A DNA stretch of 64,000 bases from Catellatospora citrea. GTDB taxonomy: Bacteria > Actinomycetota > Actinomycetes > Mycobacteriales > Micromonosporaceae. Under the pieces are notes generated by a model, which had not been told where the DNA came from, made no database searches, and worked only from the letters and a program-made list of their open reading frames with translations. Positions 1 through 64,000 of the stretch are shown piece by piece (the stretch's first letter is position 1; the number at the start of each line of letters is the position of its first letter). The translations under genes and the position numbers were made by a program. The DNA is taken from positions 5,580,001-5,644,000 of the forward strand of contig NZ_RAPR01000001.1 of assembly GCF_003610235.1 (NCBI RefSeq), read 5' to 3'.

Positions 1-396
1 GACGACTACCTGCCCAAACCGTTCGCCTTCGACGAGCTGGTGGCGCGGGTGCAGGCGCTGGGCCGCCGAGCCACCCCGGTCACCCCGCCCGTGCTGCGCG
101 CCGGCGATCTCGAACTCGATCCCGCCAAGCGCTCGGTGACCCGGGGCGGTGTGCTGATCGACCTGACCAACAAGGAGTTCGGCGTGCTGGAGGAGCTGCT
201 GCGGGCCCGCGGCGGCGTGGTCTCCACCGAGGAACTGCTGGAGCGGGTCTGGGACGCCAACACGGACCCGTTCACGACCATAGTGCGGGTCACGATGCGC
301 ACGCTGCGCATGAAGATCGGGCAGCCCGCGCTCATCGAGACACTGGTCGGCGCCGGCTACCGCATCCCGTCCGCGGCGCAGGACGGTGCCGCGTGA
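1..396 (+). CDS. OmpR/PhoB-type response regulator, C-terminal part (5' truncated by window edge)
   Basis: The reading frame is open from base 1 and ends in TGA at 394-396. The visible 131 residues begin with the end of a receiver domain (DDYLPKPFAF, with the conserved Lys-Pro). A linker follows, then a complete winged-helix DNA-binding domain ending in LIETLVGAGYRIP, the usual OmpR-family end. The phospho-acceptor Asp lies outside the window. The GTG start of the next gene overlaps the stop by four bases, so regulator and kinase are translationally coupled. It is a close paralogue of the shortened regulator at 61909-62331 and shows what that gene has lost. Confidence 0.95.
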   Translation, partial: DDYLPKPFAFDELVARVQALGRRATPVTPPVLRAGDLELDPAKRSVTRGGVLIDLTNKEFGVLEELLRARGGVVSTEELLERVWDANTDPFTTIVRVTMRTLRMKIGQPALIETLVGAGYRIPSAAQDGAA

Positions 397-1553
397 TCGC
401 ACGACCCGTGCGGGTGTCCCGCCGCGGGCTGCGGCCCACCCTGCGCCTGCGGCTCACCCTGCTCAACGGGGTGCTGCTGGTCGGCGCGGGCATCCTGGTG
501 ATGCTGGTCGCCTGGCTGGTGGTGAACGCGGTGCTGCATCCCGCCGACGAGCTGGCCGAGGGCACCATGGTCCGCCTCGCCGACGGCCAGCAGCTGGACG
601 CGCGCCAGTGGCAGGAGTCGGTGCTGTCCGCCGCGCAGACCGAGCTGACCGTCAAGGGCATCGTCGCCGTGCTGGCCATCAGCGTGGTCGGCATCCTCGG
701 GGCGTACGCCGTGGTCGGCCGCGCGCTGCGCCCGCTGCACCACGTCACCGCGACCGCCCGCAAGCTCGGCGGGGAGACCCTCGACCAGCGCATCCGCTAC
801 ACCGGCGCGGACGACGAGGTGGCCGAGCTGGCCGACACCTTCGACGCGATGCTCGACCGGCTCGGCGCGGCCTTCACCGCGCAGCAGCGGTTCGTCGCCA
901 ACGCCTCGCACGAGCTGCGCACCCCGCTGGCGGTGATGCGCACCGAGATCGACGTGACGCTGTCCGACCCCGCGGTCGACACCGCCGAGCTGCGGCGCAT
1001 GGCGACCGTGGTGCGCGACGCGTCCGAACGCGCCAACGCCCTGGTCGACGCGCTGCTCATGCTGGCCCGCAGCGAGGGCCGCACCGGCCTGCGCAACGAG
1101 CCGGTCGACCTCGGCGCGGGCGTGCTGGGCGCGCTGTCGGCGATGGAGCACGAGGTGCGCCGCACCAGGCTCGCGGTGGACACCCAACTGCACCCGGCGC
1201 CGGTCATCGGCGATCCGAGCCTGCTGGACCGGCTGGCGGGCAACCTCATCGAGAACGCGGTCCGCTACAACCACCTGGGCGGGCAGATCTGGGTGGAGAG
1301 CCGCCACGACGGCGAGTACGCCCGGCTGATGGTCGGCAACACCGGGTTCAAGGTCGACCAGGCCGACGTGCCCGGCCTGTTCGAGCCGTTCCGCCGCGGC
1401 GGACGCGAGCGCACCGGCGCGCGGGGCTCCGGCCTGGGCCTGTCCATCGTGCGCGCGGTGTGCGTGGCGCACGGCGGCACGGTCGGCGCGGTGGCACTGC
1501 CCGGTGGAGGTATGGAGGTCACCATCGCGCTACCCCTAGCATCGGAGAGATGA
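393..1553 (+). CDS. Sensor histidine kinase, HAMP type
   Basis: This 386-residue protein autophosphorylates and passes phosphate to the regulator encoded just upstream. Two membrane helices (about residues 22-48 and 88-108) enclose a short extracytoplasmic loop. A HAMP linker (about 109-165), the HisKA motif NASHELRTPL with phospho-acceptor His173, an N-box (ENAVRYN) and a G-box (GSGLGLSIV) follow. The small sensor loop contains no recognisable ligand domain. The start is GTG, inside the regulator's stop codon. The kinase at 60752-61912 is a paralogue with the phospho-acceptor at the same residue number. The signal sensed is unknown. Confidence 0.96.
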   Translation: MIARPVRVSRRGLRPTLRLRLTLLNGVLLVGAGILVMLVAWLVVNAVLHPADELAEGTMVRLADGQQLDARQWQESVLSAAQTELTVKGIVAVLAISVVGILGAYAVVGRALRPLHHVTATARKLGGETLDQRIRYTGADDEVAELADTFDAMLDRLGAAFTAQQRFVANASHELRTPLAVMRTEIDVTLSDPAVDTAELRRMATVVRDASERANALVDALLMLARSEGRTGLRNEPVDLGAGVLGALSAMEHEVRRTRLAVDTQLHPAPVIGDPSLLDRLAGNLIENAVRYNHLGGQIWVESRHDGEYARLMVGNTGFKVDQADVPGLFEPFRRGGRERTGARGSGLGLSIVRAVCVAHGGTVGAVALPGGGMEVTIALPLASER

Positions 1554-1939
1554 CCTCCCTGATCCGGCATCTGACCGTGGACTGCACCGATCCCTACACG
1601 CTGGCGGGCTTCTGGAGCGAGGTCACCGGCTACCCCCGCGACCCCGACGACAAGCCCGAGGATCCGGCCGCGCTGCTGATGTCGCCCGACGACGGGCCAG
1701 GGTTGCTCTTCATCGCCGTGCCCGAGGGCAAGGCCGTCAAGAACCGGGTGCACTTCGACCTGCAGCCGACCGACCGCAGCCGCGACGAGGAGATCGAGCG
1801 GCTGCTCGCCGTCGGCGCGACGCTGGTCGACGACCTGCGCAACCCGGACGGCACCGGCTGGGCGGTCATGGCCGACCCCGAGGGCAACGAGTTCTGCGTC
1901 GAACGCTCCGCCGCCGAACGCGCCACCGCCGCCGTATGA
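1550..1939 (+). CDS. VOC-superfamily (glyoxalase-like) protein
   Basis: This 129-residue protein begins MTSLIRHLTVDC at an ATG overlapping the kinase stop (ATGA). It has the single-domain beta-alpha-beta-beta-beta pattern of vicinal-oxygen-chelate proteins, with RVHFDLQ in the middle and DPEGNEFCVE at the end. The His of VHFDL and the final Glu are the usual metal-ligand positions, so it may bind a metal. Many actinobacterial relatives have no known substrate and none can be inferred here. The coupling to the two-component genes may be incidental. Confidence 0.88.
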   Translation: MTSLIRHLTVDCTDPYTLAGFWSEVTGYPRDPDDKPEDPAALLMSPDDGPGLLFIAVPEGKAVKNRVHFDLQPTDRSRDEEIERLLAVGATLVDDLRNPDGTGWAVMADPEGNEFCVERSAAERATAAV

Positions 1940-2118
1940 CGGTGGAACGGCTACTGGCCTCGCTGAAGGAGACGGCGGAGATCCCGATCATCGCCGATCC
2001 CGAGGAGCACTACCGGTCTGCCCAACCATGGTCGGCGGGTCCGCTGGAGCGGCAGAATGTCCGCGAACCCGCCCCTGAAACGACGATGATCGCCGTTTCG
2101 GGTCAGGAAACCGAGTAG
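1936..2118 (+). CDS. Small ORF of unknown function, possibly a gene remnant
   Basis: A 60-codon frame starts at an ATG overlapping the stop of the preceding VOC gene (ATGA), which would fit translational coupling. The first 35 codons have normal high-GC3 use. The last third (from about ETTMIAVSGQ) is read out of the left arm of the long inverted repeat at 2085-2151, so the natural end of this gene may have been replaced by the repeat. No family is recognised. It could also be non-coding. Confidence 0.35.
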   Translation: MTVERLLASLKETAEIPIIADPEEHYRSAQPWSAGPLERQNVREPAPETTMIAVSGQETE

Positions 2119-2151
2119 AACCCGTGTTTCCGACCCGAAACGGCGATCATC
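2085..2151. repeat. Long hairpin, member of the 'GATCGCCGTTTC' palindrome family
   Basis: Perfect 20-bp arms (2085-2104, GATGATCGCCGTTTCGGGTC, and 2132-2151) are followed, after a one-base bulge, by six more pairs (GGAAAC/GTTTCC), leaving a 14-base loop. The element sits between the convergent small ORF and fadB stop, so it may act as a bidirectional terminator. No U-tract follows. Related copies lie at 14256-14322 and 31800-31866. Confidence 0.85.
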
Positions 2152-2179
2152 AAACAGTCGCGCCGCAGCCGCGTCCGTT

Positions 2180-4207
2180 TTAGGCGAAGCGTCGGCCGGT
2201 GACGGACTGGGAAACGCCGGCGCGGTCCAGGTATGGCGTGATGCCGCCCAGGTGGAACGGCCAGCCCGCGCCGAGGATCATGCACAGGTCGATGTCGGCG
2301 GCCTCGGCCACGACACCCTCGTCCAGCATCAGCCGGATCTCCTGCGCCAGCGCGGCCAGCGCCTTCTCACGGACCTGCTCACCGGTCAGCGGCGCGTCGC
2401 CCTGCACCAGCAGCGCCTCCACCTCCGGGTTGAGCCGGTCGTCGACCAGCAGCGGCAGGCCCGACTTGGCGATCGCGGCCAGGTTGGGGCTGGCCGAGAA
2501 GCGGTCCGGGAACGCCCCGTGCAGCGTGCCGCCCACGTGCGCGGCCACCGCCGGACCGACGAGGGCCAGCAGCGCCATCGGGCGCATCGGCAGGCCCAGC
2601 GGGTCCAGCGCCCGGTCGGCGGTCTTGAGCGGGGTGCCCGCGTCGACGGCGTTCCAGATCTCGCCCAGGAAGCGGGTCAGGATCCGGTTCACCACGAACG
2701 CCGGCGCGTCCTTGACCAGCACGCAGCTCTTCTTCAGCTGCCTGCCGACGGCGAACGCGGTGGCCAGCGTGGCGTCGTCGGTCGCCTCGCCGCGCACGAT
2801 CTCCAGCAGCGGCATCATCGCGACCGGGTTGAAGAAGTGGAAGCCCACCACCCGCTCCGGGTGCGCCAGGTCGGCGGCCATCGCGGTGACCGACAGCGAG
2901 GAGGTGTTGGTGGCCAGCACCGTCTCCGGCTTGACGATCTGCTCCAGCTCGGCCCAGACCGCCTTCTTGACCGACAGCTCCTCGAACACGGCCTCGATGA
3001 CGAGGTCGGCGTCGGCGAAGACGGCCTTGTCGACCGAGCCGCTGACCAGGCCGCGCAGCTTGGCGGCGGTGCCCACGGACATGCGGCCCTTGCCCACGGC
3101 CTTGTCGATCTCGGCGTGCACGTAGCCCACGCCCTTGTCGACCCGGGCCTGGTCGAGGTCGGTCAGCACGACCGGCACCTCAAGGCGCTTGGCGAACAGC
3201 AGGGCCAGCTGCGAGGCCATCAGGCCCGCGCCGACGACGCCGATCTTGGTGATCTTGCGGGCGAGGGACTTGTCCGGCGCGCCCGCGGGGCGCTTGGCCC
3301 GGCGCTGCACCAGATCGAAGGCGTACAGGCCGCTGCGCAGCTCGGGCGTGACGGCGAGGTCGGCCAGGGCCTGGATCTCGGTCTCGATGCCCTCGGCGGT
3401 GATGCCGTTCTTGGCCAGCGCCAGCAGGTCCAGTGCCTTCGAGGCGGCCGGCACCGCGCCGTGCAGGCGCTTGTCCAGCTCGCCGCGGGCGAAGCCGACG
3501 ACCGCGTCCCACATCTCGGAGCGGTCGACCTCGGCCCGGTTCACCGTGACGGTGCCGTTGACGACGCCGGCGGCCCACTCCAGCGAGCGCTCCAGGAAGT
3601 CGGCCGGCTCCAGCAGGGCGTCGGCGACGCCCATCTCGAAGGCCTGCTTCGGCTTCAGCATCTTGTTCATCATCAGCGGGTTCTGCACCACGACCTGCGC
3701 CGCCGGCACGATGCCGATCAGGTTCGGCAGCACCTGCGAGCCACCCCAGCCGGGGATGAGGCCCAGCGAGACCTCGGGCAGGGCCAGCGCCGCCGCACCC
3801 GAGGACAGGGTCCGGTAGTGGCAGTGCAGCGCCACCTCCAGGCCGCCGCCCATCGCCGCGCCGTTGACGAAGGCGAACGTGGGCACGGTGCTCTCGCGCA
3901 GCTTCGCGAAGGTGGCGTGGCCCAGCCGTCCGATCTCGACGACCTGCTCGCGCGAGGTCATCGCGGAGAAGCCGGTGAGGTCCGCGCCGACGCAGAAGAT
4001 GTACGGCTTGCCGGTGACCGCGATGAACGACGGGTTCGCGGCGTGCGCCTCGTCGATCGCCTGGGACAGCGAGGTCAGGCCGCCGGGGCCGAACGTGTTC
4101 GGCTTGGTGTGGTCCAGGCCGTTGTCCAGGGTGATCAGCGCGGCGGGCCGGTCCAGCCCGGGTACGGCGACGAGCCGCAGCTTGGCGTGGGTGACGATCT
4201 CGCTCAC
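2180..4207 (-). CDS. fadB: Fatty-acid oxidation complex alpha subunit (enoyl-CoA hydratase / 3-hydroxyacyl-CoA dehydrogenase)
   Basis: This 675-residue bifunctional enzyme hydrates enoyl-CoA and oxidises the 3-hydroxyacyl-CoA with NAD+. The N-terminal crotonase half carries the oxyanion-hole segment AAMGGGLEVALH and the second catalytic-Glu region LPEVSLGLIPG. The C-terminal dehydrogenase half begins at the Rossmann motif KIGVVGAGLMASQLA and includes VGFHFFNPV, with the catalytic His, and VKDAPAFVVNR. The start is GTG at 4207-4205, sharing GTGA with the thiolase stop. The frame stays open far upstream of this codon, but that part is only antisense-type shadow of fadA. It forms an operon with fadA. 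Confidence 0.96.
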   Translation of the reverse strand: MSEIVTHAKLRLVAVPGLDRPAALITLDNGLDHTKPNTFGPGGLTSLSQAIDEAHAANPSFIAVTGKPYIFCVGADLTGFSAMTSREQVVEIGRLGHATFAKLRESTVPTFAFVNGAAMGGGLEVALHCHYRTLSSGAAALALPEVSLGLIPGWGGSQVLPNLIGIVPAAQVVVQNPLMMNKMLKPKQAFEMGVADALLEPADFLERSLEWAAGVVNGTVTVNRAEVDRSEMWDAVVGFARGELDKRLHGAVPAASKALDLLALAKNGITAEGIETEIQALADLAVTPELRSGLYAFDLVQRRAKRPAGAPDKSLARKITKIGVVGAGLMASQLALLFAKRLEVPVVLTDLDQARVDKGVGYVHAEIDKAVGKGRMSVGTAAKLRGLVSGSVDKAVFADADLVIEAVFEELSVKKAVWAELEQIVKPETVLATNTSSLSVTAMAADLAHPERVVGFHFFNPVAMMPLLEIVRGEATDDATLATAFAVGRQLKKSCVLVKDAPAFVVNRILTRFLGEIWNAVDAGTPLKTADRALDPLGLPMRPMALLALVGPAVAAHVGGTLHGAFPDRFSASPNLAAIAKSGLPLLVDDRLNPEVEALLVQGDAPLTGEQVREKALAALAQEIRLMLDEGVVAEAADIDLCMILGAGWPFHLGGITPYLDRAGVSQSVTGRRFA

Positions 4208-5400
4208 TTCGCACCTTCCCAGTTCGGGTTCTCCCAGATAACGGTGCCGCCCATGCCGATGCCGATGCACATGGCGGTCAGGCCGTAGCGCACCTCGGGG
4301 TGCTCGGCGAACTGGCGTGCCAGCTGGGTCATCAGCCGTACGCCGGAGGAGGCCAGCGGGTGGCCCACGGCGATCGCGCCGCCCCACGGGTTGACCCGCG
4401 GGTCGTCGTCGGCGATGCCGAAGTGGTCGAGGAACGCCAGCACCTGCACCGCGAACGCCTCGTTCAGCTCGAACAGGCCGATGTCGTCGATGGTCAGCCC
4501 GCCCAGGCGCAGCGCGCGCTCGGTCGACGGGATCGGGCCGACGCCCATCACCTCGGGCTCCACGCCCACGAAGCCGTACGAGACCAGCCGCATCGCGATG
4601 GGCAGGCCCAGCTCGCGCGCGGTGTCCTCGGCGGCCAGCAGGCAGCTCGTGGCGCCGTCGTTGAGGCCGGCCGCGTTGCCCGCGGTGACCTTGCCGTGCG
4701 GGCGGAACGGGGTCTTCAGCCCGGCCAGCTTCTCCAGCGTGGTCTCGCGCGGCGCCTCGTCGGCGGTGGCCAGGCCCCAGCCGGTCTCCGGGTCGCGGGT
4801 GGCCACGGTGACCAGGTCGCCCTGCAGCTTGCCGGCGGCGTACGCGGCGGCGGTCTTCTGCTGGCTGGCCAGGCCGAACGCGTCGGCCCGCTGCTTGGTG
4901 AGGTGGGGGAGCCGGTCGTGCAGGTTCTCCGCGGTCGCGCCCATGACCAGCGCGGACGGGTCCACGATCTTCTCGGCCAGGAAGCGCGGGTTCGGGTCGA
5001 CGCCCTCGCCCATCGGGTGGCGGCCCATGTGCTCGACCCCGCCCGCGATCGCGACGTCGTACGCGCCGACGGCGATGCCGGAGGCGACGGTCGTGACGGC
5101 CGTCATCGCGCCCGCGCACATGCGGTCGATCGCGTACCCGGGCACGGTCTTGGGCAGGCCGGCCAGCAGGGCGGCGGTGCGGCCGATGGTCAGGCCCTGG
5201 TCGCCGATCTGGGTGGTGGCGGCGATGGCCACCTCGTCGACGCGCTCCGGCGGCAGCTGCGGGTTGCGGCGCAGCAGCTCGCGGATACAGCGCACGACGA
5301 GATCGTCGGCGCGGGTGTTCGCGTAGATGCCTCCGTTCGCCTTGCCGAACGGGGTGCGCACGCCGTCGACGAAGACGACGTCGCGGACTTCACGGGGCAC
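4204..5400 (-). CDS. fadA: Acetyl-CoA C-acyltransferase (3-ketoacyl-CoA thiolase)
   Basis: This 398-residue thiolase cleaves 3-ketoacyl-CoA, the last step of beta-oxidation. It begins MPREVRDVVFVDGVRTPFG. The acyl-accepting Cys lies in IDRMCAGAM, the catalytic His in GHPLASSG, and the second Cys in MCIGIGMGGT, so all three active-site residues are present. The GTG start at 5400-5398 follows a strong AAGGAGG six bases away. It overlaps fadB by four bases, as usual for the FadA-FadB complex. The palindrome at 5439-5450 is its likely operator. Confidence 0.97.
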   Translation of the reverse strand: MPREVRDVVFVDGVRTPFGKANGGIYANTRADDLVVRCIRELLRRNPQLPPERVDEVAIAATTQIGDQGLTIGRTAALLAGLPKTVPGYAIDRMCAGAMTAVTTVASGIAVGAYDVAIAGGVEHMGRHPMGEGVDPNPRFLAEKIVDPSALVMGATAENLHDRLPHLTKQRADAFGLASQQKTAAAYAAGKLQGDLVTVATRDPETGWGLATADEAPRETTLEKLAGLKTPFRPHGKVTAGNAAGLNDGATSCLLAAEDTARELGLPIAMRLVSYGFVGVEPEVMGVGPIPSTERALRLGGLTIDDIGLFELNEAFAVQVLAFLDHFGIADDDPRVNPWGGAIAVGHPLASSGVRLMTQLARQFAEHPEVRYGLTAMCIGIGMGGTVIWENPNWEGAK

Positions 5401-5438
5401 GGTCTGCCTCCTTGCAGTTAGGGAGCTGCCCCGGATGC

Positions 5439-5450
5439 TACTCGCGAGTA
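5439..5450. promoter_or_regulatory. Perfect 12-bp palindrome TACTCGCGAGTA, likely fadAB operator
   Basis: TACTCGCGAGTA is self-complementary and lies 39 bases upstream of the fadA start. TetR-family regulators of actinobacterial fatty-acid degradation bind sites of this shape (TTACTnGCGAGTAA-like, recalled from the family). No TetR gene sits next to it, so the regulator would be encoded elsewhere. Confidence 0.7.
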
Positions 5451-5505
5451 ACTAGTCCGGTGAAGGGAACCGCTGTGGCTTGACTCACAACCGGGCGCGG
5501 CCGGC

Positions 5506-6873
5506 TCAGGCGGGCGCGCCGTCCGGCGTCGGGTCCGGCCCGGACGGTTCCGGGGCCGAACTGTCCGGCTCGGGCTCGGGCTCGGCCGGGACGGCGACCA
5601 GCGCGTGCGCCAGCTCCTCGGCCAGCAGCCCGCACTGCCACTGCCGGGCCCCGAGGTCGCTGAGCACCGTGGTGACCGTGGCCGGGTCGGGGTCGGCGGG
5701 CGGCTCCCAGGCCAGCCGGCGGATGAACTCCGGGGTGATCAGGTTCTCCGGCGGCAGGTGGTACTGCTCGGCGGTCTTGGTGACCACCTCGCGGCAGCGG
5801 GCCAGCCGCGCGGCGGCCTCCGGGTCCTTGTCCGCCCAGCGGTGCGGCGGTGGCGGCCCCTCGAACACCGGGGTGGTGGGCAGGGCGTCGTCGGGCAGGG
5901 CGCGGGCCTCGTCCAGCGCCTCCAGCCAGGTCGGCGCCAGCCGGCGCACCGACCGGCCGCCGAACCCCGGCAGCAGCAGCAGCTCGCGTTCGGTCTTGGG
6001 GTTCATCTCGGCCGCCGCGACGATCGCGGCGTCGGGCAGCACCCGGCCGGGCGCGGTGTCGCGGCGGATCGCGATGGTGTCCCGGGCGTACCACAGCGCG
6101 CGCACCCGCGACTGGGCGCGCGCCCCGCGCACCCGGTGCATGCCGGAGGTGCGCCGCCACGGGTCGGTCCGCTGCTTGGGCGGGCGGGCGCCGCCGGCGA
6201 CCAGCGCGGCGAACTCCTGCGCGGCCCAGGCGGACTTGCCCTGGCGGTCGAGCTCCTCGGCGAGCGCGTCGCGCAGCTCCACCAGCAGCTCCACATCCAG
6301 CGCCGCGTAGGTCAGCCAGTCATGGGGAAGTGGACGGGTGGACCAGTCCGCCGCGGAGTGGTGCTTCTCCAGGGTGCGTCCCAGTAGCTGTTCGGTCAGC
6401 GCGGCCAGGCCGACCCGCTCGAAGTCGGCCAGGCGGGCGGCCAGTTCCGTGTCGAACAACCGGCGCGGCCGCAGGCCCACCTCGGCCAGGCACGGGAGGT
6501 CCTGGCTGGCCGCGTGGAGCACCCACTCGGTGTCGGCCAGCGCCTCGTCCAAGGCGGACAGATCGCCCAGCGGCACCGGATCGATGAGCGCGGTGCCGGC
6601 ACCCCGGCGCCGCAGCTGGACCAGGTATGCCCGCTGGCTGTAGCGGAAGCCGGAGGCCCGTTCGGCGTCGACGGCGACCGGGCCGGTGCCCGCGGCGAAC
6701 CTGGCCACGACGTCGGCGAACTCCGCCGTGGTGACGACCGGTTCAGGGGTGCCGTCAGCGGGTTCGGTCAGCAGTGTCGGCCCACCGCCGTTCGGTGTCG
6801 CGTCCGGCGCGCCGTCGCCTGTCGGCGTGCGATGGCGGGTCCGACGGCGCAGTGGTGCGTCCTCGTCGGTCAT
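5506..6873 (-). CDS. rnd: Ribonuclease D family 3'-5' exoribonuclease with HRDC domain
   Basis: This 455-residue protein starts at MTDEDAPLRRR. An upstream in-frame ATG adds a poorly conserved extension and was not used. The DEDD exonuclease core is intact: VAVDAERASGFRYS (exo I, Asp and Glu), LHAASQDLPCL (exo II) and YAALDVELLVEL (exo III with Tyr and Asp). An HRDC domain follows, including LLPGFGGRSVRRL. The C-terminal 120 residues are less conserved and end in a Pro/Glu-rich tail. Actinobacterial relatives often lie between fadAB and the heme genes, as here. It likely trims structured RNA in the cytoplasm. Confidence 0.93.
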   Translation of the reverse strand: MTDEDAPLRRRTRHRTPTGDGAPDATPNGGGPTLLTEPADGTPEPVVTTAEFADVVARFAAGTGPVAVDAERASGFRYSQRAYLVQLRRRGAGTALIDPVPLGDLSALDEALADTEWVLHAASQDLPCLAEVGLRPRRLFDTELAARLADFERVGLAALTEQLLGRTLEKHHSAADWSTRPLPHDWLTYAALDVELLVELRDALAEELDRQGKSAWAAQEFAALVAGGARPPKQRTDPWRRTSGMHRVRGARAQSRVRALWYARDTIAIRRDTAPGRVLPDAAIVAAAEMNPKTERELLLLPGFGGRSVRRLAPTWLEALDEARALPDDALPTTPVFEGPPPPHRWADKDPEAAARLARCREVVTKTAEQYHLPPENLITPEFIRRLAWEPPADPDPATVTTVLSDLGARQWQCGLLAEELAHALVAVPAEPEPEPDSSAPEPSGPDPTPDGAPA

Positions 6874-7069
6874 GGTCACACCGTACGGCCAGCCGGTCGG
6901 CGAGGACGGCAGCACCCCGGGTATGGCGCGCCGGTGACGGGTGGGACAGGTGTGACGGACCGGTGAACGGCGTGCGAAGAGGCCCTACAAACGGGGCGAT
7001 GAGAGTCGACCGCACCCAGTATGGTGTGCCAGCCGATCGCACATGATCAGCTGCACGGGGAGGAAGACC

Positions 7070-8122
7070 ATGAGCACGGGCCCACAGCCCGACACGTCGC
7101 AGGGCGCTGCCGCGCCCGCCGTGCCCGCACCGCCGCCCCCGCCGGTGGCACCCGGACCTTACCCGCCCGCCCCGATGGGCCACGGCGTTCCGGCCGGTCA
7201 CCTGCCGGGCCCGTTCCCGCCCGTCCCCGCGGGCCATCCTCAGCAGCCGTGGCCGCCGCCGCAGCCCGTTCCGATGGCGTACGCGCTGCCCCCGCACCCC
7301 GCGCCCGTCGTGCCGCGCCCGCCCGCATCCGGTGGTCGGTGGCGCCGGCTGCTGGGCTTCAACACGGTGCTGGCCGTGCTGCTGGCCCTGCTGATCGGCC
7401 TGGTGGCCTTGCAGAACGTGCGGATCGGGGAGCTGAGCGCGGCGCTGGCGGGCGCCGACCAGCGGCTCACCGAGCTGCAGCAGCAGGACGGCGACCGCCT
7501 GAAGGAGGCCGAGACCCGGCTCGGCGCGCTGGAGAAGGAGGTCGGCGCGACCTTCAACGTGGAGAAGCTCGCCGCGGCCGTGCTGCCCAGCGTCTTCCGC
7601 GTGGAGGCCGGTCGCTCCATCGGCACCGCGTTCGCGGTGGGGCCCAAGGCTGCCGACGGCGGCACCCACCTGTTCACGAACTACCACGTGGTCGAGGAGC
7701 TGTACCAGGACGGCGGCCGCACCGTGAAAATCACGCGTGACGGACAGCGGTTCGATGCGAAGATCGTCGGCGTCAACAAGCTGCGTGATGTGGCCCAGCT
7801 GCACACCACGGCGAAGTTCACCGGCCTCACGGTCGCCAAGACGCCCGCGAAGCCCGGTCAGCAGATCATCGCGGTGGGCGCACCGCTGGGCCTCACCGAC
7901 ACCGTCACCAGCGGCGTCATCAGCGCGATCCGGGAGACCGGCTACGAAGAGGGCCCGATGGTCCAGTTCGACGCCGCGATCAACCCCGGCAACTCCGGCG
8001 GTCCGGTGATCAACGGCCAGCAGCAGGTGGTCGGCATCACCGTCGCCGGATACCTCAACGCCGAAGGCCTCGGCCTGGCGATCCCGATCGCGGACGCCTG
8101 CCGGCTCTTCACCGTCTGCTGA
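7070..8122 (+). CDS. Membrane-anchored trypsin-like serine protease (HtrA-like)
   Basis: This 350-residue protein has a Pro-rich cytoplasmic region (1-90), one membrane helix (93-115), a short coiled coil (about 117-160) and a trypsin-like protease domain outside the membrane. The triad is visible: His206 (TNYHVVEE), Asp240 (LRDVAQ) and Ser309 (NPGNSGGPV). No PDZ domain follows, and the protein ends soon after the protease fold. The ATG at 7070 has an ideal GGGGAGGAAG ribosome site, so it is preferred over 7043. The next gene shares its architecture, suggesting they work together. Confidence 0.9.
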   Translation: MSTGPQPDTSQGAAAPAVPAPPPPPVAPGPYPPAPMGHGVPAGHLPGPFPPVPAGHPQQPWPPPQPVPMAYALPPHPAPVVPRPPASGGRWRRLLGFNTVLAVLLALLIGLVALQNVRIGELSAALAGADQRLTELQQQDGDRLKEAETRLGALEKEVGATFNVEKLAAAVLPSVFRVEAGRSIGTAFAVGPKAADGGTHLFTNYHVVEELYQDGGRTVKITRDGQRFDAKIVGVNKLRDVAQLHTTAKFTGLTVAKTPAKPGQQIIAVGAPLGLTDTVTSGVISAIRETGYEEGPMVQFDAAINPGNSGGPVINGQQQVVGITVAGYLNAEGLGLAIPIADACRLFTVC

Positions 8123-8170
8123 CCGGAACCCTTCGGTTCAGCGCGCACCACCCTCACGGAGGAAACAGTC

Positions 8171-9019
8171 ATGACCCATCCCGCGTCCCCGGCCGGCGAG
8201 GCTCCCGCGGCGGCAGCGCCCGCGCAGGCGCCCGCTGTTCCGGCGACCGCTCCCGCCACGGAGCCCGTGGCGGTCGCCCCGGCCACGGAGCCGGTGGCGG
8301 TCGCATCCGGCCCGGCGGCCACCGCTTACGCCGCCGCCGCGCAGCCGGCGGAGGCGCTCGCCACCGCCGCGCAGCCGGTCGCCGCGTACCCGGCCACCGC
8401 GCCGCAGCCGGTCGCCGCGTACCCGGCCACCGCCGCGCAGCCCGCCGCCCAGCCGGCCGGCTACCCCGTGCCCGCGCAGCCGGTGCCCGCGCAGGCCGGT
8501 TACCCCACGCCGGCCGGTTACCCCGGGCAGCCCGGTTACCCGGCGGGTTACGCGGCCGTCCCGGGGCAGCCCGAGGGCTACCCGGTGTCGGCCGTGCCGG
8601 TGTCGGCCTACCCGACCTCGGGCTACGGCTACCCGGCCGCCGCCCCGGCGCCGGCCAAGAAGTCCATGGCCACGCTGCTGCTGGCGGTCGCGACGGGGGT
8701 GCTCGTGCTCACCACCGGGGTGATGACCACCCTGTTCGTGCTCAAGTCGGGCGAACTCGCCGACACCAAGTCGACGCTGACCCAGCAGGTCGACGAGCGT
8801 GACAAGGCCATCAAGTCCAAGGACGGCGAGATCTCCTCGGGCAGGTCGCAGCTGGAGACCACCAAGGATGAGCTGGCGAAGTCCAAGCAGGACCTCGAAG
8901 GCGTGCAGAACGAGAACAAGGCGATGGTGGCCTGCCTGGACAAGCTCGACGCGTTCTTCAGCGCGCCGTCCGAGGCGCGGGCGAACGCGATGGACAAGGC
9001 CTGCAAGGCCTACCTCTGA
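8171..9019 (+). CDS. Ala/Pro-rich single-pass membrane protein with coiled coil
   Basis: This 282-residue protein of unknown function follows a GGAGG site. Residues 1-163 are low complexity with short repeats: TEPVAVAPA twice, QPVAAYPATA twice, then Gly-Tyr-Pro units. One membrane helix (167-191) leads to an extracytoplasmic coiled coil (about 193-250) and a short end with Cys255 and Cys278. It has the same plan as the protease gene 48 bp upstream (Pro-rich tail inside, helix, coiled coil) but no enzyme domain. It may partner or regulate that protease (inference). Confidence 0.85.
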   Translation: MTHPASPAGEAPAAAAPAQAPAVPATAPATEPVAVAPATEPVAVASGPAATAYAAAAQPAEALATAAQPVAAYPATAPQPVAAYPATAAQPAAQPAGYPVPAQPVPAQAGYPTPAGYPGQPGYPAGYAAVPGQPEGYPVSAVPVSAYPTSGYGYPAAAPAPAKKSMATLLLAVATGVLVLTTGVMTTLFVLKSGELADTKSTLTQQVDERDKAIKSKDGEISSGRSQLETTKDELAKSKQDLEGVQNENKAMVACLDKLDAFFSAPSEARANAMDKACKAYL

Positions 9020-9073
9020 CGCGCAGCCCCGGGCCGGACGGTCCGCGCGCGGGGAGTGACCGCGTGCACCGCT

Positions 9074-9108
9074 GACGAGGGCGGCCGGTGTTCCGGCCGC
9101 CCTTCGTC
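9074..9108. terminator. Bidirectional hairpin terminator
   Basis: Arms GGGCGGCCGG (9079-9088) and CCGGCCGCCC (9093-9102) enclose a TGTT loop and are extended by GACGA/TCGTC with a bulge. It sits between the convergent genes ending at 9019 and 9155. TTCGTCGT follows on the plus strand. Confidence 0.8.
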
Positions 9109-9154
9109 GTGTCCAGGAGTCAGGCCCCCAGCGCCCGCCGGGGCCTGCGTCGGG

Positions 9155-9727
9155 TCAGCGCTGTTCGAAGCGGCGCAGCGGCAGCGCGGAGACGCCGACC
9201 GGCGGCAGGCCCGCGGTCGAGGCGAGCAGCGCGCACCAGGCCGCGACGTGGCCTTCCAGGTTCAGGTCCAGCGGGGTCCAGGACGCGCGCAGCTCCAGGT
9301 CGGTGGTGGGCGGGCCGTCGGCGGCCAGCGCGCCGAAGCGGCTGGAGATGGTCTGCGTCACCGTGCCGCCGATGGCGGCGTATCCGGAGCTGTGCGCGTC
9401 GAGCGCGTCCACCAGCCAGCTCCAGCCCACCTGGGGCAGCAGCGGGTCGGTGGCCAGCTCCGGCTCCAGCTCCGCGGTGACATAGGTGACGAGCCGGGTG
9501 TCGCCCTCCCACGCCTCGTGGCCCGCCGGGTCGTGCAGCAGGATGAGCCGCCCGGTGGTGACCTCCTCGCCGCGGCGCAGCACCGTCGCGCCGAGGGCGA
9601 AGGCGTGCGGGGCGAGCCGGCTCGGGGCCGGCACCTCCTCCAGCGCTATCTCGCTCCGGGGGTCGGCGGCACGCAGCGCGGCGACGGCGCGCGTGAACGT
9701 CTCGGGGAGTGCCGTCGTGAGCGCCAT
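9155..9727 (-). CDS. DUF3000 family protein
   Basis: This 190-residue soluble protein of unknown function starts MALTTALPETFTRAV. Sequence features such as PHAFALGATV, ATGRLILLHDPAGHE-like and the C-terminal LPLRRFEQR match the actinobacterial DUF3000 family. It diverges from hemE across 104 bp. The family is usually found beside hemE in actinobacteria, which hints at a link to tetrapyrrole metabolism, but no activity is known. No catalytic motif or membrane segment is evident. Confidence 0.85.
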   Translation of the reverse strand: MALTTALPETFTRAVAALRAADPRSEIALEEVPAPSRLAPHAFALGATVLRRGEEVTTGRLILLHDPAGHEAWEGDTRLVTYVTAELEPELATDPLLPQVGWSWLVDALDAHSSGYAAIGGTVTQTISSRFGALAADGPPTTDLELRASWTPLDLNLEGHVAAWCALLASTAGLPPVGVSALPLRRFEQR

Positions 9728-9831
9728 AGCCGTACCCTAGGGCGCTTCGGGACCGTTGTCGTGGTTCGGCGCGCCGATACGGCTCACATCCGCGCCACCC
9801 GTTCGGAGATCGTTATCTGACCGGTGGCACG

Positions 9832-10899
9832 ATGGCCGTGATGAGCAGCGTTACTGACACCAGTCCCACGGGCCGCACGGCGGGCTCCGCATTCGTCCGA
9901 GCGTGTCGCGGGCAGTCCGTGCCGCATACGCCGGTGTGGTTCATGCGGCAGGCGGGGCGCTCCCTGCCGGAGTACCGCTCGCTGCGGGCCGGGGTCCGCA
10001 TGCTGGAGTCGTGTCGCCGGCCCGACCTGGTCACCGAGATCACCCTGCAGCCGGTGCGCCGGCACGGCGTGGACGCCGCCATCTTCTTCAGCGACATCAT
10101 GGTGCCGCTGGACGCGGCCGGGGTCGACCTGGACATCGTGGCCGGCACCGGCCCGGTCGTCGCCGAGCCCGTCCGCACGCTCGCCGACCTGGACCGGGTG
10201 CGCCTGCTGGACCCGGCCGCCGTGTCCTACGTGGACGAGGCGGTCCGCATGCTCACCGCGGAGCTGCTCGACAAACCGCTCATCGGCTTCGCCGGGGCCC
10301 CGTTCACGCTGGCCAGCTACCTGGTCGAGGGCGGCCCGTCGCGCAACCACACCCAGACCAAGGCCCTGATGTACGGCGACCCGCAGCTCTGGCACGCGCT
10401 GCTGGACCGGCTCGCCGACATCACGCTGACCTTCCTCAAGGTGCAGATCGGCGCGGGCGTCAGCGCGGTGCAGCTGTTCGACTCCTGGGTCGGCGCGCTG
10501 TCCGAAGCGGACTACCGCGAGTACGTGCAGCCGCACTCGCGCAAGGTGCTGGACGGCCTGGCCGACGCGGGGTTGCCGCGCATCCACTTCGGCGTCGGCA
10601 CCGGCCTGCTGCTGCCCGCGATGGCCCAGGCGGGCGCGGACGTCGTCGGCGTCGACTGGCGCACCCCGCTGGACCAGGCGGCCAAGCAGGTCCCCGGGCA
10701 CCCGGTGCAGGGCAACCTCGACCCGGCGGTGCTGTTCGCGCCGTGGGAGGTCGTCGAGCGCGAGGTGCGCCGGGTGCTCGCCGAGGGCCGCAGCGCCCCC
10801 GGCCACGTGTTCAACCTCGGCCACGGCGTGCTGCCCGAGACCGACCCCACCGTGCTCACCCGCGTCGTAGAGCTGGTGCACACGCTCAGCGCCCGATGA
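9832..10899 (+). CDS. hemE: Uroporphyrinogen III decarboxylase
   Basis: This 355-residue enzyme makes coproporphyrinogen III from uroporphyrinogen III by four decarboxylations. The N-terminal signature [17 protein letters not shown], with the substrate-contacting Arg residues, is complete, as are [14 protein letters not shown] (catalytic Asp), the mid-protein motif [17 protein letters not shown] and the C-terminal [12 protein letters not shown] second ATG at 9841 (MSSVTD) is an equally possible start. It is followed by the heme genes hemY and hemQ on the same strand. Confidence 0.97.
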
Positions 10900-10954
10900 G
10901 CGGGCGAATCATGACGCTGTTCCATGCTCGTGACGAGCGTAGCGAGGAGCGAGC

Positions 10955-12346
10955 ATGACCAGGCACACCGTCGTCGTCGGGGGCGGGGTCGCCGGGCTGG
11001 CGGCCGCGATGCGGCTGTCCGGTGCGGGCGGCCGGGTGACCCTGGTGGAGCAGTCCGCCCGGCTGGGCGGTCGGATCAGCACCCGGCCCGACGGCGTGGA
11101 CACCGGCGCCGAGCAGTTCCTGATGCGCGACCCGGCCGGTGGCCCGAGCGGCGCGAAACGCCTGGTCGACGAGCTGGGGCTGGGGGACCGGCTGGTCCAC
11201 CCGGCGATCGCCGGGGCCGGGCTGTGGCTGGACGGGCAGCTGCGGCCGCTGCCCGGCGGCACCGTGATGGGCGTGCCCGGCCCGCAGGCGGCGCTCGACG
11301 GCATCGCCGTCCTCGACGACCACGACGCGGACCGCGGCGTCCCGGTGCTGCCCGCGGGCGAGGACCGGTCCGTCGGCGCGCTGGTGCGCGAGCGGCTCGG
11401 CGGCGAGGTGGTCACGCACCTGGTCGACCCGCTGCTCGGCGGGGTGTACGCGGGCAGCGCCGACGGCCTGTCCCTGGCCGCCACCGTGCCGGCCCTGCAC
11501 CGGCTGCTCGGCACCGAGCACACGCTGCGCGGCGCGGTGGCGCTGACCGCCGCCGCGAGCCGGGCCCACCAGCCGGGCAGTCCGGTGTTCGGCACGCTGC
11601 GCGGCGGCCTGGGCGCGCTGATCGACGCCGCCGCCGCGGAGCTGGCCCGCCGCGGGGTGCGCGTGCTGACCGGGGTGCCGGTGCGGCGGCTGGAGCGCCA
11701 CGGCGCGGGCTGGGTGCTGTCGGTGGGCGCGGCCGCGCCCGACGCCCCGGAGAGCGTGCGCGCGCAGCGCGTCGAGTGCGACGCGGTGGTGCTGGCGTGC
11801 CCCGCGCGCCCGGCGTCGCGGCTGCTGCACGACGTGTCGCCGGACGCGGCGGCGCTGGTCGCCGCGCTCGACTATGCCAGCGTCGGGCTGGTGACGCTGG
11901 AGCTGGCGGGCGTCGAGCTGCCCGCGCTGACCGGCTTCCTGGTCCCGGCCGACCAGGGGCTGACCATCAAGGCGGCCACCTTCTTCAGCACCAAGTGGGC
12001 GCACCACGCCCGCCCCGACGGCCGGGTGCTGCTGCGCGCCAGCGTCGGCCGGTACGGCGAGCAGGCGGCGCTGCAGCGTCCGGACGCGGAGCTGGTGCGT
12101 ACGGTGCTGGCGGATCTGGGCACGGTGCTCGGCTCGGCCCTGCCCGCGCCCGTCGCGGCGGAGGTGACCCGCTGGGGCGGCGGCCTGCCGCAGTACGCCC
12201 CCGGCCACGTCGACCGGATCACCCAGGCCCGCATGCAGCTGGCCGACCTGCCGCTCGCGCTGGCCGGAGCGGCCTTCGACGGGGTGGGCATCCCCGCCTG
12301 CGTCACCTCCGCGGAGCAGGCCGCAGACCGGATTCTGGAAGGATGA
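10955..12346 (+). CDS. hemY: FAD-dependent coproporphyrinogen/protoporphyrinogen oxidase
   Basis: This 463-residue flavoprotein has the N-terminal FAD motif [18 protein letters not shown] and the C-terminal [17 protein letters not shown]. The latter binds the flavin in HemG/HemY proteins. Actinobacteria use the coproporphyrin route, so the substrate is most likely coproporphyrinogen III (enzyme also called CgoX). That follows from the hemQ neighbour four bases downstream. The start ATG has GAGGAGCGAGC before it. The sequence GGGCGGCCGG-like N-terminal half is rich in Gly and Arg, as normal for the family. Confidence 0.95.
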
Positions 12347-12350
12347 GAGC

Positions 12351-13052
12351 ATGACCGAACAGACCAACGCGGCCCGGCTGCGGGAGCTCAACGACACCAT
12401 CCGTTACACGATGTGGTCGGTGTTCCGGGTCAAGGGCCCGCTGCCGTCGATCCGCTCCGAGGTGTCGGGCGAGGTCGAGGCGCTGTTCGCCCAGCTCGCC
12501 GAGAAGGACGTCACGGTGCGCGGCGTCTACGACGTGGCGGGCCTGCGGGCCGACGCGGACGTGATGATCTGGTGGCACTCGGGTTCCTCCGACGCGCTGC
12601 AGGACGCGTACGGGCTGTTCCGCCGGACCGCGCTGGGCAAGTGCCTGACCCCGGTGTGGTCGCAGGCGGCGCTGCACCGCCCGGCCGAGTTCAACAAGAG
12701 CCACATCCCGGCGTTCCTGGCCGGTGAGGAGGCCCGGCGCTACGTCTGCGTCTACCCGTTCGTGCGCTCGTACGAGTGGTACCTGCTGCCCGACGAACAG
12801 CGGCGGGAGATGCTGGCCGAGCACGGCAAGATGGCGCGCGGCTACCCGGACGTGCGGGCCAACACGGTCGCCTCGTTCGCGCTGGGCGACTACGAGTGGA
12901 TGCTGGCGTTCGAGGCCGACGAGCTGCACCGGATCGTGGACCTGATGCGCGACCTGCGCGCCTCGTCCGCCCGCCGGCACGTGCGCGAGGAGGTCCCGTT
13001 CTACACGGGCCGCCGCCGCTCGGTGGAGGACCTCGTCGCCGCCCTGCCGTAG
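12351..13052 (+). CDS. hemQ: Coproheme decarboxylase (HemQ/ChdC)
   Basis: This 233-residue protein performs the last step of the coproporphyrin heme pathway, converting coproheme to heme b with peroxide. Tyr135 (VCVYPFVRS) is the catalytic tyrosine of actinobacterial enzymes and His158 ([11 protein letters not shown]) is the proximal heme ligand. It belongs to the chlorite dismutase-like family but lacks the chlorite dismutase distal Arg context and sits in a heme operon. The ATG is four bases after the hemY stop, so the two are probably co-translated. Confidence 0.96.
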
Positions 13053-13064
13053 GGGAGCGCTCCC
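13053..13064. promoter_or_regulatory. CebR-box-like LacI operator GGGAGCGCTCCC
   Basis: GGGAGCGCTCCC is a perfect 12-bp palindrome immediately after the hemQ stop and 99 bases upstream of the LacI gene. It equals the core of the CebR operator of Streptomyces (TGGGAGCGCTCCCA, recalled), a LacI-family site controlling sugar uptake. It could also be a short hemQ terminator stem. Confidence 0.6.
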
Positions 13065-13122
13065 GGCGTTACGTGCCCCCAACAGGGGCGAAGAGAAGTT
13101 CTGCAAACTGTAGGGCAACCCA

Positions 13123-13146
13123 TGCAACTGATTTGCACGATCGTGC
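13123..13146. promoter_or_regulatory. Overlapping dyads upstream of lacI 1, likely autoregulatory operator
   Basis: TGCAA-CTGAT-TTGCA (13123-13137) overlaps the perfect palindrome GCACGATCGTGC (13135-13146). Both lie 16-40 bases before the lacI 1 start, where a promoter should be. LacI proteins often control their own genes from such positions. Binding by this regulator is inferred. Confidence 0.5.
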
Positions 13147-13162
13147 CCTACACTTGCGTACC

Positions 13163-14182
13163 ATGACGCGCAGACTCGCCGAAGTGGCGAAGTACGTGGG
13201 AGTGAGCACGGCCACCGTGAGCAGGGTGCTCAACGGTCGCCCCGGCATCTCCGAGGCCACCCGAACGGCCGTGCTCACCGCGCTGGACGTGCTCGGCTAC
13301 GAGCGGCCCACCAAGCTGCGCGGCGAACGGGCCCGGCTGGTCGGCCTCGTGCTGCCCGAGTTGCAGAACCCGATCTTCCCGGCGTTCGCCGAGGTCGTGG
13401 CCGGAGCCCTGGCCAAGCGCGGGTTCACCCCCGTGCTGTGCACCCGCACCGCCGACGGCGTCGCCGAGTCCGACTACGTGGACATGCTGCTGGAGCAGCA
13501 GGTGTCCGGCGTGATCTTCGCGGGCGGCAACTACGCCCAGGCCGACGCCGACCACGAGCACTACCGGCGGCTGCTCGACCGGGGCCTGCCCGCGATACTG
13601 GTCAACGCCGGCATCGACGACCTGGGCTTCCCCCGGGTGTCGGCCGACGACGCGGTGGCCACCGAGCAGGCGTACAACCACCTGGTGTCGCTGGGCCACG
13701 ACCGGATCGGCCTCATCCTGGGCCCGCCCGACCACATGCCTTCCTCGCGCAAGCGCCAGGCCTTCCCCGGCGCCGACGACATGGTCGAGCGCACCATCTT
13801 CTCGATGGAGGGCGGCCACGCCGCGGCGGCGCGGCTGATCTCGCGCGGGGTGACCGGCCTGATCTGCGCCTCCGACGTGCTGGCCCTGGGCGCGGTGCGC
13901 GGTGCGCGCCGCCTCGGCCTGAACGTGCCCGGGGACGTGTCGCTGGTCGGCTACGACGACTCGGCCGTGATGACCTGCACCGACCCGCCGCTGACCACGG
14001 TGCGCCAGCCGATCGAGGCGATGGGCCAGGCCGCGGTGGCGCTGCTGGTCAGCGAGATCGCGGGCAACGTCGTCCCGGCCGATGAGCTGCTGTTCGAGAC
14101 CGAGCTGGTGGTACGCGGCTCGACCGCCGCCGTCCCCGCCAACGCCCGCCTCGTCCCCGCCCAGGCCCGCGCCACCGACTGA
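13163..14182 (+). CDS. LacI-family transcriptional regulator 1 of the alpha-glucan locus
   Basis: This 339-residue repressor starts MTRRLAEVAKYVGVS. Residues 1-46 hold the LacI helix-turn-helix and hinge helix (TVSRVLNGRPGIS). The periplasmic-binding-protein-like effector domain follows, with VGLVLPELQNPIFPAFAE at its start and VGYDDSAVMTCTDPPLTTVRQP near the end. It is a close duplicate of the regulator at 23680-24678, and both genes start with almost identical DNA (ATG/GTG then ACGCGCAGACTCGCCG). The two flank the sugar importer and glucanase genes. Its most likely targets are this promoter and the importer promoter at 14370-14700. Confidence 0.95.
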   Translation: MTRRLAEVAKYVGVSTATVSRVLNGRPGISEATRTAVLTALDVLGYERPTKLRGERARLVGLVLPELQNPIFPAFAEVVAGALAKRGFTPVLCTRTADGVAESDYVDMLLEQQVSGVIFAGGNYAQADADHEHYRRLLDRGLPAILVNAGIDDLGFPRVSADDAVATEQAYNHLVSLGHDRIGLILGPPDHMPSSRKRQAFPGADDMVERTIFSMEGGHAAAARLISRGVTGLICASDVLALGAVRGARRLGLNVPGDVSLVGYDDSAVMTCTDPPLTTVRQPIEAMGQAAVALLVSEIAGNVVPADELLFETELVVRGSTAAVPANARLVPAQARATD

Positions 14183-14195
14183 CCTTCCCCTCCCG

Positions 14196-14240
14196 ACGGC
14201 TCCGTCCACTCCGTGCAAACGGTGTGCACGGAGCCGTTTC
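14196..14240 (+). terminator. Terminator hairpin after lacI 1
   Basis: Two competing stems share their right side: ACGGCTCCGT (14196-14205) with 14228-14237, and CTCCGTGCA (14209-14217) with TGCACGGAG (14225-14233). GTTTC follows. It lies 14 bases beyond the LacI stop. Confidence 0.7.
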
Positions 14241-14255
14241 GCGTTCCCCGGCGGG

Positions 14256-14322
14256 ATGATCGCTGTCTCGTGCCTTGAACTGCGGTCCAGCCCCACTTTC
14301 TGACACGGAACGACGATCACCG
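14256..14322. repeat. Degenerate copy of the 'GATCGCCGTTTC' hairpin family
   Basis: The arms GATGATCGCTGTCTCGTG and, at the far end, CACGGAACGACGATCACC pair imperfectly around a loop containing GAACTGCGGT. That loop sequence recurs almost unchanged in the copy at 31800-31866. The divergence suggests an old insertion. Confidence 0.6.
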
Positions 14323-14354
14323 TCCCGGCAGCCGGTGGTGCCGGGACGGTGATC
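14315..14354. terminator. 16-bp perfect hairpin in the lacI 1 / importer gap
   Basis: GATCACCGTCCCGGCA (14315-14330) pairs perfectly with 14339-14354 around an eight-base loop. It begins inside the end of the degenerate repeat. It probably isolates the importer promoter from upstream transcription. Confidence 0.65.
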
Positions 14355-14372
14355 CCGGGGGGCCGTGAAACG

Positions 14373-14664
14373 TTGCGTAAACGTGACCGCCGTCGGTCGC
14401 GGTCGATGGCTGCCCGGCGCGGGCTGTTCCCGTTGCACCCCTGGTCGCCCGCGATCACCTCACCGTTGCCGGGTTTGCGGCCATGAGCTGCACGTTTGTG
14501 ACTTCACAGCGATCATCGCGCACACCGCACCGCAAAGACCTGACCGTGTGCAAACCAGATTGCGAAACGGTATCGACACATGCCATGTGAACCAGACCAC
14601 AGGCATTCCTTGCAGCGCAGACACTGGCTCGCGTGCGACAGCGTTCGGTCGAAAAATTGCGTAA
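14373..14664. promoter_or_regulatory. Three TTGCGWAA motifs, candidate LacI half-sites for the importer promoter
   Basis: TTGCGTAA (14373), TTGCGAAA (14560, preceded by TGCAA six bases earlier, giving a TGCAA-N6-TTGCG dyad) and TTGCGTAA (14657) all lie between lacI 1 and the binding-protein gene. Half-sites of this type resemble TGCAA/TTGCA upstream of lacI 1. The regulator assignment is inferred from position. Confidence 0.45.
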
Positions 14665-14839
14665 CTATCTCGACACCTTGCGGACATGAGTCGCCAACGC
14701 TACAGTGACTTCACCTAAGCCTGACCTTGGAAAATGCGAGGCGGGTCACACGGAAGTCAGCGCAACACCAAGAGGCCGCCGCGGCGATCCGTCCTCGCGG
14801 CTCCGTAGATCAAGAACTGTTTCCCGAAGGGATGGACAG

Positions 14840-16219
14840 ATGTCCGTACCGCACTTCCGGAAGGTCGCGGCGATCGCGCTCGCGACCGGCCTGGGACTGG
14901 GCCTCGCGGCCTGCTCCACCAAGAGCGACGATGACACGGATGCTGCCGGCAAGACGATCATCACGGTCGACTGCCAGCCGGTCGGTGCGCAGAAGAACCT
15001 GCTGCAGGCGTGGAACGACGACGTCAAGGCGTTCGAGGCGGCCAACCCGACCATCAAGATTAAGAGCGTTTCGGTCGGCACCCAGTGCGCCAACCCGCCG
15101 GACTTCACCGCCCGCCTGCAGGGCGGCTCGATGACCGACGTGTTCTACGGCTACATGACCGACGTCCAGCAGGTCATCGACTCCGGCCAGGCGATGGACA
15201 TCAGCGCCTTCGTCAACAAGGACAGCATCCCGACCTGGGACGACGTGCTCGCCGACGCGAAGAACACGTTCACCAAGGACGGCAAGGTCTGGGGCGTCCC
15301 GACCAAGAACTACTCGATGGGCCTGGTCTACAACAAGACCCTGTTCACCAAGGCCGGTCTGGACCCGAAGAGCCCGCCGAAGACCTGGGCCGAGGTTCGC
15401 GAGGCCGCCAAGAAGATCTCGGCGCTCGGTGACGGCATCGCCGGCTTCGGCGAGTACAGCTCCGGCAACACCGGTGGCTGGCACTTCACCGCCGAGCTGT
15501 ACGCCCAGGGCGGCGCCCTGGTGACGGCCGACAACAAGAAGGCCGACTTCAACAACGACATGGGCAAGAAGGTTCTGCAGAACCTCAAGGACATGCGTTA
15601 CGGCGACAACAGCATGGGCGCCCGCCAGCTGCTCGGCTGGGGCGACCTGCTGACCATCGCGGGTGCCGGCAAGGTCGGCATGTTCGTCGGCGCGCCCGAC
15701 GCGACCACCGCGATCGTCACCCAGTTCCAGGGCAAGTACGAGGACTGGGCGATGGGCGCCATGCCCGGCCAGGACGGCGCCGCCAAGGGCACCCTGGGTG
15801 GCGGTGAGGGCTACTTCTTCAAGAAGGGCCTGACCGACGACCAGGTCAAGGCCGGTCTGAAGTGGCTCGCCTTCGAGAAGCTCACCCCGGGCAAGGGCCA
15901 GTTCGACTACGCCCGCGCCAAGGCTCAGGGCGAGCAGGTCGGTCTGCCGCAGCCGCAGCTGTTCACCCCGGGCAGCCCGTCGCAGAAGTCGGAGTTCGAC
16001 CTGCGCAAGGCGAACGGCAACATCGCGCCGGACGACTTCTCCGCCTTCGAGAACAACCCGGTCACGATCAAGTTCGAGCCGCCGAACGCGCAGGGCATCT
16101 ACGCGATCCTCGACGGTGCGATGTCGGCGATCCTGACCAACCCGAACGCGAACGTCGACGCGGAGCTCAAGAAGGCCGAGGACAAGGTCAACCAGCTCCT
16201 CACCCAGGCCGCCAAGTGA
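14840..16219 (+). CDS. Sugar ABC importer, extracellular solute-binding lipoprotein (family 1)
   Basis: This 459-residue lipoprotein captures an oligosaccharide at the cell surface. It begins MSVPHFRKVAAIALATGLG, with lipobox LAAC and lipidated Cys25, and ATG follows GAAGGGATGGACAG. The mature protein shows the two-lobed family-1 pattern, with hinge-region motifs such as WGVPTKNYSMGLVYNK and GGGEGYFFKKG. The codon use is strongly biased, consistent with high expression. The two permeases follow on the same strand, separated by a hairpin. From the neighbouring GH87 and GH13 genes the substrate is probably an alpha-linked gluco-oligosaccharide such as nigero-oligosaccharides (inference). Confidence 0.94.
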   Translation: MSVPHFRKVAAIALATGLGLGLAACSTKSDDDTDAAGKTIITVDCQPVGAQKNLLQAWNDDVKAFEAANPTIKIKSVSVGTQCANPPDFTARLQGGSMTDVFYGYMTDVQQVIDSGQAMDISAFVNKDSIPTWDDVLADAKNTFTKDGKVWGVPTKNYSMGLVYNKTLFTKAGLDPKSPPKTWAEVREAAKKISALGDGIAGFGEYSSGNTGGWHFTAELYAQGGALVTADNKKADFNNDMGKKVLQNLKDMRYGDNSMGARQLLGWGDLLTIAGAGKVGMFVGAPDATTAIVTQFQGKYEDWAMGAMPGQDGAAKGTLGGGEGYFFKKGLTDDQVKAGLKWLAFEKLTPGKGQFDYARAKAQGEQVGLPQPQLFTPGSPSQKSEFDLRKANGNIAPDDFSAFENNPVTIKFEPPNAQGIYAILDGAMSAILTNPNANVDAELKKAEDKVNQLLTQAAK

Positions 16220-16224
16220 TGTAA

Positions 16225-16260
16225 GGACGGGGAGCCGGGCACCATGCCGGCTCCCCGTCC
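16225..16260 (+). terminator. Intra-operon attenuating hairpin between binding protein and permeases
   Basis: GGACGGGGAGCCGG (16225-16238) pairs perfectly with 16247-16260 around an eight-base loop, five bases after the stop. No long U-tract follows. Such hairpins stabilise binding-protein mRNA and lower permease expression in many importer operons. Confidence 0.7.
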
Positions 16261-16302
16261 TCGCGCGGACCTGACCCCGCACCTTCCCTCAGGAGTGATG
16301 AC

Positions 16303-17256
16303 ATGGCGATCGCCACCGTTCCTGGCGCCGGCATCGACGTCGGCAGCCAAGCGCCAGCACCCGTCGATCCGCGTCGCGCGCGTCGCAACCGCCGGCTCAA
16401 GGACAACCTCACCGGCTACGCGTTCCTGATCGGCGCGGTCATCTGCTTCGCGTTCTTCTCCTGGTACCCGATGATCCGCGGCGTGGTGATGAGCTTCCAG
16501 CGCACCCGCGCGGGCGAGACCACCTGGGTGGGCTGGGACAACTACGAGCGGATCATCAACGACCCGAGCTTCTGGACGGCCTGGCAGAACACCCTGTACT
16601 TCACGGTGCTCGCGCTGGTCCTCGGCTACGCGGTCCCCTTCTTCCTGGCGGTGCTGCTCAACGAGTTCCGGCACGCCAAGGGTTACCTGCGCATCCTGAT
16701 CTACCTGCCGGTGATGCTGCCCCCGGCCTCGGCGCTGTTCCTGTTCAAGTACCTCGCCTACGACCCCAGCGACGCCGGTCTGTTCAACTCGATCCTCAAG
16801 GGGCTCGGGCTGCCGACCTCGCAGTGGATGCAGTCGACGGACATGACGATGCCGGCCATGGTCATCGCCTCGACCTGGATGAACATGGGCGGCGCGGTGC
16901 TGATCTACCTGGCCGCGCTGCAGAACATCCCGGGCGAGCTGTACGAGGCCGCCGAGCTCGACGGCGCCGGCCTGTGGCGGCGCATCACCAACGTGACCAT
17001 CCCGCAGACGCGGCTGATCCTGTCGCTGATGGCCATGCTCCAGGTCGTGGCGACCATGCAGCTGTTCATCGAGCCGCTGATCCTGGCCAACGGCGCGGGC
17101 TCGGAGGACTCGGCCACCTCGGTCGTGTACCTCATCTACCAGCACGGCTTCTTCCAGAACGACCTCAACGGCGCGGCGGCGCTCGGCGTGATCATGCTCG
17201 TGGCGCTGATCGGCTTCTCCGCCGTCTACGCCCGGCTGAACGCGAAACAGGACTAG
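16303..17256 (+). CDS. Sugar ABC importer permease 1 (MalF-like)
   Basis: This 317-residue inner-membrane protein starts MAIATVPGAG. It has about six membrane helices and the cytoplasmic EAA loop that contacts the ATPase: YEAAELDGAGLWRRITNVTIP. A 35-residue Ala/Arg-rich cytoplasmic tail precedes the first helix (FLIGAVICFAFFSW). It pairs with the permease 11 bases downstream. No ATPase gene is found in the locus, so energy probably comes from a shared MsiK-type ATPase encoded elsewhere. Confidence 0.95.
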   Translation: MAIATVPGAGIDVGSQAPAPVDPRRARRNRRLKDNLTGYAFLIGAVICFAFFSWYPMIRGVVMSFQRTRAGETTWVGWDNYERIINDPSFWTAWQNTLYFTVLALVLGYAVPFFLAVLLNEFRHAKGYLRILIYLPVMLPPASALFLFKYLAYDPSDAGLFNSILKGLGLPTSQWMQSTDMTMPAMVIASTWMNMGGAVLIYLAALQNIPGELYEAAELDGAGLWRRITNVTIPQTRLILSLMAMLQVVATMQLFIEPLILANGAGSEDSATSVVYLIYQHGFFQNDLNGAAALGVIMLVALIGFSAVYARLNAKQD

Positions 17257-17267
17257 GGGAACGAGTC

Positions 17268-18155
17268 ATGGCGCAGCAATCCGAGACGCGGTCACTGGTC
17301 TCCTTCGCGCAGCTCCAGCGGGGCCGCGGCAAGGTGATCTACTGGACCCTCCTCACCGTCGTGGTCATCCTGTTCACGCTCGTCTTCATCGGGCCGCTGT
17401 ACTGGATGATCACCGGCGCGCTGAAGTCCAGCCCCGAGCTGGCGCAGACCCCGCCGACCCTGTGGCCGGCCGACCCGCAGCCGGAGAACTACTCCGACGC
17501 GTGGAACCGGCTGGACCTGGCCAAGCTGCTGTTCAACACCTTCTACTACGCGGTCGGCGCGCTGGTGTTCCAGCTCGTGCTGGACACGGCGGCGGCGTAC
17601 GCGCTGTCGAAGCTGCGGCCGAAGCTGGGCAACCTGATCCTCGGCATGATGCTGGCGACGCTGATGATCCCGGCGATGGTGCTGATCATCCCGCAGTACG
17701 TGACCGTGATCGACCTGCCCATCCTGCACATCAGCCTGATCGACTCGCCGTTCTCGATCTGGCTGCCGGCGGTGGCCAACGCGTTCAACATCTTCCTGCT
17801 GAAGCGGTTCTTCGACTCCATCCCGGAGGACCTCATGTCGGCGGCGCGGATGGACGGCGCGGGCTCGATGCGCACGCTCTGGTCGATCGTGCTGCCGATC
17901 TCCCGGCCGATCCTGGGCGTGGTCTCCATCTTCGCGGTGACCGCGGTGTGGAAGGACTTCCTCTGGCCCAAGCTGGTCATGCCCTCGCCGGAGACCCGCA
18001 CCATCAGCGTCGGCATCTACGCCTTCTCCGGCGGCACGCCGCAGAACGTGGTCGTCGCCGCGGCCGTCATCGCCGCGATCCCGACCATCGTGTTCTTCCT
18101 GATCTTCCAGCGCAGCATCATGTCCGGCCTGACCGCCGGCGGTCTCAAGGAGTAG
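17268..18155 (+). CDS. Sugar ABC importer permease 2 (MalG-like)
   Basis: This 295-residue inner-membrane protein starts MAQQSETRSLVSF at the ATG after GGGGAACGAG. It has six membrane helices and an EAA-type loop (MSAARMDGAGSMRTLWSIVLP). The frame is open far upstream through the first permease, but that is shadow. The C-terminal QRSIMSGLTAGGLKE is characteristic of MalG-type sugar permeases. It forms the channel with permease 1. Confidence 0.95.
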   Translation: MAQQSETRSLVSFAQLQRGRGKVIYWTLLTVVVILFTLVFIGPLYWMITGALKSSPELAQTPPTLWPADPQPENYSDAWNRLDLAKLLFNTFYYAVGALVFQLVLDTAAAYALSKLRPKLGNLILGMMLATLMIPAMVLIIPQYVTVIDLPILHISLIDSPFSIWLPAVANAFNIFLLKRFFDSIPEDLMSAARMDGAGSMRTLWSIVLPISRPILGVVSIFAVTAVWKDFLWPKLVMPSPETRTISVGIYAFSGGTPQNVVVAAAVIAAIPTIVFFLIFQRSIMSGLTAGGLKE

Positions 18156-18161
18156 CCGGCC

Positions 18162-18186
18162 GCGGGCCCGCTGACCGCGGGCCCGC
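18162..18186 (+). terminator. GC-rich hairpin after the permease genes
   Basis: GCGGGCCCGC at 18162-18171 and again at 18177-18186 pair around a TGACC loop. It lies seven bases after the permease stop. It may attenuate read-through into the glucosidase gene. Confidence 0.55.
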
Positions 18187-18245
18187 CCGCCGTGCCCGCA
18201 CCGCTCACGTCCAGTTCGTGTTCCGTAACAGGAAGCAGGTATCTC

Positions 18246-19895
18246 GTGGTTGACATCGGAGCCCCCATGCCGCAGGGGGTGCGCTCGGCGACCGACGCCT
18301 GGTGGCGCGATGCCGCCATCTACCAGGTGTACGTCCGCAGCTTCGCCGACGGCAACGGCGACGGCGTCGGCGACCTGGCCGGTGTCCGGGCGCACCTGAC
18401 GTACCTGAGGGACCTGGGCATCGACGCCATCTGGTTCAACCCGTTCTACGTCTCGCCCCAGGCGGACGGCGGGTACGACGTGAGCGACTACCGCAACATC
18501 GACCCGATCTTCGGCGACCTGGCCGAGTGCGAGCAGATGATCCGGGAGGCCCACGAGCTGGGCATCCGCGTCATCGTCGACGTGGTCCCCAACCACTGCT
18601 CGGACCAGCACCCCTGGTTCCAGGCGGCGCTGGCGGCCGGCCCCGGCTCGCCGGAGCGGGAGCTGTTCTGGTTCCGCCCCGGCAAGGGCGAGCACGGCGA
18701 GCTGCCGCCGACCGAGTGGACCTCGAACTTCGGCGGCGGGACCTGGACCCGGGTGCCCGACGGCGAGTGGTACCTGCACCTGTTCGACGGCGCGCAGCCC
18801 GACTGGAACTGGGACCACCCCGCGGTGCGCGAGGAGCACGAGAACGTGCTGCGGTTCTGGTTCGACCGGGGCGCCGACGGCATCCGCATCGACTCGGCCG
18901 GCCTGCTCGTCAAGGACCCGACCCTGCCCGAGGTCGGCACCACCGAGCGGCACCCGTTCGAGGACCTCGACGAGGTGCACGACGTGTACCGCGCCTGGCG
19001 GCGCATCGCCGACGAGTACGGCGGCCGCGCCCTGATCGGCGAGGTGTGGATGCCCGATGTGCAGCGCTTCACGAACTACCTGCGCCCGGACGAGATGCAC
19101 ACCGCGTTCAACATGAACTTCCTGTGCTCGGCCTGGGACGCCACGCTGCTGCGCGACGTCATCGACGACACCCTGAAGTCGCACGCGCCGGTGGACGCCC
19201 CCGCGACCTGGGTGCTGTCCAACCACGACGTGACCCGCCACGTCAGCCGGTACGGCCGGGCCGACACCTCGTTCAGCTTCAAGGGCCGCACCCACGACAC
19301 CCCGGTCGACCTGGAGCTCGGCACCCGCCGCGCCCGCGCGGCGATCATGCTGGCGCTGGCGCTGCCCGGTTCGGCCTACCTGTACCAGGGCGAGGAGCTG
19401 GGCCTGTGGGAGGTCGAGGACATCCCGGCCGAGCTGATGCAGGACCCGATGTGGCACCGCACCGCGGGCGTCGACCCGGGCCGTGACGGCTGCCGGGTGC
19501 CGCTGCCCTGGTCGGGCGCGGAGGCGCCGTTCGGGTTCAGCCCCGGCGGCGCGACGGCCAAGCCCTGGCTGCCCCAGCCGGCGGCGTGGAAGGCGTACAC
19601 CGCCGAGGCGCAGACCGGTGACCCGGGCTCGATGCTGGAGCTGTACCGCCGCTGCCTGAGCCTGCGCCACAGCGAGCCCGCGCTCGGCGACGGCCCGATG
19701 TCCTGGCTGGACAGCTCCGCGCAGGTGCTGTCGTTCCGCCGTCCCGCCCCGGACGGCCTCGACCTGATCTGCGTGGTCAACCTCGCCGACCACCCCGTCG
19801 ACCTGCCGGCGTACGCGCAGGTCCTCGTCGCCAGCGGCCCGCTGGACGGCGACCGCCTGCCCGCGGACACCGCGGTCTGGATCCGCCCCGCCTGA
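18246..19895 (+). CDS. GH13 alpha-glucosidase (oligosaccharide-cleaving, cytoplasmic)
   Basis: This 549-residue enzyme hydrolyses imported alpha-gluco-oligosaccharides. It carries the GH13 regions with catalytic residues Asp216 (DGIRIDSAG, nucleophile), Glu266 (LIGEVW, acid/base) and Asp328 (VLSNHDVTRH). DVVPNHCS is region I, and WWRDAAIYQVYVRSF is the typical front of the oligo-1,6-glucosidase/alpha-glucosidase group. There is no signal peptide, so it acts inside the cell. GTG at 18246 has AGGAAGCAGGT upstream; an ATG at 18267 is an alternative. Linkage preference (1,3, 1,4 or 1,6) cannot be read from the sequence. Confidence 0.95.
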   Translation: MVDIGAPMPQGVRSATDAWWRDAAIYQVYVRSFADGNGDGVGDLAGVRAHLTYLRDLGIDAIWFNPFYVSPQADGGYDVSDYRNIDPIFGDLAECEQMIREAHELGIRVIVDVVPNHCSDQHPWFQAALAAGPGSPERELFWFRPGKGEHGELPPTEWTSNFGGGTWTRVPDGEWYLHLFDGAQPDWNWDHPAVREEHENVLRFWFDRGADGIRIDSAGLLVKDPTLPEVGTTERHPFEDLDEVHDVYRAWRRIADEYGGRALIGEVWMPDVQRFTNYLRPDEMHTAFNMNFLCSAWDATLLRDVIDDTLKSHAPVDAPATWVLSNHDVTRHVSRYGRADTSFSFKGRTHDTPVDLELGTRRARAAIMLALALPGSAYLYQGEELGLWEVEDIPAELMQDPMWHRTAGVDPGRDGCRVPLPWSGAEAPFGFSPGGATAKPWLPQPAAWKAYTAEAQTGDPGSMLELYRRCLSLRHSEPALGDGPMSWLDSSAQVLSFRRPAPDGLDLICVVNLADHPVDLPAYAQVLVASGPLDGDRLPADTAVWIRPA

Positions 19896-20023
19896 CCCCG
19901 TCGTTTGCGGGTCGAAGGAGCCCGCAGCTCAGCATCGCCACGGCCGTGGCGGCGCGTTTCCCCCACATCGCGCCGCCTCACTCCGCTCCGGTCACCCGTC
20001 CCCACCGGAAGGCAGCACAGGCA

Positions 20024-23000
20024 ATGAACGAGCACAGCACCCCACCCGTATCGACTCCCCGCGCGCCGGCGCCCCGCCGCCGCACCGGGCTGGCCGCCGC
20101 GGCCGCCAGCTCGATGCTGGCCGGCGTGGCGCTGGTCGCGGTCACCGCTTTCGGCACCGCCAGCCCGGACCTGCAGCAGGTCGCGTCGATCTCCCCGTTC
20201 TCGATCGCCGGGCGCGGCGCGACCGTCGCGTTCAAGGAGTTCGAGGCCGAGGAGCAGCCCACCAACGGCACGGTCCTGGCGCACACCCGCTACTACGGCC
20301 AGCTGGCCTCGGAGGCGTCCGGCCGCCAGGCCGTGGTCCTCGACGCGGTCGGCGAGTACGTCGAGTTCACCCTCACCGCGCCCGCCGACTCGATCAACTT
20401 CCGGTACAGCCTGCCGGACAACAGCGCGGGCACCGGCCGCGACGCCACCATCGACCTGCGGGTCAACGGGAACTTCCTCAAGAGCGTCCCGGTGACCTCC
20501 AAGTACGGCTGGTACTACGGCGGCTACCCGTTCAACAACAACCCGTCCGACACCAACCCGCACCACTTCTACGACGAGCAGCGCAGCCTGCTCGGCAGCA
20601 CCTACCCGATCGGCACGAAGATCCGGCTGCAGGTGAACTCGACCGCGCAGTCGCCCACCTTCACCATCGACCTGGCCGACTTCGAGGTCGTCGGCGGGCC
20701 GAAGACCAAGCCCGCCAACGCGATCGACGTGGTGGCCGACTTCGGCGCCGACCCGACCGGCGGCGCCGCCGACAACACGGCCAAGTTCCAGGCCGCCGTG
20801 GACGCGGGCAAGGCGCAGGGCCGGGTCGTCTGGATTCCCGCGGGCACCTACACCGTCTGGGACCACATCGTGGTCGACGGGGTGACCCTGCAGGGCGCGG
20901 GCATGTGGCACTCGGTGCTCACCGGCCGCCACCCCACCAACCGCAACCGCGCGGTCGGCGTCTACGGCAAGTACGTCGCGGGCGGCGGCTACGGCGGCGA
21001 GATCCGCGCGCACGAGGCGGGCGGCCCGAGCCGCAACGTGACCCTCAAGGACTTCGCCATCATCGGCGACGTCCGCGAGCGCGTGGACAACGACCAGGTC
21101 AACGCCATGGGCGGGGCCATGACCAACTCGGTGGTCGACAGCGTGTGGATGCAGCACACGAAGGTCGGCGCCTGGATGGACGGCCCGATGGACAACTTCA
21201 CCATCCGCAACAGCGTGATCCTGGACCAGACCGCCGACGGCGTGAACTTCCACACCGGCGTCACCAACTCCACCGTCACCAACACGTTCGTGCGCAACAC
21301 CGGTGACGACGGCCTGGCCATGTGGCCCGAGCGCATCCCGAACGTCAACAACACGTTCTCGTTCAACACGGTCGGCGTGACGATCCTGGCGAACAACATC
21401 GTGTCGTACGGCGGCCGCGACATCAAGATCACGGACAACGTGGTCGCGGACACCATCACCAACGGCGGCGGCATCCACATCGGCAACCGCTACCCGGGCG
21501 TCAACTCGGGCCAGGGCACGGCCGTGGCGGGCACCTTCACCATCGCCCGCAACACCCTGATCCGGGCCGGCAACTCCGACTACAACTGGAACTTCGGCGT
21601 CGGCGCGATCTGGTTCTCCGGCCTCAACGAGCCCATCGCCGGGGCGACCCTCAACATCACCGACACCGACATCCTGGACAGCTCGTACGCGGCGCTGCAC
21701 TGGATCGAGGGCGGGGCCAGCGGCATCCACTTCAAGAACGTGCGCATCATCGGCGCGGGCACGTACGCGCTGCAGGTGCAGTCGCAGGGCCAGGCCACGT
21801 TCGAGAACGTGACCGCGTCCGGCATCGCGCAGTCCAACCCGATCCACAACTGCGTGGGCCCGTCGTTCCAGATCACCCAGATCGGCACCAACTCCGGCTG
21901 GTACGCCAACCCGCCCGCCTGCACCGGCATCTGGCCGACCCCGGTCTGGACCAGCGGCTCCACCCCGCCGAGCAACAGCCCGCCGCCGCCCAGCTCACCG
22001 CCGCCGCCCTCGGCGCAGCTGAGCCTGAGCACGTCGAGCCTGGTCTTCGGCACGCAGAACGTGGGCACCACCAGCGCCGCGCAGACGGTCACGGTCAGCA
22101 ACCCGGGCACCGTCACCGCGAACCTGAGCGGCGTCGCCGTCAGTGGTGACTTCGCCCGGACCACCACCTGCGGCACGACGCTGGCGCCCGGTGCGAGCTG
22201 CACCGCCTCGGTGACGTTCACGCCGACCGCGACCGGCACCCGCAACGGGCAGCTGTCCGTGGGCAGCAACGCGCAGGGCAACCCGCACGTGGTGAACCTG
22301 ACCGGCTCGGGCTTCAACCCCAACGGCAACCTCGCCGCGGGCCGCCCGACCACCGAGACGAGTCACACGCAGTCGTACGCCTCGGGCAACGCGGTCGACG
22401 GCGACGTGAACACGTACTGGGAGAGCAACAACAACGCCTTCCCGCAGTCGATCACGGTCGACCTGGGCACGAGCGCGACCGTCAACCAGGTCGTGCTGAA
22501 GCTGCCGCCCTCGTGGGGCACCCGCACCGAGACCCTGCAGGTGCTGGGCTCGACCGACGGCTCGAACTTCACCAGCCTGGCGGGTTCGGCGGGCTACACC
22601 TTCAACCCGGCCACCGGCAACAGCGCGGCGATCAACTTCACCGCCGCGTCGCGCCGCTACGTCCGGGTGACGGTCACCGGCAACACCGGCTGGCCCGCGG
22701 GGCAGTTCAGCGAGTTCGAGGTGTACGGCAACGGCACCCCGCCCCCGCAGACCCCGGCCATCGGCCTGTCGTCGTCGAGCCTGTCGTTCGCGAACCAGAC
22801 CGTCGGCAGCACCAGCGGCGCGCAGTCGGTGACGGTGACCAACACCGGCACGGCCTCGGCGACGCTCGGCGCGGTCACCGTGACCGGCGACTACGCCCGC
22901 ACCACCACCTGCGGTTCCTCACTGGCGGCGGGCGCGTCCTGCACCGTCTCGGTGACGTTCACGCCGACCGCGTCCGGGGCCCGCTCCGGCTCGGTCAGCT

Positions 23001-23482
23001 TCACCAGCAACGCCACCGGCAGCCCGCACACGATCAACCTGTCGGGCAACGGCGCCGTCGCGAACACCAACCTGGCGCTCAACCGCCCGGTGACCGAGAG
23101 CGGCCACGTCGACGTGTACGGCGCGGGCAACGCGGTCGACGGCAACGCGAACTCGTACTGGGAGTCGCTGAACAACGCCTGGCCGCAGACCATCACGGTG
23201 GACCTCGGCGCGACGACCTCGGTCTCCCGCGTGGTGCTCAAGCTGCCGCCCGCGGCGGCCTGGGCCACCCGCACCCAGACCCTGTCGGTGCTGGGCAGCA
23301 CCAACGGCTCCTCCTACAGCACGGTCAAGGCCTCGGCCGGGTATGTCTTCAACCCGTCCTCGGCCAACACCGTCACCATCACCTTCACCGCCACGAGCCA
23401 GCGCTACCTGCGGCTGAGCTTCACCGGCAACACGGGCTGGCCGGCCGGCCAGCTCTCGGAGTACGAGGTCTACGCCTCGTAA
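20024..23482 (+). CDS. Secreted GH87-type alpha-1,3-glucanase/mycodextranase, multidomain
   Basis: This 1152-residue secreted enzyme starts at ATG 20024 (GGAAGG upstream). A twin-Arg-like signal region (RRRTGLAAAAASSML) precedes a CBM35-like domain (about 67-225). A right-handed beta-helix (about 232-640) opens with VVADFGADPTGG. Asp405 and the pair Asp428-Asp429 (NTGDDGLAMW) are spaced 23 and 24 residues apart, matching the three catalytic Asp of GH87 alpha-1,3-glucanase as recalled for Agl-FH1. A Pro/Ser linker (643-663) follows. Two repeats of a choice-of-anchor-D domain plus an F5/8-type (discoidin) domain (664-903 and 911-1152) complete it. The target is probably fungal alpha-1,3-glucan or nigeran. 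Confidence 0.87.
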   Translation: MNEHSTPPVSTPRAPAPRRRTGLAAAAASSMLAGVALVAVTAFGTASPDLQQVASISPFSIAGRGATVAFKEFEAEEQPTNGTVLAHTRYYGQLASEASGRQAVVLDAVGEYVEFTLTAPADSINFRYSLPDNSAGTGRDATIDLRVNGNFLKSVPVTSKYGWYYGGYPFNNNPSDTNPHHFYDEQRSLLGSTYPIGTKIRLQVNSTAQSPTFTIDLADFEVVGGPKTKPANAIDVVADFGADPTGGAADNTAKFQAAVDAGKAQGRVVWIPAGTYTVWDHIVVDGVTLQGAGMWHSVLTGRHPTNRNRAVGVYGKYVAGGGYGGEIRAHEAGGPSRNVTLKDFAIIGDVRERVDNDQVNAMGGAMTNSVVDSVWMQHTKVGAWMDGPMDNFTIRNSVILDQTADGVNFHTGVTNSTVTNTFVRNTGDDGLAMWPERIPNVNNTFSFNTVGVTILANNIVSYGGRDIKITDNVVADTITNGGGIHIGNRYPGVNSGQGTAVAGTFTIARNTLIRAGNSDYNWNFGVGAIWFSGLNEPIAGATLNITDTDILDSSYAALHWIEGGASGIHFKNVRIIGAGTYALQVQSQGQATFENVTASGIAQSNPIHNCVGPSFQITQIGTNSGWYANPPACTGIWPTPVWTSGSTPPSNSPPPPSSPPPPSAQLSLSTSSLVFGTQNVGTTSAAQTVTVSNPGTVTANLSGVAVSGDFARTTTCGTTLAPGASCTASVTFTPTATGTRNGQLSVGSNAQGNPHVVNLTGSGFNPNGNLAAGRPTTETSHTQSYASGNAVDGDVNTYWESNNNAFPQSITVDLGTSATVNQVVLKLPPSWGTRTETLQVLGSTDGSNFTSLAGSAGYTFNPATGNSAAINFTAASRRYVRVTVTGNTGWPAGQFSEFEVYGNGTPPPQTPAIGLSSSSLSFANQTVGSTSGAQSVTVTNTGTASATLGAVTVTGDYARTTTCGSSLAAGASCTVSVTFTPTASGARSGSVSFTSNATGSPHTINLSGNGAVANTNLALNRPVTESGHVDVYGAGNAVDGNANSYWESLNNAWPQTITVDLGATTSVSRVVLKLPPAAAWATRTQTLSVLGSTNGSSYSTVKASAGYVFNPSSANTVTITFTATSQRYLRLSFTGNTGWPAGQLSEYEVYAS

Positions 23483-23538
23483 TCCACCCCGGCCCCGGTG
23501 GAGAGGGTGAGCGGCCCTCTCCACCGGTCGAGTGAACG

Positions 23539-23582
23539 GAAGGGCACCTTCACAACGCTCCGCGTTGGAGAAGGTGCCCTTC
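23539..23582 (+). terminator. Strong terminator, 'AAGGGCACCTTC' hairpin family
   Basis: GAAGGGCACCTTC (23539-23551) pairs with 23570-23582, and inside it CAACGC pairs with GCGTTG, leaving only a three-base loop. TTCTTG follows. It closes the glucan operon 57 bases after the glucanase stop. The same core is used at 56930-56979. Confidence 0.88.
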
Positions 23583-23679
23583 TTGACACCGGCAGGGCAG
23601 TTGCTCCAGGCCGATGCGTGATCCGGTTTACCGGTTCGCCCGGCAACCGTCACGCGGCGGACCGGTTACAGTGACCGGC

Positions 23680-24678
23680 GTGACGCGCAGACTCGCCGAA
23701 GTGGCGAAGTACGTGGGGGTGAGCGAGGCGACGGTGAGCCGTGTGCTCAACGGCAAGCCCGGCATCTCCGAAGCGACCCGCACCGCCGTACTGACCGCCC
23801 TGGACGTGCTCGGCTACGAGCGGCCCACCAAGCTGCGCGGGGAACGGGCCCGCCTGGTCGGGCTGGTGCTGCCCGAGCTCCAGAACCCGATCTTCCCGGC
23901 CTTCGCCGAGATCGTGGCGGGGGCGCTGGCGCAGCGGGGCTTCACCCCGGTGCTGTGCACCCGCACCGAGGAGGGCGTGGCCGAGTCGGCGTACGTCGAC
24001 ATCATGATGGAGCAGCAGGTCTCCGGCGTGATCTTCGCGGGCGGTCTCTACGCCCAGGCCGACGCCGAGCACGAGCACTACCACCGGCTGCGCCAGCGGG
24101 GCCTGCCCGTGGTGCTGGTGAACGCGGCGATAGACGGGCTCGGCTTCCCGGTCGTGGCGGCCGACGACGCGGTCGCGGTCGATCAGGCCTACGGGCACCT
24201 CTCCTCGCTCGGGCACACGAAGATCGGGCTGCTGCTCGGGCCGGTCGACCACGTGCCGTCGGCGCGCAAGCTGGCCGCGTTCCGCAAGCGCACCGGGCAG
24301 AAGAACCCGCCGGTCGCGCGCACCATCTACTCGATGGAGGCGGCGCAGGCCGCGGCGGTACGGCTGATCAAGGAGGGCGTGACCGGGCTGGTCTGCGCCT
24401 CCGACGTGTTCGCGCTGGGCGCGGTGCGCGCGGTGCGCCGGATGGGGCTGCGGGTGCCGGAGGACATCTCCGTCGTCGGATACGACGACTCGCTCTTCAT
24501 GGCCTGCACGGACCCGCCGCTGACGACGGTGCGCCAGCCCATCGGCGCGATGGGCACGGCCGCGGTGGCCATGCTGGTGTCGCAGGTGGACGGCGGCGAA
24601 GTCGCCCCGGACGAGTACCTGTTCGATCCCGAACTGGTCGTGCGCGGTTCGACCGCGGTGGTCGCCGCGTCGTCCTGA
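23680..24678 (+). CDS. LacI-family transcriptional regulator 2 of the alpha-glucan locus
   Basis: This 332-residue repressor starts GTG-ACGCGCAGACTC, the position matching ATG in the duplicate at 13163; an upstream GTG at 23671 is possible. The helix-turn-helix region differs from the duplicate at only a few residues in the first 60 (for example SEATVSRVLNGKPG against STATVSRVLNGRPG), so both probably read similar operators. The effector domain has diverged more, including around SARKLAAFRKRTGQK, where the first copy reads SSRKRQAFPGADD. CCGGTTTACCGG lies about 50 bases upstream. It may respond to a different sugar. Confidence 0.94.
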   Translation: MTRRLAEVAKYVGVSEATVSRVLNGKPGISEATRTAVLTALDVLGYERPTKLRGERARLVGLVLPELQNPIFPAFAEIVAGALAQRGFTPVLCTRTEEGVAESAYVDIMMEQQVSGVIFAGGLYAQADAEHEHYHRLRQRGLPVVLVNAAIDGLGFPVVAADDAVAVDQAYGHLSSLGHTKIGLLLGPVDHVPSARKLAAFRKRTGQKNPPVARTIYSMEAAQAAAVRLIKEGVTGLVCASDVFALGAVRAVRRMGLRVPEDISVVGYDDSLFMACTDPPLTTVRQPIGAMGTAAVAMLVSQVDGGEVAPDEYLFDPELVVRGSTAVVAASS

Positions 24679-24685
24679 CCGGCGT

Positions 24686-25177
24686 TCAGCCGCGGCGCAT
24701 GGGCACGTGCGGGATGCCGTCCTCGAGGAACTCGGGGCCGCTCGCGGCGAAGCCGTACTTGGCGTAGAAGCGCTCCAGGTGCGCCTGCGCGTCCAGCACC
24801 GCGGGGCGTTCGCCGACCGCGGCCAGGGCGGCCGTGAGCAGTTGCCCGGCCAGGCCGTCGCCGCGCGCCTCGGGGGCGGTGACCACGCGGCCGATGCGGC
24901 ACACCGGGCCGCCGGGCTCGGCGTCTTCGAGCATGCGCAGGTAGGCCACGGGTCTGCGGTCCACCTCGTACCACAGGTGCCGGGTGCCGGGCTCGGCGTC
25001 ACGGCCGTCGAGGTCGGGGTAGGGGCACGACTGTTCGACGACGAAGACGTCCACGCGCAGCTTGAGCAGGGCGTAGAGGGTGGTGGCGTCCAGGTCCTGG
25101 AAGCTCGCCGTACGGAAGATCATTGGCTCTGCCGAGATCACCTCTGGATCGTAGTCGGTGAGTCGGCTCACCCTCAC
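24686..25177 (-). CDS. GNAT acetyltransferase, ElaA-like
   Basis: This 163-residue acetyl-CoA-dependent N-acetyltransferase carries the ElaA features LYALLKLRVDVFVVEQSCPY and RHLWYEVDRRPVAYLRM. The acetyl-CoA loop appears as GRVVTAPEARGDGLAGQLL and the end as FYAKYGF. GTG at 25177 has GAGGAGAGCGGAA before it and is preferred over the inner ATG at 25123. It diverges from the degenerate ABC gene across a 68-bp region holding a TetR-type operator, so both directions may be controlled together. The substrate is unknown. Confidence 0.9.
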   Translation of the reverse strand: MRVSRLTDYDPEVISAEPMIFRTASFQDLDATTLYALLKLRVDVFVVEQSCPYPDLDGRDAEPGTRHLWYEVDRRPVAYLRMLEDAEPGGPVCRIGRVVTAPEARGDGLAGQLLTAALAAVGERPAVLDAQAHLERFYAKYGFAASGPEFLEDGIPHVPMRRG

Positions 25178-25202
25178 TTCCGCTCTCCTCGCCTCGTGAG
25201 CC

Positions 25203-25234
25203 AGTATTTAGACCGACTGGTCAGTTCAAATACT
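25203..25234. promoter_or_regulatory. 32-bp dyad, likely TetR operator
   Basis: The outer arms AGTATTT (25203-25209) and AAATACT (25228-25234) are exact. Inner bases GACCGACT|GGTCAGTT pair at 5 of 8 positions around the same centre, giving 12 of 16 matched pairs. It lies between the divergent GNAT and ABC genes. TetR regulators of YhgE/Pip exporters bind GACCGAC-GGTC-like sites, so the TetR encoded at 28121 is the expected binder. Confidence 0.75.
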
Positions 25235-25245
25235 TTGGGGGCGGT

Positions 25246-25818
25246 GTGGAGCCGGCACTGCTGCGGGCCGAGGGACTCGGGCTGCGTACCCGCCGGGGGT
25301 GGGTCTTCCGGGATCTCGACCTGGTGGTCCATCCGGGCGAGCTGGTCACGCTGACCGGCCCCGCGGGCGGCGGGCGGACCAGTGCGCTGCTCGCGCTCGG
25401 CGGCCGGTTCCGCACCACGCACGGCACCCTGACCCGCGGGCGTACGGCGTTCGGCCTGGTCCCCGGCGTCAACGAGCCCGAACCCGCGCTCACCGTCGCC
25501 GAACACGTCGGGGAGCGGCTGCGCCTGCTCGGCCTGGCCCGGCCCTGGCACCGCCGGCACCCGCTGGTTGCGGGGGAGTCCGACGACCTGGTCCGCGACC
25601 TGTCCCCGCTCGACCGGCACCGCCTGATGATCAAGCTTGCCCTGCTGGAGGACCCCGACGTGCTGCTCATCGACGACATCGACGTGGGCCTGACCCCCGC
25701 CGAGACGCGGACCCTGCTCAGCGACCTCGACGCGACCGGCCGCGCCGTCGTGGCCGTGTGCCGCGACGCCGCCGCCGTGACCGGTGCTCTCGTTTCGCAG
25801 GTGGGGGTGGGGCGGTGA
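25246..25818 (+). CDS. Degenerate ABC-type ATPase partner of YhgE/Pip protein
   Basis: This 190-residue protein resembles an ABC ATP-binding subunit in length order (Walker A, helical part, Walker B), but its motifs are altered. Walker A is GPAGGGRTS, with Arg44 in place of the catalytic Lys. Walker B is VLLIDDIDVG, with Asp instead of the catalytic Glu. There is no LSGGQ signature, only DLSPLDRHRLM. No H-loop His is seen. ATP hydrolysis is therefore doubtful. Its GTGA stop overlaps the start of the YhgE/Pip gene, so the two are made together. Confidence 0.8.
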   Translation: MEPALLRAEGLGLRTRRGWVFRDLDLVVHPGELVTLTGPAGGGRTSALLALGGRFRTTHGTLTRGRTAFGLVPGVNEPEPALTVAEHVGERLRLLGLARPWHRRHPLVAGESDDLVRDLSPLDRHRLMIKLALLEDPDVLLIDDIDVGLTPAETRTLLSDLDATGRAVVAVCRDAAAVTGALVSQVGVGR

Positions 25819-27962
25819 GTCTGGGCAGGCTGGAGTTGCGGCGGTTCCGGCGGCACCGGATGACGCGGGCCGCGCTGGTGGTGCTGACGCTGGTGCCGCT
25901 GCTGTACGGGGCGCTGTACCTGTGGGCGTTCTGGGATCCGTACGGCAACATGAACCGGATCCCGGTGGCGCTGGTGCTGGAGGACGAGGCGGCCAGCGAT
26001 CCGGACGGCGGGCAGGTGCACGCCGGGCGGGACCTGGCCGAGGAGCTGGAGCAGCGGCAGGTCTTCGGGTGGCGGCGGGTGGACGCGGCCGACGCGGCCG
26101 ACGGACTGCGGGACGGGACCTACCAGCTGATGCTGCGCATCCCGGCGGACTTCTCGGCGGCGCTGGTCACCGGGCCGGACCCGGCGGCGACGGCACGGGC
26201 CGGGCAGCTCACCGTGGTCAGTGACGACGGGGTCAACTACATCTCCGGGATGCTGGCACGCAGCGCGTTCACCGAGATCCGGGCGGCGGCGGCCGAGTCG
26301 GCGGCGGCGAAGTACTTCGACGGCATGCTGATCGGCTTCAGCGACGTGAAGTCGGCGCTGGGCGACGCGGCCGACGGTGCGGGAAAGCTGGCCGGGGGTG
26401 CCGGCGACGCCCAGGACGGCGCGGACGCGCTGGCCGACGGCGCGCACAGCGCCCAGGCCGGAGCGGGCACCCTCGCCGACGGGCTGGCGCGGGCCGAGTC
26501 CGGCTCCCGCGAGCTGGCCGGTGGCCTGGCCACGCTGGAGGCCGGATCGGCGCAGCTCGCCGACGGCGCGGCCCGGGCCGCGGCGGGCGGTGCGCAGCTG
26601 GCGTCCACCGTGGACGGTGTCGCCGACCGGGTCGAGCCGGTGCTGCGCGAGCACGCCGACACCATCGAGCAGGGCGCGAACGCCGTCGCGGCGGCGGCGC
26701 AGGCGCTCGCGACACACCTGGACGCGCTGCCGCAGCTCGCGGACCAGGCCGTGCGGCGTACCGCCGAGGTGGTCACGTCGCTGGACGCCCTGGCGCAGGC
26801 GCACCCGGAACTCGCCGACGCCCCGGCCTTCCTCGCCGCGCACCGGGCCGCCTCGGTCGCGGCGGACACCGCGCGGGACCTGGCCGACCGGCTGGACGAC
26901 GCCGGGCTGCCGCAGGTCAAGGCGCAGCTGACCGAGGTCGCGGCGGCCGCCCGCGCGGTGGCGCAGGCCGCCCCGCACCTGGCCGACGACGTGGCCGCGG
27001 CCCGGCGCAGCGTCGACGAGCTGGCCGCGGGACTGGCCACGCTGTCCACCGGCGCGGACCGGCTGCACGGCGGGGTCGCCGACGCGGCCACGGGCGCGAA
27101 GTCGCTGCACGGCGGCCTGTACCGGCTGTCCACCGGGGCGCGGCAGCTCGACGGCGGGCTGGTCCGGCTCTCCGGCGGGGCGGGGGAGCTCGCCGCCGGG
27201 CTGGCCCGGCTCGACGACGGGGCGCGCACGCTGGCCGACGGGCTGTCCGACGGGGCGGCGCAGGTGCCCGGCTACGACGCGGACACCCGGGCGCAGCGGG
27301 CCGGGGTGCTGGCCGCGCCGGTGACCCTGGAGCGCGACGTGTGGCACGCGGCCGCTGCGTACGGCGCCGGGTTCGCGCCGTACTTCGTGGCGCTGGCGCT
27401 GTGGGTGGGCGCGATGCTGACGTACATGCTGCTGCGCCCGGTGACCCGGCGGCACCTGATGACCGGCGCGCCCGCCTGGCGGGTGGCGCTGGCCGGCTGG
27501 CGGCCCGCGGTCGCCGTCGGTTTCGCGCAGACCACCGTGCTGTACGCGGTGCTGCTGCTCGCGCTGGGCCTGGACCCCGTACACCCGTGGGGCGTGTACG
27601 GCTACCTGCTGGCCACGATGCTGGCCTTCACCGCCGTGCTGCAACTGCTCGGCGCGGCACTGGGCTCGGCCGGCCGACTGGTCGCCCTGATCCTGCTGAT
27701 GCTCCAGCTCACCGGCTCGGGCGGCACCTACCCCGTGGCCACCAGCCCCGGCTTCTTCCAGGCCATCCACCCGTACCTGCCGATGACCTACGTCGTCGAC
27801 GGCCTGCGCCGCCTCATCCTCGGCGGCTCCACGGCCACCGTCGCCACCGGCGTCACCGTCCTGCTCGGGGTGGCCGCCCTCGCCCTGACCCTCACCACCC
27901 TCACCGCCTCCCGAGCCCGCCGCCTCACCCCCGACAAACTCCACCCCGCCCTCACCATGTGA
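25815..27962 (+). CDS. YhgE/Pip family membrane protein
   Basis: This 715-residue protein starts VSLGRLELRRFRRHRM at the GTG sharing GTGA with the ATPase stop. An N-terminal helix (ALVVLTLVPLLYGALYLW) anchors the YhgE N-terminal domain. A long extracytoplasmic region follows, made of heptad-like repeats (LADGA, GAGKLAGGA, GARQLDGG). At the C-terminal end is a block of about five membrane helices of ABC-2 type (from YVVDG-like back to YFVALALWVGAML). The family includes phage-infection and ESX/export-related proteins, so a role in cell-envelope export is likely but unproven. Confidence 0.9.
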   Translation: MSLGRLELRRFRRHRMTRAALVVLTLVPLLYGALYLWAFWDPYGNMNRIPVALVLEDEAASDPDGGQVHAGRDLAEELEQRQVFGWRRVDAADAADGLRDGTYQLMLRIPADFSAALVTGPDPAATARAGQLTVVSDDGVNYISGMLARSAFTEIRAAAAESAAAKYFDGMLIGFSDVKSALGDAADGAGKLAGGAGDAQDGADALADGAHSAQAGAGTLADGLARAESGSRELAGGLATLEAGSAQLADGAARAAAGGAQLASTVDGVADRVEPVLREHADTIEQGANAVAAAAQALATHLDALPQLADQAVRRTAEVVTSLDALAQAHPELADAPAFLAAHRAASVAADTARDLADRLDDAGLPQVKAQLTEVAAAARAVAQAAPHLADDVAAARRSVDELAAGLATLSTGADRLHGGVADAATGAKSLHGGLYRLSTGARQLDGGLVRLSGGAGELAAGLARLDDGARTLADGLSDGAAQVPGYDADTRAQRAGVLAAPVTLERDVWHAAAAYGAGFAPYFVALALWVGAMLTYMLLRPVTRRHLMTGAPAWRVALAGWRPAVAVGFAQTTVLYAVLLLALGLDPVHPWGVYGYLLATMLAFTAVLQLLGAALGSAGRLVALILLMLQLTGSGGTYPVATSPGFFQAIHPYLPMTYVVDGLRRLILGGSTATVATGVTVLLGVAALALTLTTLTASRARRLTPDKLHPALTM

Positions 27963-28013
27963 CCTGCCCGCACGGCCGATGTGGCACGGTGGGGGCATAC
28001 CCGGCCGCGGCTT

Positions 28014-28073
28014 GCAGTTTCGGGGAAAGTGCGTGAATCGGTGCGCCGACAGCAGCAGTTTCCCCGAAACTGC
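28014..28073. repeat. 15-bp inverted repeat between yhgE and tetR
   Basis: GCAGTTTCGGGGAAA (28014-28028) is repeated in exact reverse complement at 28059-28073 with a 30-base loop. Its TTTCGGGGAAA core recalls the 'GATCGCCGTTTC' family but the outer arms differ. It could be a terminator for the exporter gene. Confidence 0.65.
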
Positions 28074-28120
28074 GGGCCGGGACACGGCGTGGGCGTTGAG
28101 TGATCGAGGAGGCTGTGGGC

Positions 28121-28726
28121 GTGGTGGATGGGCGGAGTGCGCGGCGGGACGCGACGCGGCAGAAGCTGTTCGAGGCGACCATGGCGCTGATCGCGGAGCA
28201 GGGGTTCTCGGACACGACGGTGGATCAGATCGCCGAGCGGGCCGGGGTGGCGAAGGGGACCGTCTACTACAACTTCGCCTCCAAGAGCGTGCTGTTCGAG
28301 GAGCTGCTGCGCTACGGGGTGGGCCTGCTCACCGACGACTTCAAGGCCGCCGTCGCCGGGCGGGAGCCGACGGCGGCCGTCGAGGCGCTGGTGCGGGCGG
28401 AGCTCGCGTTCATCCAGCGCTACCGGTCCTTCGCGCAGCTGCTGCTGTCGGAGATGTGGCGCACCCACCGCGACTGGCAGCAGACGCTGCGCCTGCTGCG
28501 CGAGGAGGCGATCACCGTGATCGCCGCGACGCTGCGGGCGGGCGTGGACAGCGGCGACTTCGCCCCGGACCTGGACGTGCGCCTGTCCGCCTCCGCCCTG
28601 TTCGGCGTGTGCCTGGTGGTGGCGCTGGACTGGCTGGTGTTCACCCCGGAGCAGCCGATCGAGCAGGTCGAGGCGGCGGTGCTGGCCATCGTGCGCAGCC
28701 GCGCCGCCGTCAACGCGCGGCCTTGA
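28121..28726 (+). CDS. TetR/AcrR-family repressor
   Basis: This 201-residue regulator starts VVDGRSARRDATRQKLF at a GTG eight bases after AGGAGG; the earlier GTG at 28100 has no such site. The TetR helix-turn-helix is clear (FSDTTVDQIAERAGVAKGTVYYNFASKSVLF). The C-terminal ligand domain is diverse. It lies 158 bp beyond the YhgE/Pip gene on the same strand and probably controls that operon through the dyad at 25203-25234. Confidence 0.93.
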   Translation: MVDGRSARRDATRQKLFEATMALIAEQGFSDTTVDQIAERAGVAKGTVYYNFASKSVLFEELLRYGVGLLTDDFKAAVAGREPTAAVEALVRAELAFIQRYRSFAQLLLSEMWRTHRDWQQTLRLLREEAITVIAATLRAGVDSGDFAPDLDVRLSASALFGVCLVVALDWLVFTPEQPIEQVEAAVLAIVRSRAAVNARP

Positions 28727-28730
28727 CCGA

Positions 28731-29651
28731 TCAGCGGCGCGCCCACGGGGGAGTGCAGCCGTTCACGGTCAGCCTGATCGCGTACACCGAGGTGGACGCG
28801 GTCATGTAGAGCACGTTGCGTTTCGGGCCGCCGAAGACCAGGTTGGACACGACCTCGGGGAGCAGGATCCGGCCGAGCCGGGTGCCGTCGGGGTGGTAGC
28901 AGTGCACCCCGTCGTGTGCCGCCGCCCAGATCATGCCGCGGTCGTCGACGCGCAGCCCGTCGAACGAGCCCGCGTCGCACTCGGCCAGCACGTCGCCGCC
29001 GGTCAGGCCGCCCTCGGCGGTGACGTCGAAGACCCGGATGTGCTTGCGGCGGGTGTCGGCCAGGTAGAGCCGCCGCTCGTCGGGGGAGAAGGCGAGACCG
29101 TTGGGCCGCTCGGCGTCCAGCACGACGGCTTCGGGCTCCCCGCCGGGGGTGACCCGGTAGACGTGGCAGCCGCCGATCTCGCTGACCCCGCGGTTGCCCT
29201 CGTAGTCGCTGATGATGCCGTAGGGCGGGTCGGTGAACCAGACCGCGCCGTCGGAGTGCACGACCACGTCGTTGGGGCTGTTGAGGCGCTTGCCCTGCCA
29301 GCTGTCGGCCAGCACGGTGATGCTGCCGTCGTGCTCGGTGCGGGTGACCCGGCGGTTGCCCTGCTCGCAGCTGACCAGCCGGCCCTGCCCGTCCAGGGTG
29401 TGCCCGTTGGTGTGGCCGGCGGGCTGCCGGAAGACGCCGACCGTGCCGGTGGTCTCGTCCCAGCGCAGCATGCGGTCGTTGGGGATGTCGCTGCAGAGCA
29501 GGAATCGCCCGGCCGGGTGGTAGACCGGGCCCTCCAGCCAGCGGCCGCCGGTGAAGAGCCGTTGCACGCGCTCGTCGCCGTTGCAGTCGAAGCGCGGGTC
29601 GAGTGTCACGAGCTGGGCGGGGATGGTGTCGGTGGCGAGCAGCGGGCTCAT
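28731..29651 (-). CDS. SMP-30/gluconolactonase-like beta-propeller protein
   Basis: This 306-residue protein has the six-bladed propeller repeats of the SMP-30/LRE family. Metal-binding-type motifs are visible: WLEGPVYHPAG (Glu), NSPNDVVVHSDG (Asn and Asp), ERPNGLAFSPDE (Asn) and DAGSFDGLRVDDRG (Asp). These suggest a divalent-metal sugar lactonase. It ends four bases from the TetR stop and diverges from the Lrp/AsnC gene, so that regulator may control it. The exact lactone substrate is unknown. Confidence 0.9.
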   Translation of the reverse strand: MSPLLATDTIPAQLVTLDPRFDCNGDERVQRLFTGGRWLEGPVYHPAGRFLLCSDIPNDRMLRWDETTGTVGVFRQPAGHTNGHTLDGQGRLVSCEQGNRRVTRTEHDGSITVLADSWQGKRLNSPNDVVVHSDGAVWFTDPPYGIISDYEGNRGVSEIGGCHVYRVTPGGEPEAVVLDAERPNGLAFSPDERRLYLADTRRKHIRVFDVTAEGGLTGGDVLAECDAGSFDGLRVDDRGMIWAAAHDGVHCYHPDGTRLGRILLPEVVSNLVFGGPKRNVLYMTASTSVYAIRLTVNGCTPPWARR

Positions 29652-29738
29652 GAGATGCCTCCCAGGCTTAACGTTGTTCGGTCAGACGCTAACATCACCT
29701 AACGAGGTTCTGTCAAAGGCTCCGGGGAGTGAACGATC

Positions 29739-30194
29739 ATGGACGAGATCGACCGCAAGCTGATCGCGCTGCTGCAGGAGGACGCGACGCAGGCGTACAC
29801 CGCGCTGGGTCAGGCGGTGGGCCTGTCCGGCGCGGCCGCCCACGACCGAGTCCGCAAGCTGCGGGAACGGGGCGTCATCCGGCGCAGCACGGTCGAGGTC
29901 GACCCGCACGCGGCCGGGCGCGGCGTGCTCGCGTTCGTGCTGATCGAGGCGAACGCGTGGATGGGCGACGCGGAGACCGCGGACGCCCTGCGCGCGATCC
30001 CGCAGATTCAGGAGGCGCACATCACCGCGGGCGTCGCGTCCGTGCTCACCAAGATCCGGACTGCGACGACCGAGGAGCTGCAGGCGGTGCTCAAGGAGAT
30101 CTTCCTGGTGCCGGGGGTGACCGGCACGCAGACCGTCGTGGCGCTGGAGACGTTCTTCGAGCGGCCGGTCTCGGTGCGGCAGCACCCGCGCTGA
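29739..30194 (+). CDS. Lrp/AsnC-family transcriptional regulator
   Basis: This 151-residue protein starts MDEIDRKLIALLQEDATQAY. It has the AsnC helix-turn-helix (LGQAVGLSGAAAHDRVRKL, RERGVIRR) and a C-terminal RAM ligand domain (VLAFVLIEA, GVTGTQTVVALE). It diverges from the SMP-30 gene over 87 bp containing CGGTCAGACGCTAACATCACC, a likely promoter region. Members respond to amino acids, and the ligand is unknown here. Confidence 0.92.
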   Translation: MDEIDRKLIALLQEDATQAYTALGQAVGLSGAAAHDRVRKLRERGVIRRSTVEVDPHAAGRGVLAFVLIEANAWMGDAETADALRAIPQIQEAHITAGVASVLTKIRTATTEELQAVLKEIFLVPGVTGTQTVVALETFFERPVSVRQHPR

Positions 30195-30212
30195 CTGGCA
30201 TACTCGCCGGTT

Positions 30213-30461
30213 ATGAGGTTGTCGCGGGGCTGGTCGCTGTTCCTGATCGCGGTCGGCGTGTGGACCTGGCTGATCTGGCCGCGGTTCGCCCTCGCCATCT
30301 GGGACGACCCGCGGGCCTGGTCGACCGGCGTGTCCGGCGACGGCTCGCCGACCAGCTTCCTGTGGGTGCACGCGCTGCTGATCGGGGCCTCGCTGGCCAT
30401 CGGCACCACCGTCGGCGTGCTCGGCGTCCGGGGCATGCTGGCCGCCCGCCGCAAGGGCTGA
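30213..30461 (+). CDS. Small SCO4848-like membrane protein
   Basis: This 82-residue protein has two membrane helices (about 7-25 and 50-72) around a loop with IWPRFALAIWDDPRAW. The sequence resembles the actinobacterial SCO4848 family, known only as a small conserved membrane protein. It starts 18 bases after the AsnC stop and ends at 30461 next to the VOC stop. No function is known. Confidence 0.75.
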   Translation: MRLSRGWSLFLIAVGVWTWLIWPRFALAIWDDPRAWSTGVSGDGSPTSFLWVHALLIGASLAIGTTVGVLGVRGMLAARRKG

Positions 30462-30830
30462 TCAGCCGGGCAGGTGGCAGACCGCCTCGACGTTGTTGCC
30501 GTCGCGGTCGCGGACGAACGCCCCGAAGTAGTGCTCGTGGTACTCCGGCCACACCCGCGGTTCGTGCAGCACCTCTGCGCCGGTGCCGGTGGCCGCTTCG
30601 AAGAACGCGGTGACCGAGGCCCGGTCGGCGGCGACGAAGGCGATGTGCGCCTCGCGGGCGACTCCCTCGGTGGTGACCGGGCCGAGCCAGAACACCGGCC
30701 GGTCCACGCCGTAGCCGATGACGTCGCCGAACTCCAGGATGCGCCGCCCGCCGAGCGGGGCCAGCACGGTGTCGTAGAAGTAGGCGGCCGCTTCGACGTC
30801 GGCGACCTGAATCGACAGGTGATCGAGCAT
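30462..30830 (-). CDS. VOC-superfamily protein
   Basis: This 122-residue single-domain protein starts MLDHLSIQVADVEAAAYFYD. His4 of DHLSI, HIAFVA in the middle and the C-terminal NNVEAVCH carry the usual metal-site residues (His, Glu). The start is chosen at the ATG that begins the conserved beta strand; the frame continues upstream without conservation. Its stop abuts the convergent SCO4848-like gene. The substrate is unknown. Confidence 0.88.
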   Translation of the reverse strand: MLDHLSIQVADVEAAAYFYDTVLAPLGGRRILEFGDVIGYGVDRPVFWLGPVTTEGVAREAHIAFVAADRASVTAFFEAATGTGAEVLHEPRVWPEYHEHYFGAFVRDRDGNNVEAVCHLPG

Positions 30831-30894
30831 GCCTGCCAATCTAACGGCGGCCGCCGACGGCGGGCCCACGCCGGGCGGGGTGTCGATCCTCCGG

Positions 30895-31749
30895 TCAGAT
30901 CCGGTCCAGGAATCCGGCGATCAGCGGGGCGATCTCGGGCAGGCACTCCTCCAGCGCGAAATGCCCGGTCGCGAACAGGTGCAGCTCGGCGTCGGGCAGG
31001 TCGCGCAGGTATGCCCGCGCGCCCGGGACGAGGAAGAACGCGTCGCCGGTGCCCCACAGGACCAGGGTCGGCGGCCGGTGCTCGCGCAGCCACCGCTGCC
31101 ACACCGGGTACAGCTCGACGTTGGTGTGGTAGTCGAGCACCAGGTCGATCTGCGCGTCCGTGCGGCCGGGCAGGTCCAGGTAGTGCTGGTCCAGGGTCCA
31201 GCCGTCGGGCGCGATCAGTTCGGGGTCGCTCGTGCCGCCCTCGTACTGGCCACGGGTCACCGGGAGCGCCATCATCCCGGCGACCGCCTCGCGCGCGCCG
31301 GGCGCGCCGGCCCGGTGCCCGGTCAGGCCGCGGGCGAGGTCGGACAGGCCTTCGTCGTACGCGTTGGCGTTCTGCACGATCAGGCCCGCGATCCACTCCG
31401 GACGCCGGGTGGCCAGCCGCATCCCGACCGGCCCGCCGAAGTCGAAGGCGTACAGCGTGAACGGGTGCAGGCCGAGCCGCGCCACGAAGCCCTCGATCAC
31501 GTCGGCCAGCCGCTCGAACGTGTACGTGAACCCCGCCGGGGCCTCGGTCTGCCCGGACCCGGGGTAGTCCGGCGCGACGACGTGGCAGCGCCCGCCGAGC
31601 GCGTCGATCAGCCGCCGGAACTGCGCCGAGGAGCTGGGGAAGCCGTGCAGGAGCAGCAGCGTCGGCGCACCGGGGTCGCCGGCCTCGCGATAGAACACAC
31701 GCACCCCGTCGACGTCGACGAACCGGTACGCGACCTTCGGGATGTCCAC
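30895..31749 (-). CDS. Alpha/beta hydrolase, haloalkane dehalogenase/epoxide hydrolase-like
   Basis: This 284-residue protein starts MDIPKVAYRFVDVDG. The oxyanion motif HGFPSSSAQ and the nucleophile elbow YAFDFGGPVG place an Asp, not a Ser, at the nucleophile, as in epoxide hydrolases and haloalkane dehalogenases. The acid is probably Asp in WGTGDAFF, and the catalytic His lies in ATGHFALEE. A lid region rich in Ala/Gly lies between. It could open epoxides or dehalogenate, and the sequence does not decide between them. Confidence 0.9.
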   Translation of the reverse strand: MDIPKVAYRFVDVDGVRVFYREAGDPGAPTLLLLHGFPSSSAQFRRLIDALGGRCHVVAPDYPGSGQTEAPAGFTYTFERLADVIEGFVARLGLHPFTLYAFDFGGPVGMRLATRRPEWIAGLIVQNANAYDEGLSDLARGLTGHRAGAPGAREAVAGMMALPVTRGQYEGGTSDPELIAPDGWTLDQHYLDLPGRTDAQIDLVLDYHTNVELYPVWQRWLREHRPPTLVLWGTGDAFFLVPGARAYLRDLPDAELHLFATGHFALEECLPEIAPLIAGFLDRI

Positions 31750-31799
31750 ACCATGCCGAACTGCTCGTAGCGCGGCCGGGACACGGCAGGCGGGCAGAC

Positions 31800-31866
31800 G
31801 AAGATCGCCGTTTGCGGTCGGAAACTGCGGTGTGACCCGAGCTTCTGGCCGAAAACGGCGATCTTC
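31800..31866. repeat. Copy of the 'GATCGCCGTTTC' hairpin family after aroG
   Basis: GAAGATCGCCGTTT (31800-31813) pairs exactly with 31853-31866, and further imperfect pairs extend it (CGGtCgGAA against its partner). The loop contains GAAACTGCGGT, close to the copy at 14256. It lies 24 bases beyond the DAHP synthase stop and may serve as its terminator. Confidence 0.8.
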
Positions 31867-31889
31867 CCCGCGAGCGGGCGCGGGGGCCG

Positions 31890-32948
31890 TCAGGCAGCCG
31901 CGCGGCGGGCGGTGACGGCGTGGGCCAGGGTGGCCAGGGTCTGCTCGGTGGTCTCCCAGCTCATGCAGGCGTCCGTCACGCTCTGGCCGTAGGTCAGCGG
32001 CTGCCCGGAGTCGAGGTCCTGGCGGCCCGCGACGATGAAGCTCTCCAGCATCACGCCCGCGATGCCGGCCTGGCCGCCCGCGATCTGCGCCGCGATCTCG
32101 TCGGAGACGACGGCCTGGCGCTCGTGGCTCTTGCCGCTGTTGCCGTGGCTCGCGTCGATGACCAGGCGGTGCTTCAGGCCGGCCTTCTCGGTCATGGCCA
32201 GCGTCGCGGCCACCGACTCGGGGCCGTAGTTCGGGCCGCTGCGGCCGCCGCGCAGGATCACGTGGCAGTCCTCGTTGCCGGTGGTGGTGACGATCGCGGC
32301 CCGGCCGTCGGTGTCCACCCCGAAGAAGACGTGGCTGTTGCGGCCCACCTCACAGGCGTCGATCGCGCCCTGCACGCCGCCGTCGGTGGTGTTCTTGAAC
32401 CCGACCGGCATGGACAGGCCGGACGCCAGCTGGCGGTGCACCTGGCTCTCGATGGTCCGCGCGCCGATCGCGCCCCAGGTCACCGCGTCGGCGATGTACT
32501 GCGGGCTGGTCGGGTCGAGGAACTCGCAGCCCACCGGCACGCCCAGGTCGAGGATGTCGAGCAGCAGCGCCCGCGCGGTGCGCAGCCCGCGGTGCACGTC
32601 GTAGGTCCCGTCCAGCCCCGGGTCGTTGATGAGGCCCTTCCAGCCGATCGTGGTGCGCGGCTTCTCGAAGTAGACCCGCATCACCACGCACAGCTCGCGG
32701 GAGTGCTGCTTGGCGGCCTCGGCCAGCCGGCGGGCGTAGTCCATGGCCGCCTCGGTGTCGTGCACCGAACACGGGCCGACCACCACCAGCAGCCGGTCGT
32801 CGCGGCCGGTGAGCACGTCGCGCACCTCCTGGCGGGACCGCTCCACCAGCGCGGCGCGATGGTCGCCGAGCGGCAGTTCGGTGAGCAGCTCGCGCGGCGG
32901 CCGCAGCGGCTCGAAGGACAGGACGTGGACGTCGTTGGTCTGGGTCAT
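31890..32948 (-). CDS. aroG: 3-deoxy-7-phosphoheptulonate synthase (DAHP synthase, class I)
   Basis: This 352-residue enzyme condenses phosphoenolpyruvate with erythrose 4-phosphate, the first step of the shikimate pathway. VVGPCSVHDTEAAMDYARRL, MRVYFEKPRTTIGWKG, GAIGARTIESQVHRQLASG and VIDASHGNSGKSHERQ carry the substrate- and metal-binding Cys, Lys, His and Asp residues. Start ATG 32948 follows GGAGA with a seven-base gap; the frame opens upstream but without conservation. Its 183-base leader encodes a small peptide rich in aromatic codons and two hairpins, so it is probably regulated by attenuation. Confidence 0.97.
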   Translation of the reverse strand: MTQTNDVHVLSFEPLRPPRELLTELPLGDHRAALVERSRQEVRDVLTGRDDRLLVVVGPCSVHDTEAAMDYARRLAEAAKQHSRELCVVMRVYFEKPRTTIGWKGLINDPGLDGTYDVHRGLRTARALLLDILDLGVPVGCEFLDPTSPQYIADAVTWGAIGARTIESQVHRQLASGLSMPVGFKNTTDGGVQGAIDACEVGRNSHVFFGVDTDGRAAIVTTTGNEDCHVILRGGRSGPNYGPESVAATLAMTEKAGLKHRLVIDASHGNSGKSHERQAVVSDEIAAQIAGGQAGIAGVMLESFIVAGRQDLDSGQPLTYGQSVTDACMSWETTEQTLATLAHAVTARRAAA

Positions 32949-33131
32949 CGGAGCGTCTCCCGGTTCCGTGGGGGGACGGGCCCCGCACCTCGGAATGTCC
33001 CAGGCCAGCCCGTCCATGACATGGCAAAGGGCGAAGACGAGACGTCTTCGCCCTGCTGGCTCTGGGTGGAATCGCGGTCAGCGCATAGAACCGCCGGCTC
33101 CACCCAGAGCCAGCGTAAAGCGCCAATACAT
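32949..33131 (-). promoter_or_regulatory. Attenuator-like leader of the DAHP synthase gene
   Basis: Read on the minus strand: a leader peptide (33131-33078), a 16-bp perfect stem (GCTGGCTCTGGGTGGA, 33114-33099 with 33070-33055) whose 5' arm lies inside the peptide's codons, and then a second stem (GGGCGAAGAC, 33053-33044 with 33038-33029, five-base loop) followed by TTTGCC. The order and overlap match ribosome-mediated attenuation. A good anti-terminator pairing was not found by eye. TGGATC-17-TAGGCT upstream may be the promoter, putting transcription start near the peptide's ATG. Confidence 0.75.
33078..33131 (-). CDS. Candidate 17-residue leader peptide with Tyr-Trp-Phe
   Basis: The minus-strand frame from ATG 33131 reads MYWRFTLALGGAGGSMR and then TGA. 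Three of its first five residues are aromatic (Tyr2, Trp3, Phe5), the end products of the pathway the downstream gene starts. Codons 6-11 form the 5' arm of a 16-bp hairpin. No strong ribosome site lies upstream, so translation may be leaderless or near-leaderless. The assignment rests on composition and position only. Confidence 0.65.
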   Translation of the reverse strand: MYWRFTLALGGAGGSMR

Positions 33132-33327
33132 GCGAACCACGGGGGAAGCCTACCCCATGTGACGGCATCGATCCAGACTGCTCTCCCACCGGAACCGGAC
33201 AGCAGGGCCGAGACCTCCGCGTGGGCGGGCCGGGCCGAGCGTGGCTGTGGTGATGGACTCATGGCAGCCGTCACGTCGATACGTTTACTGTGGGCGCTCG
33301 AGACGGACACGACGAGGAGGCGGCCAG

Positions 33328-34005
33328 GTGCCCCCAGCAGATGCTGCGCCGCGGCAAGAACTGCCCGCCGAGCCGATGCACGCCACGCGCACCCTGTCGG
33401 ACAACGTCTACCGCTGGCTGCGCGATCAGATCGTGCTGGGCAAGATCGGCCCCAACGAGCCGCTCGTCGAAGCGGTGATCGCGGAGAAGCTCCAGGTCAG
33501 CCGTACGCCCATCCGGGAGAGCCTGCAGCGGCTGGCCGCCGACGGCCTGATCGTGTCCCACCGCCGCCGCTGGATCGTGCGCCAGCACGGCCGTGACGAG
33601 ATCGTGGCCATCTACGAGGTCAGGATGGCGCTGGAGTCCTTCGCGGCCCGCTTCGCCTGCCAGCGCGCCACCGAGGCGGAGCTGGCCGCCATCGCCGCGC
33701 ACTGCGACACCTGGTCGGCCGGCGGCCCGCCCGACGAGTTCGTGGTCTTCAACGACCGCTTCCACCACCTGATCGTCGAGGCCGCGCACAACCCCCGGCT
33801 GGCCCGCGTGATCGAGCAGAACCACCTCTACTACTTCAACGACCAGGTCGCCGCCCAATACCGCCCCGACGAGATCACCGCCTCCCAGTCCGAACACCAG
33901 GACCTGGTCGAGGCGCTCCACCGGCGCGACGCGGACCGCGCGGCCGACCTCTCGCGCCGCCACGCCGAGGAAGCCCTGACCCTGATCCTCTCCCGCCTCT
34001 TCTGA
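33328..34005 (+). CDS. GntR-family regulator (FCD/FadR type)
   Basis: This 225-residue regulator starts at GTG 33328, seven bases after GGAGG. The winged helix-turn-helix covers about 16-85 (LSDNVYRWLRDQIVLGKIGP, VSRTPIRESLQRLAADGLI). The C-terminal all-helical FCD effector domain includes the metal-type residues Asp, His and His (FNDRFHHLIVEAAHN, SEHQDLVEAL). It diverges from the DAHP synthase leader, and a functional link to it is not evident. It may respond to a small carboxylate. Confidence 0.92.
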   Translation: MPPADAAPRQELPAEPMHATRTLSDNVYRWLRDQIVLGKIGPNEPLVEAVIAEKLQVSRTPIRESLQRLAADGLIVSHRRRWIVRQHGRDEIVAIYEVRMALESFAARFACQRATEAELAAIAAHCDTWSAGGPPDEFVVFNDRFHHLIVEAAHNPRLARVIEQNHLYYFNDQVAAQYRPDEITASQSEHQDLVEALHRRDADRAADLSRRHAEEALTLILSRLF

Positions 34006-34050
34006 CCCCACCCGGGCGATCTTGGGCGGGGGCGGGGATAGTCTGCGGGC

Positions 34051-34704
34051 ATGTCGTATACCGGAGAGGTGAGCCGCGGTGCGGCCGCCGATGTGCGTGA
34101 GCTCGACGAGCTGGTCATCAGCAAGGTGTCGGTCGGGCCGCACGACAACAACGCGTACCTGCTGCGCTGCCGGCGCACCGGCGAGCAGTTGCTGATCGAC
34201 GCCGCCAACGACGCGGACACGCTGCTGGCGTTGGTCGGCGACGGCGGGCTGGCCACGGTGGTGACCACGCACCGGCACGGCGACCACTGGCAGGCGCTCG
34301 CCGAGGTCGTGGCGCAGACCGGCGCGACGCCCGTCGCGCACCCCGACGACGCCGAGGAACTGCCGGTCAAGGCGCAGACCGTCGAGGAAGGACAGACGGT
34401 ACGCGTCGGGCAGGTCGAGCTGGAGGTCATCCACCTGGTCGGGCACACCCCGGGGTCGATCGCGCTGCTCTACCGCGATCCGCACGGGCACCCGCACCTG
34501 TTCACGGGTGACTCGCTGTTCCCGGGCGGGGTCGGCAACACCTGGGGTGACCCGCAGGCGTTCGCCTCGCTGCTGCACGACGTCGAGACGAAACTGTTCG
34601 ACCGGCTGCCGGACGAGACCTGGTTCTACCCCGGCCACGGCAAGGACAGCACGCTCGGCCGCGAACGGCCGTCCCTGCCGGAGTGGCGCACCCGAGGCTG
34701 GTGA
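34051..34704 (+). CDS. Metallo-beta-lactamase-fold hydrolase (glyoxalase II-like)
   Basis: This 217-residue enzyme has the metal motif THRHGDHWQAL (HxHxDH), GHTPGSIALLY with the third metal His, FTGDSLFPGG with the bridging Asp, and FYPGHGKDSTL with the last His. The pattern fits a glyoxalase II-type thioester hydrolase. It starts MSYTGEVSRGA and is not in an obvious operon. The substrate cannot be inferred. Confidence 0.9.
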   Translation: MSYTGEVSRGAAADVRELDELVISKVSVGPHDNNAYLLRCRRTGEQLLIDAANDADTLLALVGDGGLATVVTTHRHGDHWQALAEVVAQTGATPVAHPDDAEELPVKAQTVEEGQTVRVGQVELEVIHLVGHTPGSIALLYRDPHGHPHLFTGDSLFPGGVGNTWGDPQAFASLLHDVETKLFDRLPDETWFYPGHGKDSTLGRERPSLPEWRTRGW

Positions 34705-34722
34705 TCCGGGCCGCCGCGGACG

Positions 34723-35547
34723 TCAGCCCTTGCGCCAGGGCAGCCAGGAGCGTCGTGCGGGTGCGGCGGCGGCCAGTGCGGGCACGGAGGCGACCAGGAA
34801 CACCGTGCCCCCGATGACGTTGCCCGGCCGGGGCAGCTCGGCGGCGTCGGTCGCGGCCAGGCACAGGTCGACCTCGAAGCCGACCGTGCGCACCCGGGCG
34901 ACCACGAAGGATCCGCCGGTCAGGGCGACCGTGCGCCGCTGTGCGGAGAGCACGGTGCCGTGCAGGCGGGCGTACGCCTCAGCCTGCTCGGGCGGTCCGA
35001 ACACGCCGTACGAGATGAACGACTCGGGACCCATCCGTGGCGGCCACGGATGGCCCTGCTCGACGACGTGGGCCGGCGGTTCACCGGGCTCGCTGCCGGG
35101 GCTGAGCAGGCTGGCGTCCGAGGCCGCGAACGCCGCCTCGTCGGCGTGCACCGTGACGTCGACCCCAAGCGCGACCACGGCCGCCTCGGCGTCCACGGGC
35201 TGCTTGCCCGCGGACAGCAGTCGGCGCTGCTCCACCTCGACGGCCAGCATGGTCAGGGTCTCGCCGTCCGCGTCGACCACGTGGGCCACGGCGACCTCGT
35301 CGTTGACCGCGTGGAGTCCCGCCAGGCGCGCGCCGGGCGTGCCGGCGTACGAGGGAAGCAGGTCCTTGACCGTGCGTTCCTGAGTGGACACGACGAGCCG
35401 GGCGCCGCTCGGGTCCTGCCACGCGTGCACGGACGTCCCCGCGACCTCGCCGAGCAGTTCGGCCCGCTCCAGCGCTTCGCCGATCAGTGCGGACAGCCCG
35501 TCGCCGTCGGAGACGCCCAGGCCGACACATTCCAGGTTCGATGCCAT
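34723..35547 (-). CDS. Conserved actinobacterial protein of unknown function
   Basis: This 274-residue protein is soluble, acidic in its first half and ends in a basic ARRSWLPWRKG tail. MASNLECVGLGVSDGDGLSALIGEAL opens it, and GTSVHAWQDPSGARLVV follows. It has no signal peptide and no catalytic motif. The beta-rich pattern with repeated V-x-V strands suggests two similar domains (about 1-130 and 131-260). No function can be assigned. Confidence 0.7.
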   Translation of the reverse strand: MASNLECVGLGVSDGDGLSALIGEALERAELLGEVAGTSVHAWQDPSGARLVVSTQERTVKDLLPSYAGTPGARLAGLHAVNDEVAVAHVVDADGETLTMLAVEVEQRRLLSAGKQPVDAEAAVVALGVDVTVHADEAAFAASDASLLSPGSEPGEPPAHVVEQGHPWPPRMGPESFISYGVFGPPEQAEAYARLHGTVLSAQRRTVALTGGSFVVARVRTVGFEVDLCLAATDAAELPRPGNVIGGTVFLVASVPALAAAAPARRSWLPWRKG

Positions 35548-35670
35548 CCGGCGACCTTAACGATCGCCATCGCCCGCTGTCGGCCTGTTTTCCCGCGGAA
35601 GGTCCGCCCGCGCGCAGTGGACTCGATCGCCGGGGACCGGTTCTGGGCCGGTGGTGCGTGCGGGCCGGCC

Positions 35671-36876
35671 TCAGGCGGGCAAAGCCTCCCGGCGGCGGCG
35701 CAGGAACTCCTGTTCGGCCGCGTTGGCGGTGCGGGCAGCGGCTGTCTCGTAGGCGGCCGCGGCCTCCGTGTCGCGGCCCAGGCGGTGCAGCAGGTCCGCG
35801 CGCACCGCGTGATAGAGGTGGTACCCGTCCAGGTCGAGCGTGTCCAGCACGGCCAGGGCCGGGCCGGGGCCGTCCACTTCGGCCACCGCGACCGCGCGGT
35901 GCAGCGCCACGACCGGGCTCGGCGTCAGCGACAGGAGGCGGTCGTAGAGGGCCAGCACGCGCGGCCAGTCGGTGGACGCGGCGTCCGGGGCGGCGGCGTG
36001 CACCGCGCTGATCGCCGCCTGGAGCTGGTACGGCCCCAGCTGTCGCCGCCGCAGGCACCGGCCGACCAGGGTCAGCCCTTCGGCGATCAGCGCCCGGTCC
36101 CAGCGGCTGCGGTCCTGTTCGGGCAGCGGCACGAGCTGCCCGGTCGCGGTGGTGCGGGCCGCCCGGCGGGCTTCGGCGAGCAGCATCAGGGCGAGCAGGC
36201 CCAGCACCTCCGGTTCGTCGGGCATCAGTTCGGCGAGCAGCCGCCCCAGGCGTACCGCCTCCTGGCACAGGTCGGCCCGCACCAGCGCGTCCCCGGAGCT
36301 GGCCGTGTAGCCCTCGTTGAAGACGAGGTAGACCACGGCGAGCACGGAGCGCAGGCGGGCGGGCAGGTCGGCGTCGCGCGGCACCCGGTACGGGATGCCC
36401 GCGCCCTTGATCTTGTTCTTGGCCCGGACCAGGCGCTGCGCCATGGTGGCCTCGGGCACCAGGAACGCGTGCGCGATCTCGGCGGTGCTGAGGCCGCCGA
36501 GCAGCCGCAGCGTCAGCGCCACCTGGGCGGTGACCGCGAGCGCCGGATGGCAGCAGGTGAAGATCAGGCGGAGCCGGTCGTCGGGCACGGGCCCCTCCTC
36601 GGCCGGTGGGTCCGGGGCGAGCAGCAGCGCGGCCTGCGCGTGCCGGTCGTCGCGGGTGGCCTCGCGCCGCAGCCGGTCCACGGCGCGGTTGCGGGCCGTG
36701 GTGATGATCCAGCCGGCCGGGCTCGGCGGCACGCCGTCGTCCGGCCAGCGCCGCACCGCCTCGGCGAACGCGTCCTGGACGGCCTCCTCGGCGAGGTCGA
36801 TGTCGCCGAAGGCGCGCACCAGCACGGCCACCGCGCGGCCGTACTCCGCCCGGAAGACGCCGTCGACGTCGGCCAA
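35671..36876 (-). CDS. ECF sigma factor, ECF42-like (DGPF-linked, C-terminal TPR-like extension)
   Basis: This 401-residue sigma factor starts at TTG 36876 ([13 protein letters not shown]). The start is chosen because CGAGG lies seven bases upstream, within the end of the preceding gene, and the two overlap closely. Region 2 ([23 protein letters not shown]) and region 4 ([28 protein letters not shown]) are clear. About 200 residues of C-terminal helical extension with TPR-like pairing follow, as is typical of ECF42. No anti-sigma gene is adjacent. It likely directs expression of the DGPF gene with which it is coupled. Confidence 0.9.
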
Positions 36877-36877
36877 C

Positions 36878-37225
36878 TCAGGCCTCGGAGTGCAGCGGGC
36901 GCACCTCGATCGGCAGGGTGACCGCGCGGGCCGCCTTGGCCGCCCAGGCGAGCGCCGCGTCGAGGTCCGGCGCCTTGATGATCCAGAACCCGCCGATGTG
37001 CTCCTTGCCCTCGACGTACGGCCCGTCGGTGAGCAGGATGTCGTCACCCTTGGCGCGGACCACCGTGGCGGTCTCCGGCGGCAGCAGCCCGCCCTTGACG
37101 ACGGTCACGCCGGCCGCGTCGAGCTCCGCGTTCAGCACGTCGAGGGCCCGCAGCACGGGGTCCAGAACCTCGGGCGGCGGCGGCCCGCCGTCGGGCTGGT
37201 AGATGCTGAGCAGGTACTGCTTCAT
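36878..37225 (-). CDS. YCII-related (DGPF-domain) protein
   Basis: This 115-residue protein starts [14 protein letters not shown] and carries [16 protein letters not shown], the DGP(F) signature of the family. The family is a small dimeric fold related to the YCII active-site proteins, found with ECF42 sigma factors in actinobacteria. It sits directly upstream of that sigma gene, with only one base between stop and start. The biochemical role is unknown. Confidence 0.92.
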
Positions 37226-37406
37226 GACGGCGCTCCTCGCCTCGGCCGCGGCTGACACTCCACCCTCTATACGAACGGGGTCTGCCCGCATCGACACCCT
37301 CCGGCACGAAAGAAGACGGTGGTGTGGCGCACGTATCGATCGGCACCCCTTCCCGCAGCTGCGGGTGCGGCGGTAACGTGAGCGCTCCCCGCCCCCGGAG
37401 AGTTCC

Positions 37407-37613
37407 ATGCCTGCCACCGAGCCCGTCGTCGCCGATCGGTTACTGCTGGTCAGCGTGCTGACCGTCGGCGGATACGTGCTGGAGCTGTCCGAGACGGTGA
37501 TGGTCCGCCCGGGGCAGCGCACCTGGGTGCAGGGCAGCGCCTTCTTCGTGCAGTCGCCGAACGGGCAGACGCGCCGGGTCGAGGGCGACGTCCACCCGTT
37601 CTGCCACGACTGA
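37407..37613 (+). CDS. Small hypothetical protein
   Basis: This 68-residue protein starts MPATEPVVADRLLL, with CCCCGGAGAGTTCC upstream as a good ribosome site. It has several beta-strand-like stretches (VGGYVLELSETVMV, GSAFFVQSPNG) and ends in HPFCHD. There is no signal peptide or membrane helix. It ends four bases from the convergent FtsX gene. No family is recognised. Confidence 0.6.
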   Translation: MPATEPVVADRLLLVSVLTVGGYVLELSETVMVRPGQRTWVQGSAFFVQSPNGQTRRVEGDVHPFCHD

Positions 37614-37616
37614 GCG

Positions 37617-40382
37617 CTACTCCTGGGCGAGCAGCGTCGACAGGCGCAACCGGCGTACGGACAGGGCGGGCAGCACCGCGGCGAGCCCGGACAGCACCAC
37701 CCCCGCCAGCGCAGCGGCGGCGGTGACCGCCACGGCCGTCGCGGGCACGGCGGCGGCGAACCGGTCGACGAAGAACAACCCGACACCCGCTCCGGCCAGC
37801 GCGCCCGCGGCGCCGATGAGCACGCCCTCGTACGCGATGAGGCGCGTCAGCGCCCCGTCGCCCCACCCGGCCGCCTGCAGTGTCGCCAGCTCGGCCGAAC
37901 GCTCCCGCACGTTGAGGTAGAGCACGTCGGCCAGCGCCAGCACGGCCAGCACCAGGGTCGCCGCCACCGCGACGGTGTCCACGGCGCGGACCCGCAGCGA
38001 CACCGCGTCGCCGAGCAGGGTGCCGGTGACGTTGCCGTGGAAGACCCAGGTCAGGGTCAGCAGCGTGGTGAACGCCCCGACGCCGAGCGCGACCGCGACG
38101 GCCGCCAGCAGCGTGCGGCCCGGCCTGCGCCGCGTGTTGCGCAGTGCGGCGGACAGCACGGTGTGCCCGGTCCGCGTGCTCCGCGCCCGGCGGACCGGGG
38201 AGACCAGCGGGGCCAGCGCCGTGCCGGGGTGGGCACGGGCGGCCTGGACCGCCGGGACGACCGCGGCGACCACGGCCAGCAGCAGGGCCAGCGGCACCGC
38301 GAGCAGTGCCTGCGAGGTTCCGGCGGGCACGTCCACCACCCGGCTCAGCGGGACCGCGAGCCCGGCGGAGACCAGGCCCGCGGCGAGTCCGACGACGGCG
38401 ACCTCGCCGGTGACCAGGGCGGCGAGCCGGTATCGGGGCCAGCCGACGCAGGCGAGCACGGCCAGTTCGCGCCTGCGGTCGCGGACCGCGGCGGTGGTGG
38501 CGTTGGCCAGGAACAGCACGCAGACCACCAGGATCAGGCCGAACAGCAGCACGCTCTTGCGGTCGATCGCCTCCATGATCGCCACAGCGACGCCCTTGCG
38601 GCTCCACAGCTCGGTCAGCCGCAGCTCAGGCCGCCCGAGCGTGCCCGCGGCGAGTGCGACCTGCTGCGGTTGCAGGGAGGAGCCGACGGTGATGTCGACG
38701 TCGAGGCCGGTCGTCGTGCTGATCTCCTCGGCGATGCGCCGGATCCGCTCCCGGGTCAGTTCGTCGAGGGTGCGCACATCGGCGACTCGGACGCGGACCG
38801 CGGAGATCGCCTGGTCCGCTGCCTTCGCGCCGATCAGGCCGGGGACCGCGGCCAGCGTGGTGATGAGTTGCGGGGCCGAGATCAGGTAGCCGGCCGGGTT
38901 GCTGGACGGGGCCAGCGGGCGCTCGCCGAGCAGTTCCCGGCTGCGGGCGTCGGCTCCTTCGGCCTCCGGCGACCGGTACGTCTCCAGCGGCACCCGGCTC
39001 AGCCGCGAGAACCCCTGCAGTTTCGCGGGGTCGAAGACGCCGACGGGGTCGGCGGCCATGAAGGGCTCGGCGTTGACCACCTTGACGTCCCGGAAGGCCG
39101 TGTCGAAGACCAGGCTCGGTGTCGCGCCGCCGCCCATGACCGGGCTGTTGGCCATCCAGGTTCCCGGAGCCTCCGCGCTGACCACGGGCCGCAGGGTGCC
39201 GTCGGCAGCCGTGTCGTACCGGGGCAGCCCGCTGCGGAGCACGAAACTGACGCTCAGCGTCGGCTGCTCGAAGACGGCATCGGGCTGGGGTGCCCGGGTG
39301 TCGAAGGTGCGGGTTCCGGCCGGGATGAGGGAGGTCTTGTCGAGCCAGGCGTGCACGACGTCGCTGCGCGTGCCCGGCATCGCGCGGACCAGGTCGTCGT
39401 CGACGGTGGACAGGGTGACCCGCAGGGTCTCGTCGACCTGCGGCAGGGCCGCGGTCAGCACGGGCAGCCGCACCTTGCGCGCCCGGTCGCCGGTCTCGTC
39501 CTGGCGCAGGTAGCGGCCCGAGACGAGAGCCTGGTCCAGGCCCAGCAGGCGGGCCTCCGCGGCCGGATCGACGGCCGCGAGACCGACGATCGACAGCCAC
39601 CACACGTTGACCACGATGCGGTCGGTGGCGTACTGCATGTCGCCCGCGGCGGCGCCGTCGAGGAACCGGCCGTCGGGGAGCAGGCTGTAGACGTCGAACT
39701 GCGGTGTGCGCAGCCCCGCGTAGTCCTCCTGCCAGCTCGACAGGGACGCCCCGCACACACGCTTGCGCGCGCCGTCCTCCTGCACCTCCAGCACGCCGGT
39801 ATCGCAGTACTCCGTGTCCTGCGCGATGGTGCCGTCCGTGTAGTAGCTGGTGTTGCCGACGCTCCTGCCGGTGTCCAAGCCGATGATCGGCCGCCGGGTG
39901 ATGTAGACGTAGGCGCTGCCGCGTACGCCGCGGGACAGCCCGCGGTCGGACAGGAACACGGGGTCGAGCCGGATCAGCTGGCGGGTCTTGCTCCGGTCCA
40001 CCAGATCGGTGACGTCCACCTGAGCGGTGCTCGACACGAGCGTGGAGCCCAGCGTCGCGATCGGAGCCGCCACCTCGACGCCCTGCACCGCCTGGATCGC
40101 ACGGTACTGCGCCGTGGTGATGCCGCCGTTCGTGCCGGACAGCTGGTTGGGCGCGACCGTGCCGCGCTCGTTCTCGACCGCGGTGCGGGCGCCCTTCGGG
40201 CGGACCAGGATGTCGTACGCCCCGCGGAAGTTCGCGTCCACCTCGCCGGTGACCTGCAGCCGCGAGGTGTTGACGGTGCCCGTGAGCACGGTGAAACCGG
40301 TGGTGGCCAGCAGGATCGCGGCGAACAGCGCGCTGCTGCGCCACAACCGGCGGCGCAGCTGCGACCAGATCATGGTGATCAC
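37617..40382 (-). CDS. FtsX/MacB-type ABC transporter permease, large form
   Basis: This 921-residue membrane protein starts MITMIWSQLRRRLWRSS. One helix (about 17-35) is followed by a very large extracytoplasmic region (about 40-600), then two FtsX-type blocks of membrane helices near 610-760 and 800-921, ending LRLSTLLAQE. Four such helices per block are typical. The ATPase gene overlaps it by four bases. The exported substrate is unknown. The adjacent PadR regulator suggests drug or envelope-stress control. Confidence 0.9.
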   Translation of the reverse strand: MITMIWSQLRRRLWRSSALFAAILLATTGFTVLTGTVNTSRLQVTGEVDANFRGAYDILVRPKGARTAVENERGTVAPNQLSGTNGGITTAQYRAIQAVQGVEVAAPIATLGSTLVSSTAQVDVTDLVDRSKTRQLIRLDPVFLSDRGLSRGVRGSAYVYITRRPIIGLDTGRSVGNTSYYTDGTIAQDTEYCDTGVLEVQEDGARKRVCGASLSSWQEDYAGLRTPQFDVYSLLPDGRFLDGAAAGDMQYATDRIVVNVWWLSIVGLAAVDPAAEARLLGLDQALVSGRYLRQDETGDRARKVRLPVLTAALPQVDETLRVTLSTVDDDLVRAMPGTRSDVVHAWLDKTSLIPAGTRTFDTRAPQPDAVFEQPTLSVSFVLRSGLPRYDTAADGTLRPVVSAEAPGTWMANSPVMGGGATPSLVFDTAFRDVKVVNAEPFMAADPVGVFDPAKLQGFSRLSRVPLETYRSPEAEGADARSRELLGERPLAPSSNPAGYLISAPQLITTLAAVPGLIGAKAADQAISAVRVRVADVRTLDELTRERIRRIAEEISTTTGLDVDITVGSSLQPQQVALAAGTLGRPELRLTELWSRKGVAVAIMEAIDRKSVLLFGLILVVCVLFLANATTAAVRDRRRELAVLACVGWPRYRLAALVTGEVAVVGLAAGLVSAGLAVPLSRVVDVPAGTSQALLAVPLALLLAVVAAVVPAVQAARAHPGTALAPLVSPVRRARSTRTGHTVLSAALRNTRRRPGRTLLAAVAVALGVGAFTTLLTLTWVFHGNVTGTLLGDAVSLRVRAVDTVAVAATLVLAVLALADVLYLNVRERSAELATLQAAGWGDGALTRLIAYEGVLIGAAGALAGAGVGLFFVDRFAAAVPATAVAVTAAAALAGVVLSGLAAVLPALSVRRLRLSTLLAQE

Positions 40383-41134
40383 AGGCGGGGACCGCCCAGC
40401 CGGCTCAGCGTCTCCTCGGGCTGCTCGCCGCCGGCCAGTGACACGTCCTGCACGACCTCGCCGTCGCGCAGCCGGATGAGCCGGTCGCAGGCGGCGGCGA
40501 CGTGCTGTTCGTGCGTGGCGACCAGCACCGTCATGGCGTGCTCGGCCCGCAGCGCGGCCAGCAGGTCGAGGATCTCGGTGCCGGTGCGCGAGTCGAGGTT
40601 GCCGGTGGGCTCGTCGGCCAGCAGCAGGGTGGGCGCGCCGATCAGCGCGCGGGCGATGGCGACGCGCTGCTGCTGGCCGCCGGACAGCTGGGAGGGCAGC
40701 GAGTGCTCCCGGCCCGCGAGCCCGACCGCGGCGAGCAGCTCCCGGCCGCGGGCGGCCTTGTCGAACTTCACCCGGTACGGCACCACGGGCGCGATGACGT
40801 TGTCGAGCGCGGTGAGCGCGGGCAGCAGGTGGTAGCGCTGGAAGACGAAGCCGACGCGGCGGCGGTAGGCGGTGAGGTGGCGTCGCTTCATGGAGGTGAT
40901 CTCCATGTCGTCGACGGTGATGCTGCCCGCGTCGGGCGCTTCGATCGCGCCGATGAGGTGCAGCAGGGTGGACTTGCCGGATCCGCTGGGGCCGGTGATC
41001 GCGGTCATGGTGCCCGGAGCGAACTCCAGCGACACCCCGGCCACAGCGGGTATCCGCACGTCGCCGCCTTGGTAGTGCTTGGCCAGTTCGGCCACGCGCA
41101 CCGTGGCGCCGGCCCCCGTCGTGCTATCGGTCAT
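40379..41134 (-). CDS. ABC transporter ATP-binding protein (LolD/MacB type)
   Basis: This 251-residue ATPase starts MTDSTTGAGATVRV. All motifs are complete: Walker A GPSGSGKST, Q-loop FVFQRYHLLPAL, signature [15 protein letters not shown], Walker [13 protein letters not shown] and H-loop VATHE. It powers the FtsX-type permease encoded downstream, with a four-base overlap. No strong ribosome site precedes the ATG. Two palindromes in the 93-bp gap to padR are probable operators. Confidence 0.95.
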   Translation of the reverse strand: MTDSTTGAGATVRVAELAKHYQGGDVRIPAVAGVSLEFAPGTMTAITGPSGSGKSTLLHLIGAIEAPDAGSITVDDMEITSMKRRHLTAYRRRVGFVFQRYHLLPALTALDNVIAPVVPYRVKFDKAARGRELLAAVGLAGREHSLPSQLSGGQQQRVAIARALIGAPTLLLADEPTGNLDSRTGTEILDLLAALRAEHAMTVLVATHEQHVAAACDRLIRLRDGEVVQDVSLAGGEQPEETLSRLGGPRL

Positions 41135-41154
41135 GGCGATCACTGTCGGTGCTA

Positions 41155-41201
41155 CATTGTCACAATGCAAGGACCGTTCGGGCGGTTGTGACACAGCTGT
41201 G
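41155..41201. promoter_or_regulatory. Two dyads between ABC exporter and padR
   Basis: CATTGTCACAATG (41155-41167) and CACAGCTGTG (41192-41201) are perfect palindromes (first with a single central base) in the divergent gap. PadR proteins commonly bind dyads in exactly this arrangement and repress both genes. Binding is inferred. Confidence 0.65.
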
Positions 41202-41227
41202 ATGTCGAGAGGGGAGGGTGGTGTGCC

Positions 41228-41746
41228 ATGCCGATCCAGCATGCGGTGCTGGCCCTGCTGCGCGAAGGGCCGAGCCACGGGTACGAGCTGAAGAGCGCGT
41301 TCGAGTCCGCCGTCGGCCCGCAGTGGGGCGCCCTCAACATCGGGCACCTCTACCAGGTGCTCGACCGCCTGTCCCGGGACGGGTTCGTCGACTCCAGCCG
41401 GCTGGCGCAGGAGGTCAAACCCGACCGCGTGGTCTACCGGATGACCGACGCCGGACAGCGTGAACTGGGTGAGTGGATGACCTCGGCCAGCCCGCGCACC
41501 GCCGGTTTCCGGGACGACCTGTTCCTCAAGGTGGTGGCCGCGACCCGCACCGGGGACCGGGACACGGTGTCCGAAGTGCTCGCCGCCCAGCGCGCCCACC
41601 TGCTGCGCGAACTGCGCAACCTGGAGACGCTGCGGCGCGACAGGGACCGCGAGACCGTGGTGCGTCTGCTGCTGGCCGCCGCCGCCCGCCACGTCACTGC
41701 CGACCTGACCTTCCTGGAGGACGTCGAGGCCGAGCTGCTCGCCTGA
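41228..41746 (+). CDS. PadR-family transcriptional regulator
   Basis: This 172-residue regulator starts MPIQHAVLALLREGPSHGYEL, a textbook PadR opening. The winged helix contains GALNIGHLYQVLDRLSRDGFV and VYRMTDAGQREL. A C-terminal helical region (VSEVLAAQRAHLLRELRNLE) forms the dimer interface, as in the PadR-s2/Vir-type group. It diverges from the ABC exporter and very likely represses it. Confidence 0.93.
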   Translation: MPIQHAVLALLREGPSHGYELKSAFESAVGPQWGALNIGHLYQVLDRLSRDGFVDSSRLAQEVKPDRVVYRMTDAGQRELGEWMTSASPRTAGFRDDLFLKVVAATRTGDRDTVSEVLAAQRAHLLRELRNLETLRRDRDRETVVRLLLAAAARHVTADLTFLEDVEAELLA

Positions 41747-41870
41747 GCCGCACTCCCGGGTCCGCGGCAACGCCGGCGGCGCGGCGACACCCGTCGCTCG
41801 GCTGTGGTGTCCGCCGTGGACCGTGGCAGCATGTAGGCACATCTATGGCGCTCTACCGCGGGGGACGGCG

Positions 41871-42443
41871 ATGGCACAGGTGATCGCGCACGTGACGATG
41901 TCGCTCGACGGCTTCATGGCCGGGCCCGACGTGGGTGCGGCACACCCGATGGGGCGCGGCGGCGAGCGGCTGCACCAGTGGATCTTCGACGGGTCGAGCG
42001 AGGTGGACGCCGCGGCGGTGCGGCGGCAGTTCGCGCTGACCGGAGCGGTCCTGCTGGGCCGGCGCACGTTCGACGTCGGGGTGGGCGTCTGGGGCGACAC
42101 GCCGTACCCCGCGCCCTGCTTCGTGCTGACCCACCACCCGGCGCCGGTCCGGACCGAGCGCAGCGGCACGTTCACCTTCGTGCACACCGGCCTGTCCGAC
42201 GCGCTGGACCTGGCCGTCGCGGCGGCCGGGGAGCGGGCGGTGACGCTGATGGGCGCGGACGTCGTCCAGCAGGTGCTGCGGGCGGGACTGCTCGACGAGA
42301 TCCACCTGCAGCTCGCGCCGGTGCTGCTGGGCGGCGGCCGGCGGCTGTTCGACCAGCTCGGGACCGACCACATCGCACTCGAGCAGCTGGCCGCGGAACC
42401 GTCGCCGCACGTCACACACCTGCGATACCGCGTCGTGAAATAG
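41871..42443 (+). CDS. Dihydrofolate reductase / RibD C-terminal-like protein
   Basis: This 190-residue protein starts MAQVIAHVTMSLDGFMAGPD, with GGGGACGGCG before the ATG. MSLDGF, the NADPH-type GRRTFDVGVG and the C-terminal LHLQLAPVLLGGGRRLF match the YyaP/RibD C-terminal-like reductase group found widely in actinobacteria. It is a probable NADPH-dependent reductase of unknown substrate, not folate synthesis. It stands alone. Confidence 0.9.
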   Translation: MAQVIAHVTMSLDGFMAGPDVGAAHPMGRGGERLHQWIFDGSSEVDAAAVRRQFALTGAVLLGRRTFDVGVGVWGDTPYPAPCFVLTHHPAPVRTERSGTFTFVHTGLSDALDLAVAAAGERAVTLMGADVVQQVLRAGLLDEIHLQLAPVLLGGGRRLFDQLGTDHIALEQLAAEPSPHVTHLRYRVVK

Positions 42444-42492
42444 CCACGCCCGTCACTGGCCCCGGCGCGGCGCAGCGGCTACCTTCGGTCGC

Positions 42493-42765
42493 ATGTCTGC
42501 CGGTGAGGTCGTGCTCTGGGTGCTGCTCGGGCTGGCCGCGCTGGCCGTCCTGGCCTTCGTCGGCATCGTGGCGAAGTTCGTGGGCAAGGCCGCGGTGTCC
42601 TACGCGCGGCGCAAACCCCCGCAGGCGGTCGGCTTCTTCGCCGTGCCGGGCGGCCTGGCCAGCTTCGTCGCCACCTTCTTCGGGGCGGGCCTGCCGCTGG
42701 CCATGGGCCTCGGGATGATCACCGGTCTGGCCGTATTCCTGCTCGTCGCGATGGAGCTGGGTTAG
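42493..42765 (+). CDS. Small membrane protein
   Basis: This 90-residue protein starts [20 protein letters not shown]. Two to three hydrophobic segments (about 7-30, 48-66, 68-88) are separated by a basic stretch with SYARRKPPQ. The codon pattern is normal and it has a proper start, but no family is recognised. It probably sits in the cytoplasmic membrane. Confidence 0.65.
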
Positions 42766-42977
42766 CCAGGACACACCGACGCGGACCCGGGACACCCGTC
42801 CGGGGACGTCGCGACGTGTATGGTGGAGAGACAGTTTCTTGTTTGTGGTTGCTTCACCTGCCTGGTTTCAGTACACCGGGATCGGTTCTCCTTCCGGATC
42901 ACCGTGGGTTTACCGCTGCTCGAGACGGCCCATCCGGGCCTCGCAGCGAGCGTGGCCCATCCGTAGAGGAGAACACA
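42766..42977 (+). promoter_or_regulatory. Promoter and long 5' leader of the cold-shock gene
   Basis: This 212-bp stretch has no gene. Lower GC (TTTCTTGTTTGTGG near 42834) and TATGGT at 42819 suggest a promoter, leaving an untranslated leader of about 150 bases, usual for cold-shock mRNAs. A 10-base direct repeat GGCCCATCCG occurs at 42927-42936 and 42954-42963, just before AGGAGAACACA and the ATG. Confidence 0.6.
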
Positions 42978-43181
42978 ATGGCTTCTGGCGTCGTGAAGTG
43001 GTTCAACGCTGACAAGGGTTTCGGCTTCATCACCGTTGACGGTGGTGGCGCGGACGTCTTCGTCCACCACTCGGTCATCCAGCTCGACGGTTTCCGCGAG
43101 CTGCGCGAGAACGAGCGCGTCGAGTTCGAGATCGTGCAGGGCCCGAAGGGCCCGCAGGCCGAGGCCGTACGCCTCGTCTGA
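42978..43181 (+). CDS. cspA: Cold-shock protein (CspA family)
   Basis: This 67-residue single OB-fold protein has KGFGFI (RNP1) and VFVHH (RNP2), the nucleic-acid-binding motifs. It starts [14 protein letters not shown] after AGGAGAACACA. It binds single-stranded RNA and keeps mRNA unfolded at low temperature. The DEAD-box helicase gene lies 177 bases downstream, separated by a hairpin, making a cold-response pair. The acidic C-terminus (PQAEAVRLV) is typical of actinobacterial members. Confidence 0.97.
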
Positions 43182-43225
43182 CCCCCTCGTCACGCCCCTG
43201 AGCGTGGCGCGGCATGCTTGATTGT

Positions 43226-43257
43226 CCGGTTCCGCGGCGCAAACGCCGCGGAACCGG
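43226..43257 (+). terminator. 14-bp hairpin between cspA and the helicase
   Basis: CCGGTTCCGCGGCG (43226-43239) pairs perfectly with 43244-43257 around a CAAA loop. There is no U-tract. A smaller CCCGGG-catca-CCCGGG hairpin follows at about 43300. They could partly terminate cspA and protect its 3' end. Confidence 0.75.
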
Positions 43258-43358
43258 CGGCAACACCCCACCATTCGGTTCGTTACCTGTTGACTCTCCC
43301 CGGGCATCACCCGGGTCGAGAGCCTTCGCGCGGCGTGCCGACAGCGAAAGGCTCCAAT

Positions 43359-44771
43359 TTGACCGCCGCAGTACACAATTCGTCGGCTCACCCCGTGCGC
43401 CGTCGCCCTCGTCGCCGCCCCACGCAGACCGGCCAGCAGGCCGTCGCCAAGGCGACCCCCACGCCGACGCCGGTGACGGCGGAGCCGGAGTTCACCGGCC
43501 CGCTGGCGACCAGCTTCACCGAACTTCCGCTCCACCCCTCGCTGGCCGCGGTGCTGGCCAAGCAGGGTCTGACCGTGCCGTCGCCGATCCAGGCGCGCAC
43601 CATCGCCGACGCCGTCGCCGGGCGCGACGTGCTCGGCCGCGCCCGCACCGGCTCGGGCAAGACGCTCGCCTTCGGGCTGCCGATGCTGACCCGCCTGGCG
43701 GGCCGCCGCGCCCGCTCCCGCCAGCCGCTGGCCCTGGTGCTGGTCCCCACCCGGGAACTGGCCGCCCAGGTCGCCGCCGCGCTGACCCCGTACGCCACCG
43801 CGCTCAACCTGCGCACCGTCACCGTCGTCGGCGGGCTGTCCCTGGGCCGTCAGGCCGACCAGGTGCGCGCCGGCGCGGAGATCGTCATCGCCACCCCGGG
43901 CCGTCTCAACGACCTGCTGGACCGCGGTGACTGCAAGCTCGACCAGATCGACATCACGGTGCTCGACGAGGCCGACCAGATGGCCGACATGGGCTTCCTG
44001 CCCCAGGTCACCTCGCTGCTCACGGCCACCGCGCCGGGCGGGCAGCGGATGCTGTTCTCGGCCACCCTCGACGGCGACGTCGACCGGCTGGTCCGGCGCT
44101 TCCTGAGCAACCCGGCCCGGCACTCGGTGGACCCGCCGGCCGGCGCGGTCACCACCATGGAGCACCACCTGCTGCACGTCGACGCCGCCGACAAGGACAC
44201 CGCCACGGCGCACATCGGGGCGCGCGACGGTCGGGTGATCATGTTCGTGAAGACCAAGCACCGCGCGGACCGGGTCGCCCGGCGGCTGCTGGCCAGCGGG
44301 GTCACCGCGGCCGCGCTGCACGGCGGCAAGTCGCAGCCGCAGCGCACCCGCATCCTCGACCAGTTCAAGTCGGGCGCGGTCAACGCGCTGATCGCCACCG
44401 ACCTGGCGGCGCGGGGCATCCACATCGACGACCTCGACCTGGTCGTGAACTACGACCCGCCGAACGACGCCAAGGACTACCTGCACCGCGGCGGCCGCAC
44501 CGCCCGCGCCGGCCGCACCGGCACGGTCGTCACCCTGGTGGTGGCCGAGGAGCGCAGGGAGACCGCGCGGCTGGTCGCCGCCGCGGGCGTCGCCGCCCGG
44601 ACCACCGCGGTCCGCCCGCACGACCAGGAGCTGGCCCGGATCACCGGGGCACGCACCCCGTCGGGCACCCCCGCCGTGCTGCCGACCCCGGCTCCGGCCG
44701 CGACCGCAGCCGGCACGGGCGAACCCGCCCGCCGCTCCAGCCGCTCGCGGCGGGGCCGCCGCTCGCGCTGA
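43359..44771 (+). CDS. DEAD-box ATP-dependent RNA helicase
   Basis: This 470-residue helicase contains SPIQARTIAD (Q motif), ARTGSGKTLAF (motif I), VPTRELAAQV, VLDEADQM (motif II, DEAD), SATL (motif III), HGGKSQPQR, ATDLAARGIHIDDLDLVVNYD (motif V) and HRGGRTARAGRTG (motif VI). The start is taken as TTG 43359 (LTAAVHNSSAHPV), seven bases after GAAAGG. Earlier in-frame ATGs overlap the upstream hairpin. A basic Arg-rich C-terminus (SRSRRGRRSR) may bind RNA. It likely assists cold-shock RNA unwinding. Confidence 0.95.
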   Translation: MTAAVHNSSAHPVRRRPRRRPTQTGQQAVAKATPTPTPVTAEPEFTGPLATSFTELPLHPSLAAVLAKQGLTVPSPIQARTIADAVAGRDVLGRARTGSGKTLAFGLPMLTRLAGRRARSRQPLALVLVPTRELAAQVAAALTPYATALNLRTVTVVGGLSLGRQADQVRAGAEIVIATPGRLNDLLDRGDCKLDQIDITVLDEADQMADMGFLPQVTSLLTATAPGGQRMLFSATLDGDVDRLVRRFLSNPARHSVDPPAGAVTTMEHHLLHVDAADKDTATAHIGARDGRVIMFVKTKHRADRVARRLLASGVTAAALHGGKSQPQRTRILDQFKSGAVNALIATDLAARGIHIDDLDLVVNYDPPNDAKDYLHRGGRTARAGRTGTVVTLVVAEERRETARLVAAAGVAARTTAVRPHDQELARITGARTPSGTPAVLPTPAPAATAAGTGEPARRSSRSRRGRRSR

Positions 44772-44798
44772 CCGCGCAGCCCGACCCCGATTGTCATA

Positions 44799-44857
44799 GA
44801 CGCTGGCCTGTCTGATCGAGTTTTCGTATATCGAACTCGATCAGACAGGCCAGCGTC
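44799..44857. terminator. 24-bp perfect hairpin after the helicase gene
   Basis: GACGCTGGCCTGTCTGATCG plus AGTT (44799-44822) pairs exactly with 44834-44857 around an 11-base AT-rich loop. It lies 27 bases after the helicase stop. The length and perfection exceed an ordinary terminator, and TCGTTGTG follows. Confidence 0.8.
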
Positions 44858-44993
44858 GTTGTGTGGGCGCGCCACGGGGCCGGCGTGACCCGAGGTGCGG
44901 GCCGCCGGTGTTCGGTTGCGTGCGGTCACGGGTGTGGCGACGCTGGGTGGTCGCGTTTGGACAGGCTGCTCGCCCCTGCGGCACAATGGCCGC

Positions 44994-45257
44994 ATGACGC
45001 GCTGGCAGTACGCACGGCTCGAATACCGATCGGCGGGCACCCTGGGCGCGGATCGCTTCATGGACTGGGACGCGGTCTTCCACGGCCCCGACGGCGTCGA
45101 GCGGTGGGGCACCGACGAGCGGTTCGACGACCTGCGCCACCTCAACCGGGCCGGTGAGTCGGGCTGGCAGGCGTACGACCGGGGTGCGGTGTTCCTGCAC
45201 ACCGAGCCCTACCGCCTGCACGCTGTGACCTACTCGATGCGCCGCCGGGTCGGCTGA
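44994..45257 (+). CDS. Small hypothetical protein
   Basis: This 87-residue protein starts MTRWQYARLEYRSAG. Aromatic pairs alternate with charged residues (FMDWDAVFHGPDGVERWGTDERF), suggesting a compact beta-rich domain. The frame is open upstream but without conserved features. No family is recognised. It ends next to the convergent methyltransferase gene. Confidence 0.65.
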   Translation: MTRWQYARLEYRSAGTLGADRFMDWDAVFHGPDGVERWGTDERFDDLRHLNRAGESGWQAYDRGAVFLHTEPYRLHAVTYSMRRRVG

Positions 45258-45264
45258 CGGCGTT

Positions 45265-46038
45265 TCAGGCCGTGCGGCGGCCCAGGTAGAGCAGCGTCTC
45301 CACGGCCAGCGTCACCTTCTCGGGCAGGCGCTGCAGCAGCGCCGTGAACAGCGCCTCGCGGGTCGCCTCCGGCAGGATGCGATACGTCGGCTGGGTCGAC
45401 AGGTAGGAGACGTAGTCGTCGGCCGACAGCGTGCGCTCCCAGGTGTAGAGCCGCTCGGCCAGCTCGCCGAACTCGGGCAGCGCGGCCAGGTCCGGCCCCG
45501 GCCAGTACGCCGACAGGTCGGCGCCGTCCGCGGGCTCCTCGTCGATCATCGCGTGCGGGGCGTAGCCGGCGTGCACCTCGCGGACGAGAGCGCGCAGGTC
45601 GTCGTCGGCGATGCGGTCGAAGTTCCAGAACAGCGCGATCGTGCCGCCGGGGGCCAGCGCCGCCGCTGCCCGCCGCCAGCGCTGCGAGCCGTCGGTCCAC
45701 TGCCACGCCTGGGCGCAGAACAGCAGGTTGAAGGCGAGGTCGGGTTCGTACTGCTCCCACAGCGCGACCACGATGCGCACCGCGGACTGCCCGGCCAGCC
45801 GCTCCGACAGCAGCGCGGCCATCTTCGGGTCCGGCTCGATCGCGGTGATCTGCAGGCCGCGCGCCGCGAACGCCGTGGTGGCCTTGCCGGTGCCCGCGCC
45901 CACCTCCAGAGCCTGCACCCCGATCCCGGTGTACGCGAGCACGTCGTCGACGAGCCCTTCCGGGTAACCGGGGCGGATCCGGTCGAACTCCTCGGCGATC
46001 TCGCCGAACATGAGGCCCTGGGTGCGCGCGTCGCTCAT
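45265..46038 (-). CDS. SAM-dependent methyltransferase, class I
   Basis: This 257-residue protein starts MSDARTQGLMFGEIAEEFDR. The SAM-binding motif I is ALEVGAGTGKATTAFA, motif II is ITAIEPDPKM, and LAPGGTIALFWNFDR is motif III. It resembles small-molecule methyltransferases with a C-terminal helical cap. The ATG has no good ribosome site, so it may be read from a leaderless mRNA (CTACGCT lies just upstream). The substrate is unknown. Confidence 0.92.
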   Translation of the reverse strand: MSDARTQGLMFGEIAEEFDRIRPGYPEGLVDDVLAYTGIGVQALEVGAGTGKATTAFAARGLQITAIEPDPKMAALLSERLAGQSAVRIVVALWEQYEPDLAFNLLFCAQAWQWTDGSQRWRRAAAALAPGGTIALFWNFDRIADDDLRALVREVHAGYAPHAMIDEEPADGADLSAYWPGPDLAALPEFGELAERLYTWERTLSADDYVSYLSTQPTYRILPEATREALFTALLQRLPEKVTLAVETLLYLGRRTA

Positions 46039-46158
46039 TCGCGAGAGCGTAGTGCCATGGCCGCCGCCGCGACACTCGGGGGAAACGGTCCGTCCTCGCC
46101 GATCCGGTGCTCCGAAACGGAGTGAAGGCGGGTGACGTGCGTTGTTACGCTGCCGGCC

Positions 46159-46929
46159 ATGGTGCGGGTGACGAACAGGTCCATGGCCGGCGGCTGCTTC
46201 GGCCCCGTGCGGGTCACGGTCGACGTGGAGCCGGCCGCCGAGAGCAGCGTGCACGTCGCCGACGACTTCATCGACCTGCGCGACCGGGACCGCGATGACG
46301 AGTACATGCGTGCGGAGCTCGCCAACGAGCAGTGGATCGCGGAGCTGACCACCGGTGCGCTGCGCGGCGTGCGCGCCGCGCTCCTGCAGCACGAGTACCG
46401 CACCGGGCCACTGCGCGTGGTGCTGGTCAAGCACTACCTGCACATCGTCGAAACCAGCTACATCACCGTGCGGGCGGGCGCGTCCCGGGCGGTGCGGATC
46501 GCGATCGACCAGCTTCCCCACCGCATGGTTCGCGAGTGGGTCACGCGCACCCCGGCCGGGCCCGTGGTGCGGCTGGCCAACCCGGTCGACCCCGAGGTCG
46601 GTGACACGGACGCCGAGGTCTTCATCGAGGTCGCGCCCGCCGCCGCGCGCTCTGTCGTGCTCGCCGAGGACTTCGCGACCGACGTCACCGGCCCCCGGCT
46701 GGACGCGGCGGACCTGGCGCGGATTCCGGATCTCGCGGTCACGGCCGCGCACGCCGCCCTGGACAGGCACGAGGAGCGGGTCGGGCCGCTGCGCCTCACC
46801 CTGCTCGGCCACCGGCCGCACCAGACCGTGCCCTGGTCGCTGGAGCACCAGTACCGCGACGCCCTCGACGACGGGGTGCGCATGGCCGTGGAACAGCTGG
46901 AGTTCGCCCTGGCCGAGCAGACCGGCTAG
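46159..46929 (+). CDS. Hypothetical protein with internal duplication
   Basis: This 256-residue protein starts MVRVTNRSMAGGCFGPVRV. Two halves (about 1-125 and 126-256) each pair a V-x-V strand region with a helix such as ALRGVRAALLQHEYRTGPLR and AHAALDRHEERVGPLR. The repeat suggests duplication of one domain. No membrane helix or catalytic motif is seen. The first half carries VETSYITVRAGASRAVR. Nothing indicates its function. Confidence 0.65.
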   Translation: MVRVTNRSMAGGCFGPVRVTVDVEPAAESSVHVADDFIDLRDRDRDDEYMRAELANEQWIAELTTGALRGVRAALLQHEYRTGPLRVVLVKHYLHIVETSYITVRAGASRAVRIAIDQLPHRMVREWVTRTPAGPVVRLANPVDPEVGDTDAEVFIEVAPAAARSVVLAEDFATDVTGPRLDAADLARIPDLAVTAAHAALDRHEERVGPLRLTLLGHRPHQTVPWSLEHQYRDALDDGVRMAVEQLEFALAEQTG

Positions 46930-47354
46930 GGCCAGTCGTCGCCCGCGGCCAGGCGGCGCTGCAGCAGCGTCTCCAGCGGCATCGACTCGCCGTCCCGCGC
47001 GCCCCGGCCGACGATCAGCGGCGGGTCGGCGGGCGGCACCTGCGCGCCGAGCAGCCGGGCCCGCAGTGACGACGGCACGCCGAGCACGTAGTAGCGGCCG
47101 TCCTCGGTGATCGCGAGGGTGCGGTTGCGGTGCACGTACCAGCCGCGCAGGTCGGTGCGGTAGCGGCCGCCGCCGTCGTAGGCGAACGCCGTCAGCGCCG
47201 TGGTGCGCAGGCCGCGCGCGGCAGCCTCGCGGGCGAACCGGGTCACCAGCTCCATCGCCTGCGCCGTCTCGGCCGCCCGGCGGCGCTGCTCGGCCAGCGC
47301 ATGCTGCGCCACCGCATGATCGCGCTGCGCGCGCCAGTCCGACTGTTCCGCCAC
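46926..47354 (-). CDS. Hypothetical protein with N-terminal coiled coil
   Basis: This 142-residue protein starts MAEQSDWRAQRDHAVAQHALAEQ, a helical coiled coil of about 55 residues (including RFAREAAARGL). A beta-rich part follows, with FAYDGGGRYRTDLRGWYVHRN and DGRYYVLGVPSS, and ends in LQRRLAAGDDWP. The stop codon overlaps the end of the convergent gene by four bases. No family is recognised. Confidence 0.7.
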   Translation of the reverse strand: MAEQSDWRAQRDHAVAQHALAEQRRRAAETAQAMELVTRFAREAAARGLRTTALTAFAYDGGGRYRTDLRGWYVHRNRTLAITEDGRYYVLGVPSSLRARLLGAQVPPADPPLIVGRGARDGESMPLETLLQRRLAAGDDWP

Positions 47355-47411
47355 AAGCCCGACCCTAACGCGGCCGCCCCGGCGGCCCGCAGCGGATCTC
47401 CTGCGCTCCCG

Positions 47412-48851
47412 TCAGCCGGCCGGCATCACCGCCAGCCACCAGTCGCCGGTCAGGTGTTCGGGCTCGACGGTGATGGTGAGCTGATCCGGGTACTGGGCGT
47501 TCAGCCCGCGCACCTTCGCGTCGTCGCCGGCGGGCGCGAACTCCGACTGCCAGGTCTGCTGGTCGTAGTCCCACCAGGTCTTCACGTCGACGAGCACGCC
47601 GTTGATGCGCAACCGCAGCACGCCCGGCGTCTGCGCGCGCGCCATGATGCGCACCCCGCCGCTGCGCCAGTCGAGCGTGGCGGTGCGCGGGCCGTCGGCG
47701 GTGAGCAGCACGCTGGTGCCCGTCGCGTACGCGGGCCGGTCCAGCGGCGTCAGCGTCGCCGGCCGCTCGGGCAGGTCGACCTTGTCGAACCCGACGGACT
47801 CGCCGACGAGGAGCGCGAGCACACCGTCGGCGGGCACCTCCGTCCTCGGTTCCGTGACCGGGGTCGTGGGGTCCGGGTAGACGTACGACACGTCCAGGTC
47901 GAAGGAGACCGTCACGGGCTTGCCCACCTCGACGCCGGCGGCGCGCAGGGTGTCCGGGGCGGGCGTGAGCCGGCTGTCGAAGGACAGGCCGTCGGTCGCG
48001 CAGTCCACCGCGCCCATCGACCTGCCGCCGACCCACACCTTGACCTCCAGCGGCACCTCGTAGCCGGAGTGCGTGCAGGCGGGGAAGAACGCCAGGTCGA
48101 GAGTGGACGGAGTGAAGGTGATCTCGCCGGACCGCTCCGGGAAGCCGGCCTGCGCCCGTTCGGTGATGCGGTAGCCCTGGTGGAAGTCGGGCACGCCGGC
48201 CAGCCCGTCGGTCTCGCGGCCCGGTGCGATGAGGTAACCGGAGATGCCCGCCAGGATCACGGCGAGCGCCGCCGCGGCGGAGGCGAGCCGGCCGCGGCGC
48301 TGCTGCACGATGCGGCGGCGTACGCCGGCCAGCCGCTCGTTGCCGGCCGGGGCGTCCTCGTCGACCGCGGGCAGGGCCTGCAGGTCGGGGTCGAGCCGCA
48401 GCCGGGCCAGGCCCTTGGCGGCGTAGCTCTTCACCGAACCCGGCGAGATGTCGAGCGCCTTGGCGATCTCGGCCTCGGTCAGGTCCTCGAAGTAGCGCAG
48501 CACCAGCACGACCCGCTGCTGGCGGGACAGCCGGCCGAGGGCCCGCCACACCTCGTCGCGCTCGTCGACGGCCGACTGCGGCGCCGCGATCGGCTGCTCG
48601 GGCAGCGACTCGGCGGGGCGCTCACCGTTCCACCGGCGGCGCCACCAGGACCGGTACGTGTTGAGCAGCACCTGCCGCACGTACGGTTCCGGGTCGCCGT
48701 GGATGCGCCGCCACGCCGACCACGACTTGACCAGCGCGGTCTGCAGCAGGTCCTCGGCCAGCGCGTGGTCGCCGGTGAGCAGGTACGCGACGCGCAGCAG
48801 GTGCCGCGACCGCGCCATCACGAACTCGTCGAACTCCGCCGTGCCGGCCAT
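47412..48851 (-). CDS. Membrane-tethered ECF sigma factor A
   Basis: This 479-residue protein joins an ECF sigma factor to the membrane. Region 2 (residues 1-75, FDEFVMARSRHLLRVAYLL, LAEDLLQTALVKSW) and region 4 (about 98-155, LVLRYFEDLTEAEIAKALDI) are complete. A single membrane helix (189-210) follows, then an extracytoplasmic beta-rich domain. Cys259 and Cys284 match positions in the two paralogues. RIMARAQTPG and ITVEPEHLTGDWW are shared C-terminal motifs. ATG 48851 follows AGGAGG. It is the last of three tandem genes. Such sigma factors could be released on a signal from outside. Confidence 0.88.
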   Translation of the reverse strand: MAGTAEFDEFVMARSRHLLRVAYLLTGDHALAEDLLQTALVKSWSAWRRIHGDPEPYVRQVLLNTYRSWWRRRWNGERPAESLPEQPIAAPQSAVDERDEVWRALGRLSRQQRVVLVLRYFEDLTEAEIAKALDISPGSVKSYAAKGLARLRLDPDLQALPAVDEDAPAGNERLAGVRRRIVQQRRGRLASAAAALAVILAGISGYLIAPGRETDGLAGVPDFHQGYRITERAQAGFPERSGEITFTPSTLDLAFFPACTHSGYEVPLEVKVWVGGRSMGAVDCATDGLSFDSRLTPAPDTLRAAGVEVGKPVTVSFDLDVSYVYPDPTTPVTEPRTEVPADGVLALLVGESVGFDKVDLPERPATLTPLDRPAYATGTSVLLTADGPRTATLDWRSGGVRIMARAQTPGVLRLRINGVLVDVKTWWDYDQQTWQSEFAPAGDDAKVRGLNAQYPDQLTITVEPEHLTGDWWLAVMPAG

Positions 48852-48861
48852 GCTCCGCAAG

Positions 48862-48893
48862 CCTCCTGATCGCCGCCGTCAGCAACACGTACC
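48862..48893 (-). promoter_or_regulatory. Conserved 32-bp upstream block of sigma gene A
   Basis: These 32 bases match 28 of 32 with 51949-51980 upstream of sigma gene C. The block includes AGGAGG and GTTGCTGAC, with CAACC just upstream on the minus strand. Retention suggests a shared promoter or autoregulated sigma site as well as duplication. Confidence 0.6.
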
Positions 48894-48946
48894 GGTTGGA
48901 CGGTGGCGTCGGTGGGGTGGTGTCGCGAGAATTTACCGCCCGTAGG

Positions 48947-50347
48947 TTACGTCCCGGGCTGGTCGACGGTGAGCCACCAGTCGCCCGTCATGAACTCGGG
49001 CTCCACGGTGATGACCACGGTCTGGCCGGTGACGAGGTTGGGCAGTCCCAGCCGCGCCTCGGCGGTCGTGCCGAAGTCCAGGAATCCGGCCCGGTTGCCC
49101 TGCTCGTAGTCCCACCACCCGAAGTTCTCCACGGCGATGCCGTTGATGGAGACGAGCAGGCTGCCCGGGGTCTGCGCGCGGGCCCGGAACGTCAGCGAAC
49201 CGCGCCACTGCACGGTGGTGACCTGGGCCTCGGGGCCGTAGAGCCGGATCCGGCCCGGCGCTGCGTCGGGATACGGCAGCGGGTCCAGGCTCGCGGGTCG
49301 CGACGGCAGCGGGTACTCGTCGAACGGCAACCGCTCGGCGACGGCGACCGCCATCACGCCGTCGGCGGTCCGCTGCCCGGTGTCGGCCGCCGCGCCGACG
49401 AAGCTCAGCGTGATCCGGGCGGGCTCGCCGACGCGCAGTTTGCGGGCCGCCGCGGTGCGCGCGTTCATGGTGCGCGCCACGGTGAACTCCATTCGGGAGC
49501 CGCAGGTGACCGTCGTGACATAGGCGCCGTTGACGCTCAGGTCGACCTCGGCCGGCAGCAGGCCGGTGGCGCAGGCCGGGAACAGGGTCAGGTCGGTGCT
49601 GCCCGGTGTCCACACCAGCTCCGCCGTGCCCTGGGAGAAGTTCGCCTGCAGCCGGGCCACGATGCGGTGCCCCCGGTACAGCTCGGGCAGGTCGGCGACG
49701 TCGCCGCGGTCCAGGCCGGGCGCGAGCGCGTAGCCCGAGATCGCGGCGATGACGATCAGGCAGGCCGCGGCCGCCGCGGACAGCCGGGTGCGGCGGCGCT
49801 GGATGATCCGCCGCTGGACGGCGACCAGCCGCTCGTTGCCCGCCGGCGCGTCGTCGTCGGGCTGCGGCAGTGCGCGCAGCGAGGGGTCCAGGCGCAGGGT
49901 GGCCAGGCCCCGGGAGGCGTACGCCTTCACGGCGCCCGGCGAGATGTCCATGGTCCGCGCGATCTCCGCCTCGGTGAGGTCCTCGAAGTACCGCAGCACC
50001 AGCACCACCCGCTGCTGGCGGGGCAGCCGGTCGAGCGCACGCCACAGCTGGTCCCGCTCGTCGACCGCGCTGTGCGGCGACGGTCCGGCGTGCTCGGGCA
50101 GCGTCTCGGTGGGCCGCTCGCCGTGCCAGCGCCGCCGCCACCACGAGTTGTACGTGTTGACGAGCACGCGGCGCACGTACGGCTCGGGGTCGCCCTGGAT
50201 CCGCTTCCACGCCGTCCACGACTTGGCCAGCGCGGTCTGCAGCAGGTCCTCGGCGAGGATGTGGTCGCCCGAGAGCAGGTACGCGATGCGCAGCAGGTGG
50301 CGCGAGCGCACCGTCACGAACTCGTCGAACGTCGCCGTGTCGGCCAT
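48947..50347 (-). CDS. Membrane-tethered ECF sigma factor B
   Basis: This 466-residue protein is a paralogue of its neighbours: MADTATFDEFVTVRSRHLLR, region 4 with LTEAEIARTMDISPGAVKAY, one helix (189-210) and an outside domain with Cys259 and Cys282. Shared end motifs are FRARAQTPGSLLVSING and ITVEPEFMTGDWWLTVD. The sigma part is nearly identical to the others for the first 165 residues, while the outer domain is far more diverged, as if sensing different signals. A 94-bp gap follows to gene A. The upstream block of A and C is absent. Confidence 0.88.
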   Translation of the reverse strand: MADTATFDEFVTVRSRHLLRIAYLLSGDHILAEDLLQTALAKSWTAWKRIQGDPEPYVRRVLVNTYNSWWRRRWHGERPTETLPEHAGPSPHSAVDERDQLWRALDRLPRQQRVVLVLRYFEDLTEAEIARTMDISPGAVKAYASRGLATLRLDPSLRALPQPDDDAPAGNERLVAVQRRIIQRRRTRLSAAAAACLIVIAAISGYALAPGLDRGDVADLPELYRGHRIVARLQANFSQGTAELVWTPGSTDLTLFPACATGLLPAEVDLSVNGAYVTTVTCGSRMEFTVARTMNARTAAARKLRVGEPARITLSFVGAAADTGQRTADGVMAVAVAERLPFDEYPLPSRPASLDPLPYPDAAPGRIRLYGPEAQVTTVQWRGSLTFRARAQTPGSLLVSINGIAVENFGWWDYEQGNRAGFLDFGTTAEARLGLPNLVTGQTVVITVEPEFMTGDWWLTVDQPGT

Positions 50348-50470
50348 GCTCCCGTGCCCTTCCGTCTGCGGTGTCGAGATCCTGTACGACCTGGGCCGCC
50401 GCCGGGGTTGCGCGCGATGCGCGAGTTTCCGGCGGGGGCCGCCACAGCCGCCGCGGCGGCGCCCGCCGGA

Positions 50471-51940
50471 TCAGCTGGGCGGCTGCGGGTAGATCACGAC
50501 GTGCCAATCGCCGACCAGCTGCTCCGGCTCGACGGTGACGGTGATCTTCGAGCCGGGCCGGGGCGTGAATGGGACACCGTTCGCGTACGGGTACCCGGGA
50601 TCGAGCGGGGCGTTGACGCTCCCGGCCAGGTTCATGAAGGGCGCGCCGAAGTCCAGGTGGGTCAGCACCTTGCCGTCGACGAGGACGCGCAGGCGGCCGG
50701 GGGTCTGTGCCTGCGCCGACAGCACGAGGGGACCGGCCCAGGTGATCGCGGTGCTGTGCGCGCCTCCGGACTCCAGCACGGTGACGGTGGCCGGGTCGAC
50801 GCCTTCGGGCGGGGTGCGGTCCAGTGGCGCGCGGGACGGGTCGGTGCCCGGCCACGGCAGCTCCGCGTACGTGGCGAGCTCGCCGACCGCGACCGCGACG
50901 GTGCCCTCGGGCAGCGGCTCGTCGCCGTGCTGGCCGAACGCGAGGTCCAGCGCCACGGTGGCCGGACGGCCCGCGACCAGACCCAGCGCCGCCGGGTCCA
51001 GCGTGATGAAGAAGCCGTTGAAGCCCATGTTCGTGTCGCCGGTGCAGATGTCCATGCCCCTCAGCTGCCCGTTCACCCGGACCTGGATGGCCAGGGTCTG
51101 CAGCTGCCCCAGGTGGCGGCAGGCGAGGAACAGGGCCTCCGGGCGTCCGCTGGGCGTCCAGGTGAGTGCCGGGTCGAGGTGGGGCGTGTAATCGTGCTGG
51201 GCGACCGTGGCCAGGCGGTAGTAGTCGAGGTCGACGAACCCCTGCGGGCTTTGCGCGAACTGCGGCACCTCGATCGGGAACGCGGGCTCCGGCAGCGCCC
51301 GCGCCCGCAGGTGCGGCAGCAGCGCGTACGCGGCGATGAGCGCCAGCGCGACCAGGCAGGCCGTCGCGACCCCGGCGATGCTCCGGCGGCGGCCCCGCGC
51401 GATGCGGGTGCGCACCGCGGTCAGCCGCTCGTTGCCCGCCGGCCCGTCGTCGGGCTGCGGCAGCTCCCGCAGGCTCGGGTCCAGCCGCAGCTTCGCCAGC
51501 CCTTTGGAGGCGTGCGTCTTCACCGAGCCCGTGGAGATGCCGAGGGTCCGGGCGATGTCGGCCTCGCTGAGGTCCTCGAAGTAGCGCAGCACCAGGACGA
51601 CCTTCTGCTGCCGGGGCAGCCTGGCCAGGGCGCGGCGGAGCTGGTCGCGGTCGTCGACCGCGGTGTGCTGCGACGGCCCGGCGTGCTCGGGCAGCGTCTC
51701 GGTGGGGCGCTCGCCGTGCCAGCGGCGTCGCCACCAGGAGTTGTACGTGTTCGCGAGCACCCGCCGCACGTACGGCTCCGGGTCGCCGTGGATGCGCCGC
51801 CAGGCCGACCAGGACCGGGCCAGGGCGGTCTGCAGCAGGTCCTCGGCCAGCGCGTGGTCACCGGTGAGCAGGTAGGCCACCCGCAGCAGGTGCCGCGATC
51901 GCGTCACCACGAACTCGTCGAACGTCGCCGTCTCGGCCAT
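50471..51940 (-). CDS. Membrane-tethered ECF sigma factor C
   Basis: This 489-residue protein is the first gene of the array. MAETATFDEFVVTRSRHLLR opens the sigma part, with region 4 LSEADIARTLGISTGSVKTH. The membrane helix is at 187-208. The extracytoplasmic domain has the longest linker and Cys274/Cys299 at the equivalent place. LSAQAQTPGRLRVLVDG and VTVEPEQLVGDWHVVIYP close it. ATG follows AGGAGG by eight bases. It diverges from the arsC-like gene over 87 bp. Function as a full sigma factor is expected from the intact regions 2 and 4. Confidence 0.88.
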   Translation of the reverse strand: MAETATFDEFVVTRSRHLLRVAYLLTGDHALAEDLLQTALARSWSAWRRIHGDPEPYVRRVLANTYNSWWRRRWHGERPTETLPEHAGPSQHTAVDDRDQLRRALARLPRQQKVVLVLRYFEDLSEADIARTLGISTGSVKTHASKGLAKLRLDPSLRELPQPDDGPAGNERLTAVRTRIARGRRRSIAGVATACLVALALIAAYALLPHLRARALPEPAFPIEVPQFAQSPQGFVDLDYYRLATVAQHDYTPHLDPALTWTPSGRPEALFLACRHLGQLQTLAIQVRVNGQLRGMDICTGDTNMGFNGFFITLDPAALGLVAGRPATVALDLAFGQHGDEPLPEGTVAVAVGELATYAELPWPGTDPSRAPLDRTPPEGVDPATVTVLESGGAHSTAITWAGPLVLSAQAQTPGRLRVLVDGKVLTHLDFGAPFMNLAGSVNAPLDPGYPYANGVPFTPRPGSKITVTVEPEQLVGDWHVVIYPQPPS

Positions 51941-51948
51941 CCCCGTCG

Positions 51949-51980
51949 CCTCCTGATCGTCCCGGTCAGCAACAGGTACC
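51949..51980 (-). promoter_or_regulatory. Conserved 32-bp upstream block of sigma gene C
   Basis: This is the partner of 48862-48893 (28 of 32 identical), containing AGGAGG and GTTGCTGAC, with CAACC further upstream near 52003 on the minus strand. The promoter type is unknown, though an AAC-containing -35 would fit ECF sigma control. Confidence 0.6.
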
Positions 51981-52027
51981 GCCTGACCGGCGGGTCAGGT
52001 TGAACCGCTGTTCGAGGAGATCCCGGG

Positions 52028-52453
52028 ATGGGTGAGGATAGCGGCGTGGAGATGTGGAACAACCCTTCGTGCTCGAAGTGCGCCGCCGCCCGGGAGACGT
52101 TCGAGCTCAACCAGGTGCCGGTGAAACTTCGGCCGTACCTGGACGCGCCGCCGACCGCCGCCGAGCTGGCCGACGTGCTGGACCGGCTGGGCGCACAGCC
52201 GTGGGACATCTGCCGGCTGGGCGAGCCGGCCGCCGCCGAGCTGGGCCTGGCCGACTGGAGCCGGGACGAGGCCGACCGGCCGCGCTGGATCGCCGCGATG
52301 GTCGCTTGTCCGCAGCTCATCCAGCGCCCGATCCTGCTGCTCGACGACGGCACCGCGATCGTGGGGCGTACCCCCGAAGCCCTGGCGCAGGCCCTGGCCA
52401 CGCCGCCCGCGCTAGCCTCGGCACGGCCGCTCTCCACGCCGATCACCGACTGA
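52028..52453 (+). CDS. arsC: Arsenate reductase (glutaredoxin-type, ArsC-like)
   Basis: This 141-residue thioredoxin-fold protein has NNPSCSKCAAARETF with catalytic-position Cys15 and Cys18, and LIQRPILLLDDGTAIVGRTPEAL, the Arg-containing end of ArsC. Canonical ArsC has a single Cys in NPRCSKS, so the extra Cys is a difference. It starts at ATG 52028 after GAGGAGATCC. The transporter follows one base after the stop. Together they look like an arsenic-resistance pair, but Spx-like redox roles cannot be excluded. Confidence 0.8.
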   Translation: MGEDSGVEMWNNPSCSKCAAARETFELNQVPVKLRPYLDAPPTAAELADVLDRLGAQPWDICRLGEPAAAELGLADWSRDEADRPRWIAAMVACPQLIQRPILLLDDGTAIVGRTPEALAQALATPPALASARPLSTPITD

Positions 52454-52454
52454 C

Positions 52455-53678
52455 ATGGCACAGGCGATCGTCCCGGCGGAGGCCGCCGGGACCGGGCCGA
52501 CGCGTGCCCGGAACAGGTTCAGCGGGCTCGACCTGCTCGCGTTCGCGCTGCTAGGCACGGGGCTGCTCGCGGTGGTGACGGGGCTGGTGCCGTCTGCGGG
52601 CGCGCTGGCGACCGGCCGCCGCATCCTGCCCATTCTGGTCTTCCTGGGCACGGTGATCGTGCTGGCGGAACTGGCCGCGCGGGCCGAGCTGTTCGACGTG
52701 ATCGCGACCCGGCTGACCGGCTGGGCCCGTGGCCGCAACGTCGCGCTGTTCGCGCTGTGCTTCGCCTTCGCCGCGGCGACCACCGCGCTGCTCAACCTCG
52801 ACACCACGGCGGTCCTGCTCACCCCGGTGATGCTGGCCATGGCGGCGCGGGCCGGCGTGCCGCCGCTGCCGCTGGCGATGACCACGATCTGGCTGGCCAA
52901 CGGCGCGAGCCTGCTGCTGCCGGTGTCGAACCTGACGAACCTGCTGGCCGCGGACCGGATCGGGCTGTCGGTGGGCGGGTTCGCCGGGGCGATGGTCCTG
53001 CCGCAGGCGGCGGTGCTGGTCGCGGTCGGCGCCTGCCTGTGGATCTTCTACTGGCGCGGCAACCCGGCCCGGTACACCCCGCCTGCGCCGGTGCGGCCGC
53101 GCGACCGCCGGCTGCTGCTGGCCGCGGTCGCCGCCTGCACGGTGTTCCTGCTCGGCGTGCTGTGGGGCGAGCGGCTGGAACTGGTGTCGGCGGTCTGCGC
53201 GCTGGTCCTGATCGCCGCGTACGCCCGCTGGGACCGAGCCGCGCTGCGCTGGAGCCTGCTGCCGTGGCGGCTGCTCGTGCTGGTCACCGGCCTGTTCCTG
53301 ACCGTCGAGGCGGTCGGGCGGCTGGGCCTGGCCGACCTGATGAGCGCCATGATCGGCGGCGACCCCGGCGCGGTGGGCGTCGTGCGGGCCGCGGTCACCA
53401 GCGGGCTGCTCGCCAACGTCGTCAACAACCTGCCCGCGTACGTGGCGGGCGAGGCCGTGGTCGCCGCCGGACACCGCGACCAGTTGCTCGGCCTGCTGCT
53501 CGGGGCGAACGTCGCCCCGCTGGTGACCGCGTGGGCGTCGCTGGCCACGCTGCTCTGGGCGCAGCGCTGCCAGGCCGCCGGGGTGCGCATCGGCTGGGGC
53601 AGGTTCGCGGCGACCGGGGCGGTCACCGGGGCCGCCGCGTTGGCCGCCGGGACCGCCGTCCTGCTGCTGGCGCGGTGA
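52455..53678 (+). CDS. arsB: ArsB/SLC13-type membrane transporter (arsenite efflux candidate)
   Basis: This 407-residue integral membrane protein has about eleven helices. TTALLNLDTTAVLLTPVM and ANVVNNLPAYVAGE are the re-entrant loop signatures of the ArsB/NhaD ion-transporter superfamily. It begins MAQAIVPAEAAGTG one base after the arsC-like stop, so the two are an operon. This supports arsenite export, but the superfamily also covers other anions. No ArsR gene is next to them. Confidence 0.85.
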   Translation: MAQAIVPAEAAGTGPTRARNRFSGLDLLAFALLGTGLLAVVTGLVPSAGALATGRRILPILVFLGTVIVLAELAARAELFDVIATRLTGWARGRNVALFALCFAFAAATTALLNLDTTAVLLTPVMLAMAARAGVPPLPLAMTTIWLANGASLLLPVSNLTNLLAADRIGLSVGGFAGAMVLPQAAVLVAVGACLWIFYWRGNPARYTPPAPVRPRDRRLLLAAVAACTVFLLGVLWGERLELVSAVCALVLIAAYARWDRAALRWSLLPWRLLVLVTGLFLTVEAVGRLGLADLMSAMIGGDPGAVGVVRAAVTSGLLANVVNNLPAYVAGEAVVAAGHRDQLLGLLLGANVAPLVTAWASLATLLWAQRCQAAGVRIGWGRFAATGAVTGAAALAAGTAVLLLAR

Positions 53679-53679
53679 C

Positions 53680-54477
53680 TCAGGCCAGCAGCCTGTTCAG
53701 CTCGCCGTAGCTCACGGCGCCCGACAGCGCGTCGTAGGTGCCCTTGGCCAGCAGCTCCTCGGCCGCCCGGCGCATCACCGCGTACGCCGCCTCGGCCACC
53801 GACGAGCCGAGGCTCACCCGGGCCACCCCGAGCGCGGCCAGTTCGGCGACGGTGGGGGAGCCAGGCCCGGCCAGGATGTTCAGCGGCGCGCCCACCCCGG
53901 CGACCAGCTCGGCGATCACCGCGGGGTCGGCCGTGCCGGGCACGAAGACGCCGTCCGCGCCCGCCGCGACGTATGCCCGCGCCCGGGTGAGCGCGTCCGC
54001 GACGGCACCGCCGCGCAGGAACGTGTCGACCCGGGCGTTGATGAACAGGCCCGCTCCGGCGGCGGCGCGGGCGGCGGCGATCCGCCGGGCGGCCTCGTCC
54101 ACCGGCAGCAGCGGCGCGGGGCCGATCCGGTCGCTGTCCTCCAGGTTGACGCCCGCCGCACCCGCCGCGACCACGAGCCGGACGGTCTCGGCGACCCCGG
54201 CCGCGTCGGTGGCGAACCCGCCCTCGATGTCGGCGGTCACCGGCACGGCCACCGCGCCCGCCACCCGGTCGACCAGGTCGACCGCGCGGTCGCGGTCCAG
54301 CACGTCGCCGTCGGCCGCGCCCAGGCTCCAGGCCACCCCGGCGCTGGTCGTCGCGACCGCCGCCGAGCCCGCCTGCTCGGCGAGCCGGGCGCTGGCCACG
54401 TCCCAGGCGTTGGCGAGCAGGAGCGGGGTGCCGGGCTGGTGCAGGGCGCGGAAGGCGGTGTACTTGTCGATCGTCAT
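53680..54477 (-). CDS. Isocitrate lyase/PEP-mutase superfamily protein
   Basis: This 265-residue (beta/alpha)8 protein starts MTIDKYTAFRALHQPGTPLLL. VPVTADIEGGF (metal-binding Asp and Glu), AGVNLEDSDR and FINARVDTFL are the PEP-mutase-group motifs. The isocitrate lyase KKCGH motif is missing, so it is not an isocitrate lyase. It probably cleaves or transfers on a small oxo-acid such as a methylisocitrate- or phosphonate-like compound. The substrate is unknown. Confidence 0.88.
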   Translation of the reverse strand: MTIDKYTAFRALHQPGTPLLLANAWDVASARLAEQAGSAAVATTSAGVAWSLGAADGDVLDRDRAVDLVDRVAGAVAVPVTADIEGGFATDAAGVAETVRLVVAAGAAGVNLEDSDRIGPAPLLPVDEAARRIAAARAAAGAGLFINARVDTFLRGGAVADALTRARAYVAAGADGVFVPGTADPAVIAELVAGVGAPLNILAGPGSPTVAELAALGVARVSLGSSVAEAAYAVMRRAAEELLAKGTYDALSGAVSYGELNRLLA

Positions 54478-54599
54478 GGGGCCCAGTCCACCATGGGCCG
54501 CCGACAGCGGCTGGCAGGAAGACGACGACGGCGTGACCGGTGACCGCGATGTCGTTTTCTCGCGAGTGTCCGGGTCCCCGCCCTGGCTACGGTGGGGGC

Positions 54600-55964
54600 A
54601 TGCACGAGGACTTCGAACGTTGCGTCCGCGCGGTGCACTCCCGCGACGCCCGCTTCGACGGCTGGTTCTTCACGGCCGTGACCAGTACGCGCATCTACTG
54701 CCGGCCCAGCTGCCCGGTGCCGCCGCCGCAGGTGCGGCACATGACCTTCCTGCCCAGCGCCGCCGCGGCCCAGCAGGCCGGCTTCCGGGCCTGCAAACGC
54801 TGCCGGCCCGACGCCAGCCCCGGCTCGCCGCAGTGGAACGCGCGCGCCGACCTGGTGGGCCGCGCGGTACGGCTCATCGCCGACGGGGTCGTCGACCGGG
54901 AGGGCGTGCCGGGCCTGGCCCACCGGCTCGGCTACAGCACCCGGCAGGTGCAGCGGCACGTCCTCGCCGAACTGGGTGCGGGCCCGCTGGCGGTCGCCCG
55001 CGCGCAGCGCGCCCAGGCGGCCCGCACCCTGATCGAGACCAGCACCCTGCCGATGGGCGACATCGCCTTCGCGGCGGGCTTCGGCAGCATCCGCTCCTTC
55101 AACGACACCGTCCGCGAGGTGTTCGCGCTGACCCCCGGCGAGCTGCGCGAACGGGCCGGGCGCGGCGCGCGGGCGCAGGCCGCGCCGGGCACCGTCACGG
55201 TCCGCCTGCCGTACCGGGCGCCGCTGGCCGCCGCCGAGCTGTTCGCGCAGCTCGCCTCGGACGCGCTGCCCGGGGTCGAGGAGTGGCGCGACGGCGCGCT
55301 GCGGCGCACGCTGCGGCTGCCCCACGGCACCGGCGTCGTCGCGCTGCGTCCCGCCGCCGGGCACGTCGAGTGCCGGCTGGCCCTGGCCGACCTGCGCGAC
55401 CTCGGCAGCGCCGTGAACCGGTGCCGGTGGCTGCTCGACCTGGACGCCGACCCGGTCGCCGTGGACGCGGCGCTCGCTGCCGACCCGCGGCTCGCACCGC
55501 TGGTCGCCGCCGTGCCGGGCCGGCGGGTGCCGCGTGCCGTGGACGGGGTCGAGCTGGCGGTGCGAGCGGTGCTGGGGCCGGACGCGTCGTCGCGGCTCGT
55601 CGCGGCGTACGGCGAACCCGTCGCCGATCCGGACGGCGGGCTGACCAACGTGTTCCCCGACGTATCCGTGCTGGCCGCGGTCGACCCGGTGGTGCTCGAG
55701 GTCGCGGCCGCGGTCGAGAAGGCGTTCGCAGCGCTCGTCGAGGCGGTCGCCGCGGGTGGGCTGGACCTCGGCGTCGGCGCGGACTGGGCGGTGGCCCGGC
55801 AGCGGCTGCGGGACCTGCCGGGACTGGACGAGTCCACCGTGGAGTCCATCGCGATGCGCGCCCTCGGCGACCCCGACGCGTGGCCGGGGACCGGGCAGTA
55901 CGGCGAGCCCGCCGAGCGGTGGCGGCCCTGGCGCGCGTACGCCTTCGGACACCTGGCCGGCTGA
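54600..55964 (+). CDS. Ada/AlkA fusion with degenerate glycosylase end
   Basis: This 454-residue protein couples DNA-methylation sensing to repair. Residues 30-70 hold the Ada four-Cys zinc/methyl-acceptor site (Cys34, Cys38, Cys65, Cys68). Two AraC helix-turn-helix units (about 82-180) and an AlkA N-terminal domain follow. In the HhH-GPD part PGLDEST replaces the usual PGIGPWT. The stretch GDPDAWPGTGQYGEPAERW lacks the FPAGDLGL-type segment that carries the catalytic Asp. A shortened loop is likely. It may keep only the sensor/activator role. ATG 54600 is chosen because the motif begins directly after. Confidence 0.87.
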   Translation: MHEDFERCVRAVHSRDARFDGWFFTAVTSTRIYCRPSCPVPPPQVRHMTFLPSAAAAQQAGFRACKRCRPDASPGSPQWNARADLVGRAVRLIADGVVDREGVPGLAHRLGYSTRQVQRHVLAELGAGPLAVARAQRAQAARTLIETSTLPMGDIAFAAGFGSIRSFNDTVREVFALTPGELRERAGRGARAQAAPGTVTVRLPYRAPLAAAELFAQLASDALPGVEEWRDGALRRTLRLPHGTGVVALRPAAGHVECRLALADLRDLGSAVNRCRWLLDLDADPVAVDAALAADPRLAPLVAAVPGRRVPRAVDGVELAVRAVLGPDASSRLVAAYGEPVADPDGGLTNVFPDVSVLAAVDPVVLEVAAAVEKAFAALVEAVAAGGLDLGVGADWAVARQRLRDLPGLDESTVESIAMRALGDPDAWPGTGQYGEPAERWRPWRAYAFGHLAG

Positions 55965-56013
55965 CCGGAACGGCGTCTTGGCCGGACGCGGCGGTCCGGG
56001 TTACCGTGCGGCG

Positions 56014-56367
56014 ATGCGAGAGACGTCGATCAGTCGCGGCACCGCCGGATCGCTCAGCGCGGCACTGCTGGTCCTGGTGCTGGCCTACCTCTACGGGGCC
56101 GTCGCCTACCTCGTCAGCGACGCGGCGTACTTCCCCGAGCAGTCCCCGCCCGGCTGGTCCTGGCCGGCCGTGCTGGTGACCATGTTCGGCTTCGTGCCCG
56201 CGGCCGTCCTGCTGGTGTTCGCCTGGGGAGCGTGGCGCTCGCCGCGGGTGCGCGCCGACGCGTTCACCCGGCGGCTGCTGGCCGTCGCCGGGGTGGCCGC
56301 CGCGCTGATGCTGCTGGTGATGGCGACCCCGCCCGGCTGGGAGCTGTTCGACTGGTACGTCAGCTGA
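56014..56367 (+). CDS. Small integral membrane protein
   Basis: This 117-residue protein starts MRETSISRGTAGSLSA. Three helices are evident (about 15-36, 52-74, 90-105), with a loop holding SDAAYFPEQSPPGWSW. No conserved family is recognised. Its stop overlaps the convergent SLATT-like gene by eight bases, an arrangement that could allow mutual antisense control. Confidence 0.7.
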   Translation: MRETSISRGTAGSLSAALLVLVLAYLYGAVAYLVSDAAYFPEQSPPGWSWPAVLVTMFGFVPAAVLLVFAWGAWRSPRVRADAFTRRLLAVAGVAAALMLLVMATPPGWELFDWYVS

Positions 56368-56839
56368 CCGGCTGCTGCTCCGGCTCCGAGCGGCGCACCG
56401 TGCGCTGCTCGGCCCACTGCGACGTCTCGGCGGCGACCAGGCTCTCCACGTTCTCCACAAGCAGGGTGTCGGCGCGCTCCGCGTCGTAGGGGACCGCGCC
56501 CGCGCTCCACACGACCGCCTCGCGCTGCATCGCGACCAGCGTCGCGCTGGCCCGGATCCAGCTCTCACCCGGACGGACCAGCTGCCGCAGCCCGGCCAGC
56601 ACGGCGACCAGCGCGCCCAGCACCGCGGTGACGGCGGTGGACGCGCCGAGCGCGGCCGCGGCGGGGATGCTCGCGGCGATCACGACGGTCACGCCCTCCA
56701 CCGTGTAGTTGGCGATCCGCTGGCGGCGCACCTGCTTCGAATACCACAGCAGCCGTTCCTGCACGCTCATCGGCAGCTGCGCGCCGCTCGGTGAGGTGAG
56801 CCGCTGCCACCAGATGCCCTGCGCCGTGCCGTCCGCCAT
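56360..56839 (-). CDS. DUF4231/SLATT-like membrane protein
   Basis: This 159-residue protein starts MADGTAQGIWWQRL after GGGAGGGACGCG. A helical pair (about 45-65, 68-86) with VVIAASIPAAAALGAST and VLGALVAVLAGLRQL, flanked by soluble helices with QERLLWYSKQVRRQRI in front, matches the DUF4231/SLATT group. SLATT domains occur in predicted nucleotide-sensing defence proteins, but here there is no obvious partner enzyme. The role is unknown. Confidence 0.75.
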   Translation of the reverse strand: MADGTAQGIWWQRLTSPSGAQLPMSVQERLLWYSKQVRRQRIANYTVEGVTVVIAASIPAAAALGASTAVTAVLGALVAVLAGLRQLVRPGESWIRASATLVAMQREAVVWSAGAVPYDAERADTLLVENVESLVAAETSQWAEQRTVRRSEPEQQPVS

Positions 56840-56929
56840 CGCGTCCCTCCCGGAAGTCCCGATGATGGTGGCACGCAACGGTTTCCCATACCAGCCCCGA
56901 AAGCCTTAGCCGACAGAACCCAGGCTGCG

Positions 56930-56979
56930 AAGGAAGGGCACCTTCTTAACGGACGTCCGTGTAGAAGGTGCCCTTCCTT
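56930..56979 (-). terminator. Terminator of the exporter operon, 'AAGGGCACCTTC' family
   Basis: AAGGAAGGGCACCTTCT (56930-56946) pairs perfectly with 56963-56979, with the palindrome ACGGACGTCCGT nested inside. It lies 21 bases past the permease stop at 57001 in the minus direction. The core equals that of the terminator at 23539-23582. Confidence 0.88.
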
Positions 56980-57000
56980 CGGCGCTGTGCGGGGGGCGGG

Positions 57001-58203
57001 TCAGACGCCTGCCAGCGCCTCCGTCGGCGTGAGGCGGGCAGCCCGTACGGCCGGGTAGAGTCCAGCCACCGCGCCGATGAGCAGCGTCGCGGCGAACCCG
57101 CCCGCCGTCGCCCACAGCGGCACCACGGCCGGCCAGTCCTGGGTGGCCGCGTACCCGCCGGTCACCACGGTGCCGATCAGGATGCCGCCGAGGCCGCCGA
57201 GCGCGGACAGCAGCAGCGACTCCACCAGGAACTGCAGCAGGATCTGCCCACGGGTGGCCCCGAGCGCGCGGCGCAGGCCGATCTCCGACCGCCGTTCGAG
57301 CACCGAGATGACCATCGTGTTCGTGACGCCGATCCCGCCGACCAGCAGCGCCACCGCGCCGAGGCCGAGCAGCAGGCCGCCGAACGTGTTCTCGGTGATC
57401 GACTTGGCGGCCAGCGCGTCGGACGGTCGCGAGACCAGGACCTCGCTGGGCGCCCCCGGTTTCACGGTGCGCGGCAGGGTCTTGCGCACCTGGACCACCG
57501 CGTCCTCCGCCGTTCGTGTGTAGACGGTCGTCGGGTGCCCGTCGAAGCCGAGGTAGGCCGCCGCGGCCGACCAGCCGACGAACACGGCGCGGTCCAGGTC
57601 CTCGGCCAACGGCACCGGCCGCAACACACCTACCACGGTGAAGCGGTGGCTGCCGACGACGATCTGCGGCTGTGCCGCGACGTCGCCGACGCCGAGCCGC
57701 TGCGCCGCGGTCCAGCCCAGCACAGCCGTCGGGAAGTCGGCGCTGGGCAGGCTCAGCCAGCGCCCGCTGACCGGGCTGAGCCCGACCGTCTCCGGCAGGT
57801 CCAGCCGGCCCGCGTACACGGTGAGGCTGCCGGTCTGCGCGGGGTGGACGTGCTCGTTGCGGTACGCGTGCACCTCGGGCAGCCGCCCGACCGCCGACAC
57901 GGCCTCCACCGACCCGATCCTCGCGATCATGCCGATCGCCTCGTTCGGCAGCTGCGTCGGCTTGTCGTCCTGTGTTCTGCCCGCCTCGACCGTCAGCAGG
58001 TTGGTGCCCAACTCGTCCAGCTGCCGGTCCAGTTCGGCCTGGCTGGAGCTGGAGATGCCGACCACGGCGATCATCGCGGCGATGCCGATCGCGATGCCGA
58101 GCGCGGACAGGAACACCCGCAGGCGGCGCGACCGCAGCCCGGCCGCGCCGACCCGCAGCACGTCACCCGGCGACAGCCGCCCGGGGCGGGGTGGGGCGCT
58201 CAC
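57001..58203 (-). CDS. MacB-type ABC permease
   Basis: This 400-residue protein starts [15 protein letters not shown]. It has one N-terminal helix (about 32-54, [16 protein letters not shown]), a large extracytoplasmic domain (about 55-285) and three FtsX-type helices at the end ([47 protein letters not shown]). The [15 protein letters not shown] motif is the family signature. It is the last gene of the four-gene exporter operon and uses the ATPase just upstream. Confidence 0.95.
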
Positions 58204-58913
58204 CGCGCCGCCCCGGTCCGGGTGGCGAACGGCACCACATCGGGCTCGCGCTCGTCGCGCACGATGAGCCCGTCGGAGACCTCGACCCGCCGCGGCAGCC
58301 GCGCGGCCAGCTCCCGGTCGTGGGTGATGACCACGACGGTGGTGCCGGCCGTGTTCAGCTCCGTCAGCAGGCCCAGCACGGTCTCGCCGGAGGCGGAGTC
58401 GAGGTTGCCGGTGGGCTCGTCGGCCAGCAGCAGCGGTGGATCGCCGATCAGCGCTCGGGCGATCGCCACCCGCTGCCGCTCACCGCCGGACAGCTCGTGC
58501 GGACGGTGGTGCAGCCGGTGGCCCAGGCCGACCCGCTCCAGCGCGGCGTCGGCCCGCCGCAGCCGCTCCCGGGCGGCCACGCTCGCGTAGAGCAGGCCGT
58601 CGGCCACCGCCGCCCGCACGGCGACGCCCGGGGTCAGGTGGAACTGCTGGAAGACGAAGCCGATCGTGGCGGCCCGCAGTCCGGACAGCTGCCGGTCGGA
58701 CAGCGCCGCCACATCGTGCCCGCCGACGCGGACCTGGCCGCTGGTGGGGCGGTCCAGGGTGCCGATCAGGTTGAGCAGGCTGGACTTGCCCGACCCGGAC
58801 CGCCCGACGACGGCGACGGCCTCGCCGTATCCGATGTCGAGGCTGACCCCGCGTACGGCCCGCACCCCACCGGGGTAGGTCTTGGTGACGTCCGTCAGCT
58901 CGACCACGTTCAC
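58200..58913 (-). CDS. ABC ATPase of the MacB-type exporter
   Basis: This 237-residue ATPase starts [20 protein letters not shown]. Walker [12 protein letters not shown]-loop [11 protein letters not shown], signature [15 protein letters not shown], Walker [13 protein letters not shown] and H-loop VITHD are complete. It overlaps the permease by four bases and the adaptor by four. It powers the tripartite-like export system with the HlyD-type adaptor. Confidence 0.96.
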
Positions 58914-59962
58914 TGGGCCACCCCCACGGTGACACCCTCGGCGATGCCGTCCCCGCTGATCTCGACCTTGCCGCCCGCGAACAGCCCCGTCTGCACGGGC
59001 ACGATCCGGCTGGTCGCGCCGTCGCGCACCTCCACGCCGTAGCCGCGCTCGCCGACGGCGACCAGGGCCTGGATCGGCACGACGAGCACGTCGGCGTGCT
59101 CGGCGGTGACGAACCGGACCCGCACGGTCCCGGGCTCCGGCTCGGTGCCGGCTTTCAGGGCCAGCTGCACGGTGACCGTCGGCGGGCCCTGCTCCGGTGT
59201 CTGGCCCCCGGAGGCACCGTCGACGGGTGTCACCACGCCGAGCACGGTCGCCTCCGCGGGCGCGCCGTCGGGCAGCGTCACGGTGGCCTTGACGCCCTTC
59301 TTGGCCAGGTCGGGTTCGGCGGCCGGCACCTTCGCCGTGACGACCAGGGTGGTCGGACCGGCGGTGACGACGTCACCGGCGGCCGGCGCCCCGAGCCGGG
59401 CCGTATGGGCGGCGATCCGCAGCGCACCGGGCGCGACGATGACGTCCGTCGGCGCGACGGTGCCCGTGACCGGCAGCCCCAGATCCTTCTGCCACCGCTT
59501 CACCGCGGCCGCGGTCGACGCGGAGTACGAGGTGTCGGTCTCGAATCCGGTGTACTTCAGCGCGGCCAGGTTCGTTTCGAGCTGGGCGACGTCCGGCCCT
59601 TTGACTCCGTCGGCGAGCAGCCGGTAGAACGGCAGCTCGCCGTAGAGCAGTACGACCGGGTTGTTGTCCGCCCGCAACAGCGGCCGCCCCCGCTGCACGG
59701 TGCTGCCGACCGCGGCGAGCCAGGTCAGGGTGCCGACCGCCTTGGACGTGACCGCCGCCGGCTGGCCGTAGCCGATCTCGCCTTCGACGACCTTGGCCGC
59801 CGTGATCGTGGTCCGCGTCACCTTGACCGTGTCGACCGTCGGCGCGCCGACGGGGCTGTCGTCCCCGCCGCCGGTGAAGACCCCGGCGGACATCGCCGCC
59901 GCCGCGGCGACCACCGCGGCGGCGACGACGCCGAACAGCACCCGACGCCACCGGCCGCTCAT
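58910..59962 (-). CDS. Periplasmic-adaptor-like protein with peptidoglycan-binding domain
   Basis: This 350-residue protein starts [21 protein letters not shown], with one N-terminal membrane helix. It has the HlyD/RND-adaptor biotinyl-lipoyl halves ([33 protein letters not shown]). A small peptidoglycan-binding domain is inserted in the middle ([32 protein letters not shown]). Such adaptors work with MacB-type pumps in actinobacteria. It shares four-base overlaps with its neighbours. Confidence 0.92.
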
Positions 59963-60540
59963 CCGACACCCGTCAGGTCGCTGGTGTCGGGCATGCAGAT
60001 CTTCGCCGCGGCCTTGACCGCGGGCTGCTGCATCTTGGCCTTGTGCTCGTCCTTCTGGCGGCGCAGGGTGGCCCCGTCGATGGGCGCGGGGTCGGGATCA
60101 GGGTCGGGCCAGTCGGGCACGCCGTTCTCGCGCATGCACTTCGCGACCTCCCGGTCCTCGCGCAGCCGCTCCTCGGACGGCTTCTCGGGGGTGTCCATCA
60201 CCGGCGGGTCCAGCGCGGGCCACTTCTCGAAGCATCCGATCATCTCGGGAGTGAAGTCGCCTTCCGGCATGCCCGAGAAGTCCGCCAGCTTGTCGTGCCC
60301 GAGGTAGCGGACCTGCAGGCCCGTCTCGTTCAGGCACGTCGCAAGGTTCTCCTTCTGCTTGTCGTAGGCGTCCCACAGGCCGGTGGCGCCGGTGTCCGAC
60401 GCCGCGCCCGTGGTCGTCTCCGACGTGTCCGGCCCGCAGGCCGTCAACACCGTCACCAGCAGCGGACCGCATGCCGCCAGGGCCGCGTACCGGATGCCAC
60501 GCCTTGACCGGCGGCCCAGACGTCTGCCGTCGATTGGCAT
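59959..60540 (-). CDS. Lipoprotein of the exporter operon
   Basis: This 193-residue protein has a signal region (RYAALAACGPLLVTVLTAC) with lipobox LTAC and a lipidated Cys. The mature part contains Cys pairs (ATCLNETG, CFEKW, KCMRENG, ICMP) and a Pro/Asp-rich loop DWPDPDPDPAP. CMRENGVPDWPDP-like ends are typical of actinobacterial exporter-linked lipoproteins. It is the first gene of the MacB operon and overlaps the adaptor by four bases. Confidence 0.88.
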   Translation of the reverse strand: MPIDGRRLGRRSRRGIRYAALAACGPLLVTVLTACGPDTSETTTGAASDTGATGLWDAYDKQKENLATCLNETGLQVRYLGHDKLADFSGMPEGDFTPEMIGCFEKWPALDPPVMDTPEKPSEERLREDREVAKCMRENGVPDWPDPDPDPAPIDGATLRRQKDEHKAKMQQPAVKAAAKICMPDTSDLTGVG

Positions 60541-60665
60541 CTACTTCTCCTTCGGGGCTGGGTTCGCCATGCGTACGACGTGTCCTTTCCGGAGCGTCGC
60601 CGCAGGCCTGTCCTGGACGGCGGAGAGTTTCCTGCCGTCTCGACACACAGTCCACCAAATGAGTT

Positions 60666-60715
60666 GTTAACAGATGGTTAACGGTATTTCACACATCCAG
60701 CTAACATCATCCTAA
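60666..60715. promoter_or_regulatory. Two pairs of 11-bp direct repeats, OmpR-type operator
   Basis: GTTAAC recurs at 60666 and 60777-minus-100 spacing, that is at 60666 and 60677, exactly 11 bases apart. CATCCAGCTAA (60694-60704) and CATCATCCTAA (60705-60715) form a second tandem 11-base pair. Such spacing is the hallmark of OmpR-family response-regulator sites. They precede the lipoprotein gene by about 126 bases, in the gap after the kinase gene. Confidence 0.75.
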
Positions 60716-60751
60716 GTAGATGAATACCGGACCTTCAGGGCACGCGCGGGT

Positions 60752-61912
60752 TCAGGACCGCGCGGCGTCACCGCGGGGCAGGATCACGCGCACGGACAGG
60801 CCGCCGTCGGGGCGGGGGATGGCCAGCGCGTCGCCGCCGTGGGCCTGGGCGACCGCACGCACGATGGACAGGCCCAGCCCGCTGCCCCGGGCCGAACCCA
60901 CCCGGTCGGTGAGCCGGCGGAACGGCTCGAACAGCACCGGCACCTCGTGCGGCGAGATCAGCGCACCCGTGTTGGTCACGATGATCTCGGCCTGCTCCGC
61001 CTCGGCCAGGGTCTGCACCCACACGAAGCCGTGCGGGTGGTTGTAGCGGACCGCGTTGTCGACCAGGTTGCGGATCAACTGCTCCAGCAGGACCGGGTCG
61101 CCGACCACCGGTGCCGCCGCGAGTCGCGCCTGGACCTGCACGCGCTGTTCCACGGCCGCCTTCGCGGTGACGTCGAGGGCATACCCCGCCAGCTGCGCCA
61201 GGTCGACCGGCCGCCGATCGGTCACCGCGTCCTCCGCCCTGGCCAGGGTGAGCAGCGAGTCGATCAGACGTTCGTGGCGGACGTTGACCGCCAGCAGGTT
61301 CTCGCCCAGCCGCAGCACCTGCGGCGAGGTGTCGGGACGGGCCATCGCCACATCGAGCAGGGTCCGGTTGAGCGCGATCGGGGTCTTCAGCTCGTGGGCG
61401 GCGTTGGCGATGAACCTGCCCTGCCCGGCGAACGCCTCGTCGAGGCGGTCGAGCATGCTGTCGAACGAGTCGGCCAGGCTCTTCACCTCGCTCGGCGGAC
61501 CGTCCAATTCGATCCGCTTGTGCAGGGTGCGTCCGGCGATCCGGTGCGCCGTCTCGGTGATCATGTTGAGGGGGCGCAGCAGCCGTCCCGACAGCCACCA
61601 GGCTCCGGCGGTCGCCACCAGGCACACCGCCAGCAGGGTCAACCCGCCCTTGAACAGCAGGTTGTCCCGCATCGAGGCCAGGATGATCTGTCTGGAGACC
61701 TCGTCCTCGCGGACCACCTGGGCTATCCAGGCCTCCGCTGTGGGGTCGTACTTGTCCAACTTGCGCGCGAAGACGACCGCCAGGCTGTAATCCATGCTGT
61801 TCTGGACCAGGATCAGCACGCCGCCGAGCACCACGCTGCCGGCGAGCAGGAACATCAGCCCGAACATGAGGGTATGGCGCACCCGCAGGCTGCCGTGCCA
61901 CGAACCCTTCAT
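60752..61912 (-). CDS. Sensor histidine kinase, HAMP type (paralogue of 393-1553)
   Basis: This 386-residue kinase starts MKGSWHGSLRVRHTLMFG at an ATG overlapping the regulator stop. It has two helices (about 14-37, 88-108), a HAMP linker, HisKA motif NAAHELKTPI with His173, DNAVRYN (N-box) and GSGLGLSIV (G-box). All catalytic parts are intact, unlike its partner regulator. It is likely to sense an envelope or drug signal and control the MacB exporter, but a different regulator may now take the phosphate. Confidence 0.95.
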   Translation of the reverse strand: MKGSWHGSLRVRHTLMFGLMFLLAGSVVLGGVLILVQNSMDYSLAVVFARKLDKYDPTAEAWIAQVVREDEVSRQIILASMRDNLLFKGGLTLLAVCLVATAGAWWLSGRLLRPLNMITETAHRIAGRTLHKRIELDGPPSEVKSLADSFDSMLDRLDEAFAGQGRFIANAAHELKTPIALNRTLLDVAMARPDTSPQVLRLGENLLAVNVRHERLIDSLLTLARAEDAVTDRRPVDLAQLAGYALDVTAKAAVEQRVQVQARLAAAPVVGDPVLLEQLIRNLVDNAVRYNHPHGFVWVQTLAEAEQAEIIVTNTGALISPHEVPVLFEPFRRLTDRVGSARGSGLGLSIVRAVAQAHGGDALAIPRPDGGLSVRVILPRGDAARS

Positions 61913-62331
61913 GGCAGCCGGTGCCCCGGGGCGTGCACCGTCTCGACGAGCTGCGGCTGCCCCTGAGCGCCCGAGTGCGCCGGCACGCTCTCCAGCGCCC
62001 GCACCCGGGCCACCAGCTCGGCGAACGCGAACGGCTTGGCCAGGTGGTCGTCGGCCCCCACGGTCAGCCCGGCGACCCGGTCGGCAGCGGAGACGAAGAC
62101 GCTCAGCATCAGCACCCGAACACCCGTCCCGGCCGCCACGATCCGGCGGCAGACCTCGTCCCCGCGCACCCGGGGCAGACCCAGGATCACCACGTCGTAT
62201 CCGCCGCCGGCGAGCCTGTCCAGCACCTCTTCCCCGTCGTGCGCGACGTCCACCGCGAAAGCCTCCTGCCGCAGACCCTCGGCAATGGCCGCGGCCATCA
62301 GTTCCTCGTCGTCCACCACGAGCACCCGCAT
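61909..62331 (-). pseudogene. Response regulator lacking phospho-acceptor and DNA-binding domain
   Basis: This 140-residue frame starts MRVLVVDDEELMAAAIAEG. The receiver keeps the acidic pair Asp7-Asp8 and Lys99 (HLAKPF). Where relatives read YDVVVLDRDLPGVHGDEVC, it reads YDVVILGLPRVRGDEVC, so the phospho-acceptor Asp and two residues are gone. After ELVARVRAL the protein jumps to PQLVETVHAPGHRLP, the last few residues of an OmpR-type winged helix, so about 80 residues are deleted in frame. It has a clean start and four-base overlap with the kinase. It may be a decaying gene or a working atypical protein. Confidence 0.88.
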
Positions 62332-62376
62332 ACACCCTCCTCGCCAGACTGACCTGGGCAAGTATCCGGAGGCCGC

Positions 62377-62416
62377 GTTAGCGGGCGGTGAACGGTTCCG
62401 CTCACACGCCGCTAAC
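62377..62416. promoter_or_regulatory. 40-bp symmetric operator upstream of the degenerate regulator
   Basis: GTTAGCGG-N3-GTGAACGG-N2-CCGCTCAC-N3-CCGCTAAC is a near-perfect dyad made of two 11-base-spaced half-sites on each side. It lies about 45-85 bases upstream of the regulator start. The GTTARC core matches the site at 60666-60682, so one regulator probably binds both. Confidence 0.75.
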
Positions 62417-62469
62417 GCGCCGGAGGCCGCGCAAGGGCCGGACTGTCGTGGATGCCGCGCCGCGACGGG

Positions 62470-62874
62470 CTACTTCGGCTGCTCCTCGAGGTCGAGGCAG
62501 ACGCTGTTGATGCAGTAGCGGGCGTCCTTGGGCGTGAAGCCCTCACCGTCGAACCGGTGCCCCAGGTGCGAGTCGCAGTTGGCGCACCGCACCTCGACCC
62601 GCAGCATGCCCATCGACCTGTCCTCGATGTACTTGATGGTCCCCGGCAGCGCCTCGTCGAACGACGGCCACCCGCAGTGGCTGTCGAACTTCGTCACGCT
62701 GTCGAACAGGGCCACGCCACAGGCCCGGCAACGGTAGGTGCCCGGGGTCTTGGTCTCGACGTACTTGCCGCTCCACGGGGCCTCGGTGCCCGCCTGGCGC
62801 AGCACCCGGAACTCCTCGGGGTTGAGGCGCACGCGCCATTCCTGCTCGCTCAGCTGGCTCACGTTCTGCTCCAT
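62470..62874 (-). CDS. msrB: Peptide-methionine (R)-S-oxide reductase
   Basis: This 134-residue enzyme repairs methionine-R-sulfoxide in proteins. Zinc Cys pairs (Cys49/Cys52 in CRAC, Cys97/Cys100 in CANC) and catalytic Cys121 (RYCINSVCL) are all present, with HCGWPSF near the front. It starts MEQNVSQLSEQEWRV and diverges from the polymerase gene across only 29 bp, so the promoters must overlap. It is a stand-alone MsrB of the usual length. Confidence 0.96.
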   Translation of the reverse strand: MEQNVSQLSEQEWRVRLNPEEFRVLRQAGTEAPWSGKYVETKTPGTYRCRACGVALFDSVTKFDSHCGWPSFDEALPGTIKYIEDRSMGMLRVEVRCANCDSHLGHRFDGEGFTPKDARYCINSVCLDLEEQPK

Positions 62875-62903
62875 GCCTCGACCGTACGCGGTAGCGTCGG
62901 GCC

Positions 62904-63938
62904 ATGCCCAAGGCCCCAGCGTTCGAGTACGAGGTCGGTAACCGATCCGTAAGACTCAGCAGCCCGGACAAGATCTACTTCCCGGAGCGCGGTTTCACGA
63001 AACAGGACGTCTTCGAGTACTACCTGGCCGTGTCCGAGCCCATGCTGCGGTACATGCGCGAGCGGCCCACCATGCTGCAGCGCTTCCCCGACGGCATCGG
63101 CGGGGAGATGTTCTTCCAGAAGCGGGTGCCCGCCCGGGGCGTGCCGGAGTGGATCACCACGGCGGAGATCAAGTTCCCGAGCGGGCGCAAGGCCGACGAG
63201 CTGTGCCCGAAGGAGCCCGCGGCCCTGCTCTGGGCGGCGCAGATGGGCACCGTCGTGTACCACCCGTGGCCGGTGCGCGCCCCCGCCACCGAGCACCCCG
63301 ACGAGCTGCGCATCGACCTCGACCCGCAGCCCGGCACCGACTTCGCCGACGCGGTCAAGGTGGCGGGGCTGGCCCGCGCGGTGCTCGACGACGCGGGCCT
63401 GGTCGGCTTCCCGAAGACCTCCGGCGGCCGGGGCATCCACATCTACGTGCGGATCAAGCCCGACTGGTCGTTCGTCGAGGCGCGCCGGGCGGCGATCGCG
63501 TTCGCCCGGGAGCTGGAACGGCGCGACCCCAAGCTGATCACCACGGCGTGGTGGAAGGAGGAGCGCGGCGAGCAGGTCTTCATCGACTACAACCAGATGG
63601 CCCGGGACCGCACCATCGCCGCGCCGTACTCGCTGCGCGCCAACCCCCGCGCCACCGTCAGCACCCCGGTGACCTGGGACGAGCTGACCCAGGTCGAGCC
63701 GAACGACTTCGACCTGCGCACCGTGCCGCCGCGGCTGGCCGAGGTCGGCGACCTCTACGCGGGCCTGGACGAGGTGCGGCACGACCTCGGCACGCTGCTG
63801 GAGTGGTGGGACCGCGACGAGCGCGACCGCAAGCTCGGCGAGATGCCGTACCCCCCGGACTATCCGAAGATGCCCGGCGAACCGATGCGGGTCCAACCCA
63901 GCCGCGCCAAGGACCCCGCCGAACCCGCCGACGGCTGA
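62904..63938 (+). CDS. LigD-type DNA primase-polymerase (stand-alone)
   Basis: This 344-residue protein resembles the polymerase domain of bacterial non-homologous end-joining LigD. Metal-binding Asp138 and Asp140 lie in RIDLDPQPG, SGGRGIHIYVR contacts the nucleotide, and the third Asp is in FIDYNQMARD. It has no ligase or phosphoesterase domain. In other actinobacteria separate pol, ligase and Ku genes work together. No Ku gene is in the window. It starts MPKAPAFEYEVGNRSVRL and probably fills gaps during break repair. Confidence 0.93.
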   Translation: MPKAPAFEYEVGNRSVRLSSPDKIYFPERGFTKQDVFEYYLAVSEPMLRYMRERPTMLQRFPDGIGGEMFFQKRVPARGVPEWITTAEIKFPSGRKADELCPKEPAALLWAAQMGTVVYHPWPVRAPATEHPDELRIDLDPQPGTDFADAVKVAGLARAVLDDAGLVGFPKTSGGRGIHIYVRIKPDWSFVEARRAAIAFARELERRDPKLITTAWWKEERGEQVFIDYNQMARDRTIAAPYSLRANPRATVSTPVTWDELTQVEPNDFDLRTVPPRLAEVGDLYAGLDEVRHDLGTLLEWWDRDERDRKLGEMPYPPDYPKMPGEPMRVQPSRAKDPAEPADG

Positions 63939-63951
63939 CCCGGCGCGGCGC

Positions 63952-64000
63952 TCAGGCGGGTAGGCCCAGCTCCGCTGCGCGCATTCCGGCCTGGAAGCGC
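63952..64000 (-). CDS. C-terminal end of an unidentified gene (truncated by window edge)
   Basis: The minus-strand frame ending at TGA 63954-63952 reads RFQAGMRAAELGLPA. Only these 15 residues are visible, so no family can be named. The frame converges with the polymerase gene, whose stop is 14 bases away, and the codon use is normal. Confidence 0.45.
   Translation of the reverse strand, partial: RFQAGMRAAELGLPA

What the first reader, a model, noticed from the sequence alone, without database searches (positions are those of the whole stretch)
47412..51940. Three tandem ECF sigma factors each fused to one membrane helix and an extracytoplasmic Cys-pair domain
Each protein carries complete sigma regions 2 and 4, one helix at about residue 188-210, and an outer domain with two Cys 23-25 residues apart (259/284, 259/282, 274/299). 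The sigma parts are almost identical while the outer domains have diverged. No anti-sigma gene is nearby, so the sensor and sigma factor appear to be one molecule. Some ECF groups are known to carry membrane tails, but a three-gene array with this conserved Cys pair looks unusual. The simplest model is that related signals or redox state release sigma parts reading the same promoters.
Basis: partly seen in the sequence, partly recalled or inferred. Interest (0 to 1): 0.85.

Follow-up and report, generated by a model that had tools for sequence, protein, structure and literature searches.

The report
Membrane-fused sigma factors in tandem array
Three neighbouring genes each encode a transcription switch welded to its own outside-the-cell sensor, and relatives in which the two halves are still separate, overlapping genes suggest how the weld arose and what the sensor half is for.

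Summary
Genes A (47412-48851), B (48947-50347) and C (50471-51940), all minus strand, each encode a SigE-family (TIGR02983) ECF sigma factor, one membrane helix and an outer domain with a Cys pair; the closest proteins are from Catellatospora. The pair is kept in 85 of 86 outer domains and lost as a pair in the other, so a structural disulfide is likelier than redox sensing. AlphaFold2 gives two beta-sandwich domains (pLDDT 90.7).

The decisive finding lies outside the window: the membrane-plus-outer protein also exists as its own gene directly behind a sigma gene, once in this genome (31 kb away) and in 48 cases overall, 44 with a four-base stop/start overlap. Fused and separate forms need one change on outer-domain and sigma trees; rooted with other SigE paralogues, the fused forms are one clade inside the separate ones (moderate support). 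Both carry a promoter-like motif (CAACC-N16-18-[CG]GTA) before the sigma start in 69 of 94 cases, against 0 of 24 other SigE paralogues. So these are probably autoregulated one-protein transmembrane sigma systems, made by fusing a sigma gene to its membrane partner. Restraint by the partner and release by proteolysis are inferred. New variant of a known kind.

The parts
47412..48851 (-). gene A: SigE-family sigma factor fused to one membrane helix and outer domain (479 aa)
48381..48851 (-). gene A, sigma regions 2 and 4 (residues 1-157)
48228..48284 (-). gene A, membrane helix (about residues 190-208)
47415..48221 (-). gene A, outer domain (269 aa): two beta-sandwich domains in the AlphaFold2 model, Cys259 and Cys284
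48947..50347 (-). gene B: the same architecture (466 aa)
49877..50347 (-). gene B, sigma regions 2 and 4 (residues 1-157)
49721..49777 (-). gene B, membrane helix (about residues 191-209)
48950..49717 (-). gene B, outer domain, Cys259 and Cys282
50471..51940 (-). gene C: the same architecture (489 aa)
51470..51940 (-). gene C, sigma regions 2 and 4 (residues 1-157)
51317..51373 (-). gene C, membrane helix (about residues 190-208)
50474..51313 (-). gene C, outer domain, Cys274 and Cys299
51976..52002 (-). promoter-like motif CAACC-N17-GGTAC, 35 nt before gene C
50384..50410 (-). promoter-like motif CAACC-N17-CGTAC, 36 nt before gene B
48889..48915 (-). variant motif CCACC-N17-GGTAC, about 37 nt before gene A; one mismatch, not counted as a hit
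   Evidence: read by eye from the sequence printed

Best explanation
A, B and C are single-protein transmembrane signalling systems. Each is an ECF sigma factor held at the membrane by its own membrane helix, with an outer sensor of two beta-sandwich domains stabilised by a disulfide. They descend from a two-gene system in which the sigma gene overlaps, by four bases, a gene for a single-pass membrane partner that most likely restrains the sigma factor. One fusion in this lineage made partner and sigma one protein; the partner's N-terminal motif (DLKxLLDERS) is no longer recognisable, and the copies then diverged mostly in the sensor. A signal at the outer domain (possibly a glycan or envelope ligand; a guess) frees the sigma part, most likely by proteolysis in or near the membrane helix, and the freed sigma switches on its own and its siblings' genes from CAACC-N16/17-GGTA promoters. 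Shown by computation: architecture, homology to a separate partner gene, one-event pattern, Cys pair, shared motif. Inferred: disulfide, direction of the change, restraint, autoregulation, release. Not known: ligand, protease, other targets.
For: Architecture. Separate-gene homologue in the same genome with an ATGA overlap. Of 101 ORFs with the outer domain, 46 fused, 48 with a sigma gene directly upstream, 7 neither; 44 of 48 separate pairs overlap by exactly four bases. One change of state on the outer-domain tree (support 81) and on the sigma tree (86); with 24 other SigE paralogues as outgroup, the 42 fused sigma parts are one clade (89) inside the separate ones. N-terminal motif in 46 of 48 separate partners, 0 of 46 fused linkers. 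Cys pair 85 of 86. Promoter-like motif in 69 of 94 upstream regions (28 of 46 fused, 41 of 48 separate), mean 0.2 and maximum 3 of 94 in 200 first-order random controls, 0 on the other strand, 0 of 24 other SigE paralogues. A site-2-type protease gene exists in the genome (PF02163, 162.7 bits), as in all 14 control genomes.
Against: No experiment or structure shows that the partner binds or inhibits the sigma factor; the cytoplasmic segment of one partner (43 residues) has no match among solved structures. The branch supports are moderate (81, 86, 89; none starred), the outgroup branch is weak (73), and long branches were flagged. On the outer-domain tree the midpoint root, used for drawing only, falls among the fused rows, which by itself would favour fission. 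The N-terminal motif was defined on the separate partners and the fused forms are one lineage, so 46 against 0 is not 46 independent losses; a paralogous fusion (L015) seems by eye to keep such a segment. The promoter motif was found in the sequences in which it was counted, 25 of 94 lack it in strict form, and gene A is one of these. Release by proteolysis has no direct evidence; the sigma part could act while tethered.
Confidence: 0.64

Rival explanations
1. The sigma part works while still tethered: the outer domain changes the position or oligomeric state of the sigma part, as in membrane-bound one-component regulators such as CadC/ToxR (recalled), and no cleavage occurs.
For: A low-confidence, probably disordered stretch (about residues 159-178) separates sigma region 4 from the helix, so reach is conceivable; the own genome holds 12 fused SigE-family proteins among the loci read (4 of this clade; 8 others), so tethering is not rare.
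Against: Core polymerase and promoter would have to come to the membrane within a short linker (sigma end to helix 30-38 residues); the one membrane-fused ECF that the review read calls experimentally characterised, IutY, is released by proteolysis (PMC8999054, passages).
Confidence: 0.2
2. Redox sensor: the two Cys are a regulatory disulfide that opens or closes with external redox state.
For: Both Cys kept in 85 of 86 outer domains.
Against: Cys numbers are even in 81 of 86 outer domains (43 with two, 38 with four; 4 have three, 1 has five), and in the one exception both Cys of the pair are gone together: the pattern of structural disulfides in exported proteins. The pair is equally kept in the separate partners. 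Nothing links it to signalling.
Confidence: 0.08
3. The membrane partner is not an inhibitor but an activator or co-sensor, or a protein merely co-expressed; the fusion only locates sigma synthesis at the membrane.
For: No anti-sigma domain was recognised by Pfam or NCBIfam in the three fused proteins or by Pfam in 86 outer domains; 8 of 30 SigE-family loci in a class sample had no such partner by the criteria, so some of these sigma factors live without it.
Against: Four-base overlap in 44 of 48 pairs. In this genome, 16 of 16 unfused SigE paralogues among the 24 read are followed by a gene for a protein with a membrane helix near residue 40, 14 of them with that overlap. Overlap and fusion fit a stoichiometric restraint.
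Confidence: 0.2

Closest known systems
ECF52 (SCO4117 of Streptomyces coelicolor), ECF48 and ECF53
   Same: Actinobacterial ECF sigma fused at its C-terminus to a membrane segment and outer part; release by proteolysis proposed; autoregulation proposed for SCO4117 (PMC8999054 and PMC5826349, passages).
   Different: Those carry a zinc-finger (anti-sigma) domain between sigma and membrane, and ECF52 a proline-rich arm and carbohydrate-binding module. Here no zinc finger is found, the linker is 30-38 residues, and the outer part matches no Pfam family above noise.
IutY of Pseudomonas putida (ECF243)
   Same: Sigma and membrane-bound regulator fused in one protein (PMC8999054, passages).
   Different: IutY belongs to an iron-starvation cell-surface signalling system; no FecR-type domain was found here, and actinomycetes lack the outer-membrane receptor that such systems use (recalled).
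Class II anti-sigma factors (CnrY of Cupriavidus metallidurans)
   Same: The two helices of CnrY wrap the sigma factor CnrH (PMC7406223, passages); the separate partners here have a median of 41 residues before the helix, with two conserved stretches.
   Different: No sequence match for the one partner segment searched and no complex modelled; the resemblance is of size and layout only.
RsgI biomass-sensing anti-sigma factors (Clostridium thermocellum)
   Same: Membrane-spanning regulators that sense substrates and are cut in the membrane helix by RseP (PMC12203970, abstract start only); one weak Foldseek row, 6qe7, is titled 'anti-sigma factor domain-containing protein'.
   Different: Separate anti-sigma proteins, not fused to the sigma factor; the fold match is poor (TM-score 0.23, rmsd 20).
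SigE-family (TIGR02983) sigma factors with separate membrane partners in actinomycetes
   Same: The family to which A, B and C belong. In 30 loci (30 of 59 matching genomes of a class sample, the own genome included), 19 show the four-base-overlap partner, 3 a nearby one, 8 none.
   Different: Here the partner is fused, with a particular outer domain found in 58 of 354 Micromonosporaceae genomes and in 6 of the other 393 genomes of a class sample, one of them weakly.

Membership tests
SigE-family ECF sigma factor (TIGR02983) | whole-protein score above the curated cut-off | tested here: met
   190.6, 188.1, 189.2 bits against 141.55
ECF sigma factor | regions 2 and 4 complete | tested here: met
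   Sigma70_r2 and Sigma70_r4_2 above cut-off in all three
ECF52/ECF48/ECF53-type membrane-fused sigma | C-terminal membrane segment fused to the sigma factor | tested here: met
   one hydropathy peak per protein and a long helix in the model of B; 45 of 46 fused homologues have exactly one peak
ECF52/ECF48/ECF53-type membrane-fused sigma | zinc-finger (ZAS) domain between sigma and membrane | tested here: not met
   no zinc-finger family at E<=1 in A, B or C; no Cys in the sigma part of 40 of 42 fused proteins and none seen by eye before the helix in the printed linkers
ECF52 | carbohydrate-binding module outside | tested here: inconclusive
IutY-type (ECF243) sigma/FecR fusion | FecR-type anti-sigma domain | tested here: not met
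   no such Pfam family at E<=1 in A, B or C
Class II anti-sigma domain (CnrY-like) in the separate partner | two short helices wrapping sigma regions 4 and 2 | tested here: inconclusive
   size and two conserved stretches fit; one partner segment has no sequence match to solved chains; no complex was modelled
ECF group number (Casas-Pastor 2021) | group-specific HMM score | not testable with these tools
   paper not held; its models are not among the libraries

The most novel reading that the evidence does not exclude
Most SigE-family sigma factors of actinomycetes belong to an unrecognised two-part transmembrane system: a sigma gene overlapping by four bases a membrane partner with a minimal (about 40-residue) anti-sigma segment and an exchangeable outer sensor. 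The partner has repeatedly been fused to its sigma factor, giving one-protein systems. The window array is a snapshot of that step, in which covalent linkage replaced the docking motif DLKxLLDERS.
Probability: 0.38. Interest if true: 0.78.

Novelty: new variant of a known kind. Interest (0 to 1): 0.56.

Why it matters
Membrane-fused ECF sigma factors are known, but their origin and triggers are mostly guessed. Here the same sensor occurs in separate and fused form, in 10 of 11 Catellatospora-group genomes side by side, with a common promoter-like sequence, so the role of the partner, the need for its docking motif and the cost or gain of fusion can be tested directly. If the overlapping partner is a general inhibitor, it would give a regulator to many SigE-family sigma factors whose neighbour is now labelled 'hypothetical protein'.

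Tried and rejected

Rows dropped: loci were fetched for 52 of 58 matching genomes (not G076, G099, G242, G302, G341, G350, nor a few weak second matches of other genomes). That search scored only 6 candidates per genome, so copy numbers are lower bounds. Of 101 outer-domain ORFs, 7 had no sigma gene and 7 more were partial; the trees use 87, alignment A3 uses 86. Two of the 48 'separate' rows (L091, L130) look like broken or mis-started genes, and L091 is counted once as fused and once as separate; L069's sigma frame ends early. Those three plus L129 (start at -7) are the four without the four-base overlap. The 24 other SigE paralogues are those among the 30 loci kept, not all of the 50 or more in the genome.

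Full report
What is there. Three minus-strand genes at 47412-48851 (A), 48947-50347 (B) and 50471-51940 (C) each encode a protein of 466-489 residues. About the first 157 residues are a complete ECF sigma factor of the SigE family (TIGR02983). The nearest database proteins, 75-92% identical to the outer part of B, are named Catellatospora. Sigma parts of A, B and C are 75.5-82.7% identical, outer parts 26.2-37.5%.

The separate form. A search of the window's own genome with B found a fourth fused copy (D, C1:7904873, 52% identity) and, at C1:5663918 and 5662860, a sigma-only gene with the outer part as its own gene. Sigma stop and partner start share ATGA. A profile of the five outer parts matched 58 of 354 Micromonosporaceae genomes in 14 of 44 genera (at most 6 candidates scored per genome). 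Stretches were fetched for 52 of the 58 genomes. Of 101 ORFs with the outer domain in these and the window, 46 are fused to a sigma factor, 48 have a sigma gene directly upstream on the same strand, 7 neither. In 44 of 48 the overlap is exactly four bases. Of the 11 genomes of the window's genus, 10 hold one separate pair, and all hold 1 to 4 fused copies in the loci read. Outside the family, four of six matching genomes (G595, G437, G413, G368) have the separate form, one (G373) a weak sigma match (38 bits) in the same frame as the outer domain, and one (G610) a partial, weak match.

Direction. On trees of the outer domain and of the sigma part (87 rows each), fused and separate need a single change (SH-aLRT 81 and 86). 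With 24 other SigE-family paralogues of this genome as outgroup, the 42 fused sigma parts form one clade (89) inside the separate ones, so fusion is the likelier derived state. None of these supports is starred, the outgroup branch has 73, long branches were flagged, and the midpoint root of the outer-domain tree, used for drawing only, falls among the fused rows. The separate partners begin with a conserved stretch (typically DLKxLLDERS): 46 of 48 match a pattern drawn from them, and 0 of 46 fused linkers do. Because the fused forms are one lineage this counts as one loss, and a paralogous fusion (L015) seems to keep such a segment (by eye).

A common promoter-like sequence. The 150 bases before each sigma start were searched for a repeated spaced motif. 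CAACC-N16-18-[CG]GTA occurs in 69 of 94: 28 of 46 fused, 41 of 48 separate; spacer 17 in 52 and 16 in 17; in 66 of 69 the -10-like element lies 30-49 bases before the start. Two hundred first-order random controls give a mean of 0.2 and a maximum of 3 of 94; the opposite strand gives 0. None of 24 other SigE paralogues of the genome has it, though many show CAACC-like elements by eye. Of the four distinct sigma genes found beside the outer domain outside the family, two have it (L143, L144) and two do not (L145, L146). B, C, D and the separate sigma gene have it; A and its orthologues have a one-mismatch form (by eye). The motif was discovered in the same sequences and relatives are not independent, but the excess is far beyond either effect. 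Positive autoregulation is the natural reading; it is called common among ECF sigma factors and proposed for SCO4117 (PMC5826349, passages).

A wider rule. Of 24 other SigE-family sigma genes of this genome that were read (of 50 or more), 8 are fused to a membrane helix and a different outer part, and the 16 others are all followed by a gene for a protein with a membrane helix near residue 40, 14 of them with the same four-base overlap; four of the 16 show a second hydropathy peak further on. In 30 loci from a class sample (30 of 59 matching genomes, one being the own genome), 19 show the overlap partner, 3 a nearby one, 8 none; two of the 8 (L198, L201) show a similar ORF whose helix falls under the threshold. 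The listings of the literature searches, most aimed at fused or tethered sigma factors, and passages of three papers showed no account of this rule. The main classification paper (Casas-Pastor 2021) is not held, so it may be noted there.

How it probably works. The partner lies where an anti-sigma factor usually lies, has a fitting topology and became fused to the sigma factor. Its cytoplasmic part is only about 41 residues. Class II anti-sigma factors such as CnrY wrap a sigma factor with two helices, and the class I survey in the same paper removed domains under 50 residues as possible class II (PMC7406223, passages), so such short segments would be passed over by it. In the fused form a linker of 30-38 residues holds the sigma part at the membrane. 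The review read gives proteolysis as the shown route for IutY and the expected one for ECF48, ECF52 and ECF53 (PMC8999054, passages and tables). The genome has a site-2 protease homologue, as have all 14 control genomes. I therefore place release by proteolysis above tethered action, without direct evidence.

Verdict. The redox idea is not supported. The probable ancestry from an overlapping sigma/partner gene pair and the shared promoter-like sequence are the new content.

Noticed in passing
window 35671-37047 (-) and 36878-37786 (-): A second, unrelated ECF sigma with a long C-terminal part beside a DGPF/YCII-like ORF (named by eye), resembling the ECF42 arrangement; the ECF42/YCII link is in PMC8999054.
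   Followed up: no
window 52028-53678 (+): A gene with a below-cut-off ArsC match and a CitMHS/ArsB-like transporter gene, divergent from gene C.
   Followed up: partly
L008, L009, L010, L011, L012, L013, L014, L015 (own genome): Eight more SigE-family sigma factors fused to a membrane helix but with different outer parts; seven of the eight have an even number of Cys after the sigma part.
   Followed up: partly
L063:6145-6927 (-): In genome G084 the array contains an outer domain without an in-frame sigma part, possibly a decayed copy.
   Followed up: no
L092, L094, L095: Stand-alone ORFs of 349-351 codons with a membrane helix and the outer domain, no sigma gene directly in front, about 1.7-1.9 kb from a fused sigma gene.
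   Followed up: no
L167 (G000:C1:1148065): A lipoprotein-like alpha/beta-hydrolase gene (named by eye) starts 36 bases after a CAACC-N17-GGTAG site: a candidate for a regulated gene other than the sigma genes.
   Followed up: no
own genome G000: 113 Sigma70_r2 matches in one genome, and 50 SigE-family matches among the 50 candidates scored.
   Followed up: no
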